DNA of 64,000 bases from Maritalea mobilis. Its GTDB lineage: Bacteria > Pseudomonadota > Alphaproteobacteria > Rhodobacterales > Rhodobacteraceae. The notes beneath the pieces were generated by a model. The model ran no database searches, was not told where the DNA came from, and saw only the letters and a program-made list of their open reading frames with translations. A program made the position numbers and the translations under genes. The stretch is from contig NZ_JAHVKE010000001.1 of assembly GCF_019800885.1 (NCBI RefSeq), positions 1,116,001 to 1,180,000 on the forward strand, read 5' to 3'. The first letter of the stretch is position 1, and each line of letters begins with the position of its first letter. Below, in pieces: positions 1-64,000 of the stretch.

Positions 1-10
1 GCGCAACCCC

Positions 11-1423
11 TTACAACAGCAGCAGGACGGCCAGCCCGAGGAAGGCGAAGAAGCCGACCACATCGGTCACCGTTGTCACGAACGCCCCCGAGGCCAGCGC
101 CGGATCGACCTTCAACCGATCCAGCACGACCGGCACGAGGATCCCGGCCAATCCCGCCACCAGCAGGTTGATCACCATCGCGACGGCAATCACCACGCCC
201 AGCATCGCGCTGCCGAACCAGGCCAGCCCGATCACCCCCATCACGACGGCGAAAACCGCCCCGTTGATCAATCCCACCCCGGCTTCGCGCATCACGACCC
301 GCATCAGGTTCGAGCGCGTCAGGTCCTTCGTGGCCAGTGCGCGCACCGCAACCGTCAGGCTTTGCGTGCCCGCATTGCCCCCCATCGAGGCGACGATCGG
401 CATCAGCACGGCCAAGGCCACGATCTGCGCGATGGCCTCCTCGAATTGCGAGATCACCAGCGAGGCGAGGATCGCGGTGATGAGATTGACGAACAGCCAT
501 GGAAAGCGCCGCTTGGTCGTGTCGATCACCCGGTCGTTGAGTGAGCTTTCTCCATCCACACCGGCAAGGCGCAGGATGTCTTCCTCGTTCGCCTCGTCCA
601 GCACGATCATGGCATCGTCGATGGTGATGATCCCCACAAGCCGCCCGTCATCATCGACCACCGGGGCCGAGATCAGGTGATACTGGTTGAAGGCATAGGC
701 CACCTCGTCCTCGTGCTGGGTCGCGGGGATGGCGCGAAAACTGTCCTCGACCAGATCGGTCAGGGGCGTCTTGCGCGCCGAGGACATGATCCGCCCCAGC
801 GTGACGTAGCCGGTGGGCTTCATCCGCGGATCGGTCAGGATCAGGTGGTAGAACTGCTCGGGCAATTCACGCTTGTGGGCGCGCATGTAGTCGATGGCTT
901 CGCCCACGGTCCAATGCTCGGGCGCGGCCACGACCTCGCGCTGCATCAGTCGCCCGGCGGAGTCCTCTGGGTAACTCAGCGCCTGTTCGACGGCGGCTCG
1001 TTCTGTAGGGTGCAGGAAATCGAGGATCGCCACCTGCTGGTCATCCTCGAGATCCTCGACAAGGTCGACCACGTCGTCGGAATCGAGGTCGCGCACGGCG
1101 TCCGTCAGAACGGTGTCGGGAAGAAGCCCGATCACCTCCTCGCGCAGATCGCCATAGAGTTCCGACAGGACCGCACCGTCGATGTTCGACGGCCACAGCT
1201 TCAGCCAAGCCTCACGCACCGGGGCCGACACCTGTTCCAGGAGGTCGGCGATGTCGGCCGGGTGCAACGGGGTGATCAACGCGTCGATGGCCGCCGGGTC
1301 GCCGATATCCACGGCGGCGCGCAGCTTGCCCAGCAGCGTGTCGTCAAGCGCATAGCTGTCGCGGGCCTCGCCGGATTGCCCCCCGGCAGACTCGTCCAGC
1401 ACGTCATCCTCGATGTCGCTCAT
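11..1423 (-). CDS. mgtE: Magnesium transporter MgtE
   Basis: This 470-aa protein has the MgtE architecture: an acidic cytoplasmic N domain (about residues 30-150), a paired CBS regulatory module (about 150-280, including the IISAPVVDDDGRLVGIITIDD-like second CBS repeat) and a C-terminal block of about five hydrophobic segments (about 310-470). The family is a homodimeric Mg2+ channel of the inner membrane in which the cytoplasmic domains sense Mg2+ and gate the pore. The conserved pore stretch PIVASMGGNAGTQSLT is visible. The ATG follows GGGAGG at good spacing. It diverges from the guanine deaminase gene. The length is normal for the family. Confidence 0.95.
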   Translation of the reverse strand: MSDIEDDVLDESAGGQSGEARDSYALDDTLLGKLRAAVDIGDPAAIDALITPLHPADIADLLEQVSAPVREAWLKLWPSNIDGAVLSELYGDLREEVIGLLPDTVLTDAVRDLDSDDVVDLVEDLEDDQQVAILDFLHPTERAAVEQALSYPEDSAGRLMQREVVAAPEHWTVGEAIDYMRAHKRELPEQFYHLILTDPRMKPTGYVTLGRIMSSARKTPLTDLVEDSFRAIPATQHEDEVAYAFNQYHLISAPVVDDDGRLVGIITIDDAMIVLDEANEEDILRLAGVDGESSLNDRVIDTTKRRFPWLFVNLITAILASLVISQFEEAIAQIVALAVLMPIVASMGGNAGTQSLTVAVRALATKDLTRSNLMRVVMREAGVGLINGAVFAVVMGVIGLAWFGSAMLGVVIAVAMVINLLVAGLAGILVPVVLDRLKVDPALASGAFVTTVTDVVGFFAFLGLAVLLLL

Positions 1424-1529
1424 GCCTGCCTCCCGGGGTCTGTTGCGCGTGACCTGTTGCGATTGGGCCTAACATAGGGCGCATCGGATCGCTATGCAGG
1501 GTTAGGATGGAACAAGGCGGGATAGACGC

Positions 1530-2822
1530 ATGACCGGCAAGCGCCTGATCCTTGGGCAGGTTCTGGAATTTTCCGGCGATCCCGTGCGCGAGGGGCCCGG
1601 TGCAGCGCGCCACAGACGGCGGGGTGCGGTGCTGGTGGCGGACGGGCACATCGGGGCGGTCGACGAGGCCGACACCCTGCGCGCGGCCCACCCCGAGGCC
1701 GCCGTCACCGACCACGGCGATCACCTGATCCTGCCCGGCTTCATCGACGCCCATGCGCACTACCCCCAGACCGCGATCATCGCCTCCTGGGGCAAGCGGC
1801 TGATCGACTGGCTGAACAGCTACACCTTCCCCGAGGAGATGCGCTTCGGCGATCCCGACTATGCCGCCAGGGTTGCGGCGCGGTATTTCGACCTCGTGCT
1901 GTCGCACGGCACCACCACCGTCGCCAGCTACTGCACGATCCACCCCGAAAGCGTCGAGGCGTTCTTTGTCGAGGCGCAGGCGCGCGGCCTCAGGATGCTG
2001 GCCGGCAAGACCTGCATGGACCGCGACACGGCGCCCGAGGGCCTGCGCGACACGGCGCAATCGGCCTATGACGACAGCAAGGCGCTGCTCGACCGCTGGC
2101 ATGGGGTCGACCGCCTGTCCTACATCGTCACGCCGCGCTTCTCGCCCACCTCGACACGCGGGCAACTCGATGCGCTCGGCGCCCTCTGGGCCGAGCATCC
2201 CGACTGTCTGATGCAGACCCATCTCAGCGAGCAGACCGACGAGATCGCCTGGATGCACAGCCTCTATCCCGAGGCGCGCGATTACCTCGACACCTACGAG
2301 GCACATGGCCTCTTGGGCGAAAACGGCCTCTATGGCCATGCCATCCACCTTACCCCTAGCGAGATCGACCGGTTGGCCGAGGTCGGCGCGGCGCTGGTCC
2401 ACTGCCCGACGTCAAACACCTTCATCGGGTCGGGCCTGTTTGACATGAGCCTGCGCGCCCGGATTCGCGTGGGGCTGGCCACCGACACGGGCGGCGGGTC
2501 CAGCTTCTCCATGCTGCGCACCATGGCCGCCGCCTACGAGATCGCACAGCTTCGCGGCACGGCGCTGCATCCGTCAGAACTGATCTGGCTCGCCACGGGC
2601 GCCTCGGCCGAGGCGTTGAAGCTCGGTGACCGGATCGGGCGGCTGGCCCGCGGGTACGAGGCCGACATGATCGTGCTCGACCTCGGATCGACCCCCGCCA
2701 TCGCACAGGCCGCCGCACGCGCCGAGGATATCTGGCAGGCCATCTTCCCAACGATCATGATGGGCGACGACCGCGCCATCACCCAGACCTATATCGCCGG
2801 CCAGCCTGTGAAACCGCACTGA
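1530..2822 (+). CDS. guaD: Guanine deaminase
   Basis: A 430-aa amidohydrolase predicted to hydrolyse guanine to xanthine plus ammonia in cytoplasmic purine salvage. Zinc-site motifs are visible: HAH in FIDAHAHYPQT (H75, H77), then MQTHLSEQ, GHAIHLTPSE and ATDTGGGSSFSM, which supply the later His ligands and the catalytic/metal Asp. Length and motif order fit bacterial GuaD (the atrazine chlorohydrolase-like family). The ATG is preceded by AAGGCGGGA. It stands alone between mgtE (divergent) and glmM (convergent). A related deaminase specificity cannot be fully excluded, but the HYPQT and TGGGSSFSM signatures favour guanine. Confidence 0.92.
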   Translation: MTGKRLILGQVLEFSGDPVREGPGAARHRRRGAVLVADGHIGAVDEADTLRAAHPEAAVTDHGDHLILPGFIDAHAHYPQTAIIASWGKRLIDWLNSYTFPEEMRFGDPDYAARVAARYFDLVLSHGTTTVASYCTIHPESVEAFFVEAQARGLRMLAGKTCMDRDTAPEGLRDTAQSAYDDSKALLDRWHGVDRLSYIVTPRFSPTSTRGQLDALGALWAEHPDCLMQTHLSEQTDEIAWMHSLYPEARDYLDTYEAHGLLGENGLYGHAIHLTPSEIDRLAEVGAALVHCPTSNTFIGSGLFDMSLRARIRVGLATDTGGGSSFSMLRTMAAAYEIAQLRGTALHPSELIWLATGASAEALKLGDRIGRLARGYEADMIVLDLGSTPAIAQAAARAEDIWQAIFPTIMMGDDRAITQTYIAGQPVKPH

Positions 2823-2850
2823 CCCTGCCCTTCATCTTGGCTGAAAAACT

Positions 2851-2926
2851 CCGGGGGACCGGCCGAAGGCCGTGTGGGGGCAGCGCCCCCGACGGGCAAG
2901 GGAGCGGCCCCCGGACACCGGGGGCC
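2851..2926. repeat. Cluster of three GC-rich hairpins between guaD and glmM
   Basis: Three short inverted repeats are stacked between the convergent ends of guaD and glmM: GGCC-GAA-GGCC at 2861-2871, GGGGGC-AGC-GCCCCC at 2876-2890, and a 10-bp stem with loop ACA at 2906-2926. No T-run follows on either strand. They look like an intergenic palindromic (REP-like) element of the kind common at 3' ends in Rhodobacterales genomes. They may act as a bidirectional mRNA 3'-end stabiliser or a weak terminator. Confidence 0.6.
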
Positions 2927-2945
2927 CGAGCGCGCCCGTTCCCCC

Positions 2946-4289
2946 TCAGACGGCGGCTTCGACCGCGCCGACGATCTCGTCGACGACGGCCATCATCAAC
3001 GCCTCGTCCTCGGCCTCGGCCATGACACGGATCAACGGCTCGGTGCCCGATTTGCGGATCAGCAAACGCCCCTGCTCACCAAGCCGCGCCTCGCCCTCGG
3101 CGATGGCCTCCTGCACCTGCGGCAACTCCAACGGCGTCTGGCCCACGCCGTAGCGCACGTTCTTCAGAAGCTGCGGCACCGGGTCGAAGCTGCGGGCCAG
3201 GGCACTGGCGGGTTGGCCCGTCCGCACCATCTCGGCCAGGAATTGCAGGCCCGCCATGAGCCCGTCCCCGGTGGTGGCATAATCGGTCATCACGATATGG
3301 CCCGACTGCTCCCCGCCCAGGTTCAGGCCGTGCGCGCGCATCGCCTCGACCACGTAGCGGTCGCCGACGGCGGTGCGGTACAGCCCGATCCCCTTGCCAG
3401 CCAGGAACCGCTCAAGCCCGAGGTTGGACATCACGGTCGCGGCCAGCTTGCCGCCGGTCAGTCGGCCTTCCTCGGCCCAACGCGCGGCCAGAAGCGCCAT
3501 GACCTGGTCGCCATCGGCCACGGCGCCCGTCTCGTCGATCAGGATCACCCGGTCCGCGTCGCCATCGAGGCAGATGCCCACATCCGCGCCGGTTTCCCGG
3601 ATCTTCTCGGCGGCGGCCTGCGGCTTCGTCGATCCCACGCCGTCATTGATGTTCATCCCGTTGGGCGAGACGCCCACGGCAATCACCTCGGCCCCCAGTT
3701 CCCAAAGAACCTCGGGCGCGGCGCGGTAGGCCGCGCCGTTGGCGCAGTCGATCACGACCTTCAGCCCCTCAAGCGTCAGACCCGCCGGAAACGTGCCCTT
3801 GACCCGTTCGACATAGCGGAAACGGCCATCGTCGATGCGCTTGGCACGCCCGATATTCTCGGCCTGGGCGGGTTCGACCGCGCCCGAGACGAGGTCCTCG
3901 ATCTCGGCCTCGGCCGCGTCCGACAGCTTGAAGCCATCCGGTCCGAAGAACTTGATCCCGTTATCCTCGGCCGGGTTGTGGCTGGCCGAGATCATCACGC
4001 CCACATCGGCGCGCATCGACGGCGTCAGCAGCCCCACCGCTGGCGTCGGGACAGGCCCCAGCAGGAACACGTTCATGCCGGTCGAGGTGAACCCCGCCGT
4101 CAGCGCGTTTTCCAGCATATAGCCCGACAGCCGCGTATCCTTGCCGATCACCACGCGATGCTCGCGGCTGGTGTCGCGCCGGAAAAAGCGGCCCGCCGCC
4201 GCGCCCAGGCGCAGCGCCATGTCTGCCGTCATCGGATAGGTGTTCGCACGGCCCCGCACCCCGTCGGTGCCAAACAGCTTGCGTGTCAT
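2946..4289 (-). CDS. glmM: Phosphoglucosamine mutase GlmM
   Basis: A 447-aa alpha-D-phosphohexomutase converting glucosamine-6-P to glucosamine-1-P, the step that feeds UDP-GlcNAc for peptidoglycan and lipid A. The start is placed at the ATG giving [13 protein letters not shown], the canonical N terminus, rather than 156 nt upstream. The phosphoserine loop ISASHNP puts the catalytic Ser at S103. The metal loop is DGDADR, and the sugar loop is GGEQSGHI near residue 320. The C-terminal phosphate loop contains [12 protein letters not shown]. It lies 40 nt after folP on the same strand, as in related genomes where folate and glmM genes are clustered. Confidence 0.96.
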
Positions 4290-4329
4290 CGTTCTCTGCC
4301 CCCCGCCCGGGTTGGCCCCGGACCTTCGC

Positions 4330-5352
4330 TTAGCCTCTCGTCGCGCCGGAGACGGCGCGCCACAGGCGGATCGCCTGCGCATGCATCTCCATATCATGAA
4401 CGCGCAGCATCTGTATGCCCTGCGATATGGCCCATAGGCCAACACCCGCCGATCCGGGGCCGCGCGCCTCGGGGTCGGTCGCCCCGCCGATGCGCCCGAT
4501 CAACCCCTTACGCGACACCCCCAGCAGGATGGCACATCCAAGCCCATGGAACAGGCTGATCCGGTTCAGCACCGCAAGGTTCTGCGCTTGCGTCTTGCCA
4601 AAGCCGATGCCGGGATCGACCGTGATCCGCTCGCGCGGCACGCCCGCGGCTTCGGCCTGCGCGACAGACGCCGACAGCGCATCATAAATGTCGAGCAGAA
4701 CGTCTGTATAGGCCCCTTCGGCGAGGGATTGCATCGTTTCGGGCGTGCCGATGGAATGCATCAGGATCAGCGGCGCGCCGGTTTCGGCCGCGACATTGGC
4801 CAACGCCGGGTCGAACCGCAGGCCTGAAACATCGTTCAGGATCGCCGCCCCGGCGGCCATGCCGGCCTGCGCCACGCCCGATTTCCGCGTATCGAGGCTG
4901 ATCGGAGCGGACACCCCCTGCGCCCTGAGCGCTGAGATGACTGGCGCGATGCGGCCGATCTCCTCCGTCTCGGGCGTCTCGGGCGCGCCCGGTCGGGTGC
5001 TTTCACCGCCGATATCGATCAGGTCGGCACCTTCCTCAAGCAACCGCGCGGCATGCGCGCAGGCATCTTCGACACCGGTATGCTTGCCGCCATCGGAAAA
5101 GCTGTCGGGGGTGACGTTGAGGATGCCCATGAGCCGCGGCACGTCCATGCTCAGCCCGGCAATGGGTACACGCGGCGCGATCAGCGGCGCGCGGTCCTCT
5201 TCGGGCAGATCGGCCGCGGCGATGATCTCGGGCGCAGCCCCGCGTGACAGGCACTCGACCTGGCTGAACCGCGCCCAGCCCCCCGCCAAGACGAAGCTGC
5301 CCGGTATATCTGCGGGATCGAGGCTCGGGATCGGTCGAAAATAGCGGCTCAT
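4330..5352 (-). CDS. folP: Dihydropteroate synthase FolP
   Basis: This 340-aa enzyme condenses 6-hydroxymethyl-7,8-dihydropterin pyrophosphate with p-aminobenzoate. The two DHPS signatures are clear: [14 protein letters not shown] (about residue 90) and [11 protein letters not shown] (about residue 125). An alpha-proteobacterial N-terminal extension of about 80 residues precedes the TIM barrel. I chose the ATG giving MSRYFRPIP; a TTG 36 nt upstream is possible but less likely. It is followed by glmM on the same strand. On its upstream side a plus-strand GNAT gene separates it from folB. Confidence 0.94.
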
Positions 5353-5458
5353 GACGCGCCGAGTAGCGTCTGGGGCCTTGCACCGCAAGGTGCTGTCGAT
5401 GGTATATGAGCCTGTCCCACGTTATTGAGTGACGCTAAGTAATCTAGTGCTGGGCCCC

Positions 5459-5941
5459 ATGTCTGCTCCTGTCCCGTTTCAAACGCCACGTTTGTCCTGC
5501 CGCCCGCCCGAGGCCAACTCGGCCCCGACCTACCGAGCGCTCTTCAACGAGAAGGGTCCGGCGCGTCTGGCCCTTGACCGCGCCGAATGGGAACGGCGCG
5601 GCGTGGCCCCCTGGACGTTGTCGCATGCGGGCCATGACCTGGGCGTCGGCGGGTTCAATATCGGGTTCGGGCGCAAGGGCCTGCAACTAAGCTGCTACCT
5701 GCTGCCCGAGCAATGGGGCAACGGGCTGGCCAGCGAATTCGTCGCCCACGCGCTGGATTACGCTGTGCGGGTGTTCCGGGAAACGGATGTGTACGCCATC
5801 ATCGGCCCCGAGCATCGCGCGGCCTTGAAGGTCCTGGAAAAGTCAGGCTTTCGGCCTGACCTGACCTCTCCGTATAAACCCGGCACGCAAGTCATGTGTT
5901 GGTCGGCAGGCCCGGCACGCCCGGCAAATCGTCGGCGCTAA
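5459..5941 (+). CDS. GNAT family N-acetyltransferase (RimJ-like)
   Basis: A 160-aa protein resembling the RimJ/RimL branch of GNAT acetyltransferases. It opens with TPRLSCRPPE (usual pattern TxRLxLRP), has YLLPEQWGNGLASEFVAHAL (the acetyl-CoA-binding turn) and ends with ALKVLEKSGFR. The substrate is unknown. The ATG at 5459 is preferred over an in-frame GTG at 5429. The final 50 nt overlap tail-to-tail with folB. The plus orientation breaks what is otherwise a minus-strand folate block, so it is probably a later insertion. Confidence 0.85.
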   Translation: MSAPVPFQTPRLSCRPPEANSAPTYRALFNEKGPARLALDRAEWERRGVAPWTLSHAGHDLGVGGFNIGFGRKGLQLSCYLLPEQWGNGLASEFVAHALDYAVRVFRETDVYAIIGPEHRAALKVLEKSGFRPDLTSPYKPGTQVMCWSAGPARPANRRR

Positions 5942-6851
5942 GCAGGCGCAGCGGGCAATGCGGATCGGGCGCGCCCTCCGGCGGGGTCGCACCAAGGGAC
6001 AGGACCTCGCGCGCGTGGAACGCGGCGGCCAGCCAAAGCGCCAGCGACAAAGGGTGCGTGACGTCGGGCGCAGGCCCCTCGACCGCGTCGAGCACCAGTT
6101 TCGAGGGCGCCCAGACACTGATCTGCCCCTGCCGCATGGCCCAATCCAGCTCGGTTCGGCTGTCGACCACCACGCAACGCCGATCGCGCGCCGCCAGCAC
6201 CCAAGCGCCCTGCTCGATCGCCAGCAAGTCGATACGACGCTGCGGCATCGGATGGGCGGCATGGGGCACCGGCAGGTCGGGTCGGTCGACGCAGAGGATC
6301 ACCGGCGCACCGGCGGCCTCGAACCGGTCGAGCAGTTCCGAAAGATCCGGTCGCGCGACCGCTTCGTTCGACAAGTACACGACCAGCGGTTGCGGCGCCG
6401 TCTCGGCCAGAAGGCGCAAGGGGCGGCGCCCCTCGGGTGCCTCACGCACGATCTCGACGCCAAGCGTGTAGGGGCCACGATCCAGCTTGCCGATGCGCAC
6501 GAAGACGCGCGCGGCGAGCGGGTGGGCGAGGATGCCGTCGGCGATACGCGCGGCCAGCGTCTCCAGGAGGTTGACCCGCTCGGCTGCCAGTGCCGCGTCG
6601 ATCGCCTCGACAATGGTGTCATAGCTCAGGATCCGGTCCACGTCGTCGGCAGCGCTCTCGGCGCGGCTGCTGACTTCGACCACCACGTCAAAGCGGATGG
6701 TCTGGGTTACGCCCCGCTCGGCCTGGAAGGCGCCGATCTCGACCTCGCGCAGATGCTCGGTCATCGAGATCCGGTCGCATGGCGCGTCGCCCGCCGTCGC
6801 CTTGGCGCGCTCCGAAGGATGGCGGAAGGCCAGGGAAATCTCGTCACTCAT
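5892..6851 (-). CDS. folB: Dihydroneopterin aldolase FolB with a ~180-residue C-terminal extension
   Basis: The first ~136 residues of this 319-aa protein are FolB-like (about 27-136): HLREVEIGAFQAERGV with the catalytic-region Glu, LSYDTIVEAI, VNLLETLAARIA and the Lys-containing GKLDRGPYTLGVEI end. The enzyme cleaves 7,8-dihydroneopterin to 6-hydroxymethyl-dihydropterin and glycolaldehyde. Typical FolB is about 120 aa. The remaining ~180 residues (LVVYLSNEAVAR onward, with VVVDSRTELDWA and VWAPSKLVLD) form an extra domain that I cannot name with confidence. I place the start at MSDEISLAF. The stop region overlaps the convergent GNAT gene. Confidence 0.85.
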   Translation of the reverse strand: MSDEISLAFRHPSERAKATAGDAPCDRISMTEHLREVEIGAFQAERGVTQTIRFDVVVEVSSRAESAADDVDRILSYDTIVEAIDAALAAERVNLLETLAARIADGILAHPLAARVFVRIGKLDRGPYTLGVEIVREAPEGRRPLRLLAETAPQPLVVYLSNEAVARPDLSELLDRFEAAGAPVILCVDRPDLPVPHAAHPMPQRRIDLLAIEQGAWVLAARDRRCVVVDSRTELDWAMRQGQISVWAPSKLVLDAVEGPAPDVTHPLSLALWLAAAFHAREVLSLGATPPEGAPDPHCPLRLLSADDLPGVPGLPTNT

Positions 6852-6954
6852 GGTTGGAACCCACCCGCTGTCGTCCTGCGCGGGTGGCCTAACATGCGAA
6901 ACCGCCACGCGCCATGACAGGCCGCGGCGGTTCGGGCGCGAAAGACGACGCCGC

Positions 6955-7635
6955 TTAGTATTGCTGACGATAGAACAGGTGGATGCCGTATTCGGCGGTG
7001 CGCGGATACACGCGCGCCCAGTTCGGGCTGACCCAATCGGCGTGGTAATGGGTGGCCCCGCCCGTCAGGTCCCGCGGCGCGCCGTCCATCATGATGCGCG
7101 CGATATGCCCTGCCCGGTGCCACGCGGCGCGGTCGGTCATGTCTTCGGGCTGGCCGTCGCAGGTATAGGTGAACTGGCAGGCGAACCGGCGTCCGGTGCC
7201 CTGGTGCACCACATCGCAGATCGTGTTGGGATAGTTCGGGCTGTCCACGCGGTTCAGGATTACCTCGGCAACGGCATACTGGCCGACGATGGGTTCACCG
7301 CGCGCCTCGAAATACAGCGCTTCGGTCAGGCACTGCCACTGCCGGTTGCCGCGCGGGCGGCGCAAGTCATCGAGCTCCGCGGCGTCCATGATGCGCACGT
7401 CATCGCCCGCTCCACCGGTGTAAGGGGCACCCAAGCGGCGCAGGCGCGTTTCGGAGAGCGTGGCGAGCGAGGCCTGCTCGATCCCCATCAAAGCGCCCAG
7501 TCGGCCTGAAATTCCGCCACCCGGGGTCCTCGATGTCGACATCGTCACCTCGGGATTAAGTGTATCGGCGGCGGCGGGCACCGCAAAGCTCATAAGGCCG
7601 GCCACAAGGGCGGCCAGCTGCATCTTTCTCGACAT
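6955..7635 (-). CDS. Secreted cell-wall hydrolase, SleB family
   Basis: A 226-aa exported protein. The signal peptide MSRKMQLAALVAGLMSFAVPAAADT is inferred from its basic start, hydrophobic core and AAA cleavage region. The SleB/hydrolase_2 domain covers about 105-226: CLTEALYFEARGEP with the catalytic Glu, VAEVILNRVDSPNYPNTICDVV, FACQFTYTCDG and GGATHYHAD. These enzymes act on peptidoglycan glycan strands in the periplasm. A strong GAAAGGGG ribosome site fixes the start. It stands apart from folB and the PPDK-like gene. Confidence 0.9.
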   Translation of the reverse strand: MSRKMQLAALVAGLMSFAVPAAADTLNPEVTMSTSRTPGGGISGRLGALMGIEQASLATLSETRLRRLGAPYTGGAGDDVRIMDAAELDDLRRPRGNRQWQCLTEALYFEARGEPIVGQYAVAEVILNRVDSPNYPNTICDVVHQGTGRRFACQFTYTCDGQPEDMTDRAAWHRAGHIARIMMDGAPRDLTGGATHYHADWVSPNWARVYPRTAEYGIHLFYRQQY

Positions 7636-7791
7636 CTTACCCCTTTCCACGGACGGCATGGCCCGTGCGCAGCCGTTGATTCGACCGTCGACCAGTGGTG
7701 TACCTTGTTTCGCCTGCGTCACAAAATTCGCACCGAATCTAGTGATTGACGCTGAACAGGTCACAAATAGTTGACAACACGGGCGCCGAAA

Positions 7792-10350
7792 TCAGTGATC
7801 GGTACCAATATCCAAATCAACGTCGCACGGCAAATCCTTGTCAAGAATGGACAATTGCGCCGCCGCCAACTTGGCGACCGGGACCCGGAACGGGGAACAG
7901 GAGACGTAGTCGAAACCCGCGCGCCGACAAAACCCGATGGATTGCGGATGGCCGCCATGCTCGCCGCAGAGCGACAAGGTGACGTCCGGCCGGGCCTCGC
8001 GCCCGCGCTCAGCCCCGAGCAAGAGCAATTCGCCCACACCGTCGATATCGAGCTGGGTGAAGGGGTCTTCCTCGAACACGCCCTGGTGGACATAGGCCGA
8101 CATGAAGCGGCCCGCATCGTCGCGCGACAGGCCATAGGTCATCTGGGTCAGGTCGTTCGTCCCGAAGGAGAGGAAGGCGGAGTGTTCCGCGATCTCGCCC
8201 GCGCGCAACGCGGCGCGCGGCGTTTCGACCATGACGCCAAGGCGATAGGTGAACTCCTTGCGCGTTTCCGATTTGACCGCGCTGGCCACCCCGTCGATGC
8301 GCGCCTTGACCAGTTCGACCTCGCGCCGGGCCGAGACGAGCGGGATCATGATCTCGGGCACGACCGGCGCGCCCTTGCGGGACGCGGCGATGGTGGCTTC
8401 GAAAATGGCGCGCGCCTGCATCTCGTAGATCTCGGGCACGGTGATGCCGAGTCGCACCCCCCGCATCCCCAGCATCGGGTTGAATTCCTGAAGGTTTTCG
8501 ATCCGCGAGGCGACGCGGCTGACGGGCAGGTCCAGCGCCTCGGCCAATGCACGGATGCCCTCGCGATCGCCGGGCAGGAATTCATGCAACGGCGGGTCGA
8601 ACAGGCGGATGCACACGGGCTGCCCGCGCATCAACTCGAACAGGCCCTGGAAATCGGCACGTTGCATCGGCAGGAGGCGTTCCAGCGCGGCGGCGCGATC
8701 CTCGGGGTTCTCGGCGAAGATCATCTCGCGCATCACCGTCAGGCGACCGGCCTCGAAGAACATGTGCTCGGTCCGGCACAGGCCGATCCCGTCCACGCCG
8801 AAGCGCTGCGCCATCGCGGCATCCCCGGCCGTGTCGGCATTGGCGCGGATGCCGATATCGCGTTCGGCATCGGCCCAGTCCATCAGCGTCGCAAAGGCCC
8901 CGCCAAGGGCCGGTTCGATCATCGTGGCGGCGCCCACAAGCACCTCGCCCGAGGAGCCATCGACGGTGATGATGTCTCCCTCGTGAAACACCTTTCGGCC
9001 CGGAACGGTCAGGCTTTTCTTTCGGCTGTCGATCTGAAGCTGGGTGGCCCCGGCAACACAAGGAACACCAAGGCCCCGCGCGATCACGGCGGCGTGGCTG
9101 GTCATGCCGCCCCGCTCGGTCAGGATGGCGTCGGCGGCATGCATGCCGCGAATATCCTCGGGGCTGGTTTCGCGCCGGACAAGGATGCAGGGCTCTCCCT
9201 GCGCGGCGCTGGCTTGCGCGGCGGCAGCGGTGAAACAGATGCGGCCCTGCGCAGCGCCCGGAGCCGCGGCGATGCCGGTCGTCAGCACATCGCGATGCGG
9301 GTCGGGCAGAACCTGCCGGTGGAGCATCTGGTTCAGCGTGTTCGGCGCGATGCGGGTCAACGCCTCGTGCCGGGGGATGATGCCGTCCTCGGCCAGTGAA
9401 ACGGCGATGGCGACCTCGGCGCGGGCCGAGCGTGGCGCGCGCACGGCATCGAGCAGCGACAGATGCCCGTCCATCAGCGTGAACTCGATCTGCATCTCCT
9501 CGCGCAGGCGGGTCCGCATCAGCAGCGCAGCCTCGCGCAGGGCGGCGACGGTCTCGGGCGCATCGTCTTCAAGCGACGGGCCGCGCTCGTCATGCTCGAT
9601 ATAACGGGCCTCGGATTTCGACAGGGCGGCACGGCCCTGCCCCTGTGGTAGGTAGCGGCCCGTGACCTGCGGCTCGCCCGTTTCCGACGAGACGAATTGC
9701 ACGACACCCGCCCCCGACAGCCCCTTGCCGGGACCAAGGGCCATCTGCTGCACCACCAGCCCGAGGCCCGCATCGGCGGGCGCACCCTTGGCCTGCCGCA
9801 AAAGGCGTGCGGTCGTCCCCTCCCACGCGCGGGCCATGGATTTAAGCACCTGCGCCAGTTGCACGGTGGGGTCCTGCGGAAACTCTTCCTCCATCTCGTC
9901 CTCGAACTGGGACTTGGCGAGGCGGGGCGTCAGCGGCCCTTCGAAGGCATCTTCGTCAAGGCGCAGCACATCCACGGCATAGCTGCGGATGAAATTGACA
10001 TAAAAGGCGTCGGCGGCGGATTGACCGTGGATGGCGGCAAGCCGCTCGGCCTGCGCGTCGTTCATGCCGATATTCAGGATTGTGCCCGGACCGCCCCAAT
10101 CGGCGGCTTCGCTGGAGGACCGGACCGAAACCAGCGTATCGGGGCCGAACAGCCCCAGCACCTGCGCGAGGTCCGGCATCCGCCCCTGGGCGATGGCGCG
10201 CACCGTGTCGAAGGGCAGCGCGACCGTGGGCGGCACCGGCAAATCCAGCCGGACCAGGCGTTGCAGGCATTTCGCGCGATTGCCGTGCCGGTCCTTGCGA
10301 ATGTCGGCCGTCGGCGTGATCTCGGTGAAGTCGGGTGTGGTGAGCATCAT
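7792..10350 (-). CDS. Divergent pyruvate phosphate dikinase-like enzyme
   Basis: An 852-aa protein with PPDK domain order: ATP-grasp N domain (about 10-330), swivelling phosphohistidine domain with ERGGMTSHAAVIARGLGVPCV (H419), and a PEP/pyruvate TIM barrel with GLCRTEHMF, GVMVETPRA, FGTNDLTQMTYG and SLCGEHGG (C795). The canonical GGKGANLAEM loop at the N terminus is replaced by DRHGNRAKCLQRL, and the usual SGARASMPGMMDT stretch is replaced by SSSEAADWGGPGT. The nucleotide site is therefore atypical, and I would not assume classical PPDK activity. The start ATG-ATG follows AAAGGA. It lies 118 nt downstream of glyS. Confidence 0.85.
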   Translation of the reverse strand: MMLTTPDFTEITPTADIRKDRHGNRAKCLQRLVRLDLPVPPTVALPFDTVRAIAQGRMPDLAQVLGLFGPDTLVSVRSSSEAADWGGPGTILNIGMNDAQAERLAAIHGQSAADAFYVNFIRSYAVDVLRLDEDAFEGPLTPRLAKSQFEDEMEEEFPQDPTVQLAQVLKSMARAWEGTTARLLRQAKGAPADAGLGLVVQQMALGPGKGLSGAGVVQFVSSETGEPQVTGRYLPQGQGRAALSKSEARYIEHDERGPSLEDDAPETVAALREAALLMRTRLREEMQIEFTLMDGHLSLLDAVRAPRSARAEVAIAVSLAEDGIIPRHEALTRIAPNTLNQMLHRQVLPDPHRDVLTTGIAAAPGAAQGRICFTAAAAQASAAQGEPCILVRRETSPEDIRGMHAADAILTERGGMTSHAAVIARGLGVPCVAGATQLQIDSRKKSLTVPGRKVFHEGDIITVDGSSGEVLVGAATMIEPALGGAFATLMDWADAERDIGIRANADTAGDAAMAQRFGVDGIGLCRTEHMFFEAGRLTVMREMIFAENPEDRAAALERLLPMQRADFQGLFELMRGQPVCIRLFDPPLHEFLPGDREGIRALAEALDLPVSRVASRIENLQEFNPMLGMRGVRLGITVPEIYEMQARAIFEATIAASRKGAPVVPEIMIPLVSARREVELVKARIDGVASAVKSETRKEFTYRLGVMVETPRAALRAGEIAEHSAFLSFGTNDLTQMTYGLSRDDAGRFMSAYVHQGVFEEDPFTQLDIDGVGELLLLGAERGREARPDVTLSLCGEHGGHPQSIGFCRRAGFDYVSCSPFRVPVAKLAAAQLSILDKDLPCDVDLDIGTDH

Positions 10351-10468
10351 GCTCGTCCTTTCGCGCGTGCAGCACACCATACTAGCACGAAATGACCTGT
10401 CCAGTTCAGGTGACAGGATGCGACGCCACGTTGCCTGTGGCAAAGCGGCCCGCCCGGGGCCGCCTGCC

Positions 10469-12721
10469 CTATCCTTCCAACTTGTCCAGATCGGCCACCT
10501 GGCCGCAGGTTTCCACGATCTGGTGCAGCAGATTCAGGCGGTTGCGCCGGACGATCTCGTTGTCGGTATTGACCTGCACCGCCTCGAAAAACGCGTCGAT
10601 CGGCGCGCGCAAACCTGCCATATGGCCCATCGCGGCGGTGAAATCCTCGGCCGCAAGCGCGGGAGCGATGGCCGCTTTCGCCTGATCGAGGGCCGCGAAC
10701 AGGGCGGTTTCCTCGTCGGTCTCGGCGAATTTCGGATCGGCGCCGAAGCGGTATTCGACCCCGTCCTTTTCCTCGGCCTGCGTCAGGATGTTGGCCGCGC
10801 GGCGATAGGCCTGAACGAGGTTCTCGCCATCCTCGGTCGCGATGACCTCCTGCAGGGCGCGGGCGCGGGCGACCACCAGCGTCAGGTCGTCTGCGGGCGG
10901 CTTCGACAGGCTCGCGTCGATCACGTCATGGCGCAGACCTTCGGCCCGCAAGTGCACTTTCAGCCGGTCATGGAAGAACGCCAGCAGGTCCGTGGACAGG
11001 TCCGGCACCATCTCCCCCACGGTGCGCAGGGGCGAGCCCTCTTCCAGATCAGGCCCGTTGCCATCGGCCTTGAGCCGGTCGGTAACGGCGCGGAAGGCGG
11101 CGCCGAAGACGCCCCGCTCCGCGATCTCGTCAAGGATTTCCTCCAGCGTATCGATCACGTCATCGCCGACGACAGGCCGCTCCAACGCGATCTTGTGGCG
11201 GAGCAGCTGGCTGTCGATGAACCGATCCAGCGACAGGCGGCGATTCTCGGTCAGCACGATGCGGATGATCCCGAGCGCGGCGCGACGCAGCGCGAACGGG
11301 TCTTTCGACCCGGTCGGCTTCTCGTCAATGGCCCAGAAACCCGTCAGCGTGTCGATCTTGTCGGCCAGGGCGACGGCGACCGAAAGCGGCGAGGACGGCA
11401 CGTCATCCGACGGGCCGAGCGGCTGGTAATGTTCCTCTGCCACGGCGGCGATATCGGGCGCATGGCCGGCGGCCTCGGCATAGTAGCGGCCCATGACGCC
11501 CTGCAACTCGGGGAATTCATAGACCATTTCCGAGGACAGGTCGGCCTTGGCGAGCTTGGCCGCGGTTGCGGCATCCTCGGGGTCGGCGCCCACCACCGGC
11601 GCGATTTCCCGCGCCAGCGACGCGATGCGCTGGATGCGGTCGGCCTGGCTGCCAAGACGGCGCTCGAAGGTCACGTTTTCCAGCGCGTCCATCCAATCGG
11701 TCATGCCGGACTTGGCGATGCGCAGATCGTTTTCCCAGAAGAACTTGGCATCCGACAGGCGGGCGGCCAGAACCTTCTGGTTTCCGGCAAGGATCGTCGC
11801 GCCATGATCGGCGGTCTCGCGGTTGGCGACGGTGACGAATTTCTCGATCCGGCCCGTGGACGGGTTCTTCACCGAGAAGAATTTCTGGTGCTCGCGCATG
11901 GAGGTCTGCAGAACCTCGGGCGGAAGGCCAAGGAACTCTTCCCCGATGTCGCCCATCAGCACGACCGGCCATTCGACCAGCCCCGCCACCTCGGCCAGAA
12001 GCGCGCGATCCTCGACCACCTCCATGCCGGCGGCGAAGGCCATCGTGGTCGCGTCGTGCCAGATCTTCTCTGCCCGTTCCTCGGGCGAGAGGATCACATA
12101 CGCCTTGGCCAGCTTGGCCGCGTAGTCGTCGTAAGAATTCACGGCAAAGCGGCCGGGCGCCATGAAGCGGTGCCCCTCGGTCGTATTGCCGGCCTCGATG
12201 CCATCAATGTCGAAGGCGACGGTGCTGGCGCCGTTCTCGTCTGACAAAACGCAGAGGATGGAATGCAACGGGCGCACCCACCGCAAGGACCCCGCCCCCC
12301 AACGCATCGACTTGGGCCAGGGGAACGTGCGGACGGTCCGGGTGACGACCTCGGCCACGATCTCGGCGGCGGGGCGACCCTGGGTTTCGATGGTGGCAAA
12401 CCAGAAGCTGCCCTTCTTTTCCTCGCGCGCCTCAAGCTGGTCCTTGCTGAGGCCGGTCGACCGCAGGAACCCCTCCAGCGCCTTTTCAGGCGCGTCAATG
12501 CGGGGGCCGCGCCGTTCCTCGCGCATGGTCGGGGACTCGGCGCTCAGCCCTTCCAGCGCGAGGACCAGCCGCCGCGGGGTCGAGAAGGCCCCTGCCCCGG
12601 CATAGGTCAGACCCGCCTCGACCAGCCCGTCGGTGACGAGACGCTTGAGGTCGTCCGCCGCGCGCGTCTGCATGCGGGCGGGGATTTCCTCGGAAAAGAG
12701 TTCCAGCAGAAGGTCGGGCAT
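10469..12721 (-). CDS. glyS: Glycyl-tRNA synthetase beta subunit
   Basis: A 750-aa beta subunit of the alpha2beta2 bacterial glycyl-tRNA synthetase, which charges tRNA-Gly. The N terminus MPDLLLELFSEEIPARMQ is the family hallmark. Other conserved patches are GHRFMAPG, SMREHQKFF and the C-terminal anticodon-binding region (DALRRAALGIIRI, DAFFEAVQVNTDN). Length is close to the usual ~690-750. The ATG follows AGGACC. It lies downstream of the DUF6446 gene and glyQ in the same direction, probably as one operon. Confidence 0.96.
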   Translation of the reverse strand: MPDLLLELFSEEIPARMQTRAADDLKRLVTDGLVEAGLTYAGAGAFSTPRRLVLALEGLSAESPTMREERRGPRIDAPEKALEGFLRSTGLSKDQLEAREEKKGSFWFATIETQGRPAAEIVAEVVTRTVRTFPWPKSMRWGAGSLRWVRPLHSILCVLSDENGASTVAFDIDGIEAGNTTEGHRFMAPGRFAVNSYDDYAAKLAKAYVILSPEERAEKIWHDATTMAFAAGMEVVEDRALLAEVAGLVEWPVVLMGDIGEEFLGLPPEVLQTSMREHQKFFSVKNPSTGRIEKFVTVANRETADHGATILAGNQKVLAARLSDAKFFWENDLRIAKSGMTDWMDALENVTFERRLGSQADRIQRIASLAREIAPVVGADPEDAATAAKLAKADLSSEMVYEFPELQGVMGRYYAEAAGHAPDIAAVAEEHYQPLGPSDDVPSSPLSVAVALADKIDTLTGFWAIDEKPTGSKDPFALRRAALGIIRIVLTENRRLSLDRFIDSQLLRHKIALERPVVGDDVIDTLEEILDEIAERGVFGAAFRAVTDRLKADGNGPDLEEGSPLRTVGEMVPDLSTDLLAFFHDRLKVHLRAEGLRHDVIDASLSKPPADDLTLVVARARALQEVIATEDGENLVQAYRRAANILTQAEEKDGVEYRFGADPKFAETDEETALFAALDQAKAAIAPALAAEDFTAAMGHMAGLRAPIDAFFEAVQVNTDNEIVRRNRLNLLHQIVETCGQVADLDKLEG

Positions 12722-12801
12722 CGGATCGGTCCTGAAGCTCGGGTCGGGTTGGTCGGTCTATCGCGCGAAGGGCGCGCGGGGGCAACCGGGTTCGGTGAGG
12801 G

Positions 12802-13266
12802 TCATTCCAGCGTGCCGTTCAACTGGTGCCACGCAAAGCCACGCCCATCGGGGAAAAGCGCGATCACGCGGTCCACGCCGGTCGCGATGTTGCGCACCCC
12901 GAGGATCGCAGTCGCCTCGTCGCGGTCGAGCGCCAGCGCGATGGTTTCGGCGTCGTAGCACTCGAACCAGCCGGGCGCGACCAGCGGTTCGGGCGTGTCA
13001 TAGGCCATGCCCGCTTCGATCAGCGGGGCGACCTCTGACGGGTCAAGCGCGAAACAGGCGCGGTAGCGCAGCGGCGAGGTGCTGGCGTCGATCCCCTCGA
13101 ACGCCAGCAGGGGCCGCTCCATCGGTGTTCCGTCCGGCGCGCTGAAGGTGATGTCGGGCGTATCCACCGGGCCATACCAAGCCTGGGTCTGGGCGTACCA
13201 AAGGCCCACACCGGCCGCGATGGCCGTTGCGACCAACGCAAGGACGACCCATTTGCCCGCCGTCAT
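12802..13266 (-). CDS. DUF6446-type membrane-anchored protein between glyQ and glyS
   Basis: A 154-aa protein with one N-terminal membrane segment (about residues 5-24, [19 protein letters not shown]) and a periplasmic domain of about 130 residues. I recognise it as the conserved Rhodobacterales protein (DUF6446) that sits between the two glycyl-tRNA synthetase genes. Its function is unknown. Its start codon overlaps the glyQ stop in an ATGA junction, so translation is probably coupled. Two cysteines (in YRACFALD and GWFECYDAE) could form a disulfide in the periplasm. No enzymatic motif is visible. Confidence 0.8.
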
Positions 13267-14216
13267 GCCGCGCTGTCCGCCGGGCGGAACCCGCCCGCCT
13301 CGGTCGCCACGAAGGCATCAGCGCAGAGTTTTGCCAGCGCGCGGACGCGCCCGATATAGGCCTGCCGCTCGGTCACCGAGATGACGCCGCGCGCGTCCAG
13401 CAGGTTGAAAATATGGCTGGCCTTGATGCACTGGTCATACGCCGGATGCGCCAGCACGATGCGCTTGCCCGTTTTCGGATCGTCATGGGGTTCGTTCAGG
13501 ATGCGCTGGCATTCGGCCTCGGCGTCCTCGAAATGCCGGAACAGGACCGCGGTCTCGGCCACGTCGAAATTGAAACGCGAGTATTCTTCCTCGGTCTGGC
13601 GGAACACGTCGCCATAGCTCAGCGGGATCGGCGCATCGGGGTCGTTGAAAGGCATGTCCATGACATGGTCGATGCCAAGCACATACATGGCCAGACGCTC
13701 CAGCCCGTAGGTCAATTCGCCAGAGACCGGATGGCAGTCATGGCCGCCAACCTGCTGGAAATAGGTGAACTGGCTGACTTCCATGCCGTCGCACCAGACC
13801 TCCCACCCGAGGCCCCAGGCCCCTAGCGTCGGGCTTTCCCAGTCATCCTCGACGAACCGCACGTCATGCAGGGCAAGGTCGATGCCGATGGCTTCGAGGC
13901 TTCCGAGGTAGAGCGCCTGCAAATCGGGCGGGCTGGGTTTGATGAGCACCTGGTACTGGTAGTAGTGCTGCAACCGGTTCGGGTTCTCGCCGTAGCGCCC
14001 GTCGGTCGGGCGGCGCGAGGGCTGGACATAGGCGGCGGCCCAAGGCTTGGAGCCAAGGCTGCGCAGCGTTGTCGCCGGGTGAAAGGTGCCCGCGCCGACC
14101 TCCATGTCGTAGGGCTGCATGATGGCGCAGCCCTGGCTGGCCCAGTAGGTCTGCAGCCGCAGGATGATCTCCTGGAAACTGCGGGGAGCGTCGGCTTTGG
14201 TCGTGGCGGCGGACAT
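13263..14216 (-). CDS. glyQ: Glycyl-tRNA synthetase alpha subunit
   Basis: A 317-aa class II synthetase alpha subunit holding the ATP and glycine sites. Signature stretches are [55 protein letters not shown] and [11 protein letters not shown] (motif 3 region). I use the ATG giving [15 protein letters not shown]; a longer reading lacks family support. The last codons overlap the DUF6446 start by 4 nt (ATGA). glyQ leads the unit glyQ-DUF6446-glyS, probably continuing into the PPDK-like gene. Confidence 0.96.
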
Positions 14217-14448
14217 GGCGTCGATCCCGTGGCGTCTGTGGGGGTTCGGCGCCTTCCTATGCGCGCGGCACCAAAGGGTCAATCAGGGTGCACCGCCTTG
14301 CAGGGCGGATGCGCCACACCGCACGGCCCGAAAACGTGCTTCTTCACTGGCGCAAGGGGCGGGCCCTCTGCTAACGTCCGCCGGGAACGTGCGGAGATTT
14401 TACACCGCGCCATACACAAAGCCTCGAAACGACAGGGTTTTTGAAACG

Positions 14449-16299
14449 ATGTTGACGACTTTTCTGCGGGGCATTCTCGCCCTGACGCTGGTCTTGGGAC
14501 TTGGCGTATCGCTGGCCGGACCGGCCAGCGCACAGGACCCCGATCAGCGGGTCTGGATCCAGATCGAAAGCTACCCGGATCTTGCCACGACCGAACAGCG
14601 CACGCGCGCCTATGCGCAGCTTCTGGAGGATGTGAACGGCTTCCGCGCCGGCGCGCGCTTTTACGCCATCGCGCTTGGTCCCTACGCGCGCGCCGAGGCG
14701 GTTACGCTGCTGGGCCAGCTTCGCGCACAGGGCCTGATCCCCGGCGACAGCTTCCTGCAGGACGGACAGGCCTTCACCGAGCAGTTCTTCCCGGTGGGTG
14801 TGAACACGCTGGCCGGGGACGGGGTCGAGACCACCGAAGGTGTCGTCGCCTCGGCCGAGGATGCGTCCGAGGAATTGGCGGAAGAGGTCGTGGACGCGGT
14901 CGCCGAGGAGGTCGCGGAAGAGGTCGTCGAAGAGGTAACGCCGCCCGAACCCGCCCCCCTGCCCGAGGAAACCGTTGCCGAGGCGCGCCAGAGCGAGGCC
15001 CAGCTGACCCGCGAACAGCGCGACGCGCTGCAGATCGCCCTTCAGTATTACGGATTTTACCGCGGTGGCATCGACGGGGCGTTTGGCCCCGGCACCCGCA
15101 ACGCCATGTCTGCCTGGCAGCAATCGCGCGGCTATGAGCCGACTGGCATCCTGACCACGCGGCAGCGGGCCGAGTTGCTGAACCAACGCGCCGAAGAACT
15201 GGCAAGGCTTGGCATCACCACCGTGCGGGACGACGGCGCTGGCATCGAAATCGATCTGCCGCTCGGCATGGTCGAATTCTCGGAATACAACTTCCCCTTT
15301 GCGCAGTATGACAGCATCAACGACAGCGGATTGCAGGTGCTGCTAATCAGCCAGCCGGGCGACCGCGCCACGCTTTTCGGCCTCTACGAGATCATGCAGA
15401 CGCTTGAAATCGTGCCGATGCAGGGCGAGCGGGAACGCCAGGGCGACCGCTTCCTGCTGACGGGTCAGTCGGCCACCCTGCGCAGCCATACCGAGGCGCG
15501 CGTCGTGGGCGGGGCCGTCAAGGGCTTCACCCTGATCTGGGGCCCCGAGCGGGACGAGGATGTCGAGCAGATCCTGCCAATCATGCAGGAGACGATCAGC
15601 TATTTCGACGGCGCGCTCGACCCGGCCTTCGTGCCGGAGGGCGCAGGCCAGGATATCGACCTCGTCTCCGGGTTCGAAGTGCGCCGCCCCGAGGTCTTGC
15701 GGACGGGGTTCTTCATCGACAGCCGCGGCACGGTGCTGACCACGACCGAGGCCGTGACGGGACCCACCGGGCAATGTTCCCGTGTGCTGATCGACAATGC
15801 CTACGAGGCCGATATCGCCTATCGCGACGACGCCCTCGGGATCGCGGTTCTGCGCCCCCGCACGGCGCTGGCCCCGCTGGATTATGCGCGGATGGCGGAA
15901 ACGCCGGGCCGCGTGCGCGGAGAGATCGCGGTCGCAGGCTTTCCGTTCAACGGTGCGCTGTCGGCGGCGTCGACCAGCTTCGGCTCGATCTCGGCCCTGT
16001 CCGGCGTGAATGGCGAAACCACCGTGCAGCGGCTGGACGTGGAAACCGCCGATAGCGAAGCGGGGGCCCCGGTCATCGACGCCTCGGGTGCCGTTCTGGG
16101 CATGGTGCTGCCCGGCATGCTGGATGGCCGCGCCCTTCCCGACGAGGTGACGCTGGCGTTGCGCGGCGATCAGCTGTTGCCGATCCTGCAGCAGGCCGGT
16201 GTCGCGCCGCAGATCGCCACGCCCGCCGGGATGATGAACCGCGAGAACCTGTCGCGCCTGGGCGCAGATATCGCGGTTCGGGTGAGCTGCTGGAACTGA
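14449..16299 (+). CDS. Secreted SPOR-like / peptidoglycan-binding / trypsin-like pseudoprotease
   Basis: A 616-aa exported protein. The signal peptide (1-28) ends ...AGPASA|QD. A SPOR-like domain follows (about 34-118: VWIQIESYPDLATTEQ, FYAIALGPYARAEA), then an acidic Glu/Val-rich linker (about 125-185). A PG_binding_1 domain (about 186-246) has LQIALQYYGFYRGGIDGAFG. After a middle domain comes a C-terminal trypsin/HtrA-like fold (about 415-585). All three catalytic positions look substituted: TNAHVV becomes TTTEAV (E434), TDLAVL becomes LGIAVL (G464), and NSGGP becomes EAGAP (A538). It probably binds septal or denuded peptidoglycan without proteolysis. It is divergent from glyQ. Confidence 0.85.
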   Translation: MLTTFLRGILALTLVLGLGVSLAGPASAQDPDQRVWIQIESYPDLATTEQRTRAYAQLLEDVNGFRAGARFYAIALGPYARAEAVTLLGQLRAQGLIPGDSFLQDGQAFTEQFFPVGVNTLAGDGVETTEGVVASAEDASEELAEEVVDAVAEEVAEEVVEEVTPPEPAPLPEETVAEARQSEAQLTREQRDALQIALQYYGFYRGGIDGAFGPGTRNAMSAWQQSRGYEPTGILTTRQRAELLNQRAEELARLGITTVRDDGAGIEIDLPLGMVEFSEYNFPFAQYDSINDSGLQVLLISQPGDRATLFGLYEIMQTLEIVPMQGERERQGDRFLLTGQSATLRSHTEARVVGGAVKGFTLIWGPERDEDVEQILPIMQETISYFDGALDPAFVPEGAGQDIDLVSGFEVRRPEVLRTGFFIDSRGTVLTTTEAVTGPTGQCSRVLIDNAYEADIAYRDDALGIAVLRPRTALAPLDYARMAETPGRVRGEIAVAGFPFNGALSAASTSFGSISALSGVNGETTVQRLDVETADSEAGAPVIDASGAVLGMVLPGMLDGRALPDEVTLALRGDQLLPILQQAGVAPQIATPAGMMNRENLSRLGADIAVRVSCWN

Positions 16300-16319
16300 C
16301 GCTGGCGCGACACGAGACT

Positions 16320-16352
16320 AAAAAAAGGCCGGGCAGAACGCCCGGCCTTTTT
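16320..16352. terminator. Bidirectional intrinsic terminator
   Basis: The stem AAAAAGGCCGGGC / GCCCGGCCTTTTT with loop AGAAC lies 20 nt after the pseudoprotease stop and 19 nt beyond the msrB stop. A-run and T-run flanks on both sides make it a textbook terminator for both convergent genes. Confidence 0.93.
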
Positions 16353-16370
16353 CGGTGCAGCCGTTGCCGC

Positions 16371-16859
16371 TCAGGCGGGCTGAAACCGCAGCGCCACGCC
16401 GTTGATGCAATGGCGCATCCCGGTCGGTTCGGGCCCATCCTCGAAGATATGGCCGAGGTGACTGCCGCAGCGGGCGCAATGACATTCGGTGCGCACCATC
16501 AGCAGGAAGGACCGGTCCTCCATCGTGCCGATGGCGTCGGGCAGCGCCTCGTAGAAGCTGGGCCAGCCCGTGCCGCTGTCGAACTTGGTTTCCGAGGAAT
16601 AAAGCGGCAGGTCGCAGCCCCGGCAAAGGTAGAGGCCCTCGCGGGTTTCTTCGTTCAGGAGGCTGGTATAGGCGCGCTCGGTCGCGGCTTCGCGCAGAAC
16701 GGCGTATTCCGCATCACTTAGCATCGCGCGCCATTCTGCCTCGGTACGCGTGATCTCGAACGGCCCCTCGGCAAGGGCGGCTTGCGCATGGCGGGTGCTG
16801 AACGGCGTTGCGGCCAGGGCCGCGCCCACCGCGCTCATCAGCGTGCGTCTGGATATCAT
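16371..16859 (-). CDS. msrB: Tat-exported methionine-R-sulfoxide reductase MsrB
   Basis: A 162-aa MsrB that reduces methionine-R-sulfoxide in proteins. The N terminus MISRRTLMSAVGAALAATPF carries a twin-arginine motif followed by a hydrophobic stretch ending HAQA, so it is predicted to be Tat-exported and periplasmic. Two zinc CXXC pairs (C79/C82, C128/C131), the SGTGWPSF motif and catalytic Cys C151 in RHCINGVALRF are present. The strong AAAGGAG ribosome site fixes the start. A periplasmic MsrB suggests repair of oxidised envelope proteins. A long leader with hairpins precedes it. Confidence 0.93.
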   Translation of the reverse strand: MISRRTLMSAVGAALAATPFSTRHAQAALAEGPFEITRTEAEWRAMLSDAEYAVLREAATERAYTSLLNEETREGLYLCRGCDLPLYSSETKFDSGTGWPSFYEALPDAIGTMEDRSFLLMVRTECHCARCGSHLGHIFEDGPEPTGMRHCINGVALRFQPA

Positions 16860-16886
16860 GGAGATCTCCTTTCGCTCGTTATGTGG

Positions 16887-17046
16887 GGAGGACGCCCCTT
16901 GTTTCAAAGGGTGGCGGCCGAGGCGATGGCGCCGGGAGGGGCCCCCTTGGTTCGAAGGGACCCGGCACCACCACGTTGGGGACAAACACGCGCGGACTGG
17001 ACCCGCGCCTCGGCCGCCGTCCGGCCCGGGGCAATCCGGGCCGGAT
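16887..17046. repeat. Inverted repeats between msrB and the fasciclin gene
   Basis: The 211-bp gap holds three hairpin-forming stretches. CCCTT-GTTTC-AAAGGG lies near 16896-16912. A larger one is GCCGGG...CCCGGC (16931-16966) enclosing CCCTT-GGTTCG-AAGGG. An 11-bp GC stem with loop GGCAAT is at 17019-17046, just after the fasciclin stop. The first two share the CCTTG-GTTTC/GGTTC-AAGGG core and may be related copies. They lie in the msrB leader (minus strand) and could act as a terminator for the fasciclin transcript. None has a T-run. Confidence 0.5.
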
Positions 17047-17070
17047 CGGGCTGTGTCTTGCGCGGCGCGT

Positions 17071-17625
17071 TTACGCGTCGGGCAAGAGCACCGTGTCGAT
17101 GACGTGGATCACGCCATTGGACTGATCGACATCGGCCTGCGTGACGGTGGCCGTGCGGCCCTGCTCGTCCTCGATCATGATCTGTCCACCCTGCATCCGC
17201 GCGGTGAAGGTACAGCCGCCGACCGTGTCGATCGGGTGTGCACCGCCATCATCGGCGATCATGCCCGCGATCGCCGAGGAAAAGGCCTCGACCGCCACCA
17301 CGTGGCAGGTCAGGATCTCGATCAGGCGGTCCCGGTTGCCAGGCTCCAGCAGCGCCTCGACCGACCCTGCGGGCAAGGCGGCAAAGGCGTCATTGGTGGG
17401 CGCGAACACGGTAAATGGGCCGTCGCCTGCCAGCGTATCGACAAGGCCCGCGGTCTGCACGGCGGTGATCAGCGTGGTGTGGTCGGCCGAGTTCACGGCA
17501 TTCTCGACGATATTCATGTTGGGATACATCGGCGCGCCGCCCACCATGGGCACGGATTGGGCCAAGGCAGTGCCGCCAAGGATGACGGCGGTGGCGGTGG
17601 CTGCAAGCGTCTTGGGGGTGAACAT
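17071..17625 (-). CDS. Secreted fasciclin (FAS1) domain protein
   Basis: A 184-aa protein with a signal peptide (about 1-22, ATATAVILGGTALA|QS) and one FAS1 domain (about 37-184). FAS1 H1 and H2 boxes are visible: GPFTVFAPTNDAFAALP and the end motif NGVIHVIDTVLLP. FAS1 domains are adhesion folds on secreted or surface proteins. It lies downstream of an ECF sigma/anti-sigma pair on the same strand, and a candidate ECF-type promoter precedes it. The start is supported by AGAGGA 7 nt upstream. Two Cys (LTCHVV, GGCTF) may pair. Confidence 0.92.
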   Translation of the reverse strand: MFTPKTLAATATAVILGGTALAQSVPMVGGAPMYPNMNIVENAVNSADHTTLITAVQTAGLVDTLAGDGPFTVFAPTNDAFAALPAGSVEALLEPGNRDRLIEILTCHVVAVEAFSSAIAGMIADDGGAHPIDTVGGCTFTARMQGGQIMIEDEQGRTATVTQADVDQSNGVIHVIDTVLLPDA

Positions 17626-17689
17626 GTGGTTGTCCTCTCTGTTGCTTTGGTCACCGGGGCGTTTCCATGTCCCGGAGATATCAGCAGCC

Positions 17690-17719
17690 ACGAGAGGGGG
17701 TGGGCGGGAGTTTCAGATG
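17690..17719 (-). promoter_or_regulatory. Candidate ECF-type promoter of the fasciclin gene
   Basis: Read on the minus strand, CATCTGAAACT (17719-17709) is followed, 17 nt after GAAAC, by CGTGG (17692-17688). The GAAAC-N17-CGT arrangement fits promoters of extracytoplasmic-function sigma factors. It would start transcription about 57 nt before the fasciclin ATG. Found by eye, not by a motif search. Confidence 0.4.
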
Positions 17720-17802
17720 GGTCGGAAAAAAACTTCAGACCCTTGGCCGGGCCGGGATTGGCGGTTTCCGATGAGGCAAGGCAGGGCCGCTTGACCGTAC
17801 GA

Positions 17803-18570
17803 TCAGAGCGGCACGAGCGTGCCGAGGGCGAGGATTGCCCCGGTCGGCAGCCCGGTGGGCGACCCGCCGGGCGGCTCATCCGAGATCGCGACGGAAGCGC
17901 CCGCTGCGAAAAGCCGTGCCGTCTCCCCGTCCGGGGTCAGAGTGGTGATCTGGTCTTCGGCCAGAAGGCCAAGCGAGATGGGCGCGTCCTGCCCCTCCAC
18001 GATCAGCCACAGTTGCTGTTCGCGGCCCGGTGTCGGCGCGCCCGCCACGCGGTTGACCCGCAAAGTCCCATTGGGTTCCCGCGTGAGGGCCAGCCCAAGG
18101 CCCGACCCTTCGACGGGGATCAGGTGCGTCATCAGGATCGTGCCGGGCGGGATGCCCTGGGCCGGTGCCTCAGGGTCCGGGCCCGGCTCGGGTGGCTGGA
18201 TCACGGGAAGGATGGCGAAACCAATGGCGACCGCCGCGACAAGGGTGCTCACACCGGACAAGGCGCGCCAGAACCCGACACGCTGCCAGAGCGTGGGCCG
18301 TGACGCGGCGCTTTCCTCGCCAAAGAGTCTGCGCTCGACGGCGGCCTTCACATGATCGGGCGGCGAGATGGCGTCGACCTCGACCTCGGCAATGCCGGCG
18401 AACTGCGCCTGCCATCTTTCGACCGCGCGCCGCATGGACAGGTCGTCGAGCATGCGCTGCTCGACGATCCGCGCCTCGCCGGGTGCGAGCAGCCCGAGGG
18501 CGTACTCCGCGGCGAGCGCGTCATCGTCGGGGCCCAGCCCCCCGCCCATCATGTCGGGACGGTCGCTCAT
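17803..18570 (-). CDS. Anti-sigma factor, RskA/anti-sigma-K type
   Basis: A 255-aa single-pass inner-membrane regulator. Its N-terminal cytoplasmic part has DALAAEYALGLLAPGEARIVEQRM and RAVERWQAQFAGI, typical of the sigma-binding helices of RskA-like anti-sigma factors. A membrane segment lies near 105-128 (STLVAAVAIGFAILPVI) and the C-terminal periplasmic RskA domain near 135-255. No zinc HxxxCxxC motif is present. The start overlaps the stop of the ECF sigma gene (ATGA), so the two are co-translated. It presumably holds the sigma factor at the membrane until an envelope signal triggers release. Confidence 0.9.
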   Translation of the reverse strand: MSDRPDMMGGGLGPDDDALAAEYALGLLAPGEARIVEQRMLDDLSMRRAVERWQAQFAGIAEVEVDAISPPDHVKAAVERRLFGEESAASRPTLWQRVGFWRALSGVSTLVAAVAIGFAILPVIQPPEPGPDPEAPAQGIPPGTILMTHLIPVEGSGLGLALTREPNGTLRVNRVAGAPTPGREQQLWLIVEGQDAPISLGLLAEDQITTLTPDGETARLFAAGASVAISDEPPGGSPTGLPTGAILALGTLVPL

Positions 18571-19106
18571 CTCGACAGGCACTCCTTCAACTGTTGCAGG
18601 CTGCGGCGCAGCCAGGTTCGCATCGTATTGAGCGGCACCGCGTGACGCTCGGCCAGATCGGCGTAGCTCATCCCGTCCAGATAGGCCCCGCGCACGGCTG
18701 CGGCGCGGTCCGCCTTCAATTCGTCCATGCAGGCCACGACCCGCCGCGCCTCGCCTGCCGCAATCGCCTTCGCCTCAGGTCCTGGGGCGGCATCCGCAAG
18801 CGGCAGGGCATCGTCGATCTCGGTCGAGGGCTTACGCGCCCTCAGCCGGTCGATAGCACGGTTGCGCGCCAGCGTGATCAGCCATGTCATCGGGCTGTGC
18901 CCCGTGACCTGGTAGCGCTCCGCCTTTTGCCAGATCAGGACATACACCTCTTGCAGGACTTCTTCGGCTTCAGCCCTTACCTTGAGGACACGAAGGCAGG
19001 TGCCGAAAAGTTTCGCGGACGTGGCATCATAAAGCGCGGAAAAGGCCGCGCGGTCCCCAAGGGCCACCCGTGCCAGCAGGTTTTCAAGATCGTCGCGCGC
19101 TTCCAT
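18567..19106 (-). CDS. ECF-family RNA polymerase sigma factor (SigK-like)
   Basis: A 179-aa ECF sigma factor. Region 2 is at about 18-90 ([53 protein letters not shown]). Region 4 is at about 120-178 ([36 protein letters not shown]). It is followed by its probable anti-sigma factor with a 4-nt overlap and then by a fasciclin gene. Pairing with an RskA-like anti-sigma and a FAS1 target parallels the SigK-RskA-MPT70/83 set of mycobacteria. Autoregulation is likely in this class, but I found no clear matching promoter upstream of this gene. Confidence 0.92.
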
Positions 19107-19246
19107 GGGCGCAAAAGATCACGCCCGGTGGCGATTCACCAGCCCCCGCTGCGGGCGCAAACCACCCCTTCCCCTTGCAGCCCCAAGCAATATGTTGCAC
19201 CACCAGCAGGTTCGATCCCTTTCCGACAGCAACACCCGAGGACGAC

Positions 19247-20230
19247 ATGGCCGATGGCAGCTTGAGCATGGATGCAAAACCGACCGAGGAGATCTCGGTC
19301 CGCGAGGTGTTCGGGATCGATACCGACATGAAGGTGAAGGGCTTTGCCGAAGCCACCGACCGCGTGCCCGACCTCGACTCGACCTACAAGTTCGACCCCG
19401 ACACGACGCTGGCGATCCTTGCGGGCTTTGCCCATAACCGCCGCGTGATGATCCAGGGCTATCACGGCACGGGCAAATCGACCCATATCGAACAGGTCGC
19501 AGCGCGCCTCAACTGGCCCGCCGTTCGCGTGAACCTCGACAGTCACATCAGCCGGATCGACCTGATCGGCAAGGACGCGATCAAGCTGCGCGACGGCAAG
19601 CAGGTGACCGAGTTCCACGAGGGCATCCTGCCCTGGGCGCTGCGCAACCCCGTCGCCATCGTGTTCGACGAATACGACGCGGGCCGCGCCGACGTGATGT
19701 TCGTGATCCAGCGTGTTCTTGAGCATGACGGCAAGCTGACCCTGCTCGACCAGAACGAGATCATCACACCGCACCCGTATTTCCGCCTGTTCGCGACGGC
19801 CAACACGGTGGGCCTGGGCGACACGACCGGCCTTTATCACGGCACGCAACAGATCAACCAGGCGCAGATGGACCGCTGGTCGCTGGTGGCCACGCTGAAC
19901 TACCTCAGCCACGATGCGGAAACCGCGATCGTTCTGTCGAAGAACCCACATTACAACACCGAGAAGGGACGCCGCACTGTCAGCCAGATGGTAACCGTGG
20001 CCGACCTGACGCGCACGGCCTTCATGAATGGCGAGTTGTCGACGGTGATGAGCCCGCGGACGGTGATCACATGGGCCCAGAACGCCGAGATCTTCCGCGA
20101 CGTGGGCTATGCGTTCCGCGTGTCCTTCCTCAACAAGTGCGACGAGCTTGAACGCCAGACCGTGGCCGAGTTCTACCAGCGTTGCTTCGACGAGGAACTG
20201 CCGGAAAGCGCCGCCTCGATGAGCCTCGGC
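19247..20230 (+). CDS. cobS: Aerobic cobaltochelatase CobS (AAA+ subunit)
   Basis: A 327-aa MoxR-type AAA+ ATPase of the CobNST cobaltochelatase, which inserts Co2+ into hydrogenobyrinate a,c-diamide. It has Walker [10 protein letters not shown] (about 71-79), Walker [11 protein letters not shown] and a sensor-1 region [11 protein letters not shown]. The start [12 protein letters not shown] is preceded by GAGGAC. cobT follows about 1.2 kb downstream in the same direction but is separated by two unrelated-looking small genes. The CobN subunit is not in the window. Confidence 0.95.
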
Positions 20231-20294
20231 TGACCCGACGCACGGTCCGGCTGGAACGGCTGGCCAACCGTTAACGATCTGTTAAGAAACGGGC

Positions 20295-20744
20295 ATGAGT
20301 GGTTCTCTTGCCCGTTTTCTTTTTGCCGGTTCGGTTGCCGTCGTACTGGCCGTTGCCTCCTGCACACCAGGCCTGCCACCCGTATCCGAAGACGGTGACG
20401 CATGCCGCGTGACCAACGTGGTCGATGGCGACACGGTGGATATGACCTGTGCGACAGAAGGCCGGTTTCGCGCCCGTCTGACCGGGTATGACACGCCCGA
20501 AAGCTATCAGCCCGGATGCCGGGAAGAGGCGGAGCTTGCCCGGCGCGCGACCGACCGGTTGCGTCAGCTTTTGCGCAATGCCGCGCGCGTCGACGCGCGA
20601 CTGGGCGGCGTCGACCGCTACGACCGCCGCCTCGTGCAGCTGCGTCTTGACGGGGTGGATGTCGGGCGCACCCTGATCGCCGAGGGGTTGGCGGTGCGCT
20701 ACAGCGGCGGGTCCCGCATCGACTGGTGCGCGCGACTGACCTGA
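20295..20744 (+). CDS. Thermonuclease-like (SNase) lipoprotein
   Basis: A 149-aa small protein with a lipoprotein signal (LAVASC, predicted lipidated C23) and a compact SNase-like OB fold: ACRVTNVVDGDTVDM, FRARLTGYDTPE and DRYDRRLVQLRLDGVDVGRTLIAEGLA. The DGDT motif and the conserved Arg/Glu positions of staphylococcal nuclease-type catalysis appear present. If active it would be an envelope-anchored Ca2+-dependent nuclease. It lies between cobS and cobT without an evident link to cobalamin synthesis. Confidence 0.85.
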   Translation: MSGSLARFLFAGSVAVVLAVASCTPGLPPVSEDGDACRVTNVVDGDTVDMTCATEGRFRARLTGYDTPESYQPGCREEAELARRATDRLRQLLRNAARVDARLGGVDRYDRRLVQLRLDGVDVGRTLIAEGLAVRYSGGSRIDWCARLT

Positions 20745-20819
20745 CCGCGTTGGGTGGTGTTTCGTGGCGGGCCTGCTAGGCTGGGGCCCACGACCGACCC
20801 GACCTTCGAAGGACTTTGC

Positions 20820-21314
20820 ATGCCTCTCCCCCCGATCCGCGCGGCGCTCTGCGCGCTCTGCCTTGCCTTGCCCGCCACCGCGCAAGAGATGAGCGAAGCC
20901 CCGGCCGCCCCCGAAGGTTTCGACGAAGCGATGGGGGCCGCCTTGGCCGCAGCGGGGGCCGGCGAGACATTGGTGCAATGCACCGCGCTCTTCCGTGCCT
21001 TTCGTCTTTACGCCGGCGAGCAGACCGAGGTCGGGCGGATGGCCGCCGAGCGCGAAACCGACATGGCCGTGTTCTCGGTCCTCGTCTGGCAGGATGAGAC
21101 CGGCTCCGAGGATATGGAGGCCGCCTTCGAAGTCGTGGTGCCGTGGGTCGACGCGGCGACAGAGTTGTATCTCGACCGGATGACGGCGAACCAGGCCGAA
21201 AGCGGCACGGTGTTCGACGCGAACCTCGAAGGCAATCTCGGGTTCTGCAACGCGTTGCGCGACCGGCTGGCCGGCGATGCACCTGCGGACGCGGCGCCAG
21301 ACGGCGATCAATGA
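20820..21314 (+). CDS. Small secreted protein of unknown function
   Basis: A 164-aa protein with a signal peptide (MPLPPIRAALCALCLALPATAQ). The mature part is acidic and mostly helical, with two cysteines (LVQCTALFRAF and LGFCNALRDRL) that could pair. No catalytic motif is seen. AAGGAC precedes the ATG; an in-frame upstream start at 20754 would bury the signal peptide. It follows the nuclease-like lipoprotein by 75 nt and precedes cobT, probably in one transcript. I do not recognise the family. Confidence 0.7.
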   Translation: MPLPPIRAALCALCLALPATAQEMSEAPAAPEGFDEAMGAALAAAGAGETLVQCTALFRAFRLYAGEQTEVGRMAAERETDMAVFSVLVWQDETGSEDMEAAFEVVVPWVDAATELYLDRMTANQAESGTVFDANLEGNLGFCNALRDRLAGDAPADAAPDGDQ

Positions 21315-21446
21315 GACAGGGCACAGGCCTTTGCGGCCTGACATCCGTGGCTTGCTGCTCACCCCCTCCGAAATACGACGCTGACGGCGAGGAATAGCGC
21401 GCGAGCCACCTTGCCCTCGGCCTATTCGCGGTCCACATTCCACGCC

Positions 21447-23324
21447 ATGGCGAAACCGACCTCAGACAACCCCGCAGAGCCGTTCAAGAAGGCCCTGGCC
21501 GAAGCCACCCGCGTGATGGCCGACGACCCGGATCTGGCCGTCAGCTACACCGTCGACCCGCCGGGTCTGACGAATGACAGCGTGCGGCTGCCCCAGATCA
21601 GCCGCCGCATGACCCGCGACGAGGTTCTGCTGGCGCGGGGCACCGCGGATGCCTTGGCCCTGCGCCACCGCTATCACGATGCGGGAACGGCCGCGCGCTA
21701 CGCGCCCTCCGGGGCGATGGCCCGCGACCTGATGGACGCGATGGAAACCGCCCGCTGCGAGGCGATGGGCGCGCGCGACATGCCCGGCACCGCCAAGAAT
21801 ATCGACGCCAAGATCGGACACGAGGCCCGCCGCAAGGGCTATGGCGAGGTGCGCGAAGCCGCCGATGCGCCGCTGGCCACCGCCGCGGGCTACCTGATCC
21901 GGCATCTTGCCACCGGGCGCGACCTGCCGCCCGAGGCTGCCAACGTGATGGAACTGTGGCGCGGCTTCATCGAGGATCGCTGCGACGACCGCCTTGGCGA
22001 TCTGTCCGAGGTGCTGTCCGACCAGACCGCCTTTGCCAAGTTCGCGCGCCAGATGATCCAGGACCTCGGCTATGGCGACCAGCTGGGCGAAGACCCGGAC
22101 GATCTGGACGACGAGAGCGAGGAAGAAGCCGGGGACGAGTCGGAAGAGGATCAACCCGACTCCACGGGCGAAGACGACAGCCAGGAAGACGACGCCGAGG
22201 CCAGCCCGGAACGCAGCCAGGACGAGCAACAGGATGCCAGCCAGGCCCAGGTCGAGATGGACGACCAGGGCGACATGGAGGAGGCGGAAGAACAGGAACT
22301 GCCCGAAGGCGAGGCCCCGCTGGAGCCGCCCCCGCCGCAGCCCCATTCCGACGCGGACCCCGATTACAAGGTTTACACGACCGAGCATGACGAAGAGATC
22401 GAGGCCAGCGAGTTGGCCGAGCCGCAGGAGCTGGAACGCCTGCGCGCCTATCTCGACCAGCAACTCGACCCGCTGAAAGGCGCGGTCAGTCGCCTCGCCA
22501 ACAAGCTGCAGCGCCGCTTGCAGGCGCAACAGAACCGGTCGTGGGATTTCGACCGCGAGGAAGGCATTCTCGATGCCGGACGCCTTGCGCGCGTGGTGGC
22601 CAACCCGACGACGCCGCTCAGCTTCAAGGTCGAGCAGGATACCGAGTTCCGCGACACGGTGGTGACGCTGCTTCTGGACAATTCCGGCTCGATGCGCGGG
22701 CGGCCGATCTCGATCGCGGCGATCTGCGCCGACGTGCTGGCGCGCACGTTGGAACGCTGCGGCGTGAAGGTCGAGATCCTCGGCTTCACCACCCGCGCCT
22801 GGAAAGGCGGCAAGTCGCGCGAGGAATGGCTGGCCGAGGGACGGCCGCAGCAACCCGGACGCCTGAACGACCTGCGCCACATCATCTACAAGCCAGCCGA
22901 TGCGCCCTGGCGGCGAGTGCGTGACAATCTTGGCCTGATGATGAAAGAGGGGCTGCTGAAGGAAAACATCGACGGCGAGGCGCTGGAATGGGCGCATCGG
23001 CGGATGCTGAACCGGCCCGAGGCACGCAAGATCCTGATGGTGATCTCGGACGGGGCGCCGGTGGATGACAGCACCCTCAGCGTGAACCCGGCGAATTACC
23101 TTGAAAAGCACCTGCGCGACGTGATCGCCATGGTCGAGAAGCGCCGCGCGGTGGAACTGCTGGCGATCGGGATCGGCCATGACGTAACGCGCTATTACGA
23201 ACGCGCGGTGACGATCACCGATGCCGAACAGCTGGCCGGCGCGATCACCGAGCAACTGGCCTCGCTGTTTGACAGCGACCCGCGGGCGCGCGCCCGCGTG
23301 ATGGGCATGAAACGGGCGAGTTGA
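21447..23324 (+). CDS. cobT: Aerobic cobaltochelatase CobT (VWA subunit)
   Basis: A 625-aa CobT, partner of CobS in the chelatase AAA+ complex. It has an N-terminal helical domain (1-210), a long acidic low-complexity linker (about 215-310, rich in Glu/Asp/Gln) and a C-terminal von Willebrand A domain with MIDAS motif [12 protein letters not shown] (D near 411) and the later [15 protein letters not shown]. The ATG giving [16 protein letters not shown] matches the family start; no strong ribosome site is seen. A hairpin about 40 nt beyond the stop may end the transcript. Confidence 0.95.
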
Positions 23325-23364
23325 CGGTCGCGACTGGGGACACCCGTCGCAGGAGACCGCTCGA

Positions 23365-23407
23365 CAAGGGGCATCGAGCCCCTTGCCGAGCGCGCGCGGT
23401 CCGCGCG
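23365..23407. terminator. Hairpins downstream of cobT
   Basis: CAAGGGGC-ATCGA-GCCCCTTG (23365-23385), an 8-bp perfect stem, is followed by a GC-rich palindrome GCGCGCGG-T-CCGCGCG (about 23393-23407) and then ATATTTCTGGG. There is no clean T-run. It is either an imperfect terminator of the cobS-cobT unit or an intergenic palindromic element like the one at 2.9 kb. Confidence 0.5.
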
Positions 23408-23473
23408 TGCATATTTCTGGGATAAAGATGGGGTGGGACAGCGCCCTCCTGTCTGGTGCGGGGAAAGGTGGCA

Positions 23474-25273
23474 ATGTTTCAGGAGTTTTCAGCGACAACG
23501 CGGCCCGAGGACGGGCCGAAGCGGCTGGCACGGTTGCGCGCGCATCTTGCGCAGGATGGCGTGACCGGCTGTCTGGTGCCGCGCGCGGATCGACACCAGG
23601 GGGAATATGTCGCCGCCCGTGACGAGCGCCTGTCTTGGCTGACCGGGTTCACCGGGTCGGCCGGGTTCTGCGCGGTTCTGCCCGACGTCGCCGGTGTATT
23701 CGTCGACGGACGCTACCGGGTGCAGGTGAAGGCGCAGGTGGACACGGGCGCCTTCACCCCGGTCGACTGGCCCGAGACCAAGCTGGAGGATTGGCTGCTC
23801 GACCATGTGCCGGGGGGCGGTGTGATCGGCTATGACCCGTGGCTGCACAGCTCGTCGGAGATCGATCGATTGGAGGTGGCCCTGGCGAAACGGCAGATCA
23901 GCCTGCGCCCCATCGCGAACCCGGTCGATGCGATCTGGACCGACCGCCCTGCCCCTCCGACCGAACCGGCTCGCGGCTACCCGGTCAAGTATGCCGGGAA
24001 GACCTCGGGCGAGAAGCGCGGGGAGATCGCGGCGCTTCTTCGGGAAGAGGGCCAGTGCGCCGCGATTCTGACCCTGCCGGACTCCATCGCGTGGCTCTTG
24101 AACATCCGTGGCGGTGACCTGCCGCATCTGCCGGTCACGCAGGCCTTCGCGATCATCGAGGACGACGCCCGTGTGACGGTGTTCACCGATCCGGCGAAAC
24201 TCAAAGGGCTGGGACCGGACCCGGCGGTCACGGTCCTCGGCTGGGAGGCATTCGACGCGGCCTTGGCCAACCTCACGGGACCCGTGCGCGTGGATCCGGC
24301 GACCGCGCCGGTGCGGGTGGCGCAGGTTCTGGAAGAGGCCGGCGTCGAGATCGCGAAAGCGGCCGATCCCTGCCTCTTGCCCAAGGCGAAAAAGACGCCG
24401 GCCGAAATCAGGGCCACGACCGAGGCGCATTTGCGCGACGGCGCGGCGGTGGCGCGGTTCCTGCATTGGTTCGATACCGAGGCGCCCAAGGGCAACCTGA
24501 CCGAGATCGATTGCGTGCGGGCGCTCGAAGCCTTCCGCGCCGAGACGGGCGCGTTGAAGGATATCAGCTTCGACACCATCGCGGGGGCCGGCGCGCATGG
24601 CGCCATCGTGCATTACCGCGTGACAGAAGAAACCAATGCGCGGGTCCTTCCGGGCCAGTTGTTCCTGATCGACAGCGGCGGCCAATACGAGGATGGGACC
24701 ACCGACATCACCCGCACCCTGCCCGTAGGCGAGGTTGGCGACGAGGAGAAGACAGCCTTCACCGAGGTGTTGCAGGGCATGATCGCCATCCACCGGGCGC
24801 GCTTCCCCAAGGGGGTGACAGGCGGGCACCTCGACGCGCTCGCCCGCGCGCCGCTCTGGGCTGCGGGCCGCGATTTCGACCATGGCACGGGGCATGGTGT
24901 CGGTGTCTATCTCAGCGTGCATGAAGGGCCGCAACGGCTCAGCCGTGTTTCGACGCTGCCGCTGGAGCCCGGGATGATCCTGTCGAACGAACCGGGATAC
25001 TATCGCGAGGGGGCCTTTGGCATCCGGATCGAGAACCTCGTCGTCGTGACCGAGGCCGACACACCCCCGGGCGGCGATGCGCATCGCGCGCTGCTCGGAT
25101 TCGAGACGCTGACCTGGGCCCCGATCGACCGGCGCCTTGTCATGGCCGACATGCTGTCGCCAGCCGAGCGCGCTTGGCTCAACAGCTATCATGAGGGCGT
25201 CGCGCGGCGGATCGGGCCGCGCCTCGATGGGGCAGCGGCTGCGTGGCTGGCGCAGGCAACCGCGCCGGTTTGA
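23474..25273 (+). CDS. Xaa-Pro aminopeptidase (aminopeptidase P, M24B)
   Basis: A 599-aa cytoplasmic metallopeptidase that removes N-terminal residues preceding proline. It has two N-terminal creatinase-like domains (GCLVPRADRHQGEY, SWLTGFTGSAGF) and the C-terminal pita-bread domain. Metal ligands are visible: two Asp in LIDSGGQYEDGTTDITRT, His in HGTGHGVG, Glu in SNEPGYY and Glu in GIRIENL. The length matches the ~600-aa eukaryote-like class. I chose the ATG after AAAGGTGG rather than the GTG 18 nt upstream. Confidence 0.95.
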   Translation: MFQEFSATTRPEDGPKRLARLRAHLAQDGVTGCLVPRADRHQGEYVAARDERLSWLTGFTGSAGFCAVLPDVAGVFVDGRYRVQVKAQVDTGAFTPVDWPETKLEDWLLDHVPGGGVIGYDPWLHSSSEIDRLEVALAKRQISLRPIANPVDAIWTDRPAPPTEPARGYPVKYAGKTSGEKRGEIAALLREEGQCAAILTLPDSIAWLLNIRGGDLPHLPVTQAFAIIEDDARVTVFTDPAKLKGLGPDPAVTVLGWEAFDAALANLTGPVRVDPATAPVRVAQVLEEAGVEIAKAADPCLLPKAKKTPAEIRATTEAHLRDGAAVARFLHWFDTEAPKGNLTEIDCVRALEAFRAETGALKDISFDTIAGAGAHGAIVHYRVTEETNARVLPGQLFLIDSGGQYEDGTTDITRTLPVGEVGDEEKTAFTEVLQGMIAIHRARFPKGVTGGHLDALARAPLWAAGRDFDHGTGHGVGVYLSVHEGPQRLSRVSTLPLEPGMILSNEPGYYREGAFGIRIENLVVVTEADTPPGGDAHRALLGFETLTWAPIDRRLVMADMLSPAERAWLNSYHEGVARRIGPRLDGAAAAWLAQATAPV

Positions 25274-25351
25274 CACGCCCCTGTCACAGAACATGGGCAA
25301 AGCCGGGAGCGGAGGCTATAAGCAGCCTCAAGAACAGTGGAGGGGACCGTG

Positions 25352-25693
25352 ATGGGCGAGCATATCAAGATCAGGAACGCGACGGGCACATGGGTGGTCC
25401 GTGCAGGTGGTGCCGTCGTGGCGGAATCCTCGGATGCCAAGGAACTGACCGAAGGCGACATGCCCGCGGTGATCTATTTCCCCCGCGCCGACGTCGGCAT
25501 GGCGTTTCTGGAAAAGACCGACTCGACCACGCGGTGCCCGTTCAAGGGTCAGGCCACCTATTACACCGTCTCCACGGCAGCCGGTGACATCCCCGACGCG
25601 GCCTGGAGCTACGAGGACCCGATCGAGCGCGTGGCAGGCATCCGCGATCACATCGCCTTCTACAGCGACAAGGTAACGGTGGAGCAGCTGTAA
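25352..25693 (+). CDS. DUF427 family protein
   Basis: A 113-aa small protein of the DUF427 family (beta-rich fold). Recognisable stretches are ATGTWVVRAGGAVVAESSDA, VIYFPRADV, TTRCPFKGQATYYTV and AAWSYEDP. The C-P-x-K-G motif and the later WSYEDP are typical. Biochemical function is not established. The ATG follows GGAGGGG. It is a single gene between aminopeptidase P and a convergent secreted protein. Confidence 0.9.
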   Translation: MGEHIKIRNATGTWVVRAGGAVVAESSDAKELTEGDMPAVIYFPRADVGMAFLEKTDSTTRCPFKGQATYYTVSTAAGDIPDAAWSYEDPIERVAGIRDHIAFYSDKVTVEQL

Positions 25694-25713
25694 CCTGGCC
25701 GTCCGGGTGCCGC

Positions 25714-26814
25714 TTATTGCGACAGCAGGAAGCCGAGGCGCCCGCCCTCAAGCGCCGAAACCAGCGTGTCATAGGCGCCATTCGTGGCCGCTCCATCCTC
25801 GCCCCAGCCGCCATTCAGCGAGATCGTCACGGTTGGCTGTGCGCCGGGGCTGAGGGTGATGCTCGGGGGCTCGGTGATGCTTCCGGCATGAAGGATCGGC
25901 CAGGCCTCGGACAGGCGCGTATCCAGACCATCCAGGTCCGTACCCGGTGCAAATAGCAAGACGAGCGCCGCGCCTTCGTTCTCGCGCGCGGCCGCGTCGC
26001 TGAGCAACAGGCCTTCGAGCGCCGCTGCGTCCGCATTGGCAATCGGCAGCGTGCCGCCATTGCGAAGCCAGATCCGCACCGAGGCCGCAACGCCGAGGTT
26101 GCCCGCCCGTGCAAGGCCAGACAGCAGCGCCTCGACCTCGGGCATGGCAGCAAGGCTTGCCCCGGACGGGGCCATGGCCGCGTCCAGCGTCGGCCAGCCG
26201 GTGGCCCAGAGCATCCGGTCATCGTAGATCGCGAAACGGGTCGAAAGCCCCCTGTCCCCACCGAACGGGTTGGCCGGATCGACGCGCGCCTCGGCGGCCT
26301 CGTAATCGGCATCGCCGCGCCACATGACGGTGACGCCCCCCCGCTCGCCCATCTCGAACCCGTTGCCGAAGAGGTTGCCGCGCAGTCGCATGGAACTGTC
26401 GGGGTGGATCTCCATCCCCCCGAGGCGGATATCACCGGACGCGACCTCGAATGTCGTGATCCAGTCCGACGGGTTCATGCCGCTGGCCTCGCGCACCTCG
26501 TCGTCGGTGAACTCTTGCCAGACCCGCATTTGCAGGGGCGAGGCGCTGCGGATCGCCGAGAACAGGTTCGGCGTATTGGGATTGGCGCCGATCTGCGCGC
26601 CGCGCACCGCGGGCCAGCGCACGGCGTCGCCATTGCCCACACCGATCACGATTGCCTCTGACGCGCCCGATAGGGCGGCTTGCGGGATCCGCGACAGCGT
26701 GCTTCGGGCAAGCTCTGCCCCGCCCTGTGCCTGGACCGGCGCGGATGACAGGCACATCACCAGCGTTGAAAACAGTGCCGCGGCATATGCGGCCAGACGC
26801 CCCCGAATATTCAT
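25714..26814 (-). CDS. Secreted protein of unknown function
   Basis: A 366-aa protein with a signal peptide (MNIRGRLAAYAAALFSTLVMCLSSAPVQA|QG). The mature part contains mixed alpha/beta stretches, for example DAVRWPAVRGAQIGANPNTPNLFSAI and a C-terminal PSITLSPGAQPTVTISLNGGW. No enzyme motif is evident and I cannot name a family with confidence. The start gives the signal peptide directly; an upstream in-frame start adds 12 residues. It is convergent with DUF427 and follows the ClC gene by about 110 nt on the same strand. Confidence 0.7.
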   Translation of the reverse strand: MNIRGRLAAYAAALFSTLVMCLSSAPVQAQGGAELARSTLSRIPQAALSGASEAIVIGVGNGDAVRWPAVRGAQIGANPNTPNLFSAIRSASPLQMRVWQEFTDDEVREASGMNPSDWITTFEVASGDIRLGGMEIHPDSSMRLRGNLFGNGFEMGERGGVTVMWRGDADYEAAEARVDPANPFGGDRGLSTRFAIYDDRMLWATGWPTLDAAMAPSGASLAAMPEVEALLSGLARAGNLGVAASVRIWLRNGGTLPIANADAAALEGLLLSDAAARENEGAALVLLFAPGTDLDGLDTRLSEAWPILHAGSITEPPSITLSPGAQPTVTISLNGGWGEDGAATNGAYDTLVSALEGGRLGFLLSQ

Positions 26815-26924
26815 GAGGCAAGCATGGCCGCGCCCAGGGGCGGCTGGCAAGCCTTTCGAACGGTTGGCTTAAAGAAACAACGCGTTGCCCAACCAGGATC
26901 GGCGGCATGCCAGACACCGGCAGC

Positions 26925-28619
26925 TTAGCTGTGTTCCTCGGCCGCCGTCGCCGCCAACGCGCGGTTATAGGCCTTGAGTGCATCGACATGGAACAACGCG
27001 CCTTCCAGCGCGGGCGGGCCATCCCCCGGGGCAAGCTGGACAACCGGCACGTAATCGAGGCCCGTATTCTCGAAGATCGGCAGGGCACGCTCCAGCGTTG
27101 CGTTGGTGTCGGTATAGATCCCCTGCTCGACCAGCGTCAGGAGCTTTTCCTGCGGCGCGCTGTTTTCATGGTCCATGGGGCGCATCACCTTGCCCACCCG
27201 GAACATCACCAGGAGGTAGGCCTGCGGCCCGGCGGCAAGGTGGATGTTGCGCCGCTCCAGTTGCGTCAGGAAGAAGGATCGGTGCACCAGCCGCGAGGCG
27301 ATAGCCGTCGAGAGGGACACCGCCACCATCACCGCAAGGCCCGTCTGCCAGTCGCCGGTCAGTTCGAACACGATCAGCGTGGTGGAGATCGGCGCGCCGA
27401 GCACGGCCGCTGCGACCGCCCCCATGCCCGCCAGCGCATAGAGCGTCTGCGACCCGGACACGTCGGGAAAGATGGCCGTCGCGATCAGGCCGAAGGCCAG
27501 CCCCGACAAAGCCCCCAGCATCAACGAGGGCGAGAAGACCCCGCCGCCCATCCGCCCGGCGATTGTGATGGTCGCGGCCACGGCCTTGAGCGCGGCGAAG
27601 ATGATCGCCTCGTAGAGCAGCAACTCGCCCGTCAGCGCCGCCGAGGTCGTCTCGTATCCCACGCCGATGATATGCGGAAAGAAGATCGCCAGCGCACCCA
27701 ACAGCAACCCCGCCACCGCAGGCCGTAGCCAGCGCGGCAGACCGGTCTTGCGTTGCAGGTGGTTGGCGACATCCTCGGCCCAGAAGGTGCCACGCATGAA
27801 GGCGACCGCGATCAGGCCAGACACCAGCCCGAGGATCAGGAAGGCGGGCAGTTCGACATAGAATTGCAGCGCTTCGTCCGGCCCGAGGCTGAACTCGGTC
27901 ACGTCACCGAATTCCAGCCGGTTGATGACCGTTCCGGCGACCGAGGCGATGACGATGGGCGCGAAGGAATGCACCGCGAAATGCCGCAGCACGACCTCCA
28001 GCGCGAAAAGCGCGCCCGCGATCGGGGCGTTGAAACTGGCCGAGACGGCCGCGGCGACGGCACAGCCCAACAGGTCACGCCCGGTGACGCCATCCGCCTT
28101 GATCCAGTCCGAGACACGGCTTGAGATGACGGCGGCGAGGTGGACAACCGGCCCCTCCCGGCCCGACGATCCGCCCGATCCGAGCGTGATCATCGAGGCC
28201 AGCGCCGAGACAAGGCCCGCCCGCTGCTCCACCCGCCCATTGTCGAGCGCCGCGCCTTCGATCACGTCCGCGACCGATCGGACCCGCGCGTCCGGCGTGA
28301 AATAGTGCAGCAAGAGGCCCACGATCAGCCCGCCACAAACCGGGATCAGCAGGATCAGGTACCACGGCAGGCTTTCCGCGAAGCTGTGCAGCAGGCGCAC
28401 GTCTTCGACCCCGTAAAGGGTGTGCTGCAGCGCGTTGATCCCCTTGCGGAAGAACAGGGCCGCGAACCCGGCCGCGATACCGATCACCAGCGCGATGAAC
28501 CAGAACTGGACCTGGCTCGGCCCTCGTTGCAACAGGACGCGCCAGCCGTTGCGCAGGGCTGCGGCAGCATCACGGGCCTGCGTCTGCAGGAAACCCTTGC
28601 TCTGGGGCGGTTGGGTCAC
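26925..28619 (-). CDS. ClC-family chloride channel/transporter
   Basis: A 564-aa polytopic ClC protein (about residues 38-460 membrane part) with a C-terminal soluble extension of about 95 residues that looks CBS-like but short. The filter motif GSGGSSGREGP carries the gating Glu (E155), and GGGVFSPSLMLGA is the third conserved motif. The position of the E. coli proton glutamate (E203) is Val here (ALEVVL, V209), and the GSGIP motif is replaced. Loss of the proton Glu is typical of channel-type ClCs rather than Cl-/H+ exchangers, so conduction may be passive. Confidence 0.92.
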   Translation of the reverse strand: MTQPPQSKGFLQTQARDAAAALRNGWRVLLQRGPSQVQFWFIALVIGIAAGFAALFFRKGINALQHTLYGVEDVRLLHSFAESLPWYLILLIPVCGGLIVGLLLHYFTPDARVRSVADVIEGAALDNGRVEQRAGLVSALASMITLGSGGSSGREGPVVHLAAVISSRVSDWIKADGVTGRDLLGCAVAAAVSASFNAPIAGALFALEVVLRHFAVHSFAPIVIASVAGTVINRLEFGDVTEFSLGPDEALQFYVELPAFLILGLVSGLIAVAFMRGTFWAEDVANHLQRKTGLPRWLRPAVAGLLLGALAIFFPHIIGVGYETTSAALTGELLLYEAIIFAALKAVAATITIAGRMGGGVFSPSLMLGALSGLAFGLIATAIFPDVSGSQTLYALAGMGAVAAAVLGAPISTTLIVFELTGDWQTGLAVMVAVSLSTAIASRLVHRSFFLTQLERRNIHLAAGPQAYLLVMFRVGKVMRPMDHENSAPQEKLLTLVEQGIYTDTNATLERALPIFENTGLDYVPVVQLAPGDGPPALEGALFHVDALKAYNRALAATAAEEHS

Positions 28620-28778
28620 CGCGCTGTCCCTTTCATGGGGAGGATCGGGTCGTTCGCCCTGTCACGCTGCCGCCTCCCGCACCCGGCACCGTCAGGCCGA
28701 CTTGACGTGTAGCTTGCCAAAAAGACGAAGGAAAGGCGGCGCTTGCCTTGGAAGGGGCAGCGGTCCATCTGTGTCGGC

Positions 28779-29252
28779 ATGGACACTGGACCCGAAGATG
28801 CCGAGGCCGTGGCAGATGCTTTCGTGGCGCGCTTCGTCGCGGCGTGGCATGCGCGCGATGGTCAGGCCTTGGCCGATCTGTTCGCGCCGGACGCCGATTT
28901 CGTCAATGTCGTCGGCATCTGGTGGGAAGACCGCGGCGCCATCGCCCGCGCGCATCAATATGCGCTCGACAGCTTCTTCGCCGAGACACGGCTTGCGCCC
29001 GGACGGCGCAAGCTGCGCCCGCTCGGGCCGCATCACCTGCTGCTGCATCAGCGCGTCCGGCTGAGCGGACAACGCGCGCCGGATGGGTCCGAGGCAGGCG
29101 CGCGCAGCACCATCTTCAGCTTCGTCCTTGAACGTCGCGGGGCGGATTGGCTGGCCGTTTCGGCGCAGAACACGGATATCGTGCCGGGGGCGGAAACCCA
29201 TGTCAGCGACGGCAGCGGTCTGGCGGCCAAGGATTATCGCAGATCTCGTTAA
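28779..29252 (+). CDS. SnoaL/DUF4440-like protein (SgcJ/EcaC type)
   Basis: A 157-aa small protein with the cone-shaped alpha+beta NTF2-like pattern: VADAFVARFVAAWHARDGQALADLFAPDADFVNVVGIWWEDRGAI, followed by beta strands (TIFSFVLERRGADWLAVSAQNTD). Family members include ketosteroid isomerase-like enzymes and many of unknown function. No substrate can be inferred. The ATG at 28779 is preferred; a TTG 36 nt upstream is possible. The last 4 nt overlap the convergent recN stop. Confidence 0.8.
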   Translation: MDTGPEDAEAVADAFVARFVAAWHARDGQALADLFAPDADFVNVVGIWWEDRGAIARAHQYALDSFFAETRLAPGRRKLRPLGPHHLLLHQRVRLSGQRAPDGSEAGARSTIFSFVLERRGADWLAVSAQNTDIVPGAETHVSDGSGLAAKDYRRSR

Positions 29253-30901
29253 GCCCCAGACAACAGCGCGCGCGCCGCGTCCCGCGCGGCGTCGGTGATC
29301 GTATCCCCCGCCAGCATCCGCGCCACCTCGTCGATGCGGTCGTCCGGGGCCAGCGGCACGACCCGGCTGGTGGTCACCCCGCCCTCGACATCCTTTGCCA
29401 CCCGCCAGTGATGCGCGCCAAGCGCGGCCACCTGCGGCGAGTGGGTGACGACCAGAACCTGTCCGCCCTCGGCCAGGGCCGCGAGCCTACGGCCCACCGC
29501 ATCGGCGGTCGCGCCGCCGACCCCGCGGTCGATCTCGTCGAAGATCATCGTCAGGCCGCTGTCGTCATGGGTCAGGCAGACCTTCAGCGCCAGGAGGAAG
29601 CGCGACAACTCCCCGCCCGACGCGATGCGGTTGAGCGGTCCGGCCGGCGCGCCGGGGTTTGTGGCCACCGTGAACGTGACGGCGTCGGTGCCGGTGGGGC
29701 CGGGATCGGCCGGTGCGACCTCGGTGGTGAAGACCGCGCGTTCCATCTTCAATGGTCCAAGTTCGCGGGCCATCGCCGCGTCCAACCGACCGGCGGCATC
29801 GACGCGCGCCTCGGTCAGGCGGGCGGCGGCGGCGGCAAAGGTGGCCTCGGCCTCCTGCAAAGCCTTGGCCAGAGACGATATTTCCTCGGCACCACCATCG
29901 AGCTGGCCCAAGCGGGTGCGCAAATCATCGGCAAGACCCGAGAGGTCGTCGGCCATCACCCCGTGCTTGCGCGACAGGCCGCGCAGCGCGAAGAGCCGTT
30001 CTTCGGCCTCTTCGAGTTCCGCCGGATTGAACACCAACTGGTCGGCGAACACCTCGACCGCCGATTGCGCCTCGGACAGTTCCACCGTCGCGCGTTCCAG
30101 CGCGGCAAGGGCTGCGTCCAACCCACCCTCGGCCCGATCCGTCACGCCCTCCAGCCAACGGCGCGCATCCGAGAGCATCCCCTCGGCCCCCTCAAGCCCG
30201 AGCGCGGCCCTGGCACGAGCGACATCCTCGCGCATCTTCTCGGCCGCCTGCATCAGGCGCCGCCGCTGGTCGAGCTCCCCCTCCTCGCCCGGCTGCGGGT
30301 CGAGCTTGTCCAACTCGGCCACGGCATGGCGCAGGTAATCTTCCTCGGATTTCATCTCGGCCAGCCGTGCTTCCGCCTCGGCCAAGGCGCGGGACGCCTT
30401 GCTGCGCGCGCTCCACGCCTCTGCCACCTCGGCCTTCAGCGGCTGCAAACCGCCGAATTCGTCCAGCATCGCGCGGTGGTTCCTAGGGTCGAGCAGGCCC
30501 TTGTCATCCTGCTGCCCGTGCAATTCCACCAGCACATCCGACAGTTGCCGCAGCACTTCCCCCGAGGCGCGGCGATCATTGACCCAGGCCGTCTTGCGCC
30601 CCTCCGGCGTGTTGACCCGCCGCAGGATCAACTCGTCGCTTACCGGCAGACCGGCCTCTTCCAGCACGGCGCGGGCCGGGTGGCCTTCGGTGATCTGGAA
30701 CTCTGCCACCACTTCGCCCTGTGCCGCCCCGGCACGGACCAGATCGGCCCGCCCGCGCCAGCCCAGCACAAAGCCCAACGCATCCAGCAGGATCGACTTG
30801 CCCGCGCCCGTTTCGCCCGTCAGCACGTTGAGACCCGGCTGAAACGCAAGTTCCAGCCGGTCGATGATCAGCATGTCACGGATGTCGAGATGCCTCAGCA
30901 T
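29249..30901 (-). CDS. recN: DNA repair protein RecN
   Basis: A 550-aa SMC-like ATPase of double-strand break repair. Walker A GETGAGKS lies at 29-36, a long central coiled coil at about 160-390, the ABC signature as NRIASGGELSRFLLALK and Walker B as LTMIFDEIDRGVGG. Length is typical. It is the last gene of the large minus-strand envelope region, 49 nt after bamD, an order seen in many alphaproteobacteria (ftsZ-lpxC-bamD-recN). No LexA-type operator was recognised. Confidence 0.96.
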   Translation of the reverse strand: MLRHLDIRDMLIIDRLELAFQPGLNVLTGETGAGKSILLDALGFVLGWRGRADLVRAGAAQGEVVAEFQITEGHPARAVLEEAGLPVSDELILRRVNTPEGRKTAWVNDRRASGEVLRQLSDVLVELHGQQDDKGLLDPRNHRAMLDEFGGLQPLKAEVAEAWSARSKASRALAEAEARLAEMKSEEDYLRHAVAELDKLDPQPGEEGELDQRRRLMQAAEKMREDVARARAALGLEGAEGMLSDARRWLEGVTDRAEGGLDAALAALERATVELSEAQSAVEVFADQLVFNPAELEEAEERLFALRGLSRKHGVMADDLSGLADDLRTRLGQLDGGAEEISSLAKALQEAEATFAAAAARLTEARVDAAGRLDAAMARELGPLKMERAVFTTEVAPADPGPTGTDAVTFTVATNPGAPAGPLNRIASGGELSRFLLALKVCLTHDDSGLTMIFDEIDRGVGGATADAVGRRLAALAEGGQVLVVTHSPQVAALGAHHWRVAKDVEGGVTTSRVVPLAPDDRIDEVARMLAGDTITDAARDAARALLSGA

Positions 30902-30950
30902 GGGCGCACCATCCAGCCAAGCGGGGGCAAGCGCAAGCCTGCCGCCCGAC

Positions 30951-31853
30951 TTACAGCCAGTCGCCCCGCACGGTCTGATCCCAGATCTCGCGCAGCCAGC
31001 TTTCGCCCGCGGCCTCGTCCGTCAGGCCCTGCCCCGTCAGCTGACGGAAGGCATCGTCATAGAAAGGCGAGCCGCGGAAGTTGTAGCCAAGGATGGCGCC
31101 CGCCGTCTGGGCCTCGTCCGTCAGGCCAAGCGCAAGGTAGGCCTCAACCAGGCGCAAGAGCGCTTCGGGCGTATGGCTGGTGGTCTGGAATTCTTCGACC
31201 ACGACACGGAAGCGGTTGATCGCGCTCGTGTAATGCTGGCGGCGGAGGTAGTAGCGCCCCACTTCCATCTCGCTTGCGGCCAACTGGTCGAAGGCAAGGT
31301 CAAAGCGCAGCACGGCGTCCTGAACGTATTCGCTATCCGGGTAGCGTTCGATGACGTTGCGCAGTTCCTGCAAGGCCAGGTAGGTGATCCCCTGATCGTT
31401 GCCGATCTGGTCCATCTGGTCGTAGTAGCTCAAGGCCATCAGGTATTGCGCGTAAGCCGCATCCTCTTCGGCGGGGTAGAAATCGAGGTAGCGCTGCGCC
31501 GCGAGGCGCGCGTTCTCATAATCCTCGTCCTGGTGATAGGCGAAGGCCGCCATGATCAGGCCGCGCTTGGCCCATTCCGAATAGGGATGCAGGCGCTCGA
31601 CCTCGGCAAAGAGGACCGCCGCGTCATCGGGGTTGCCGGATTCCAATTCGAACTCGGCCTGTTCGAAGATGGATTGGGCATCCATTTCTTCCAGCGGAAC
31701 CGTGGCGTTACGCGAGGCGAAAAGGCCACCGCCGCCGCCACCGAACAGGCCACCGCCATCGCCGCCGCCGCAGGCCGCAACCGCCGCAACAACGGCAACC
31801 AGCGCCGCGCGCCGCGCCGCTTGTGTCAGGATGGAAGGCTCTCTCAGCAGCAT
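30951..31853 (-). CDS. bamD: Outer-membrane assembly lipoprotein BamD
   Basis: A 300-aa lipoprotein of the BAM complex that inserts beta-barrel proteins in the outer membrane. The lipobox AVAAC places the lipidated Cys at C28, followed by an unusually glycine-rich tether (GGGDGGGLFGGGGGG). Tetratricopeptide-like helices fill the rest (IFEQAEFELESGNPDDAAVLF, YENARLAAQRYLDFYP, VIERYPDSEYVQDA). I chose the ATG at 31853; a TTG lies 5 codons upstream. It sits between lpxC and recN, as usual for this group. Confidence 0.93.
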   Translation of the reverse strand: MLLREPSILTQAARRAALVAVVAAVAACGGGDGGGLFGGGGGGLFASRNATVPLEEMDAQSIFEQAEFELESGNPDDAAVLFAEVERLHPYSEWAKRGLIMAAFAYHQDEDYENARLAAQRYLDFYPAEEDAAYAQYLMALSYYDQMDQIGNDQGITYLALQELRNVIERYPDSEYVQDAVLRFDLAFDQLAASEMEVGRYYLRRQHYTSAINRFRVVVEEFQTTSHTPEALLRLVEAYLALGLTDEAQTAGAILGYNFRGSPFYDDAFRQLTGQGLTDEAAGESWLREIWDQTVRGDWL

Positions 31854-31992
31854 CCGCGCATTCCCCAAGGTCGTAACGTCCGTTTCGCGCCCGCGTCCGA
31901 GCGCTGTCGGATTGCGTCTAGCACATTCCTTTTAGGGGCAAAACGCTTGAAATCGTCACGGCCTGCGCCAAGCGCTTCACCGCCGTGTCGGC

Positions 31993-32910
31993 TCAGGCGA
32001 CATGCGCCAGGTCGGCGACATTCACACCCATGCCCGGCAGGCGCGCGGCCAGGGTCGTGTCGCATTCGACGACGCGCGTCGCGCCCGGTTCGGCAAACAG
32101 CGCGCGCAGCAGACGGTTGGTCAGCATATGGCCCGCGCGTTCACCGGTGTATCGCGCGAGGATCGGTGCCCCGGCGAGGTAGAGATCGCCAAGCGCGTCC
32201 AGCATCTTGTGACGTACGGCCTCATCCGCATGCCGGAAGCCACCGGGGCTCAGCACGATGTCACCATCGACGACCACGGCGTTGTCGTAAGTGCCCCCGA
32301 GGGCAAGGCCCGCCGCGCGCATCGCGTCGACATCCGCCTGCCGGCAGAAGGTGCGGCTGTCGCACAACTCGCGCACGAAGCGGCCATTGGCGAGATTGGC
32401 AACGCGGCGCTGGCGACCGATGGCAGCATCCGCGAACTCGATCGCGAAATCCATCTCCAACCCCTCGGACGGGTCGAGACGGGCAAAAGCGTCCCCTTCC
32501 CGCACCTCGATGGGCCGGGTCACAGCGATGGCATGGATCGCGGAAGACTGGCGCTGGATCCCCGCATCAAGGATCGCGCGCACGAAGGGCGCGGCCGAGC
32601 CATCGAGGATCGGCATTTCCGGCCCGTCCACTTCGACCAGCGCGTTGTGGATGCCGCACCCGGCGAGCGCGGCCATCACATGCTCGATGGTCGAGATTTC
32701 CACACCATCTTCGCCGAGAAGCTTGGTACAAAGACGGCTTTCGGGAACGCGGTCGTAGCGTGCGGGGATCAAGGCCGACCCGGGCAGGTCGCTGCGACGG
32801 AACCAGATCCCCATGTCGGCGGCCTGCGGCTGGATCGACATGCGGACAAGACGCCCGGTGTGAAGACCCGTTCCGGTAAAGCTGACAGAATGGCGGATGG
32901 TTGCCTGCAT
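31993..32910 (-). CDS. lpxC: UDP-3-O-acyl-N-acetylglucosamine deacetylase LpxC
   Basis: A 305-aa zinc deacetylase catalysing the committed step of lipid A synthesis. The start MQATIRHSVSFTGTGLHTGR is canonical and follows GAGGGAC. Zinc ligands are visible: His in STIEHVMAALAG and the pair in HKMLDALGD. The inner motif is PILDGSAAPFV. It lies 270 nt downstream of ftsZ, beyond a terminator, so it likely has its own promoter. Length is typical. Confidence 0.96.
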   Translation of the reverse strand: MQATIRHSVSFTGTGLHTGRLVRMSIQPQAADMGIWFRRSDLPGSALIPARYDRVPESRLCTKLLGEDGVEISTIEHVMAALAGCGIHNALVEVDGPEMPILDGSAAPFVRAILDAGIQRQSSAIHAIAVTRPIEVREGDAFARLDPSEGLEMDFAIEFADAAIGRQRRVANLANGRFVRELCDSRTFCRQADVDAMRAAGLALGGTYDNAVVVDGDIVLSPGGFRHADEAVRHKMLDALGDLYLAGAPILARYTGERAGHMLTNRLLRALFAEPGATRVVECDTTLAARLPGMGVNVADLAHVA

Positions 32911-33133
32911 CTCGTCCCTCGTCCCATTTCCTTCGGCCTGGCTGCCATCATGCTCGGTGCAGCTTCTGGGCCTGCGCTGCGAGCCTTTGCGCCCAATGCA
33001 GCTTTGCTTGAAGAAAGGGGGTACAGGCGCGCCGGGAAAGAGACAATTCAAGGTTTATGACGCATTGCAACAAACCTGGACCCTGTCGGCAAAATCCCGC
33101 CCAAACACCCCCAACACCCGGAAATAAAAGGAT

Positions 33134-33161
33134 AAAGGGCCAGCGCATGGCTGGCCCCTTT
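33134..33161 (-). terminator. Intrinsic terminator of the ftsZ transcript
   Basis: Downstream of the ftsZ stop on the minus strand, an 8-bp stem GGGCCAGC/GCTGGCCC (plus-strand reading, loop GCATG) is flanked by AAA/TTT pairs and then by TTTATCCTTTTATTT in the direction of transcription. It separates the dcw transcript from lpxC. Confidence 0.85.
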
Positions 33162-33180
33162 GTTGCAAATATGACTCGAT

Positions 33181-34824
33181 TCAGTTGGCTTGGCGACGCA
33201 GGAACGCCGGGATCTCGATCCGCTCCTGCTCGGGATCAACTGCGCTTTCCTCGGCACGGGCCGGTTGCGGGACGGATACCGGCTGCGGGCGCGGCGCCTG
33301 CATGCGCGGCTGCGCCCGACGCTCGACCGGGGCCGGCCCCTCGTCGCCATGTCCGGTCATGCGGTTGATCAGGCTGTTGATGCCGAAGCGGGACTTTCCG
33401 TGGCCTTCGGCCTGGTGCTGCGCCTGGGGGGCAGGCTCTGCCGGGCGGGGGGCGTCCTTCTGGATCGCCGCGCGCAGGCGGGCCAGGGCTTCGGGCGTCG
33501 GGGCGCCGGCCGGCACCGGTTTCGGCGCCACGTAGTCCGAGCCGTCTTCGGCGTTCTGAACAGGCATCGGGGCCGGGCGCGGAGCGCTGGCCGCGGGGCG
33601 CGGGGCGGGACGATAGGCCGGGGCCGGAACATCGTCTTCCGCGACGTCGTCGAAGCCGGGCTCCTCCACCTTGCCGGGGGCAAAGCTTTCGAACAGCGAC
33701 GGTTCGGGATGCTCTTCGGTCAGCTCGGGCATATCCGCGGGTTCGGGCTCCACCTCGGCCACGGCCGGGGCGGGAGCCGCCGGTTTCGGAGCCGGAGCGG
33801 CACCCGAGCGGTAGGACGCATAATTCTGACGCGCCGGTTCCTGCGCTGCCTGTTCCGAGACATCGATGCCGGTCGCAACGACGCTAACGCGCATCTGGCC
33901 TTCCATCGTCTGGTCCAGCGTCGAGCCGACGATGATGTTGGCCTCTTCGTCGACTTCTTCGCGAATGCGGTTCGCGGCCTCGTCCAGTTCGAACAAGGTC
34001 AGGTCGTAGCCGCCGGTGACGTTGATCAGAACGCCGCGGGCCCCTTTGAGGCTGATCTCGTCGAGCAGCGGGTTCGCGATTGCCTTCTCGGCGGCCTGCA
34101 ATGCGCGGCTCTCGCCCTCGCCTTCGCCGGTGCCCATCATGGCCTTGCCCATCTCGTTCATCACGGCGCGCACGTCCGCGAAGTCGAGGTTGATAAGGCC
34201 GGGGCGCACCATCAGATCGGTCACGCCTTTCACGCCCTGGTACAGGACGTCGTCGGCCATCGCGAAGGCTTCGGTGAAGGTGGTCTTCTCATTGGCCAGC
34301 CGGAACAGGTTCTGGTTGGGAATGATGATGAGGGTATCGACCACCTTTTGCAGCTGCTCGATGCCTTCATCGGCCTGCCGCATCCGCTTGGAGCCTTCAA
34401 ACTGGAACGGCTTGGTGACGACACCCACGGTCAGAACGCCCAACTCCCGTGCGGCTTGCGCGATGATCGGCGCGGCGCCCGTGCCGGTGCCACCGCCCAT
34501 GCCGGCGGTGATGAAAGCCATGTGCGCGCCTGCGAGATGATCGACGATTTCCTCGATCGACTCTTCGGCAGCGCTTGCGCCGACGGCGGGGCGCGCACCG
34601 GCACCCAGGCCTTCGGTCACGCGGGCGCCCATCTGCACCTTGCCGGGCGCCTTGGACTGCGCCAGCGCCTGGGCATCGGTGTTGGCGACCACGAATTCGC
34701 AGCCATCCAGCTGCTGGTCGATCATGTTGTTGACTGCGTTGCCGCCCGCTCCACCGACGCCGAAGACGGTGATGCGCGGTTTCAGTTCCTGCCGCGTGTC
34801 GGGCATGGTGAGATTGAGTGTCAT
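33181..34824 (-). CDS. ftsZ: Cell division GTPase FtsZ
   Basis: A 547-aa tubulin homologue forming the Z ring. The GTPase core (about 15-320) has the tubulin signature GGGTGTG at 110-116, [13 protein letters not shown] at the N terminus and the T7 loop [23 protein letters not shown] long Pro/Ala/Glu-rich linker (about 335-530) is typical of alphaproteobacteria. It ends in the conserved C-terminal peptide [12 protein letters not shown] that binds FtsA. It is the last gene of the dcw series before a terminator. A 189-bp leader separates it from ftsA. Confidence 0.98.
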
Positions 34825-34992
34825 CGCTCTGTCCGCCTGTGTTTCGTTTGCGACCCCGGTCTTGTGCCGGTTGATCTTTTCTGCCTCTTATTCCGATACA
34901 TGCTACCCAACTCCCGCGCGCGCGTCACGCGGAAATTTGGCGAAAATCGCGAAATATGGGGCGGAAAACCGCCGATTTTGCGGGATTTGGGG

Positions 34993-35018
34993 GGTGACCA
35001 CCAGATGCGGTGGTCACC
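34993..35018. repeat. Perfect 10-bp palindrome spanning the ftsA stop codon
   Basis: GGTGACCACC-AGATGC-GGTGGTCACC forms a perfect 10-bp stem with a 6-nt loop, and the ftsA stop (35014-35016) lies inside one arm. There is no T-run on the minus strand (CCCCCCAAATCCC follows), so it is more likely an mRNA stability or processing element between ftsA and ftsZ than a terminator. A related palindrome occurs at 39717-39742. A second small hairpin, GGCGG-AAAA-CCGCC, lies about 25 nt further toward ftsZ. Confidence 0.7.
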
Positions 35019-36348
35019 AATTGTCACGGAACCACTTGACGGCCCGTTTCAGGCTGCGCGCCGGGTAACGGTCCGCTGGTGTTTCAAAGTCCCACCATTC
35101 GTCCTGCGGATAGGCCGCAAAAAGCGCGAGGCCCACCGCCGAGGAAAAGGCAGGGCCGCAGGTCGATTGCGGCAAGCCCTGCACGCGCAACGGACGCCCG
35201 AGGCGCACCTGGTTGCCCAGGATGCGGCTGGCCAGACCGTCGAGCCCAGGGATCTGCGACGATCCCCCGGTCAGAACGATCCGCTGGCTGGGCAGATGAT
35301 CGAACCCCGCCGCATCCAGACGCGCGCGCACCTCTTCGAGGATCTCTTCGACCCTGGGACGCATCACGCCGATCAACTCGGCGCGGCTGACGGTGCGCCG
35401 ATCATGGTTCCAGTCGCCCGTGTCGCTTGCCAACTCGATGATCTCGCGATCATCCATGCCCGTGGCGATCACGCCGCCGAACCGTGTCTTGATCCGCTCG
35501 GCATCGCACATCGGGATCTGAAGGCCCTGGCTGATATCGCTGGTCACATGGTCCCCGCCCATCCGAACGGTATCGGCGAAGATCATGTGCTTCTTCATGA
35601 AGATCGACAGGCTGGTCGTGCCGCCGCCCATGTCGATACAGGCCGCGCCCAGTTCCTGCTCGTCCTCGACCAGGCTGGAGATGCCGGCGACATAGGGCGC
35701 GCTGGCCAGACCGGCGAGTTCCAAATCGCAGCGCTTCACGCAATACAGCAGCGTCTCGATCGCCGCCGCCTCGATCGTCAGCAGGTGCATGTCCACCGAC
35801 AGGCGATTGCCCACATGCCCCCGGGGGTCGCCCATGCCCGTGCGGTGATCGAGCGAGAAGTTCACGGGCTGGGCATGCAGCACTTCGCGCCCCTGACCGA
35901 GATCGGGGATATCGCAAGCCGCCAGTACACGGGCGACATCGGCGTCATGCACTGTGCCCGTCGTCAGGGTGATCTCGCCATCGAGGCCGTAGCTGCGCGG
36001 CCTGGCCCCGGCAAAGGAAACGATCACGTGATCGACGCGCACCTGCGCCATCTTCTGGGCGGCCTGCACGGTGGTGCGGATCGCGCGCTCGGTTTCCTGC
36101 ACCGTGTCGATCTCGCCAAACCGCACCCCGCGGGACCGGGTGGTGTTGGCGCCGATGACGCGAAAGCCCGCCTGCCCCGCCATGGCCCCGACGCCCTCTG
36201 ACGCCGCGCCGGGATCGGTTTCGTCGAAACGCAGCACGAGACAGGACATCTTGTGCGACCCGATATCGAGAACGGCGAGGACGCCACGGCGCATCGCCTC
36301 TTGCCGCTTGGCCCGCATCGCCCGTTGGGACTGATAAAGCAGGTTCAT
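35014..36348 (-). CDS. ftsA: Cell division protein FtsA
   Basis: A 444-aa actin-fold protein that tethers FtsZ to the membrane. ATP-site stretches are visible: LAVLDIGSHKMSCLVLRF, GAACIDMGGGTTSLSIF and IVLTGGSSQIPGLDGLA. The C terminus LKRAVKWFRDNW fits the amphipathic membrane-targeting helix. Its start overlaps the ftsQ stop by 4 nt. A palindrome covers its stop codon. Confidence 0.96.
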   Translation of the reverse strand: MNLLYQSQRAMRAKRQEAMRRGVLAVLDIGSHKMSCLVLRFDETDPGAASEGVGAMAGQAGFRVIGANTTRSRGVRFGEIDTVQETERAIRTTVQAAQKMAQVRVDHVIVSFAGARPRSYGLDGEITLTTGTVHDADVARVLAACDIPDLGQGREVLHAQPVNFSLDHRTGMGDPRGHVGNRLSVDMHLLTIEAAAIETLLYCVKRCDLELAGLASAPYVAGISSLVEDEQELGAACIDMGGGTTSLSIFMKKHMIFADTVRMGGDHVTSDISQGLQIPMCDAERIKTRFGGVIATGMDDREIIELASDTGDWNHDRRTVSRAELIGVMRPRVEEILEEVRARLDAAGFDHLPSQRIVLTGGSSQIPGLDGLASRILGNQVRLGRPLRVQGLPQSTCGPAFSSAVGLALFAAYPQDEWWDFETPADRYPARSLKRAVKWFRDNW

Positions 36349-37247
36349 CCGCGTTGATCTCCGCTGAGGGGTTGAGGGTTGGGTTCGCCGTCGCGCAACT
36401 GGCGCAGCGCGGTCATGGCATCGGGGCTGAGCTGCACGGTCGGGCGGCGCGGGTTGCGCAGATCGATCCGCATGACATCGCGCGACAGGATTTCCTGGAC
36501 ATCATCCAGCGCCAGCACGCGGTCGAGCGCGGCGCGCGCCCCGGTTTCCGGAAGCTGGATACGCAACCCACTGTCCAGAACCACGTCCCACCGGCGCAAG
36601 CCGACACGCACCAATCCGCGCAGCCGGTCCCCCAGCGGCTCGGCCACGGCGAACAACGCCAGGGCCTCGTCCACGACCATGTCTGCGCCTGCACCGCCCA
36701 CCATCGGCAAGGGACGCTCGGGCACGCGGTCTTCCAGGCCGGCCACGAAATGCCCTTCGGCGTCGATCAGGACCGTGCCTTCGCGCGTTTGCCAGATCAG
36801 GGCCGGAACACGCTCGGTGATGGTGACCGACAGGATGCCACCGGACTGGATACGCAGATCGGCATCCGCAATCGCCGGCAAGGCAACGAGCCGCTCGCGC
36901 AGCATGTCGAGGTCGATGTCGAACGAGGATTGCGGCAGGTCCAGGCCCATCGCGCCGCGCACCTCGTCGGTCACGACGGGGCTTGCCCCCTCGATCGCCA
37001 TCAGGTTCACGCGGAACTCGGGGCGGTTCTCGATCTCGCGGCGGATTTCCTGCACGCCTTCAACCAGCGCCGTGACATTGTCCTCGTCGGTGAAATACCA
37101 AAGCGTCCCAAAGGCCAGCGCAAAGGCAGGCAGGCCCACCCGCAGCAGGCGGCGAAAGAACGGGGTCAGCCACAGGCGCTGCACCCGGTAGGTCCAGATC
37201 GAGGGCGCGGGATCGACGCCGCTCCGCCTGCGCATCAGCGATCGCAT
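36345..37247 (-). CDS. ftsQ: Cell division protein FtsQ
   Basis: A 300-aa bitopic divisome scaffold. It has a basic cytoplasmic start, one membrane segment (about 38-50, [16 protein letters not shown]), a POTRA domain (about 75-150, [23 protein letters not shown]) and a beta domain with [29 protein letters not shown] precedes the ATG. The start overlaps ddl by 13 nt and the stop overlaps ftsA by 4 nt, indicating translational coupling. Confidence 0.94.
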
Positions 37248-38173
37248 GAGGCATCCTCCACCATCCAGCGGCAGAGCGCGCCGAAGGAATATCCGCAGGC
37301 CTGCGCCTGCTCGGGCGTCAGGGAGGTGGGCGTCATGCCGGGCTGGGTGTTTGTCTCCAGCAGGATCAGGCCGTCGAGCCCCCTCGCCTCATCCCAGCGG
37401 AAATCGGTGCGGCTGACCCCCCGGCACCCGAGGGCGACATGCGCGCGGGTGGCATAGTCCATGCAGGCATCGAAGATCTGGGAGGGCACATCGGCGGGCA
37501 CGACATGACGCGACCCGCCGGGGCGGTACTTGGCGTCGTAGTCATACCAGCCCTCGGTCAGGATATCGGTCACGGTCAGCGCACCGGGGTCGCCCTCGCC
37601 CGCCCCCATGACCGAGGCGGTCAGCTCGCGCCCCGCGGCGAAGGCCTCGACCATGACATGCGCGGGCATGTCGGCAGACAGTTTCGGCGGATCGTTCGCC
37701 CCCTCGGTCACGAGGTAGACGCCCACCGACGAGCCTTCGTTGTTGGGCTTCACGACATAGGGCGGCTCCATGACGTGTCGGGCCATCACCTCGTCCCTGG
37801 AGCGAATGACGCTGTCGACGATGGGCAGGCCCGCCGCGCGGTACACTTCTTTCGAGCGGGTCTTGTCCATCGCCAACGCCGAGGCCAGCACACCGGAATG
37901 GGTATAGGGAATGCGCAGCCATTCGAGCATGCCCTGAACGCAGCCATCCTCGCCCCAGCGGCCATGGAGGGCGTTGAACACCACGTCGGGGGAAAGATCG
38001 GCAAGACGTTCGGCCAGATCGGGGCCGGCATCGACCTCGATCACCTCATAGCCCTCGCCCCGCAGCGCCTTGGCGCATTCCGTTCCCGTGCTGAGCGACA
38101 CGTCCCTCTCAGCCGAGGGGCCGCCCATCAGGACCACGACGCGGGAGGCTGTTCTGCTCGAACTTGCCACCAC
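37235..38173 (-). CDS. ddl: D-alanine--D-alanine ligase
   Basis: A 312-aa ATP-grasp enzyme making the D-Ala-D-Ala dipeptide for MurF. Motifs visible: [19 protein letters not shown] (N-terminal glycine-rich start), [43 protein letters not shown] and [20 protein letters not shown]. It appears to start at GTG (38173), preceded by GAGGCA. It is the usual neighbour between murB and ftsQ. Confidence 0.95.
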
Positions 38174-38227
38174 TGTGCCTCATCTGCCGCCGGTGTTCTT
38201 TTGGCCCGGTCAGCTTTTCTTGTTATT

Positions 38228-39181
38228 CTACGACCCGGTCTTTGCCGGGCCGGTCGGTGTCGGTCGCCCGACACGCTTGATTTCCCATTCTAGCGTCAAA
38301 CCGCTGGTCTCGAAAACCCTTTTTCGGACAAGCTCGCCCAATCCTTCCAGATCGGCAGCACTGGCCCCACCGGCATTGATCAGGAAGTTGGAATGCATCT
38401 CGGACATCTGGGCCCCGCCAAGGGTCGCGCCGCGCATGCCGGCATCGTCGATCACCTTCCAGGCCTTCAACTCGTGGCTGTCATCCGCACGGCCCGTCGA
38501 GGAAAACCCCGCCGGGTTGCGAAAGGTCGATCCAGCCGTCCGGTCCTTTGTGGGTTGGGTCGCATCGCGTTTTGCCAGTTGCTCGTCCATCCGCGCAAGC
38601 AGCGCCTCGGGGTCTCCCGCCTCGGCGCGCAAACTCACCTGCGTGATCACTGCGCCCTCCGGCAGGTCCGTGTTGCGGTAGGCGAAACTGACGTCATCTG
38701 GCCCCAGGGTGACGATGGTGCCATCGCGCAACACCGCGCGGGCAGAGACGAAGTGATCAGCCACGTAGGAGCCATAGCAGCCGGCATTCATCCGCAGCGC
38801 CCCCCCGATCGAGCCGGGGATCGTCCGCAGGAATGTCAGGTCGCGCCCACCCTCCGCCGCCCGCTTGGCGACCTGCGCATCGAGGGCCGCCGCGCCCGCG
38901 TGAACGAGGTCACCCTTGATTTCGACGCCATTGAACCCGCGCCCGAGCCGGATCACGACACCCTCGATCCCGCCATCCCGCACGATCAGGTTCGAGCCGA
39001 CCCCCATGGGGAAAACCGGCATCTCGGGATCGAGCGCCGCGAGGAAATCGGACAGGTCCGCTTCATCCGCGGGCTGAAAGAACCAATCGGCCGGACCGCC
39101 GACGCGCAGCCATGTCAGTGAAGACAGATCGCGGTTTCGCGTCAGGCGTCCGCGCACATCGGGCATCTCGATCTCGGTCAT
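38228..39181 (-). CDS. murB: UDP-N-acetylenolpyruvoylglucosamine reductase MurB
   Basis: A 317-aa FAD-dependent reductase forming UDP-MurNAc. FAD-binding stretches are [41 protein letters not shown] and [17 protein letters not shown]. The catalytic Ser region is AGSTFRNP and the end is [20 protein letters not shown], typical of the shorter (type II) MurB. A GGGAGGG ribosome site precedes the ATG. The ATG overlaps the stop of the 58-aa ORF upstream (ATGA). Confidence 0.96.
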
Positions 39182-39354
39182 CCCCTGCCCTCCCGGCTGC
39201 GGGCCCAGCCCAACTGCGCCCCGATGGCCAGCCCCACCGGCATGGGCAAGAGCACGCCCAAGGCCTGCTCGAGCCGACCGGAGGACAGGAACGTGCCAAG
39301 GATCAGGCCGGATAGGCCGAAACTGGTGGAAAGGATTGCAGCGCCCGTGGTCAT
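39178..39354 (-). CDS. 58-aa hydrophobic ORF coupled to murB
   Basis: A short [23 protein letters not shown] to ...[10 protein letters not shown], with two hydrophobic segments (about 5-22 and 30-50) around a central SSGRLEQ turn. Its TGA overlaps the murB ATG in an ATGA junction, the same coupling as other pairs in this cluster, which is the main support for it being real. The ribosome site is weak (AGAGAA). No family is recognised. It would be a small inner-membrane protein. Confidence 0.5.
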
Positions 39355-39397
39355 GGGCGTTCTCTAGCCCGAGCGCGTGGCCCGGGTCCAGTGGCCC

Positions 39398-39670
39398 TCA
39401 TTCGCCCGGGGGCGTCTGCGCTTCATTGGCACCGAAGGAGGCGCGCAGGGTTTGGGCAAGCCGGATCAGCGGCCAGCGCAGGACCGAGACCCCGGCGGCC
39501 ATCACACCCAACCCCCACCACGGCCCCATCGACACGGTCACGAGCCCCAGAAGGGGAATGCCCGTTGCGATCAGCAACCAGGCCGCTGGCCAGTGAAAGC
39601 GCGTTGGCATCATGCCTGCCAGGCAGGCTGTCAGCGCCCAAAGGCAGGCCAGGATAAAGGCAAGGGGCAT
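39398..39670 (-). CDS. DUF2484 family small membrane protein
   Basis: A 90-aa protein with about three hydrophobic segments (MPLAFILACLWALTACLAGM, WPAAWLLIATGIPLLGLVTV, WWGLGVMAAGVSVL) and the MMPTRFHWPAAW core. It resembles the DUF2484 proteins that, to my recollection, lie between murC and murB in Rhodobacterales. Function is unknown; a role in envelope synthesis is only inferred from location. GGAGGG lies 7 nt before the ATG. The preceding 79-aa ORF stops 2 nt upstream. Confidence 0.75.
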   Translation of the reverse strand: MPLAFILACLWALTACLAGMMPTRFHWPAAWLLIATGIPLLGLVTVSMGPWWGLGVMAAGVSVLRWPLIRLAQTLRASFGANEAQTPPGE

Positions 39671-39672
39671 GG

Positions 39673-39912
39673 TCAGGCCCTCCAAACCAGGTGACGCGCG
39701 GACGCGCCAAGTGGGCGGCGGACCACCGATGCGGTGGCCGCCAAAATGACAGAAACGGGATTTCCCCGGGGCTGCAAGCTGAAAAACCCGTGTCGCAGGG
39801 GCACCGCGATCGCGCACGAGACGCCCCGAATGACCTGCGCCGGCCCCGGCATCAGGCCCACGGGCGCATCCTCCGAGGCGGGCAGACGGGCAAGGATCGA
39901 CAGATGGCTCAT
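39673..39912 (-). CDS. 79-aa ORF of unknown function between APC permease and DUF2484
   Basis: The ORF begins [20 protein letters not shown] and ends ASARHLVWRA. Its ATG overlaps the APC permease stop (ATGA), a GGGGGAG ribosome site precedes it, and the next gene starts 2 nt after its stop. Context therefore supports translation. The sequence has no recognisable domain and composition is basic with some hydrophobic patches. A 26-bp palindrome (39717-39742) lies inside its coding region. It could be a degraded remnant. Confidence 0.45.
   Translation of the reverse strand: MSHLSILARLPASEDAPVGLMPGPAQVIRGVSCAIAVPLRHGFFSLQPRGNPVSVILAATASVVRRPLGASARHLVWRA
39717..39742. repeat. Palindrome related to the ftsA-stop hairpin
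   Basis: GGCGG-A-CCACC-GATGC-GGTGG-CCGCC forms a 10-bp stem with one bulged A and a 5-nt loop. The central ACCACC-GATGC-GGTGG core matches the palindrome at 34993-35018 (ACCACC-AGATGC-GGTGG). Two copies in a single operon-scale region may be a small dispersed palindromic element or coincidence. Confidence 0.5.
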
Positions 39913-41129
39913 GCGCTCCCCCATATGGCGGCGGAGAAACAGGACAGGCAGGCCGCGATCCCCAGCCACGGCACCCAAACGGGCACGGCAAACCCGTCCC
40001 ACGGGCCTTGGCGTTTCACACCGATCAGGGCAGCGTTCACGATGGAGAACACGATCAACAGGGCCAGCGTGGTGATCTCCGCCAGCTCTGCCACAGGCAG
40101 CGCAAGGGCAGAGAGGATCACCGCCACCCCGATCAGCAGAGAGGCCAGAACCGGTGTTCCGAAACGCGGGTGGGCGTGGTGGAAGATCGCCAGTGTCGGG
40201 CTGCGCCGTCCGAGACCGAAAAGAACCCTCGCGGCCATGATGATCTGCGCCAAAACGCCGTTCAGCGCGGCGAAGACGGCGATGACGGACAGGAACCAGG
40301 CGGAGGTTCCCGTCGCCGTGGACCAGACCAGCGCCAGGGGCTGCTCGGATTGGCCAAGCGCCTCGACCTCGACGCTGCGGACCGCCGCCATCGTGACCAG
40401 CGCGTAGAGAATCGCGGTGATCGCCAGCGAGATCAGGATCGCGGCCGGCATCGTCCGGCGTGGGTCACGGGCCTCTTCCGCCATGTTGACGAGGTCGTCG
40501 AACCCGATGAAGGCAAAAAAGCCGAAGATGGCAGCGAAGGCGATGCCCGACCATTGGGGTGCCGGGGGCGCCACCCAGTCGGCCACAGGCTCGGCCACGC
40601 CGAAGCCCGCCCAGATGATCAGGATCAACCCGCCAACCTCGACCGCGGTCAGCACCGCCGCGAAACTCAGGCTTTCGACGACGCCAAGGATGGCGATCGC
40701 GGTCAGCGCAACGCCAAGCCCCACGGTGGCCACCACCGGGTCGATATCAACCACGCCGGTCAGATAGCCGACCCCGCCGCGCAAGACGGCCGCCGAGGCG
40801 ACCGTTCCGGCGATGATGTTGATCGCGCCGACGATGACGGCCAGCCAATGCTGGCGCAGCCCGATCTCGACATAGGAACTGTCGCCCGCCGCCTCGGGAA
40901 TGCGCGCCGACAACTCGGCGAAGGCCAGGGCCGAGGGCACGGCCACCAACCCGGCCAGCAGGAAGGACACCGGCGCCCAGACACCCGCCGCCCCGGCTGC
41001 TGCGCCCACCAGAACATAGATGCCCGCGCCGACCATGATGCCGATGCCGTAGGCCGTCATCAGGCCAAGACCCAGCCGGCGCTGAAGCGCCTCTGTGCCC
41101 GGGGGCGTTATCTCAGGGCGCGCCTGCAC
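39909..41129 (-). CDS. APC-family amino acid permease
   Basis: A 406-aa polytopic transporter with about 12 hydrophobic segments. The APC substrate motif [15 protein letters not shown] is in TM1, and [25 protein letters not shown] is the family hallmark between TM6 and TM7. The substrate is unknown. I place the start at a GTG (41129) just before the murC stop, giving a 17-nt overlap and the upstream AGGAGG. Starting at the first internal Met would remove half of TM1. It is unusual inside a dcw cluster. Confidence 0.88.
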
Positions 41130-42543
41130 CGGCCTCCTGCCCTTCGGCCAGCCGCTTGGGCAAGCCATGCGCCCAGGCGCTGATCGTGCCCGCCCCGAGG
41201 CAGACCACCATGTCGCCCGGGCGCGCCTCGGCCCGGACCAGTTTTTCGAGGTCATCCTCGGAATTCACCGCGACCGCGTGGCGGTGACCATGCCGGATCA
41301 GCCCGGCGACAAGATCATCCCGGCTTGCGCCCGCGATCGGTTCCTCGCCGGCGGCATAGACCTCGGCGATGCCCACCACGTCGGCATCGTTGAAACAGCT
41401 GCAGAAATCGTCGAAGAGCGAATGCAGGCGCGTGTAGCGGTGCGGCTGATGCACGGCGATGACGCGCCCCTCGCAGGCCTGCCGCGCGGCGCGCAGCACG
41501 GCGGCAATCTCGACCGGGTGGTGGCCGTAATCGTCGATCACGGTCACGCCGCCCACCTCGCCCACGCGGGTGAAACGGCGGTTCACGCCCTTGAAGTTGG
41601 CGAGCGCGGCGCGGATTTCATCCGCCTTCATGCCCAGGTGCCGCGCCACCGCCACGGCCGCCAAGGCGTTCGAGACGTTGTGATCGCCCGGCATCGGCAG
41701 GGTGCAGCCCTCGATGATCTTTCCCTCCGGCTGAAGCGCGATGTCGAAATGCGCGATGCCGCCCTTGTAGGTCAGGTTCATCGCCCGCACGTCGGCCTGC
41801 GCGTTGAAGCCGAAGGTCGTCACGCGGCGGTCGGTGATCTTGCCCACCAGCGTCTGCACATCCGGATCATCGGTACAGCACACGGCAAGCCCGTAGAACG
41901 GGATATTCGACACGAAATCAAGGAATCCCTGATGCAGGTTCTCCTCGGTGCCCCAATGCTCCATATGCTCGGGGTCGATATTGGTCACGATGGCGATGGT
42001 CGCGGGCAGACGGTTGAAGGTGCCGTCGCTTTCGTCGGCCTCGACCACCATCCAGTCGCCCTGCCCCACCCTTGCGTTCGACCCGTAGGCGTGGATGATG
42101 CCACCATTGATGACGGTCGGATCCACCCCGCCCGCATCCAGCAGCGTCGCCACCAGCGTCGTGGTCGTCGTCTTGCCATGGGTGCCCGCCACCGCGATGT
42201 TGGAGCGCAGGCGCATCAACTCGGCCAGCATCTCGGCCCGGCGCACCACGGGCAGGCCGCGCAGACGGGCGCTGTCCAGTTCCGGATTGCCCGGCTTGAT
42301 CGCCGAAGAGATCACCACGACCTCGGCATTTTCGAGGTTCTCCGCCCGCTGCCCGATGAAAATCCGCGCGCCGAGCCGTTCCAGCCGCTCGGTGATCTTC
42401 GACGGTTTCAGGTCGGACCCCTGCACGTGATACCCGTGGTTCAGCAGAACCTCGGCGATGCCCGACATGCCGATACCCCCGATCCCCACGAAATGGATCG
42501 CGCCCAATTGGGTCGGAAGCTTGGTGACGGCGGCAGCACTCAT
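41113..42543 (-). CDS. murC: UDP-N-acetylmuramate--L-alanine ligase MurC
   Basis: A 476-aa Mur ligase adding L-Ala to UDP-MurNAc. The N-terminal Rossmann motif is [19 protein letters not shown], the ATP loop GTHGKTTTT and the central motif [11 protein letters not shown]; the C domain has [16 protein letters not shown] and HQPHRYTRL. Start and stop overlap murG (4 nt) and the APC gene respectively. Length is normal. Confidence 0.97.
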
Positions 42544-43661
42544 TCTTGGTCCTCATGTGTCTTGGCGGGCTTGAGGCCTGCGAGTTCCTCGACCAGGGCG
42601 ACAAGGCGTTCGGTGGCGTCAGGCACACCGACCGACAGCGCGGCCTGGGCCATGCGCCCCGCGGCCTCGGGCTGGGTCAGCACCGACGCGATGGCTTCGG
42701 CCAGCGACTCGGGGGTCAGCTTGCTTTGCGGGATGCGGATCGCGGCCTCGGCCTCGACCAAGGCCTTGGAATTGGCGGTCTGGTGATCGTTGGCGGCAAA
42801 GGGATAAGGGATCAGGATCGACGGGCGCCCGATCACGGACAGATCCGCGAGCGACGAGGCCCCCGCGCGGCAGATCACCAGCTGCGCCTCGGACAGGCGG
42901 CGCGGAATGTCCTTGAAGAAGGGTTCGATCTCGGCCCGAACGCCCATCGCCTCATAGGCTGCGGCAACGGCCTCGGCGTCCTCGGGGCGGGCCTGCTGGG
43001 CGACGCGCAACTGGTCGCGCAGCTCTTCGGGCAGCAACGCCAGCGCGGCCGGAACGGCCTCGGAAAAGACATGGGCCCCCTGGCTGCCCCCGAAGACCAA
43101 AAGGCTCATCGGCCAGTCGCCGGGCGGCGTGTAGGGCGCGCCCGCGCGGTCCAGCACGGCGGCGCGCACCGGGTTGCCCGTGTGGATCGCCTGCGCCCCC
43201 TCGGGCAGGACCGTGGGCCATGTGCCACAGGCTACCGTGTTGACGCGCTTGGCGAAGATGCGGTTGACCTTGCCCGGCACGCCGTTCTGTTCGTGCAGCA
43301 TCCGGGGCCGGCGCGTCAGGATCGCCGCCGCAACCGCCGGGATCGTCGGGTAACCGCCGAAGCCCACCACCACGGCGGGCTTCTCGCGCCGCATCCGCAA
43401 GGTGGCCGAAAGAATGCCGCCGAGAATCCGGAACGGCGCCACAAGCTTGGCACCCACACCGCCGCGCGCGAAACTGGCCGACGCGACCTCGCGCACCTCG
43501 ACGACATGCGGGAAGCCACCGGTGTAGCGCGCGCCCCGCGCATCGGTCGAGAGCGTCACCCGCCACCCCTTGCGCACCATCGCCTCGGCCAGCGCCTGCG
43601 CGGGGAACATATGCCCGCCGGTGCCGCCTGCCGCGATGATCAGATGGGGGTGGTGCATCAT
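42540..43661 (-). CDS. murG: Lipid II synthase MurG
   Basis: A 373-aa GT-B glycosyltransferase adding GlcNAc to lipid I at the inner face of the membrane. Motifs: [47 protein letters not shown] and [19 protein letters not shown]. The first of two adjacent ATGs overlaps the ftsW stop (ATGA), and the stop overlaps the murC start by 4 nt. Confidence 0.97.
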
Positions 43662-44830
43662 GTCCTGCCGTGCCGGTTGAGAAGGAAATCGCCGATGTCG
43701 CCCTGCGGGCGGGTGCGGGTGAAACACAGCAGCATCCCCACCGCAATGCCCGTCGCGATCAGAGAAGAGCCGCCGTAGGACACGAAGGGCAGCGTCATCC
43801 CCTTCGCGGGCAGCAGCCGCACCGCGACGGCCATGTTGATGAAGGCCTGCAAGGTCAGCAGGCTGACCAGGCCCGTGCCCGCCAGCCGGATGAACGGGTC
43901 GCGTTCGCGCATCAGCCGGAAGAAGCTGCGCATCGCGATGCCCGCGTAAAGCGCGATGATGATCAGGACCAGCACGAGGCCATATTCCTCGGCCGCGACC
44001 GCGATGATGAAATCGGTATGCGCGTCGGGCAGCGTCCACTTGACCGAGCCCTCGCCAAGGCCCGCGCCGAACAGCCCGCCCTCACGGATCGCGTCCGTGG
44101 CATAGGCCAGCTGCGTGTTCGGATCGATCTCGGCCGACAGGAACCCGTCAATGCGGCGCGCGAAATGTTCCGAGTTGTTATAGGCAACGACGCCGCCGAG
44201 CCCCACAAGCCCGAGCACGACGAATAGGATCATCATCGGCGCACCAGCGACGAAATAGATGACCGACCACGCGAAGACGATCAGCGCCGCCTGCCCGAAA
44301 TCAGGCTGCATGGCCAGAAAGCCCACGATCATCACCGCCACGAACAACGAGACGGACTTGCCGGGCGGGCCGCCGATCTCCTGGCTGGCGGCGACCATCC
44401 ATGCGGTGAAAACCACGAAGACGGGCTTCAGGAATTCCGAGGGCTGAAGGCTCGCGAAGCCGAGAGAGTACCAGCGCACCGCGCCTTGCCCGTAATCGGT
44501 GCCGAAGACCGGCAACAGGGCCACCGCCGCAACCGCTGCGAAGAACCCAAGCACGCCCATCCGGCGCACCGTCGTGGGCGACAGCATCGAGACAAAAACC
44601 ATCACCGACAGGGCCATGCCGCCAAAGGCCGCCTGACGGATCACGTAGTGGAACGGATCATGGCCGTTGCGCTCGGCCAGGGGCGGAGACGAGGCAAAGC
44701 CCAACAGGATGCCAATGGCGAACAGCGCCAGAATGCATCCCAAGGTCACGCGATCGACCGTCCGCCACCAACGGGGCAGAACAGCCTCGCCGGATTGCAC
44801 GATCACCGTGCCATGCGCGATTTCCGTCAT
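43658..44830 (-). CDS. ftsW: Septal peptidoglycan polymerase FtsW (SEDS)
   Basis: A 390-aa SEDS glycosyltransferase with about ten membrane segments, partner of FtsI at the septum. Conserved stretches are [39 protein letters not shown] and the C-terminal [25 protein letters not shown]. It is coupled to murG by ATGA. Upstream lies a gap of 125 bp and then a VOC gene, so the transcript may restart here. Confidence 0.96.
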
Positions 44831-44955
44831 GGGATTGCCCGATCCCTTTTTGTTGTCGTTGCCTGGTTCTGCCTCGTGCCCCGGTTTTCCGGGGTCTATC
44901 GCGTTACTCTAGCCGTATTCGGGCTGCGGGGCCAGCAATAACGCTTTTCAGCCGG

Positions 44956-45339
44956 TCAGCCGCGCGGCGGCTCCCACAGTTCCAGCTTGCGTCCATCGGG
45001 GTCCATGATCCAGCCGAAGCGCCCATAGGGATGCGCCTCGCGCGGTTGCACCTCGTCCACGCCCTCGGCCTTGGCGCGCGCCAGGATCGCGTCCAGATCG
45101 TCGACAATCAGGTTCAGCATGAACTGCGCCGAGGACGGTGCGAAATAGCTGGCGTCGGGGAATGGGGCAAAGACGGTCCGTGCGCCCTGCGGAAACGCCT
45201 CGGCGCTGTCACGGTGCAGGAAGGCGAGGCCACCGTCCGCGTCAGACTCCATGCCGAGAACCCGGGCATACCACGCTTTTGTCGTGTCGAGATCGGCGCA
45301 AGTGAAGAACACGCCGCCCAATCCAAGAACCTTTGCCAT
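44956..45339 (-). CDS. VOC/glyoxalase superfamily protein
   Basis: A 127-aa single-domain protein with the paired beta-alpha-beta-beta-beta fold of the vicinal oxygen chelate family: VFFTCADLDTTKAWYARVLGM, LIVDDLDAILARAKAEGV and WIMDPDGRKLELWEPP. A metal Glu is plausible in KLELWEPP, but the first-motif His is absent, so glyoxalase I activity is uncertain. It lies between murD and ftsW, an atypical position for a VOC gene. Confidence 0.85.
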   Translation of the reverse strand: MAKVLGLGGVFFTCADLDTTKAWYARVLGMESDADGGLAFLHRDSAEAFPQGARTVFAPFPDASYFAPSSAQFMLNLIVDDLDAILARAKAEGVDEVQPREAHPYGRFGWIMDPDGRKLELWEPPRG

Positions 45340-45470
45340 GTCGCCGCCCCCGGTTCGGGATGGCCTTAACCATAGCATGAATGGCGCATTGCATAACGGG
45401 GTATGGAAAGACCGCTACGCGAAAGGCCTAGCTTTCGCCGCGACATCCAGTTGCGCACACCGCAGCAACC

Positions 45471-46865
45471 TCAGCCCAGCTTGGCCACCTGCGCGACGAA
45501 ATCATCGCCGCGTTGCTCGAAATTGTCGTACTGGTCGAAACTCGCCGCTGCCGGGGCCAGCAGAACGGTCTCGCCCGGCTCCGCCTCGGCGGCGGCACGG
45601 GACACGGCCGTGGCCATGTCGCCGCAAACCTCGTGCGGCAGGTCGCCCAAATGCAGGGCGAAGCCTGCCGCCTCGCGCCCGATCACGTAGGCTTTCACCA
45701 CGTTGCCCGTGGCACCGGCCAGCGCCTGCATGCCGCCTTCCTTCTCCAGCCCGCCACAGATCCAGCGGATACGCGGGAAGGCCGACAGCGCCTTGACAGC
45801 CGCATCGACATTCGTGGCCTTGCTGTCGTTGACATAGGCCACGCCAGCGATCTCGGCGATGCGCTGACTGCGATGGGGCAGGCCCTGGAACGTGTGAAGC
45901 GCCTGTTCGACGACGCGCGGGGACAGGCCAAGCGCACGCGCGGCCGCGTAGGCGCAGGCGGCGTTCTGGTGATTATGCGCGCCGGGCAGGCCGGCGATGC
46001 CGCGCAGGTCGATCGAGGCGGCCTGCCGCCCCTTGCGCGTTTCCGACAACCAACCTTTCTTCGTCACGATATCCCAGCCCGCACCGGCCAGCTTGCGGCT
46101 GGCGACCCGGATCAGGCGCGCGTCTCCGTCGCCCTCGCTGAGTTGGTTCGCCAGGTAGCGCCCCTCGGGTTCGTCGACGCCGATCACCGCGCGGTCCGGC
46201 CCGCCCTCGGCGAAAAGCCGACGCTTGGCGGCGAAGTAGCCCCCCATCCCGCCATGGCGATCCAGATGATCCGGCGACAGGTTGGTGAAGACCGCGATAT
46301 CCGGCGTCAGGGCGCGGGCCAGATCCGTCTGGTAGCTGGACAGTTCCAGCACGATCACCTCGCCGTCGATCGGCGGCTCGAGGTCCAGAACCCCGCGCCC
46401 GATATTGCCCGCCAACTGACAGGGCGTGCCCGCCGTCTGAAGGATATGGGCGATCAGGGCCGAGGTCGTGGATTTCCCGTTCGACCCGGTGACCGCCACC
46501 ACGCGCGGGGGCGTGTCGTGATGCACCCAATCCCCCTGCCCCAGCGAGCGGAAGAACAGGCCGATATCGTTGTCTACGGGCACGCCCGCCTCCATCGCGG
46601 CGGCGATGGCACGATGCGGCGCAGGGTAGAGATGCGGGATGCCGGGCGACGTGATCAGGGCCGCGACGCCGTCGAAGGCGCCGGATTTCATCGGGTCCAC
46701 CAAGGTGAAGCCCTCGGCCTCGGCGGCGGCGCGCCCGGCCTCGCCATCGTCCCAACACAGCGCCTCGGCGCCGCCCGCACGCAAGGCCCGCGCGGTCGAG
46801 ATGCCCGAGCGGCCCAAACCCAGAACCATGACCTTTTGGCCTTCGAAACCCAAGACGGGGATCAT
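45471..46865 (-). CDS. murD: UDP-N-acetylmuramoylalanine--D-glutamate ligase MurD
   Basis: A 464-aa Mur ligase adding D-Glu. It has N-terminal [20 protein letters not shown] loop [28 protein letters not shown] and a C-terminal part with [19 protein letters not shown] and [19 protein letters not shown]. The ATG giving [10 protein letters not shown] is preferred over a TTG 7 codons upstream. AAAGGG precedes it. Gaps of 168 bp to mraY and 131 bp to the VOC gene contain no clear gene. Confidence 0.96.
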
Positions 46866-47033
46866 CGCACGCACCCTTTGTTCCAAGTCGCTTCGACATA
46901 GGCGCTTCGCGGCCCCGATGCCAGTGCGCCCGCACCTTCGCGGGACACAGGCACGGCGGGGATCAGGCGCACAGGCGCGGGCGAATGTGCCCCGTCAGGG
47001 GCGCGTGAGGCCGCGCCTCCCCCTTCCGCGCGC

Positions 47034-48119
47034 TCAGCGCAGTTTCAGCGTGGCAAGGCCGATGAGCGCAAGGATCAGGGAAATGATCCAGAAGCGGATG
47101 ACGACCTGGGGCTCGGCCCAGCCCTTCTTTTCGAAATGGTGGTGGATCGGCGCCATCAGGAAGACGCGCTTGCCGGTCGATTTGAAATAGAGGACCTGGA
47201 TGATGACGCTCAGCGCCTCGGCCACGAAGAGACCGCCGACAATCGCCAGAACGATCTCGTGCTTGGTGGCCACGGCAATGGCCCCCAAGGCCCCGCCAAG
47301 GGCCAGCGACCCGGTATCGCCCATGAACACTGCCGCCGGCGGCGCGTTGTACCACAGGAAGCCCAGCCCGCCGCCAATCAGCCCCGCCGTGAAGACCAGC
47401 AACTCGCCGGTGCCCGGAACGTAATGAACGTCGAGATACTCGGTGAAATCGACGCGACCGACCGCGTAGGCGATGACGCCCAGGGTGCCCGCCGCGATCA
47501 TCACCGGCATGATCGCCAATCCGTCCAGCCCGTCGGTCAGGTTCACCGCGTTGGCCGATCCCACGATGACGATCATCGAGAACGGCACGAAGAACCAGCC
47601 CATGTTTATCAGGACATCCTTGAAGACCGGCATGGCCAGTTGGGCCGACAATGCGTCCGGATGGGCATAGACGGCGACGCTCCCCGCGACCGCCGCGATC
47701 AGGAAGCCGATCGCCAGCCGAACCTTGCCGGACACGCCCTTGGTATTGTTACGGCTGACCTTGGCCCAGTCATCTGCAAACCCCACGAGGCCAAAGGCGA
47801 CCGTCACACCCAGCACCATCCAGACATAGATATTGTCGAGCCGCGCCCAAAGCAGCGTCGACAGCGTCAATGCCGCAAGGATCAACAGCCCCCCCATCGT
47901 CGGCGTTCCCGACTTGGTGGTGATGTGATGCGCCGGCCCGTCCTCGCGGATCGGCTGACCGTTCGAGTACTTCCGCCGCAACGCGTTGATCAGGGGACGC
48001 CCGAAAATGAAGCCGAAAATCAGGGCCGTGAAGAAGGCGCCGCCAGCGCGGAACGTGATATACCGGAACAGGTTGAAGAAATCGCCGCCATCCGACAGCT
48101 CGTTCAGCCAAAACAACAT
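47034..48119 (-). CDS. mraY: Phospho-N-acetylmuramoyl-pentapeptide transferase MraY
   Basis: A 361-aa polytopic enzyme (about ten membrane segments) forming lipid I from UDP-MurNAc-pentapeptide and undecaprenyl phosphate. Conserved loops are [58 protein letters not shown] and the C-terminal [13 protein letters not shown]. It begins one base after the murF stop, consistent with coupling. Confidence 0.97.
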
Positions 48120-49544
48120 CTAGCGGGGCCCTCGCCTATCATCCGCAGCCGCTTGCCCCAGTTTCCTGAGCGCGTCAACCACGCGGGAGACCTTGCTGCC
48201 CTTCGATCCCTTGACCAGCACGATATCGCCGGGGCGCAACTCGCGCGGGACCAGGCGGGCCAATTCGTCGGCGGTCTCAGCGTGAAGGCCACGCTTCGCG
48301 CCGGGCAGCGCCTCATGGAGATGCTGCATCAGCGGGCCAGCCGTGTGCACCAGATCCACCCCTGCCATGCTGGGCAGATCCGCCACCTCGGCATGCATCA
48401 CCGGGGCCTCGGCCCCCAGTTCAAGCATGTCCCCCAGGATCGCGATGCGCCGCCCGCCGCGCTCTGGAACGGTACCGGCCAATACCTCGAGCCCCGCAGC
48501 CAGCGAGGCCGGGTTGGCATTGAACGCGTCGTCGATCAGGTCGATGGCGATGTCGTCGGTCATGCTGAGCACCAGCCGCTCGCGGGTGCCGCGCCCTTCG
48601 ACCGGCGTCCAGTGCCCCAAGGCGATCGCGGTTTCGGCCGGGTCTGCGCCCGCGGCGTCTGCCCCCGCAAGGGCCATCAAGGCGTTCATGGCCAAATGCC
48701 GCCCGGGTGCCATCAGTTTCAAGAGCCGCTCGACGCCGCGATCCTCGGCCCGGATGACCGTGGCCTCGCCAACGATCCGCGCGTCCAGCAGGCGCAGATC
48801 GGCGCCCTCGGCCTCGCCCACGCGGATCAGCTGGGCGCCGACCCCCTCGGCCTTGGCAAAGAGGATCGGCGCGGTTGCCACGTCGGCATTGGCGATGGCC
48901 ACGCCGCCGGGTTCCAGACCGTCGTAGATCGACGCCTTTTCATGCGCGATCCCGTCGAGGCTGCCGAACGCCTCCAGATGTGCACCGGCCACGATGGTGA
49001 CCATGGCGACATGCGGCCGGGCCATCCGCGCGAGGGGGGAGATCTCTCCGGGGGCGTTCATGCCGATCTCGATAATGGCGAAATCCGTCTCCACCGGCAT
49101 CCGCGCCAGCGTCAGGGGAACGCCCCAATGGTTGTTGTAGCTCGCCTCGGCGGCATGGGTTTTGCCCTGTGCGGACAACGCCGTGCGCAACATCTCCTTT
49201 ACGGTCGTCTTGCCGACGGAGCCCGTGACCCCAATCACCTGCGCCTTGGTGCGCGCGCGACCCGCGCGGCCAAGCGCCACCAGCCCATCCAGCACATCGG
49301 GCACCAACAGGCAACGCGCGGGATCGACGCCCTCGGGCACATGGCTGACCATGGCCGCCGCAGCGCCTTTCTCCAAAGCCTGCGCCACGAACTCGTGCCC
49401 GTCGCGCGCCGCCGTCAGCGCCACGAACAAATCGCCCGGCGCGATCGTGCGCGTATCGATGGAAACGCCCGTCGCCGCCCAGTCGCCCGCCACTTCGCCA
49501 CCGGTGGCGGCGGCGGCATCGGCGGCGGTCCAAAGCACGCTCAT
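48120..49544 (-). CDS. murF: UDP-N-acetylmuramoyl-tripeptide--D-alanyl-D-alanine ligase MurF
   Basis: A 474-aa Mur ligase adding D-Ala-D-Ala. It has ATP loop GVTGSVGKTTVKEML, NNHWGVPLTLARMP, EIGMNAPGEIS and DDAFNANPASLAAGLEVL. It overlaps the murE stop by 4 nt and abuts mraY. Confidence 0.96.
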   Translation of the reverse strand: MSVLWTAADAAAATGGEVAGDWAATGVSIDTRTIAPGDLFVALTAARDGHEFVAQALEKGAAAAMVSHVPEGVDPARCLLVPDVLDGLVALGRAGRARTKAQVIGVTGSVGKTTVKEMLRTALSAQGKTHAAEASYNNHWGVPLTLARMPVETDFAIIEIGMNAPGEISPLARMARPHVAMVTIVAGAHLEAFGSLDGIAHEKASIYDGLEPGGVAIANADVATAPILFAKAEGVGAQLIRVGEAEGADLRLLDARIVGEATVIRAEDRGVERLLKLMAPGRHLAMNALMALAGADAAGADPAETAIALGHWTPVEGRGTRERLVLSMTDDIAIDLIDDAFNANPASLAAGLEVLAGTVPERGGRRIAILGDMLELGAEAPVMHAEVADLPSMAGVDLVHTAGPLMQHLHEALPGAKRGLHAETADELARLVPRELRPGDIVLVKGSKGSKVSRVVDALRKLGQAAADDRRGPR

Positions 49545-51028
49545 GCCCGCCCCTCCAGCGCGGCCACGGCGACGCTCGCCTGCTCCACGTCATCGAAGGG
49601 ATAGACCACGTCCCCGACGATCTGCCCCGTCTCGTGCCCCTTGCCCGCGATCAAAAGCGCATCGCCTGGTTCGAGCGCATCGACCGCGCGCAGGATCGCT
49701 TCGGCCCGGTCGGCAACCTCGATGGCATCGGGGCAGCCCTGCTTGACCTCGGCCCGGATCAGGTCCGGATCCTCGGAACGCGGGTTGTCATCGGTCAGAT
49801 ACAGCACGTCGGCGTTCTCGGCCGCAGCCTTGCCCATCAGCGGACGTTTCGTTCGGTCGCGGTCGCCACCGGCGCCGAAGACGATCACGAGCCGCCCCAG
49901 AACATGCGGGCGCAAGGCCTTCAGCGCGGTCTCGATACTGTCGGGGGTGTGCGAATAATCGACATAGACCGGGGCGCCGTTTTCACGCCGCGCCGCCAGT
50001 TGCATCCGCCCACGCACGCCGCGCATCTCGCCCAGGACCGAGAACACGGCATCGGGGTCCTCGCCCGCCGCGATGCACAGCGCTGCCGCCGTCAGCACGT
50101 TCATCGCCTGGAACGCGCCGATCAGGTCCAGCCTGATCCGCCGCGGTTGCCCCCAGACCGTGACCAGCACGTCCTGCCCGGTTTCATCCATGCGCCGCCC
50201 GGTGATGCGGATCTCGGCATCCTCGGCATATTGCGCAATGCGGATCAGTTCCAACCCGTCGCGCTCGTCCAGCGCGTTGGCGAGGCGCCGCCCGTAAGGA
50301 TCGTCCACGTTGATGACAGCCGAGCCCTGATCCAGCAGCAGATCCGAGAACAGCCGGGCCTTGGCCTCGAAATAGGCCTCCATCGTGCCGTGATAGTCGA
50401 GGTGATCCTGCGTCAGGTTCGTGAAGGCCGCGGCACAAGGGCTGACCGCTTCCATCCGCCGCTGGTCGAGACCGTGCGACGAGGCCTCCATCGCGACGCG
50501 GTCGATGCCTTCGGATTTCAGCTCGGCCAGGAGGCGATGCAGCGTCAGCGGATCGGGCGTGGTATGGATACCGGGCGCGGTATGGCTGCCTTCGACGCCC
50601 GTGGTGCCGATGTTCACGGCAGGCTCGCCCAAAGCCTCCCAGATCTGGCGCGCGAAACTGGCGACGCTGGTCTTGCCATTCGTGCCCGTCACGGCGACGA
50701 TCGTCTCGGGCACCGCGCCGAACCAGAGGTTCGCCGCATGCGCAAGGGCGGCGCGCGCGTCCTCGACCACCACCAGCGCCACGTCCGCGCCGGACAGCGC
50801 ATCGGTGGCCAAGATCGCCCCTTCGCGGTCCGTCAGGATCGCCGCAGCGCCATCCTCGATCGCAGCACCCACGTAGCTTGCCCCATGGACCTGCGTGCCG
50901 GGCAAAGCTGCGAAAAGGCAGCCTTTTTCGATCTTCCGACTGTCGATGACAAGGCCCGTCACCTCGACATCCCGCCCCTCGCGCGGGGTCAGTCCAAGGG
51001 CCGAAAGCGTGCTGGTGTGGTTGGCCAT
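49541..51028 (-). CDS. murE: UDP-MurNAc-tripeptide synthetase MurE (meso-DAP type)
   Basis: A 495-aa Mur ligase adding the third stem residue. It has VTGLVIDSRKIEKGCLFAALPG, ATP loop VAVTGTNGKTSVASFA and the specificity motif DNPR (in LTDDNPRSEDP), which indicates meso-diaminopimelate rather than lysine. The ATG giving MANHTSTLSALG follows GGGGGA. It overlaps murF by 4 nt and lies 40 nt after ftsI. Confidence 0.97.
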   Translation of the reverse strand: MANHTSTLSALGLTPREGRDVEVTGLVIDSRKIEKGCLFAALPGTQVHGASYVGAAIEDGAAAILTDREGAILATDALSGADVALVVVEDARAALAHAANLWFGAVPETIVAVTGTNGKTSVASFARQIWEALGEPAVNIGTTGVEGSHTAPGIHTTPDPLTLHRLLAELKSEGIDRVAMEASSHGLDQRRMEAVSPCAAAFTNLTQDHLDYHGTMEAYFEAKARLFSDLLLDQGSAVINVDDPYGRRLANALDERDGLELIRIAQYAEDAEIRITGRRMDETGQDVLVTVWGQPRRIRLDLIGAFQAMNVLTAAALCIAAGEDPDAVFSVLGEMRGVRGRMQLAARRENGAPVYVDYSHTPDSIETALKALRPHVLGRLVIVFGAGGDRDRTKRPLMGKAAAENADVLYLTDDNPRSEDPDLIRAEVKQGCPDAIEVADRAEAILRAVDALEPGDALLIAGKGHETGQIVGDVVYPFDDVEQASVAVAALEGRA

Positions 51029-51068
51029 GAAATCCCCCGTTCCGCCCCGCCCGACTGTCGCGCGACGC

Positions 51069-52853
51069 TCAATTCGAGGAGCTGGATAGCGGAGAAACGG
51101 GGGGCTGTTCAATCTCGGGTCGCAAGCCCAGCAGGGGTGCGACACGCCGGATCATCTCGGCGGCGACGGGCACGCTGGTCCAGCCCGCGGTGCGGCGCGG
51201 TTCCGGCCCCGAGGTTTCCGCCGGTTCGTAGAGCGTGACCACCAGCACATATTCCGGATCATCGCTGGGGAAGACGCTGGCGAATGTGTTGATATTGCGG
51301 TCCTCGAAATAGCCCCCTTGGGGGCGCGGGAGCTCAGCCGAGCCGGTCTTGCCGCCCACCGAATAGCCTTCGACCTCGCCGAAGCTGGCGGTGCCATCGG
51401 TGACCACCGCGCGCAGCAGCTCGCGCATCCGGGCGCTGGTTTCCTCGGAAATCACCCGCTCGCCCAACACCGGCGCATCCCGACGCAGAAGCGTGGGTGT
51501 GACCCGCGTGCCGCCATTGGCAATGGTCGCGTAGGCCGCCGCAAGATGCACGGGCGACGTGGAAACGCCATGCCCGTAGGAGATCGTCATGGTCGACAAT
51601 TCGCCCCACCGGCTGGGGGTCAGGGGCCGCGCCGCGCCCGCCTCGACCAGTTCCACCCCTGTCGGCTCCAGCAGGCCCAGGCGGTCGAGAAACGCGCGCT
51701 GCCGCTCGGCCCCGATCATGCGGGCAAGGCGCGCCGTGCCGATATTGGAGGAATGCACGAAAACATCCGTGACGGACTGTTCCGGTCCATAGCTGTGAAA
51801 ATCGCGGATCGCGAAACCCGCCATGCGCAGCGGCCCGGTCGTGTCCACCATGGTCGAGAGATCGACCAGGCCCTCGTCCAGCGCCTGCGCCACGGTGAAT
51901 GTCTTGAACACGGAGCCCAGTTCGTAGACGCCCTGAAGCGCGCGATTGAACAGCGGGCTGTCGGCCTGATCGCCTTCGGTCAGGGGACGCGGCCGCGCGT
52001 TGGGGTCGAAATCGGGCAGGCTGGCCAGCGCCACGATCTCGCCGGTGTCGGCATCCATCAGGACGGCTGCCGCGCCGCGCGCGTTCATCAGCGCCATGCC
52101 ACCGGCAAGGACCTCTTCCACCGCGGCCTGCACCGTCAGGTCCAGCGACAATTGCAGCGGGCCATCGCGCGCCGGGTCACGCAGATCGCTGTCGAACTGC
52201 GCCTCGATCCCGGCCACGCCGACGACCTCGGCGGCGTTCACCGCCTCCTGGCCGAAACCCGCACCGCCCAGGATATGCGATGCGACGGACCCGTTGGGAT
52301 AAAGCCGCATCTCGCGCGGCCCGAAGAGCAAGCCCGGTTCGCCAAGGTCATGCACCTGCTGTTCCTGCTCGGGGCTGATATAGCGGCGCAGCCAGATGAA
52401 CCGCGCTTCCGAGGTGAAGCGACGGTGGAGCGCATCGGCGTCCATATCCGGAAAGATCTCGGCCAATCCGTCCGCTGCGGCGCGCGCGTCGATGATCTCG
52501 TGCGGATGCGCGTAAAGCGCGTTGGTCGCGAAATTCGTGGCCAGAACGCGCCCGTGGCGGTCGATGATATCGGCCCGCGTGTTCAGGATCGTATCGCCGC
52601 TGCCGCTCGCCACGCGCGGCTCTACCGGTTCGGACGTGGCCAGCGCCGCCATCCGGTAGCCCACGGTGCAGAACGCCGCGAGGAAACAGACCGCAACCAG
52701 CAACAGGCGGCTTTCGGCGCGCACGCGCAGCTTGTCGCGTTCCGCCTCGTGCCGAAGACGGCGGTTCTCCCGCTCGATCGCGTCGGGGTTTTCGCCCTTT
52801 TGACGGGCGTCCAGAATGCGCGCCAGGGGGCGCAAGGGCGTGCGCAGGCTCAT
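51069..52853 (-). CDS. ftsI: Septal transpeptidase FtsI (PBP3)
   Basis: A 594-aa class B penicillin-binding protein. It has a cytoplasmic N terminus, one membrane segment (about 49-66, RLLLVAVCFLAAFCTVGY), a pedestal domain and a transpeptidase domain with SxxK at S314-K317 (GSVFK), SxN at 368-370 (HSSN) and KTG at 502-504 (GGKTGSAE). It crosslinks septal peptidoglycan with FtsW. The start overlaps the ftsL stop by 4 nt. Confidence 0.97.
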   Translation of the reverse strand: MSLRTPLRPLARILDARQKGENPDAIERENRRLRHEAERDKLRVRAESRLLLVAVCFLAAFCTVGYRMAALATSEPVEPRVASGSGDTILNTRADIIDRHGRVLATNFATNALYAHPHEIIDARAAADGLAEIFPDMDADALHRRFTSEARFIWLRRYISPEQEQQVHDLGEPGLLFGPREMRLYPNGSVASHILGGAGFGQEAVNAAEVVGVAGIEAQFDSDLRDPARDGPLQLSLDLTVQAAVEEVLAGGMALMNARGAAAVLMDADTGEIVALASLPDFDPNARPRPLTEGDQADSPLFNRALQGVYELGSVFKTFTVAQALDEGLVDLSTMVDTTGPLRMAGFAIRDFHSYGPEQSVTDVFVHSSNIGTARLARMIGAERQRAFLDRLGLLEPTGVELVEAGAARPLTPSRWGELSTMTISYGHGVSTSPVHLAAAYATIANGGTRVTPTLLRRDAPVLGERVISEETSARMRELLRAVVTDGTASFGEVEGYSVGGKTGSAELPRPQGGYFEDRNINTFASVFPSDDPEYVLVVTLYEPAETSGPEPRRTAGWTSVPVAAEMIRRVAPLLGLRPEIEQPPVSPLSSSSN

Positions 52854-53215
52854 GGATCGTCCCTCCCCTCGGGGGTCGAGGCGTTTTCCAGCAACAATTC
52901 TTCAACCGCGTCGGCCGGGTCCGGCGCGGGCAGCGGATAGGGGATCTCGATCACGTCGCCGAACTGTTCGGGGGCCAAGGGCATCAGGCCCAGCCTGTCG
53001 AAATTGAAATCCGCAAGGTCGCGCAGACGGTCGGGCCGATTGAGATAGGCCCATTCGGCGCGCAAGACCGACAGGCGTTCATGTTCGGCCCCGATGGCGC
53101 GCTGGAGACGGTCGACCTCGCGCAAGGCTTGCTGGGTCAGGATGGTCTGGTGATACGCCCAATACCCAAGGCCGATCACTGCGAGCGCCGCCAAAGCCGT
53201 GACGAAGGTCCGCAT
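52850..53215 (-). CDS. ftsL: Cell division protein FtsL
   Basis: A 121-aa small bitopic protein with an N-terminal membrane segment (about 4-22, FVTALAALAVIGLGYWAY) and a short coiled coil with VDRLQRAIGAEHERLSVLRAEWAYLNRPDRLRD-type heptads. The 'EWAYLNRPDRL' end is typical of the alphaproteobacterial FtsL family. It begins directly after the rsmH TAA (TAAATG) and overlaps ftsI by 4 nt. Confidence 0.9.
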   Translation of the reverse strand: MRTFVTALAALAVIGLGYWAYHQTILTQQALREVDRLQRAIGAEHERLSVLRAEWAYLNRPDRLRDLADFNFDRLGLMPLAPEQFGDVIEIPYPLPAPDPADAVEELLLENASTPEGRDDP

Positions 53216-54220
53216 TTACCAGCCCCCCTCGACCTGCGGGACACCAAGTGATGCGGCATCGACGCCCCGGGCGGGCGCGTCGGTCCGCGTGGCGACCCGC
53301 AGCTTGGCAGAGCGCGCCCGCGGGTTGGCCTCGATCTCTTCGGGGTCGGGCGGGATCGCCTTTTTCGGGGTCAGGTCGAAGCCCGGATCGCGAAGCGCCT
53401 CGGCCGGTGCATGGCGCGAGCCACCGCCCCCGCGGCTGGAGCGTTCGGCGAGGAACCGTTTCACCACGCGATCCTCGATGGAATGAAACGACACGACGGC
53501 CAACTTGCCGCCGGGCTTTAGCACGCGCTCTGCCGCCTCCAACCCCCTGACAAGGGACATGAATTCGTCGTTCACCGCGATGCGGATCGCCTGAAAACTG
53601 CGGGTCGCCGGGTGGCTCTGACCCGGTTTCTTGCGCGGCAGGCAGCCCTCGATGAGCGTCGCGAGATGCAGGGTCGAGGTGATGCGCCCCTTGGCGCGCT
53701 CCGAGACAATCGCCTTCGCGATGCGCCGCGCGGCACGCTCTTCCCCGTAGTGAAACAGGATGTCGGCAATCAGCGCCTCGGGGGCGTCGTTCACGATATC
53801 CTCGGCCGAAGGCCCCTCGCGCCCCATGCGCATGTCGAGCGGGCCGTCGCGCAGAAAGGAAAAGCCGCGCTCGGCCATGTCCAGCTGCATGGAGGAAACG
53901 CCAAGATCCAGGGTCACACCGTCCAGGGCGGCAAAGCCCACGCTTGCGGCATGGGCGTCGAGGTCCGCGAAATTTCCCGCAACCAATTTGAGCCGGTCGC
54001 CATAGGCGCCGGCCCAATCCTCGGCCATCTCAAAGGCCAACGGGTCACGGTCCACGCCGATCACGACATCCGCCCCCGCCTCAAGCAGACCACGGGCGTA
54101 GCCACCAGCGCCGAAAGTGCCGTCCAGCCACACGCCAGAAACCGGAGACACAGCCCGTATCAACGGACGCAGCAGAACGGGAATATGCGGGGCCTTGTCC
54201 GGGTGCGACGCGTCCGTCAT
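53216..54220 (-). CDS. rsmH: 16S rRNA (cytosine1402-N4)-methyltransferase RsmH
   Basis: A 334-aa SAM-dependent methyltransferase (MraW) modifying C1402 in the decoding centre of 16S rRNA. Signatures are [38 protein letters not shown]-like SAM loop, [30 protein letters not shown] and [15 protein letters not shown]. It overlaps the mraZ stop by 4 nt. Confidence 0.96.
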
Positions 54221-54747
54221 TCCACCGGCTCGACCTTGCGCGCCTCAAGCTCGCGATAGGCGGCCGCGAGCGGATCGAAATAGGCATCATCCTGTCCCAT
54301 CTCGGCCAGCATCGCCTCGTAATCCTCGTCCGCCGCGCTGGCCTCGGACGGCTTGAGGATGTGAAACTGGTCGCCATGGCCCTGGAACAGCGCCTCTCCG
54401 TCGACGTCGATCTTCTCGCGGGCGGCCTGTGACAGCACGAGACGTCCGGTATCGTCCAGAACGGTCGCGTCACACTTGGTGTAATAGAGATAGCCCATCG
54501 CCTTTTTCAGCGGACTGCCGGGCGTAAGCTGCTGGATCATCTGGTCGATCTGGTCGAACGCATCGCCCGACAAGCATTCCAGGTAATTTTTCTTGGGGTC
54601 GCCATAGGCGATGTACAGGCGCGGTGCGCCGCCGGGCGCATAGTCCTTGTCGCAGTTCTGCAAGACGCGACGGAACTTAGCCGGGATCGAGACCCGGCCC
54701 TTTCCGTCCACCTTGTTGAGGCTTTCGCCCAGAAATCTGCGGTCCAC
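54217..54747 (-). CDS. mraZ: Transcriptional regulator MraZ
   Basis: A 176-aa protein with two SpoVT/AbrB-like domains that in other bacteria represses the dcw operon. The N terminus [22 protein letters not shown] and the repeat [19 protein letters not shown] are diagnostic. The C-terminal acidic tail is longer than in E. coli (152 aa). Translation appears to start at GTG (54747) with GAGG upstream. It is the first gene of the dcw cluster. No unambiguous triple TGGG MraZ box was found upstream. Confidence 0.94.
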
Positions 54748-54794
54748 CGCGTTTGCCTCTTTTTCGCCTCATTCGAGCCTTATTCCAGCCCCGA

Positions 54795-54839
54795 AACGGA
54801 AACGGCGGATTGAGCAAGCTGCCACTGCTCAATCCGCCG
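54795..54839 (-). terminator. Strong hairpin upstream of mraZ (attenuator/terminator)
   Basis: CGGCGGATTGAGCA / TGCTCAATCCGCCG, 14 perfect base pairs with a 9-nt loop (stem 54803-54816 with 54826-54839), is followed on the minus strand by TTTCCGTTTCGGGG. The interrupted T-run suggests partial termination, leaving some read-through into mraZ and the dcw genes. Confidence 0.75.
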
Positions 54840-55010
54840 CCCTCGTCCCATTGCTGGGTGTCCGACTACGCAGGCCACCTGGGGGGATGTCTGCTCGCTT
54901 GCGCGCCGGATCTCTTTGTCTTGGCGTTCGAGATTGCCTGTATGAACACCTGCCGTTTTTGTTGTCTTTTCAGGTCTTTGCGACCCGTTGTTCGATCTCG
55001 TCTGCCGATG
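54795..55010 (-). ncRNA. Candidate UpsM-like RNA in the mraZ leader
   Basis: The 564 bp between mraZ and apbC contain no credible gene. On the minus strand, about 55 nt before the mraZ GTG, a perfect 14-bp hairpin with TTTCCGTTTC tail ends a leader of roughly 200 nt. In R. sphaeroides an abundant ~200-nt sRNA (UpsM) is made by partial termination in the mraZ 5' leader. Position, size and terminator type agree here. The 5' end is not fixed: a weak TTGAGT at 55044-55039 is a possible -35, but no good -10 is seen, so the coordinates are approximate. Confidence 0.5.
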
Positions 55011-55114
55011 GATAATTTGTGCCATGGGAAACCTCCCCACTCAACACCTTTTTTTGGGTTTATCTGCCAAAGACTGGGAAACAGGGCCCTTGAGCACCCC
55101 TGTCGTTGCCCATT

Positions 55115-55149
55115 TGCAACGAAAGAGGCGGCCCAGATTGTGGGCCGCC
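55115..55149 (-). terminator. Hairpin downstream of apbC
   Basis: GGCGGCCCA-GATTG-TGGGCCGCC (55127-55149), a 9-bp stem, is followed on the minus strand by TCTTTCGTTGC. It lies about 160 nt after the apbC stop and probably ends that transcript before the mraZ leader begins. A small neighbouring hairpin CGTTGC-AAATG-GGCAACG overlaps the tail. Confidence 0.6.
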
Positions 55150-55311
55150 CGCATCAAAACACCATATGTAGTGAAAATCAGGCCTCGCCCGGGGCATTCC
55201 CATAACGTGGCAGGTTTTTCCAGATTTTGCGCCGCGAGGGCGGAATTGGCGGGTTTTCCCACCCCGAGCCTTGCGAATCACCCTCTCGTGATGCGCGGAT
55301 AAGGGTCGGTG

Positions 55312-56406
55312 TCAGGCCAGCCCACCCTCGATGAATCGCTTCGCGAGGTTCGCATAGGCCTCGGCCATCGGTCCCTCGCCTGCCGCGATCGGCGTGCCCG
55401 CATCGCCCGCGATCCGCGTCTCAAGGCTGATCGGAAGCGCACCGAGGAACGGATGGCCCAGCTTTTCGGCTTCGGACCGGACGCCGCCCTCGCCGAAGAT
55501 ATGCGCCTCGTGACCGCAATTGGGGCAGATGTAGCTCGCCATGTTCTCGATCAGGCCCAGAACGGGGGTCTTGAGCAGGTCGAACATGTTCAACGCCTTG
55601 CGCGCGTCGAGCAGCGCCACGTCCTGCGGCGTCGACACGACGATCGCCCCCGTCACCTCGGCTTTCTGGCAGAGGGTCATGGCCACGTCGCCCGTACCCG
55701 GCGGCAGGTCGACAAGGAGCGTGTCCAACTCGCCCCACTCCACCTGGGTCAGCATCTGCTGCAACGCCCCCATGAGCATCGGGCCGCGCCAGACCACCGC
55801 CTTTTCCTCGGGCAGCATGAAGCCGATCGACATCATGGTGACGCCATGGTTCTTGAGCGGGATGATCGTCTTGCCGTCCGGGCTGGCGGGGCGTTTGTTC
55901 ACACCCATCATGCGCGGCACGCTGGGGCCGTAGATATCGGCATCCAGCAGGCCCACGCGCCGCCCCTGCCGCGCCAGCGCCACGGCGAGGTTCGTGGCGA
56001 CGGTTGATTTGCCCACGCCCCCCTTGCCGGACCCGATCCCGATGATCGTCTTGACACCCGAGGGTTTCATCGAGCCTTCCTGCGGCTTCATGTGCCCGCC
56101 CATTTTCAACGTCGGCGGCTCGCCGCCTTGCGGCGCGGCGGGCGGGGCCTTTTGAGTCGGACCATGGGCGGTCAAGGCGACGCTCACGCCGTCGACACCG
56201 GGCAGGCGCGAGACGATCTGTTCCGCGGCGCGGCGCACTCCATCCATGCCACGCGCGGCCTCGGGCGTTTCGGCCTCGATGATGAAACTGACCTTCTCGC
56301 CCTCGATCCGCAGGGCACGCACCATGTCGCGACTGACCAGGTCGCCGCCATCGGGCAGTGTCAGCGCGCGCAACGCGTCGAGGATGCTGTCGCGGGTCTG
56401 GGTCAT
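55312..56406 (-). CDS. apbC: Iron-sulfur carrier protein ApbC/Mrp
   Basis: A 364-aa P-loop NTPase of the Mrp/NBP35 family that carries [4Fe-4S] clusters. It has an N-terminal MIP18/DUF59 domain (1-75) and a deviant Walker A IGSGKGGVGKSTVATNLA near residue 125. DADIYGPSVP and the cluster-binding CXXC (YICPNCGHEAHIFG) follow. A 25-residue Pro/Gly-rich linker containing APPAAPQGG joins the domains. AAAGGA precedes the ATG. It reads toward mraZ but is separated from it by a hairpin. Confidence 0.95.
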   Translation of the reverse strand: MTQTRDSILDALRALTLPDGGDLVSRDMVRALRIEGEKVSFIIEAETPEAARGMDGVRRAAEQIVSRLPGVDGVSVALTAHGPTQKAPPAAPQGGEPPTLKMGGHMKPQEGSMKPSGVKTIIGIGSGKGGVGKSTVATNLAVALARQGRRVGLLDADIYGPSVPRMMGVNKRPASPDGKTIIPLKNHGVTMMSIGFMLPEEKAVVWRGPMLMGALQQMLTQVEWGELDTLLVDLPPGTGDVAMTLCQKAEVTGAIVVSTPQDVALLDARKALNMFDLLKTPVLGLIENMASYICPNCGHEAHIFGEGGVRSEAEKLGHPFLGALPISLETRIAGDAGTPIAAGEGPMAEAYANLAKRFIEGGLA

Positions 56407-56457
56407 GGGGCGCGTCCTTTCCTGAGCAAATCCGTCAACCGCCACATAGGGCACAAG

Positions 56458-57648
56458 TCAGCGGCGCGCACCCCCCAGAAAGATGATCGCGGCCAGAAGC
56501 ATCCCCGCGCCCCCTGCCACGGCCAGCGCCGTCCCGATACCGAGCCGCTCGGCGAGCGCCCCGATGGACAGCGCGCCGATGGCCACCGTGCCAAACCCGA
56601 CCACCACCCAGAGCGACATCACCCGGCCCCGGTAGGCATCGGGCAGTTCCGTCTGGATCGCGGCTTGCAAACTGACGCCACACCATGTGGCACAGAACCC
56701 CGCCAAGGCCGTCGCGGCCAGGGCCAGCGGCCAGACAGGGGCCAAGCCCATCCCGATCACGGCAGCAAAGCCCAGGACGACCGCTATATAAACCGCCGGT
56801 GGAATACGCGCGCCGACCGCCCCGGCGCCGAACGCCTTCAGCAAGGCCGACGACAGCGCCCCGGCCCCGGCCGCCGCCGTCAACATGCCCAAGCCCGCCG
56901 CGCCGCGACCGAAGGCCCCGTCAGCCAGCACCGGCAAGACCTCCAGGGCACCACGCACGAGCGTCGCGAAGACCAACGTGATCAGCAAAGCGCGCCGGAT
57001 CAGCGGCGTGCGCCAGGCATAGCGCACCCCTTCCCGCAACTCGGTCAGGAACGGCGCACGCGCGCGCGGCGGAAGATCCCTTGGGCGCAAGCCTGGCAGA
57101 ACGGCCAGCATCGGGAGATAGCAAGCCACAGCGACCCACAGCGCGAACGCGCCGCTGAACCCCGCGATGATCCAACCGGCAGCGACCGGCGCCACAAGTC
57201 GCGCAAGGTTGAAGTTGAGCGCCGTAACCGACACCACGTGCTGCACCATGTCCGCCGGGACCAGCCGGGGGCCAAGCGACATGCGCACCGGGTGATGCGC
57301 GGCCGAGATCACGCCGACACCCAATGCGGCCATCGCCAGCGCCAGCGGTCCGGCGATGGGCAAGGCAATGGCCAGCGCCGCCAACACCGCCGCCATGCCG
57401 CCATTGGTCACCAAAGCCGCCCGCCGGATGTTAACGCGGTCGGCCAGCACACCGAACAGCGGACCTGCCACAAGGGTCGGTGCAAGGCTGAGGCTCGCCA
57501 CCAGGCCGACGAACTCGGCAGAGCCCGTCCTCTCCCACGCAAGCCAGGAAATGGTCACCCTCTGGATCCAGATCGCCTGCACCGCGAAGAACACGCCGCC
57601 GAAAAACCGGCGGAACTGCGGATCCCCGAATGCACCCCCTGCAATCAT
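56458..57648 (-). CDS. MFS transporter (EntS-like, DHA3 type)
   Basis: A 396-aa polytopic protein with about 12 hydrophobic segments. The N terminus DPQFRRFFGGVFFAVQAIWIQRVTISWLAWERTGSAEFVG and the loop GVLADRVNIRRAAL match the enterobactin exporter-like MFS_3 group of efflux proteins. The substrate is unknown. No strong ribosome site precedes its ATG. It precedes apbC by 51 bp in the same direction. Confidence 0.88.
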   Translation of the reverse strand: MIAGGAFGDPQFRRFFGGVFFAVQAIWIQRVTISWLAWERTGSAEFVGLVASLSLAPTLVAGPLFGVLADRVNIRRAALVTNGGMAAVLAALAIALPIAGPLALAMAALGVGVISAAHHPVRMSLGPRLVPADMVQHVVSVTALNFNLARLVAPVAAGWIIAGFSGAFALWVAVACYLPMLAVLPGLRPRDLPPRARAPFLTELREGVRYAWRTPLIRRALLITLVFATLVRGALEVLPVLADGAFGRGAAGLGMLTAAAGAGALSSALLKAFGAGAVGARIPPAVYIAVVLGFAAVIGMGLAPVWPLALAATALAGFCATWCGVSLQAAIQTELPDAYRGRVMSLWVVVGFGTVAIGALSIGALAERLGIGTALAVAGGAGMLLAAIIFLGGARR

Positions 57649-57690
57649 GCAAAAGCCCGTTTACGTAGGGGAAAATAGGTCAGCATGATG

Positions 57691-57707
57691 TATGCATTTT
57701 CTGCATA
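57691..57707. promoter_or_regulatory. Inverted repeat TATGCA-TTTTC-TGCATA
   Basis: A perfect 6-bp inverted repeat with a 5-nt spacer lies between the divergent MFS and DUF1127 genes. It may be an operator for either gene. No known binding site is recognised. Confidence 0.3.
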
Positions 57708-57728
57708 GCGGCGTTGAAGCCTTGTTTA

Positions 57729-57756
57729 TTGTGCACCCGCAGCATTCGCCTATCTT
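57729..57756 (+). promoter_or_regulatory. Candidate promoter of the DUF1127-CcsR unit
   Basis: TTGTGC (57729-57734), 16 nt, TATCTT (57751-57756) gives a plausible -35/-10 pair about 90 nt before the DUF1127 ATG. The homologous unit in R. sphaeroides uses heat-shock sigma factors RpoHI/RpoHII. A CTTG also occurs at 57721 but at an unsuitable spacing. Found by eye. Confidence 0.35.
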
Positions 57757-57851
57757 CTTCCTCAACAGGGGCGCGGCCCCAAGCACTACACTGAGCAGGA
57801 CGCGTGGCAGTTCCACAGCCGCCTCCGGCAGAAAACGCAAGGACAAGAAAC

Positions 57852-58070
57852 ATGGCATTTGTTTCGAGCAATCGCAGCACCGTCGCCCTGGGCAGCCGCC
57901 TGGGCGAAATCTGGCAGCAAGCCGCCGAAGCCTACGCGACCTGGCGTCTGTATCGCCGCACGTTGGCCGAGCTTCAAGGCCTGTCGGGGCGCGAAATGGC
58001 CGATCTCGGCCTGAACCGCTCGATGCTGCGTCGTGCAGCACTCGAAGCCGCTTACGGCAAGGACGTCTGA
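57852..58070 (+). CDS. ccaF1: DUF1127 protein, CcaF1-like RNA-binding protein
   Basis: A 72-aa basic protein. The C-terminal DUF1127 domain (about 30-65) has YATWRLYRRTLAELQGLSGREMADLGLNRSML, rich in Arg as in the family. In R. sphaeroides the equivalent 71-aa protein (RSP_6037, CcaF1) lies directly before four CcsR sRNAs and binds RNA during their maturation. Here the same layout follows: the array starts 20 nt after the stop. AAGGA lies 10 nt before the ATG. The symbol is assigned by synteny and size. Confidence 0.9.
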   Translation: MAFVSSNRSTVALGSRLGEIWQQAAEAYATWRLYRRTLAELQGLSGREMADLGLNRSMLRRAALEAAYGKDV

Positions 58071-58090
58071 TCGTCCGAACACGGAATTCG

Positions 58091-58159
58091 CTGGCCTCAC
58101 CTCCTCCCTTCAGAGGCCAGCGTCGCGGGGCGCATCCCCCTCCTCCCTTGGATGCGTCC
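58091..58159 (+). ncRNA. CcsR-type sRNA 1 (two CCTCCTCCC hairpins)
   Basis: Hairpin 1 (58091-58120) has an 8-bp stem CTGGCCTC/GAGGCCAG with loop motif CCTCCTCCC at 58100-58108. Hairpin 2 (58128-58159) has a 10-bp stem containing one G-U pair, with the motif at 58139-58147. The loops equal the anti-Shine-Dalgarno sequence of 16S rRNA and would pair with SD-like mRNA sites. The two-hairpin form fits the 'cuckoo' RNA family. The array is co-transcribed with the DUF1127 gene and presumably processed. Confidence 0.85.
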
Positions 58160-58168
58160 GCACAATCC

Positions 58169-58189
58169 GCCCGGATCCTCCCTCCGGGC
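58169..58189 (+). repeat. Spacer hairpin A1 with short loop TCCTCCC
   Basis: A 7-bp stem GCCCGGA/TCCGGGC carries the 7-nt loop TCCTCCC (58176-58182), a shortened version of the CcsR motif. It lies between sRNA 1 and sRNA 2 and resembles A3 at 58385-58403. It may separate the sRNAs for processing or expose a weaker anti-SD. Confidence 0.7.
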
Positions 58190-58196
58190 AAAAGAT

Positions 58197-58268
58197 CGGC
58201 CCCCTCCTCCCATCTGGGGTCGTGACAGCGGCGGTGATCCTCTCCTCCTCCCTTGAGGATCACCGCCG
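58197..58268 (+). ncRNA. CcsR-type sRNA 2
   Basis: Hairpin B1 (58197-58222) has a 7-bp stem CGGCCCC/GGGGTCG with one G-U pair and the motif at 58203-58211. Hairpin C1 (58229-58268) has a perfect 14-bp stem with loop TCCTCCTCCCTT and motif at 58244-58252. Bases 58230-58268 are identical to 58339-58377. Confidence 0.85.
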
Positions 58269-58277
58269 AAAAATTCC

Positions 58278-58293
58278 GGGGCCTTGCAGCCCC
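58278..58293 (+). repeat. Spacer hairpin A2 lacking the CCTCC motif
   Basis: GGGGC-CTTGCA-GCCCC occupies the same relative place as A1 and A3 but its loop has no anti-SD sequence. It appears to be the degenerate member of the three spacer hairpins. Confidence 0.6.
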
Positions 58294-58300
58294 AAACGGC

Positions 58301-58377
58301 ATCGGCGCCCCTCCTCCTCCCTTGGGGGCCGGTACTCAGGCGGTGATCCTCTCCTCCTCCCTTGAGGATCACCGCCG
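58301..58377 (+). ncRNA. CcsR-type sRNA 3
   Basis: Hairpin B2 (58301-58333) has stem ATCGGC-(g)-CCCC/GGGGGCCGGT with one bulge and the motif at 58313-58321. Hairpin C2 (58339-58377) has a 13-bp stem with loop TCCTCCTCCCTT and motif at 58353-58361. C2 is a 39-nt exact copy of C1. Confidence 0.85.
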
Positions 58378-58384
58378 CCCAATA

Positions 58385-58403
58385 CCGGGATCCTCCCTCC
58401 CGG
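58385..58403 (+). repeat. Spacer hairpin A3 with short loop TCCTCCC
   Basis: CCGGGA-TCCTCCC-TCCCGG, a 6-bp stem with the short motif loop at 58391-58397, resembles A1. It precedes sRNA 4. Confidence 0.7.
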
Positions 58404-58408
58404 ACGTC

Positions 58409-58495
58409 ATCGGTGCCCCTCCTCCTCCCATTCGGGGGCCGATAACAAAAGGCGGCGGCTGACCCTCCTCCTCCCTCGGGTCATCCGCCGCCTTT
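58409..58495 (+). ncRNA. CcsR-type sRNA 4 (terminal)
   Basis: Hairpin B3 (58409-58443) has stem ATCGGT-(g)-CCCC/GGGGGCCGAT and motif at 58421-58429. Hairpin C3 (58448-58495) has an 18-bp stem with one mismatch and the motif at 58467-58475. C3 is longer than C1/C2 and doubles as the terminator of the unit. Confidence 0.85.
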
Positions 58496-58505
58496 CTCTT
58501 TTTCG
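58447..58505. terminator. Bidirectional terminator of the CcsR array and lrp
   Basis: The C3 stem is preceded by AAAA and followed by CTCTTTTTC, giving T-tracts on both strands. It terminates the DUF1127-CcsR transcript on the plus strand and, 18 nt past the lrp stop, the lrp transcript on the minus strand. Confidence 0.88.
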
Positions 58506-58512
58506 GACCTTT

Positions 58513-58965
58513 TCAGGCGCGGTCGTCCTTGGGGGAGCCCATCACGACATAGGTTTGCAGGGTCGCCACTTGCGGCAAGCTGCCCAGCACATCGGTATGG
58601 AATCGCTTGTAGGCGCCAAGATCCGACACCTCGACCCGCAGCAGATATTCCACGCTGCCAGTGATGTTGTGGCACTCGCGCACCTCGTCGGCCTGCGCCA
58701 TAGCGCGTTCAAACGCCTCTTGCGCGGCTTTCGTATGCTCGTTCAACCCAACCGAGATATACGCCGCGAAGCCGACCCCCATGGCGGCGGGATCGAGCAC
58801 CGCGCGATACCCGCGGATCACGCCCGCCTTTTCCAGCGCCTGCACCCGCCGCAACGTGGCCGAGGGTGACAAGGCCACACGTTCGGCCAGGTCGAGATTG
58901 GAGATTCGGCCGTCGCGCGACAGCTCGCGCAATATCTGGCGGTCTTTTTGATCAACACTGCCCAT
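58513..58965 (-). CDS. Lrp/AsnC-family transcriptional regulator
   Basis: A 150-aa regulator. The N-terminal winged helix (about 5-62) has DQKDRQILRELSRDGRISNLDLAERVALSPSATLRRVQALEKAGVI. The C-terminal RAM ligand domain (about 68-145) has VRECHNITGSVEYLLRVEVSDLGAYKRF. It is divergent from a LysE exporter gene with a nested palindrome in the 73-bp gap, the standard layout for an Lrp-type activator of an amino acid exporter. Effector unknown. The ATG giving MGSVDQKDRQ is family-typical. Confidence 0.93.
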   Translation of the reverse strand: MGSVDQKDRQILRELSRDGRISNLDLAERVALSPSATLRRVQALEKAGVIRGYRAVLDPAAMGVGFAAYISVGLNEHTKAAQEAFERAMAQADEVRECHNITGSVEYLLRVEVSDLGAYKRFHTDVLGSLPQVATLQTYVVMGSPKDDRA

Positions 58966-58967
58966 GG

Positions 58968-59004
58968 ATTGCAAAACTACCCGTTCAACGGCAAGGTTTG
59001 CAAT
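58968..59004. promoter_or_regulatory. Nested palindromic operator between lrp-type and lysE-type genes
   Basis: ATTGCAAA (58968-58975) and TTTGCAAT (58997-59004) form a perfect 8-bp inverted repeat separated by 21 nt. At its exact centre (58986) lies a second palindrome CCGTT-C-AACGG (58981-58991). Two concentric dyads fit binding of an Lrp dimer/multimer controlling both divergent genes. Confidence 0.6.
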
Positions 59005-59038
59005 TTCATTCCGCAACGGCGCGCATAGATTGCGCCGC

Positions 59039-59662
59039 ATGACACCCGATCTTCTGACAGCGCTGATCCTCTTCGCCTTCGCGGCATCCATTACCCCGGG
59101 GCCGAACAACATCATGCTTCTGGCCTCCGGCGCGAATTTCGGGCTGCGCCGGACGGTGCCGCACATGCTTGGCATCTCGCTGGGTCATGCCCTGATGACC
59201 TCCCTGGTGGGGCTGGGGTTGATCGGGCTTTTCGAGCTGCTGCCCTGGCTGCGCCCGGCCCTGATGGCGGGCTGTGCGGTCTACCTCGTCTACCTCGCGT
59301 GGAAGATCGCCAACGCAGCGCCCCCGCCCGAGGCCGAGGACTTGGCCAAGGGCCGCCCGTTGACCTTCCTCCAAGCTGCGGCGTTTCAATGGGTCAACCC
59401 CAAGGCTTGGTATATGGCGATCTACGCACAGACCAACTTCGCCCCCGAAGCCGGCATCCTCGGCGCCACCTGGGCCGGGGCCGTTGCGGTCGCCCTCGTG
59501 TTCGCCGCAACGAATCTGCCATCGGTCACCGTCTGGGCCTGGGGCGGAACGCAGTTGCGCCGTTGGCTGGACGGCCCGGGGCGGCTCAGGGCGTTCAACA
59601 TCACGATGGCGTTGCTGCTGGTCGCCTCGCTCTGGCCGATTCTGTCCAGCGGGTTCGGCTAG
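59039..59662 (+). CDS. LysE-family amino acid exporter
   Basis: A 207-aa inner-membrane protein with about six hydrophobic segments. The LysE/RhtB signature ITPGPNNIMLLASGANFGLRRTVPHMLGISLG is at about 18-50, and FQWVNPKAWYMAI is the second conserved region. It exports amino acids or related compounds; the substrate is not predictable. It is divergent from an Lrp-type regulator, which probably controls it. It ends with a 4-nt overlap of the convergent Hint gene. Confidence 0.93.
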   Translation: MTPDLLTALILFAFAASITPGPNNIMLLASGANFGLRRTVPHMLGISLGHALMTSLVGLGLIGLFELLPWLRPALMAGCAVYLVYLAWKIANAAPPPEAEDLAKGRPLTFLQAAAFQWVNPKAWYMAIYAQTNFAPEAGILGATWAGAVAVALVFAATNLPSVTVWAWGGTQLRRWLDGPGRLRAFNITMALLLVASLWPILSSGFG

Positions 59663-60702
59663 AGCATCGAGGTCGCTGCCCGTCGCCGCAATCGCGGCAC
59701 GGCACGCCCCAAAAGCGCCGAGGCTTCGCGCAGGCGCAACACGGGCCGCGCAGCTTTCATTCGGCCCATCCGTGGGTGGGCAAGAACCTCGGGCATCAGT
59801 GCCCCCGCCTCTCGCAATCCCAAATCGGCGGGCGGAGACAGCCGTGCCACGGCCATTTCGCCCAAGAGAAGGCTTTCACAGGGCGCACCTTCCGCCCAAA
59901 CGATCTCGTGCCGCTCGAACAGGATATGAACGTAGGTCACCCATCGAGCACGCTTTTGGCTGACGCCCGGCAACCCGAGGAAGGCGCGCGCGGGCAGCAG
60001 CACCTCGGGGACACCGAACATCATCTCGACCCGGGCGCCGCGCATCAGCACCCGGTGCTGTGGCGACAGGCGCAAGGCCCTGCGGTTTCCGATCACCCCG
60101 GCCTCGAAGCAGACAGGCGCCATGTCGCCTCGCGCGCTGACGTCCTTTTTCCCGACCCAGAGGATCGGCTGCGCCCCATGATCGAGGGTGCGGACACGAT
60201 CCCCGGGCTGCAACCGCTCAACCGCGACGGTTCCGCGCGGCGCCGAGATCAGCGTGCCCGCGGCGAAACAGACATAGGTCAGGTACTCGGCCGGGTTCTG
60301 GTCGCCCGTGTAGAATCCGGGCAAGGCACCGCCGTTGAAATTGTCGAAATACCAGCTTTCAAGGTCAAATTCGGGCGTCCAGACGACCTGAACCGCGTCG
60401 CCCGCATCGTCCACCATCTCGAAGACGACCGCATGGCCGCTATCGCCGCCCACGCCGATCGGATCCGACCGAATGACCGTCGCCTCGAAATCGCCGCCGC
60501 CGCCCATTCCGTCCCAAGACAGGTGATAGGTGTCGCCCACCTCAAACGTGTAGGGCGACGGGTCATCCGGCGCGGCGGTGATCGTCAGGTCGTTCGTGGC
60601 GGTTGGCGGATAGTCGAAAATGCTGCTGTTGCCCATCGCATAGACATTGTCGCCGGTCGACGCGGCGAATTCATTGTCCAAAGCGGTAAAGACGATAGGC
60701 AA
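59659..60702 (-). CDS. Hint-domain protein (Hedgehog/intein-like)
   Basis: A 347-aa protein. An acidic N-terminal part (1-140, rich in Gly/Asp) is followed by a Hint_2-type domain (about 145-290) beginning VCFAAGTLISAPRGTVAVERLQPGDRV with the nucleophile-position C145, then RLSPQHRVLMRG and LLPARAFLGLPGV. Such proteins are frequent in Rhodobacterales; the Hint fold can self-cleave, but a cargo is not obvious. The start is apparently TTG (60702) after a GGGGGG stretch. The C terminus is unusually Arg-rich. Function unknown. Confidence 0.8.
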   Translation of the reverse strand: MPIVFTALDNEFAASTGDNVYAMGNSSIFDYPPTATNDLTITAAPDDPSPYTFEVGDTYHLSWDGMGGGGDFEATVIRSDPIGVGGDSGHAVVFEMVDDAGDAVQVVWTPEFDLESWYFDNFNGGALPGFYTGDQNPAEYLTYVCFAAGTLISAPRGTVAVERLQPGDRVRTLDHGAQPILWVGKKDVSARGDMAPVCFEAGVIGNRRALRLSPQHRVLMRGARVEMMFGVPEVLLPARAFLGLPGVSQKRARWVTYVHILFERHEIVWAEGAPCESLLLGEMAVARLSPPADLGLREAGALMPEVLAHPRMGRMKAARPVLRLREASALLGRAVPRLRRRAATSML

Positions 60703-60796
60703 GCCAGCCCCCCAGCGAGGTCAAAAACGACCGCCGGAATACCAACGCCCCGTTGCCGATTGGTGAATCTGGCCGGGAAGATGCTTAAAATGCCAC

Positions 60797-63241
60797 CTAG
60801 AAGGGCACGTCACCCGCGGCGTCTGCCGCCACGACGAAACGACCGACGACATGCTTTTCGCCGGCCTTGTCAAAGGCAATGCCCAGCTTGTCGCCCTCGA
60901 CCGAGATCACCTCGCCATAGCCGAATTTCTGGTGAAAGACGCGGTCGCCGACGGTAAAGGCGCTGACCGCCTCGGCGTCGATGGTGACGTTCTTGGCCTC
61001 GGACGGCTGGCGCATTCCGAACCGGCCCTGGTTCTGCTGCAACCGTTTCCAGCCCGGGGAGTTGTAGACATCCGCGCGCGCGGCCTTGTCCTGCAAATCG
61101 CTGCCGCGCATCATGCCCGACACGGGACTTGCGCTCGCCGCCATCCCGCCCTGATGCCCATAGAGCCCCGGCGGGGTCAGCACCTCGACATGCGCCTCGG
61201 GCAGTTCGTCGATGAACCGGCTGGGAAGCTGGCTCTGCCACTGACCATAGACACGGCGGTTGCCCGCGAAGGAGATCGTGCAAACCTTTTCGGCCCGCGT
61301 GATGCCCACATAGGCAAGGCGGCGCTCTTCCTCCAACCCTTTCAGCCCGGTCTCGTCCATCGAGCGTTGCGAGGGGAACAACCCGTCTTCCCATCCCGGC
61401 AGGAACACCGCCGGAAACTCCAGCCCCTTGGCGGCGTGGAGCGTCATGAGTGTCACTTTCGGCTCATTGTCATCCTGCTCGTTGTCCATGATCAGGCTGA
61501 CATGTTCGAGGAACCCTTGCAGGTTCTCAAAGGATTCAAGGGCCTTCACGAGTTCCTTGAGGTTTTCCAGCCGCCCCGGCGCCTCGGGCGTCTTGTCGTT
61601 TTGCCACATCGCCGTATAGCCGGACTCGTCGAGAATCACCTCGGCCAGTTCGATATGGCTCAGCGCGTCGGCGGCGGGACGATCCTCTTCGATCAGGTCA
61701 TCGACCGGGCCCACCTGCCGCAATCCGCCTTGCATCAAGGCCCGCCAGTGGCCGACCTGGTCCACCAGCCGCGCCAGTTCCTTCAGGCCCTTGCCGGACA
61801 GCGCCTTGGCCTCGACCGCCAGCCGCGCGCCTTCCAGCAGGCTGACACCATTGCTGCGCGCCATGCGCTGGATCGTTGCCTGCGCCTTGTCGCCAAGGCC
61901 GCGCTTGGGGGTGTTCACGATCCGCTCGAAGGCGAGGTCATCCTCGGGGCTGACCACGACGCGGAAATAGGCCATCGCGTCGCGGATCTCCATCCGCTCG
62001 TAAAAGCGTGGCCCGCCGATCACGCGGTAGGGCAGACCGATGGTCAGGAACCGATCCTCGAAGGCGCGCATCTGGTGGCTGGCGCGGACGAGAATCGCGA
62101 TATCGTTGGGGCCGATCGGGTCCATGCCCCGGGTGCCCTGCCCCATCGCCTCGATCTCTTCGCCGATCCAGCGTGCCTCTTCCTCGCCGTCCCAATGGCC
62201 GATCAGGCGGACCTTTTCGCCGTCCTCGCCCTCGGTCCAGAGCGTTTTGCCCAAGCGGCCCTTGTTGGCCTCGATCACGCCAGAAGCGGCCGCCAGGATA
62301 TGCCCGGTCGAGCGATAATTCTGCTCCAGCCGCACCACCTTCGCGCCCGGAAAATCCTTTTCGAAGCGCAGGATGTTGCCCACCTCGGCCCCGCGCCAGC
62401 CATAGATCGACTGGTCGTCGTCGCCCACGCAGCAGATGTTGGAATGCCCCTGCGCCAGCAGCCGCAGCCACAGGTATTGGGCGACGTTCGTATCCTGATA
62501 CTCGTCCACGAGGATGTAGCGGAACCAGCGCTGGTATTGCGCCAGCAGGTCCTCGTTCCCCTGGAAAATGCGGATGACATGCAGCAGAAGGTCGCCGAAA
62601 TCGACCGCGTTCAACTCGACCAGCCGCGCCTGGTACTGCGCGTAAAGCTCCGGCCCACGCCGGTTGAACGCCCCCGCATCCGCGGCCGGCACCTTGTCGG
62701 GCGTCAGCGCGCGGTTTTTCCAGCCGTCGATGATGCCGGCCAGCTGCCGCGCGGGCCAACGTTTCTCATCAATGCCCGCGGCGTTGATCAACTGTTTCAT
62801 CAGCCGAACCTGGTCATCGGTATCGAGGATCGTGAAATTCGATTTCAGGTCCACAAGCTCGGCGTGGCGGCGCAAGAGCTTCACGCAGATCGCGTGAAAG
62901 GTGCCCAGCCACGGCATCCCCTCGACCGTCTGCCCCATCAGCGCGCCGATACGATTTTTCATCTCGCGCGCGGCCTTGTTGGTGAAGGTCACGGCCAGAA
63001 CTTCGTTCGGGCGGGCCGTCCCGGTGGCCAAAAGATGCGCGATCCGCGCGGTCAGCGCCTTGGTCTTGCCGGTGCCAGCCCCTGCCAGCATCAGGACCGG
63101 CCCCTCCATCTGCTCGACGGCCTCGCGCTGCGCGGGGTTCAGCCCGTCCAGATGCGGCATCGGGCGCGCCGCCATCGCGCGCGCGGACAGGGACGCGGCC
63201 GAGGCCGCCTCGAAAGCGTCGGAATCGTCGAAACTGCTCAT
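60797..63241 (-). CDS. uvrD: ATP-dependent DNA helicase UvrD/PcrA
   Basis: An 814-aa SF1A 3'-5' helicase for nucleotide excision and mismatch repair. Motif I GAGTGKT lies at 54-60, NEVLAVTFTNKAAREMKNR is Ia, VDEYQDTN is II, GDDDQSIYGWRGAEV is III, RLEQNYRST is IV, TLMTLHAAKGLEFPAVFLPG is V and EERRLAYVGITRAE is VI. The C terminus carries the Tudor-like domain (GDRVFHQKFGYGEVISVEGDKLGIAF). PcrA and UvrD are not distinguished here. It starts a minus-strand unit divergent from the lldD-like gene. Confidence 0.96.
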   Translation of the reverse strand: MSSFDDSDAFEAASAASLSARAMAARPMPHLDGLNPAQREAVEQMEGPVLMLAGAGTGKTKALTARIAHLLATGTARPNEVLAVTFTNKAAREMKNRIGALMGQTVEGMPWLGTFHAICVKLLRRHAELVDLKSNFTILDTDDQVRLMKQLINAAGIDEKRWPARQLAGIIDGWKNRALTPDKVPAADAGAFNRRGPELYAQYQARLVELNAVDFGDLLLHVIRIFQGNEDLLAQYQRWFRYILVDEYQDTNVAQYLWLRLLAQGHSNICCVGDDDQSIYGWRGAEVGNILRFEKDFPGAKVVRLEQNYRSTGHILAAASGVIEANKGRLGKTLWTEGEDGEKVRLIGHWDGEEEARWIGEEIEAMGQGTRGMDPIGPNDIAILVRASHQMRAFEDRFLTIGLPYRVIGGPRFYERMEIRDAMAYFRVVVSPEDDLAFERIVNTPKRGLGDKAQATIQRMARSNGVSLLEGARLAVEAKALSGKGLKELARLVDQVGHWRALMQGGLRQVGPVDDLIEEDRPAADALSHIELAEVILDESGYTAMWQNDKTPEAPGRLENLKELVKALESFENLQGFLEHVSLIMDNEQDDNEPKVTLMTLHAAKGLEFPAVFLPGWEDGLFPSQRSMDETGLKGLEEERRLAYVGITRAEKVCTISFAGNRRVYGQWQSQLPSRFIDELPEAHVEVLTPPGLYGHQGGMAASASPVSGMMRGSDLQDKAARADVYNSPGWKRLQQNQGRFGMRQPSEAKNVTIDAEAVSAFTVGDRVFHQKFGYGEVISVEGDKLGIAFDKAGEKHVVGRFVVAADAAGDVPF

Positions 63242-63383
63242 GGGCTGATCATAGGTCGGACACCGCGCTTGTTAAAGGTTTGTTCGCAGATTGTTCCAAC
63301 CGCACTCAAATCCGGCGGAGGCAACAGGTTTTTCGATGGCTCGCCACTGGACAAGCGCGGCGCAAGACGATCATCTCGGCGTA

Positions 63384-64000
63384 ATGGACCTGCACAGCCG
63401 CTTTCCCGCCCTGTCCGATCTCAAGGCCCGCGCCCGTCGCCGCATTCCCCATTTCGTCTGGGAATATCTCGACAGCGCAACCGGGTCGGAAAAGATCACC
63501 GAGCGCAACCGCGCGGCGCTCGACAAGGTGCTGTTCCGCCCCGCGGCCCTGCGCGGCGAGATCACGCCAGACCTGTCCACCACGCTGTTCGGCGAAGATT
63601 TCCCGGCACCCTTCGGCATCGCACCGCTTGGCATGTCCGGCCTGATCTGGCCCGAGGCCGAGCGCATCCTTGCCCGCCACGCGGCCCGCGCGGGTATTCC
63701 CTACACGCTGTCCACCGTGGCGACGCGGACACCGGACGAGTTGAAGGGCCATATCGGAGACCATGGCTGGTTCCAGATGTACCCACCCAAATCGCCCGAG
63801 ATCCGCGACGACATGCTGCGCCGCGCGCGGGAGGCCGGGTTCAAGGCGCTGGTTCTGACCGTCGATGTGCCCGCTGCCTCGCGCCGCGAAAGGCAGACGC
63901 GGGGCGGGTTGGTCCAGCCCCCGCGCCTGACGCCGCGCCTGTTGTTGCAGGTTGCGCGCTGCCCGGCCTGGGCGCTCGGCATCCAGGCCAGCGGCATGCC
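63384..64000 (+). CDS. Alpha-hydroxy-acid dehydrogenase (LldD-like), partial
   Basis: The first ~205 residues of an FMN-dependent alpha-hydroxy-acid oxidising enzyme; the window ends inside the gene. Visible features: FVWEYLDSATGSEKITERNRAAL, FPAPFGIAPLGMSGLIWPEAE, YTLSTVATRTPDEL, WFQMYPPKS and LVLTVDVPAASRRERQTR. It probably oxidises L-lactate or a related 2-hydroxy acid and passes electrons to the quinone pool. I prefer the ATG at 63384 (MDLHSRFPALSDL); an in-frame ATG at 63336 would add 16 residues. Confidence 0.88.
   Translation, partial: MDLHSRFPALSDLKARARRRIPHFVWEYLDSATGSEKITERNRAALDKVLFRPAALRGEITPDLSTTLFGEDFPAPFGIAPLGMSGLIWPEAERILARHAARAGIPYTLSTVATRTPDELKGHIGDHGWFQMYPPKSPEIRDDMLRRAREAGFKALVLTVDVPAASRRERQTRGGLVQPPRLTPRLLLQVARCPAWALGIQASGM

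Follow-up and report, generated by a model that had tools for sequence, protein, structure and literature searches.

An eight-hairpin array downstream of a DUF1127 gene in Maritalea mobilis and a predicted LsrB/VtlR-like site in its promoter

Directly after a gene for a small DUF1127 protein, the genome of Maritalea mobilis (3.67 Mb) carries a dense series of hairpins with one loop motif, which raises the questions of what kind of locus this is and what controls it. A preliminary description, made from the sequence alone, had proposed orthology with the ccaF1-CcsR locus of Rhodobacter sphaeroides. We found that the array is a further case of the known DUF1127/cuckoo (CIN1) class, one among many ccaF1-CcsR loci, and not itself new. 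The most informative part of the locus is a conserved upstream operator, which the preliminary description overlooked. Coordinates below are those of the window, the whole stretch of 64,000 nucleotides that was analyzed.

The array and its relatives

The DUF1127 gene, the array and the gene that faces it are as follows.

57852–58070, +: DUF1127 gene, CcaF1-like, 72 aa (PF06568, 46.1 bits, E = 3.9e-12)
58089–58122, +: hairpin 1, CCTCCTCCC loop (unit-wise fold)
58125–58161, +: hairpin 2, CCTCCTCCC loop (unit-wise fold)
58169–58189, +: spacer hairpin a, shorter loop TCCTCCC (fold)
58197–58222, +: hairpin 3, CTCCTCCC in loop, weaker, with a competing long-range fold (fold)
58229–58268, +: hairpin 4, CCTCCTCCC loop, 38 nt identical with hairpin 6 (fold and repeat comparison)
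58278–58293, +: spacer hairpin b, without motif, preceded by AAAAATT (possible RNase E site) (fold)
58301–58333, +: hairpin 5, CCTCCTCCC loop (unit-wise fold)
58339–58376, +: hairpin 6, CCTCCTCCC loop (fold and repeat comparison)
58385–58403, +: spacer hairpin c, loop TCCTCCC (fold)
58409–58443, +: hairpin 7, CCTCCTCCC loop, weaker, with a competing long-range fold (fold)
58448–58495, +: hairpin 8, CCTCCTCCC loop, then a T-rich tail, probable terminator (fold)
58513–58965, −: AsnC-type gene, convergent with the array

The array spans 58089–58495, and its first hairpin begins 18 nt past the end of the DUF1127 gene, in agreement with the earlier placement just 3' of that gene (given there as 20 nt). 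Exactly eight copies of the 9-mer CCTCCTCCC occur in the 64-kb window, all on the plus strand (starts at 58100, 58139, 58203, 58244, 58313, 58353, 58421 and 58467), and the minus strand of the window has none; the Poisson value for eight copies in 376 bp is ~1e-27. Whole-genome counts were 37 for the 9-mer and 31 for the reversed pattern, which puts the 29 copies outside the array at chance level. With a repeat length of ~108 nt, the eight hairpins group as four pairs, and one small hairpin separates each adjacent two pairs. The four two-hairpin units described earlier were thus borne out, and three spacer hairpins, two with TCCTCCC loops and one without the motif, had been overlooked. The 38-nt sequence common to hairpins 4 and 6 suggests a recent duplication or conversion.

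Folding of a 416-nt RNA gave −217.7 kcal/mol versus −151.1 (sd 5.6) in 100 shuffles (z = −12). When units were folded one by one, all eight hairpins formed with the motif in the loop, which confirms the stem-loops first described; the motif of hairpin 3 had its first C paired. The full-length minimum-energy fold replaced the hairpins at 58203 and 58421 (3 and 7) by long-range pairing, and in the centroid fold those at 58244 and 58353 paired with each other. Within 58195–58443, part of hairpin 3 can pair with part of hairpin 7, and an identical sequence recurs in hairpins 4 and 6, so the full transcript may adopt alternative long-range folds. As to the bidirectional terminator claimed earlier, a T-rich tail follows the last hairpin on the plus strand and four T on the minus strand, and we consider a terminator probable, perhaps common to the array and the convergent AsnC-type gene. 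The terminator scan did not list this hairpin, whose 12-nt loop exceeds the limit of the scan.

Gene order supports the proposed orthology. The order RsmH, Mrp, MFS, DUF1127, array, AsnC, LysE, UvrD was found in all four same-genus genomes examined (G001–G004), and was kept in two genomes of other genera (G015 and G007), where the MFS match alone was missing. Two genomes (G079 and G132), called R. sphaeroides-like solely because the CcsR1 model scores 106 and 104 bits in them, show the window's order for RsmH, Mrp, DUF1127, array and UvrD; their 16-kb stretches gave no match to the MFS, AsnC and LysE neighbors. Judged by this common order, the window locus is therefore the ccaF1-CcsR locus, though its RNA scores below the Rfam cut-offs. 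The features of the CcsR/CIN1 class are present: a same-strand DUF1127 gene directly upstream, four two-hairpin CCTCCTCCC units and the R. sphaeroides-type position. Identity of the DUF1127 protein is 85% in G001 and 43% in G079. A few kb from the array, MraZ and Mrp (both minus strand, 54217–55312) border a gap of ~560 nt; the mraZ leader of R. sphaeroides is reported to yield an RNase E-derived sRNA, UpsM (PMC7866481), and by this precedent the window may hold, side by side, two sRNA loci processed by RNase E.

A search with covariance models, proposed as a check in the preliminary description, returned matches to both the CcsR1 (RF02791; 31.5, 27.4, 24.7 and 24.3 bits) and ar14 (RF02344; 37.7 and 37.4 bits) models, but all of them below the gathering scores (65.3 and 58.8, respectively). 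At E ≤ 0.01 the CcsR1 model matched 250 of 295 family genomes (10 of the 295 above the gathering score), and the ar14 model 35 of 61 genomes, the window's own counted. A tightly spaced triple CCTCCTCCC pattern occurred in 86 of the 295 family genomes, with a control match also in seven genomes; the window's own array fails this strict pattern because one gap is 55 nt. The hairpins themselves are conserved as structures. A set of 121 loci gave 835 distinct hairpins, 711 of which had stems of at least 6 bp, as compared to 22% after re-dealing of right arms, and pairing is kept while stem sequences differ, the kind of compensatory change for which relatives were to be checked. The first hairpin by position kept its stem in 53/61 cases (mean 12.5/61 and maximum 21 in 200 re-dealings), and of 300 hairpins sampled 291 had the whole motif unpaired. 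The distance from the end of the DUF1127 gene to the first motif was 18–98 nt in 53 of the 60 array loci taken, which include the window itself (L019) and two genomes, G014 and G017, that are each present twice.

Array size is variable: in the 53 named loci for which 1.5 kb of DNA was available, full CCTCCTCCC motifs numbered from 0 to 16 (median 6), and nine loci had only 0–2. The largest array found (L067, in G193) has 26 motifs in ~1.2 kb and a higher-order repeat of ~140 nt. Another locus (L022, in G011) packs four DUF1127-like genes into 2.2 kb, and its 10 motifs share their strand, as if a gene-plus-array unit had been duplicated. In the R. sphaeroides-like genome G079, 14 motifs at 1519–2240 of locus L140 form seven pairs, the later ones being near-identical repeats of ~114 nt, whereas the R. 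sphaeroides literature consulted describes four CcsR RNAs.

The upstream operator and an LsrB-like protein

Three promoter elements were recognized upstream of the DUF1127 gene.

57702–57716, +: predicted LsrB/VtlR-like operator box, TGCATAGCGGCGTTG; family consensus TGCATRGCNGCRTTG (sequence)
57729–57745, +: second element, TTGTGCACCCGCAGCAT (TGCA-N6-GCAT), overlapping the −35 region (conservation)
57749–57756, +: putative −10 element, CCTATCTT, RpoH-like (sequence)

Transcription probably starts near 57763, and the operator box would lie at about −61 to −47. The same-genus genomes have in common, 5' of the DUF1127 gene, TGCATRGCRGCRTTG, 12 nt later TTGTGCANNYGCAGCA, and then a −10 element such as CCTATCTT. 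The consensus box has one exact match in the whole genome, at the window promoter. Searching named genomes for nothing but the promoter pattern yielded at least 116 stretches, of which 80 loci with 81 sites were analyzed; these are titled as Rhodobacterales genera or families, or just as Alphaproteobacteria, Pseudomonadota or proteobacterium, and the genera named are ones that we take to belong to Rhodobacterales. Among the matches listed, 79 of 81 sites lie before a DUF1127 gene and/or an array: 71 precede both (an array being at least two TCCTCCC; four of the 71 lack the full 9-mer), five precede a DUF1127 gene only (all with ≤471 nt of DNA), and three an array without a detected DUF1127 gene. 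The other two listed sites precede neither, one of them having 60 nt of DNA. One Roseobacter sp. MAG locus (L184) has two double-box promoters 223 nt apart before a single DUF1127 gene.

Conservation extends beyond the search pattern. The sequence GCAGCA after TTGTGCA, which lies outside it, is 96–100% conserved in 79 listed named promoters (profile without L195, which has neither DUF1127 gene nor array and is also left out of the identity count, and without L174, of 60 nt), and TGCA-N6-GCAW fits 73 of these 79. The −10 region is less conserved than GCAGCA, with a −10-like pattern in 36/79. A slightly looser double box was found in 157/295 family genomes, with 0 for the control in every row; by hand count, 154 of 250 CcsR1-positive genomes had it versus 3 of 45 CcsR1-negative ones. 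A single box matched in 43 of 289 class-wide genomes, and of the 30 loci taken 29 were outside Rhodobacteraceae; none of these 29 had a DUF1127 gene or CCTCCTCCC within 1.5 kb downstream.

These elements resemble published sites. The Brucella VtlR site is given as CAATGCAGCCATGCA (PMC12595884) and the VtlR box as GCAT-N3-TG-N3-T (PMC7486931), which in Sinorhizobium meliloti abcR1 is located at −61 to −49 (PMC8844928). TGCA-N6-GCAT occurs upstream of NfeR1, an ar14 RNA, where it is bound by LsrB, the activator of NfeR1 (PMC10746234). VtlR is reported to regulate three DUF1127 genes (PMC12595884) and to activate atu1667 directly (PMC7486931); LsrB control of the S. meliloti abcR RNAs is disputed between papers, PMC7486931 stating that there is none. 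The window box agrees with the reverse complement of CAATGCAGCCATGCA at 12 of 15 positions, a level also attained in 13 of 2000 pieces of 150 bp drawn at random from the window; thus, the case rests on family consensus and position. The box is not a full match to GCAT-N3-TG-N3-T, having GG in place of TG, and the full form was present in 3 of 80 listed named promoters, most of which have A or G in place of T. Since the 80 listed pattern-selected promoters (12–14/15) are at least 12/15 by construction of the pattern, we used 51 array loci found independently of it, by the ar14 and triple-CCTCCTCCC searches, and compared the 270 nt upstream of DUF1127 (197 nt for L067) with the reverse complement of CAATGCAGCCATGCA. 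The best 15-mer reached at least 12/15 in 49 of the 51 loci, a set which includes the window and one match that looks spurious (L029), and at least 13/15 in 40. The reversed motif exceeded 10 in 0/51, and scrambled motifs reached at least 12 in 12 of 1020 trials and 13 in one.

A candidate regulator is present. Among 27 LysR proteins of the genome, one (L278, a 305-residue frame) scored 258.7 bits with PDB 9HH1 versus 115.7 for the next structure; 9HH1 is Agrobacterium tumefaciens LsrB (PMC11975290). It is the best of the 27, with 41% identity to 9HH1 overall and 75% over the first 65 aa, the DNA-binding domain; the runner-up has 28–29% overall, and in this domain the other listed proteins reach 48% at most. 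At E ≤ 1e-70, 288 of 295 family genomes have one match each to the LsrB-like protein. LsrB has been stated to be unique to Rhizobiales (PMC11975290), a statement that the sequence of this Rhodobacteraceae protein calls into question; the title of Sheehan 2015 describes VtlR as conserved among alphaproteobacteria. The LsrB-like match was weak (E > 1e-137) or missing in 25 of 45 CcsR1-negative versus 8 of 250 CcsR1-positive genomes, a hand count with a threshold picked after viewing the data and confounded by relatedness. Looking for the lsrB-trxB adjacency, we found no LysR gene after trxB in this genome, unlike rhizobial lsrB, and no convincing box upstream of the LsrB-like gene (nine loci tried, six of which gave an upstream region) or of trxB. 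The third DUF1127 gene of the genome (L139/L290, contig C1, ~1447489–1448612) is divergent from another LysR gene, whose top NCBIfam match, LrhA, is below cut-off; the whole-genome motif search placed no CCTCCTCCC near it.

The literature searched, which was covered in part, contained no earlier link of a DUF1127-array promoter to LsrB/VtlR. Such a link may be in print; the array class itself is known, and the conserved LsrB/VtlR-like site in its promoter may be new.

Proposed function and alternative explanations

We consider it probable, overall, that this is a ccaF1-CcsR locus with RpoH-type and LsrB/VtlR-type input whose products are two-hairpin anti-Shine-Dalgarno sRNAs. A single transcript would start from a promoter at ~57729–57756, pass through the gene for a DUF1127 RNA-binding protein and the four-unit array, and stop at the last hairpin. 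Cleavage of this precursor by RNase E would fall between units, the probable sites being the A/U-richer spacers by the small spacer hairpins, and would give about four two-hairpin sRNAs of ~75–90 nt; R. sphaeroides CcsR1-4 are reported to arise from the ccaF1 3' UTR by RNase E, with involvement of CcaF1 (PMC8625941, PMC10253847, PMC7866481). By analogy with the NfeR1 and CcsR literature, the array most likely acts by pairing with Shine-Dalgarno sequences: the CCUCCUCCC loops would pair with GGGAGGAGG-like sites and, under stress, reduce the translation of chosen mRNAs. One input would be a promoter of the RpoH type, which has been reported for R. sphaeroides. The window has RpoH-like −35/−10 spacing (TTG ... 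CCTATCTT), and the genome has three matches to rpoH-like genes (one above its cut-off); RpoH control is thus compatible with the sequence. A sigma-70 promoter scan gave no match. The other input would be a LysR activator of the LsrB/VtlR type acting on TGCATRGCNGCRTTG (−61 to −47) and on TGCA-N6-GCAT at the −35 region.

Both the array loops and the 16S rRNA tail contain CCUCC, so the loops can mimic the anti-Shine-Dalgarno sequence of the ribosome, with CCC adding specificity. Of 29 GGGAGGAGG sites outside the array, seven have a start codon at 3–13 nt and an open frame of at least 40 codons. Three of the seven were judged plausible and are leads only: a GntR-UTRA regulator, SoxA (TIGR04484, 227 bits versus a cut-off of 110) and a SoxH-related metallohydrolase that is below its cut-offs. 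That just 3 of 29 outside sites have plausible starts counts against our main explanation, as does the missing double box in 96 of the 250 CcsR1-positive genomes.

Four rival explanations were weighed. The boxes might be read by a different LysR protein, OxyR-like or uncharacterized, with array and function unchanged. This is unlikely, although the pool of 27 LysR genes, the published restriction of LsrB to Rhizobiales (PMC11975290) and the full GCAT-N3-TG-N3-T in just 3/80 listed promoters speak for it, as does OxyR as top match, below cut-off, in three of 10 LysR proteins scanned against NCBIfam. It has to contend with a DNA-binding domain by far closest to LsrB (75% versus ≤48%), with 15-mers of 13 or 14/15 to the VtlR site in 40 of the 51 promoter-independent loci, and with DUF1127 genes as known VtlR targets (PMC12595884, PMC7486931). 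We also think it rather improbable that the array is mainly a decoy that titrates an RNase, the DUF1127 protein or those mRNAs whose Shine-Dalgarno sequences are strong, such that the number of hairpins and not chosen targets would matter. A constant loop motif with varying stems, as many as 26 motifs per locus and the few perfect sites at start codons of this genome speak for such a decoy; however, NfeR1 silences mRNAs via the same motif in redundant CCUCCUCCC loops (PMC10746234), flhR mRNA is a reported target of R. sphaeroides CcsR (PMC8307010), and full motifs fall to 0–2 in 9 of 53 named loci.

That the upstream elements are only an extended RpoH promoter, with no LysR protein involved, appears more doubtful still. 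The R. sphaeroides account in PMC10253847 counts in favor of this, and the TTG of the second element agrees with the −35 requirement of PMC3441632, but GCAGCA in the spacer is more conserved than the −10 element, and this genome has a single exact copy of the upstream box, which is therefore no general sigma-factor element. Hardly any weight goes to a selfish or structural DNA element without RNA product: near-identical repeats inside arrays, suggesting duplication or conversion, would fit it, whereas the fixed strand, the site after DUF1127 and the conserved pairing and promoter argue against it.

There is also a wider reading, to which we incline with some reserve. The LsrB/VtlR-type regulator would be an ancient, near-universal single-copy factor of Rhodobacteraceae, with the DUF1127-cuckoo operon as its principal target through a two-site operator fused to an RpoH-type promoter. 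Since outputs that are separate in rhizobia, DUF1127 proteins and anti-Shine-Dalgarno sRNAs, would here be united in one operon, we propose a redox- or metabolism-gated translation switch that goes beyond a heat-shock output.

Comparison with known systems

The closest system is CcsR1-4/ccaF1 of R. sphaeroides (RF02791), which likewise has a DUF1127 gene followed by two-hairpin CCTCCTCCC units and, in R. sphaeroides-like genomes, RsmH, Mrp and UvrD as neighbors; the window differs in its sub-threshold covariance score and its TCCTCCC spacer hairpins, and LsrB-type control was not found in the CcsR literature consulted. Cuckoo RNAs and CIN1 loci are similar in that a DUF1127 gene is tied to CcsR-like sRNAs in alphaproteobacteria (PMC10253847). 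Rhizobial NfeR1/ar14 RNAs (RF02344) have identical CCUCCUCCC loops on variable stems and, in S. meliloti, an LsrB site upstream, but NfeR1 is a 123-nt three-hairpin transcript with its own promoter and, in the account consulted, no DUF1127 operon (PMC10746234). The VtlR/LsrB targets of Brucella, Agrobacterium and Sinorhizobium (DUF1127 genes, AbcR sRNAs and NfeR1) have a box that closely resembles this one and lies at a comparable place in the promoter, and their outputs are also a DUF1127 gene and an anti-Shine-Dalgarno RNA. In contrast to these targets, the window has both outputs in one operon, and its box is predicted from sequence. The promoter evidence connects work on the Rhodobacter CcsR RNAs, under RpoH, with work on DUF1127 genes, AbcR and NfeR1 as rhizobial targets of LsrB/VtlR.
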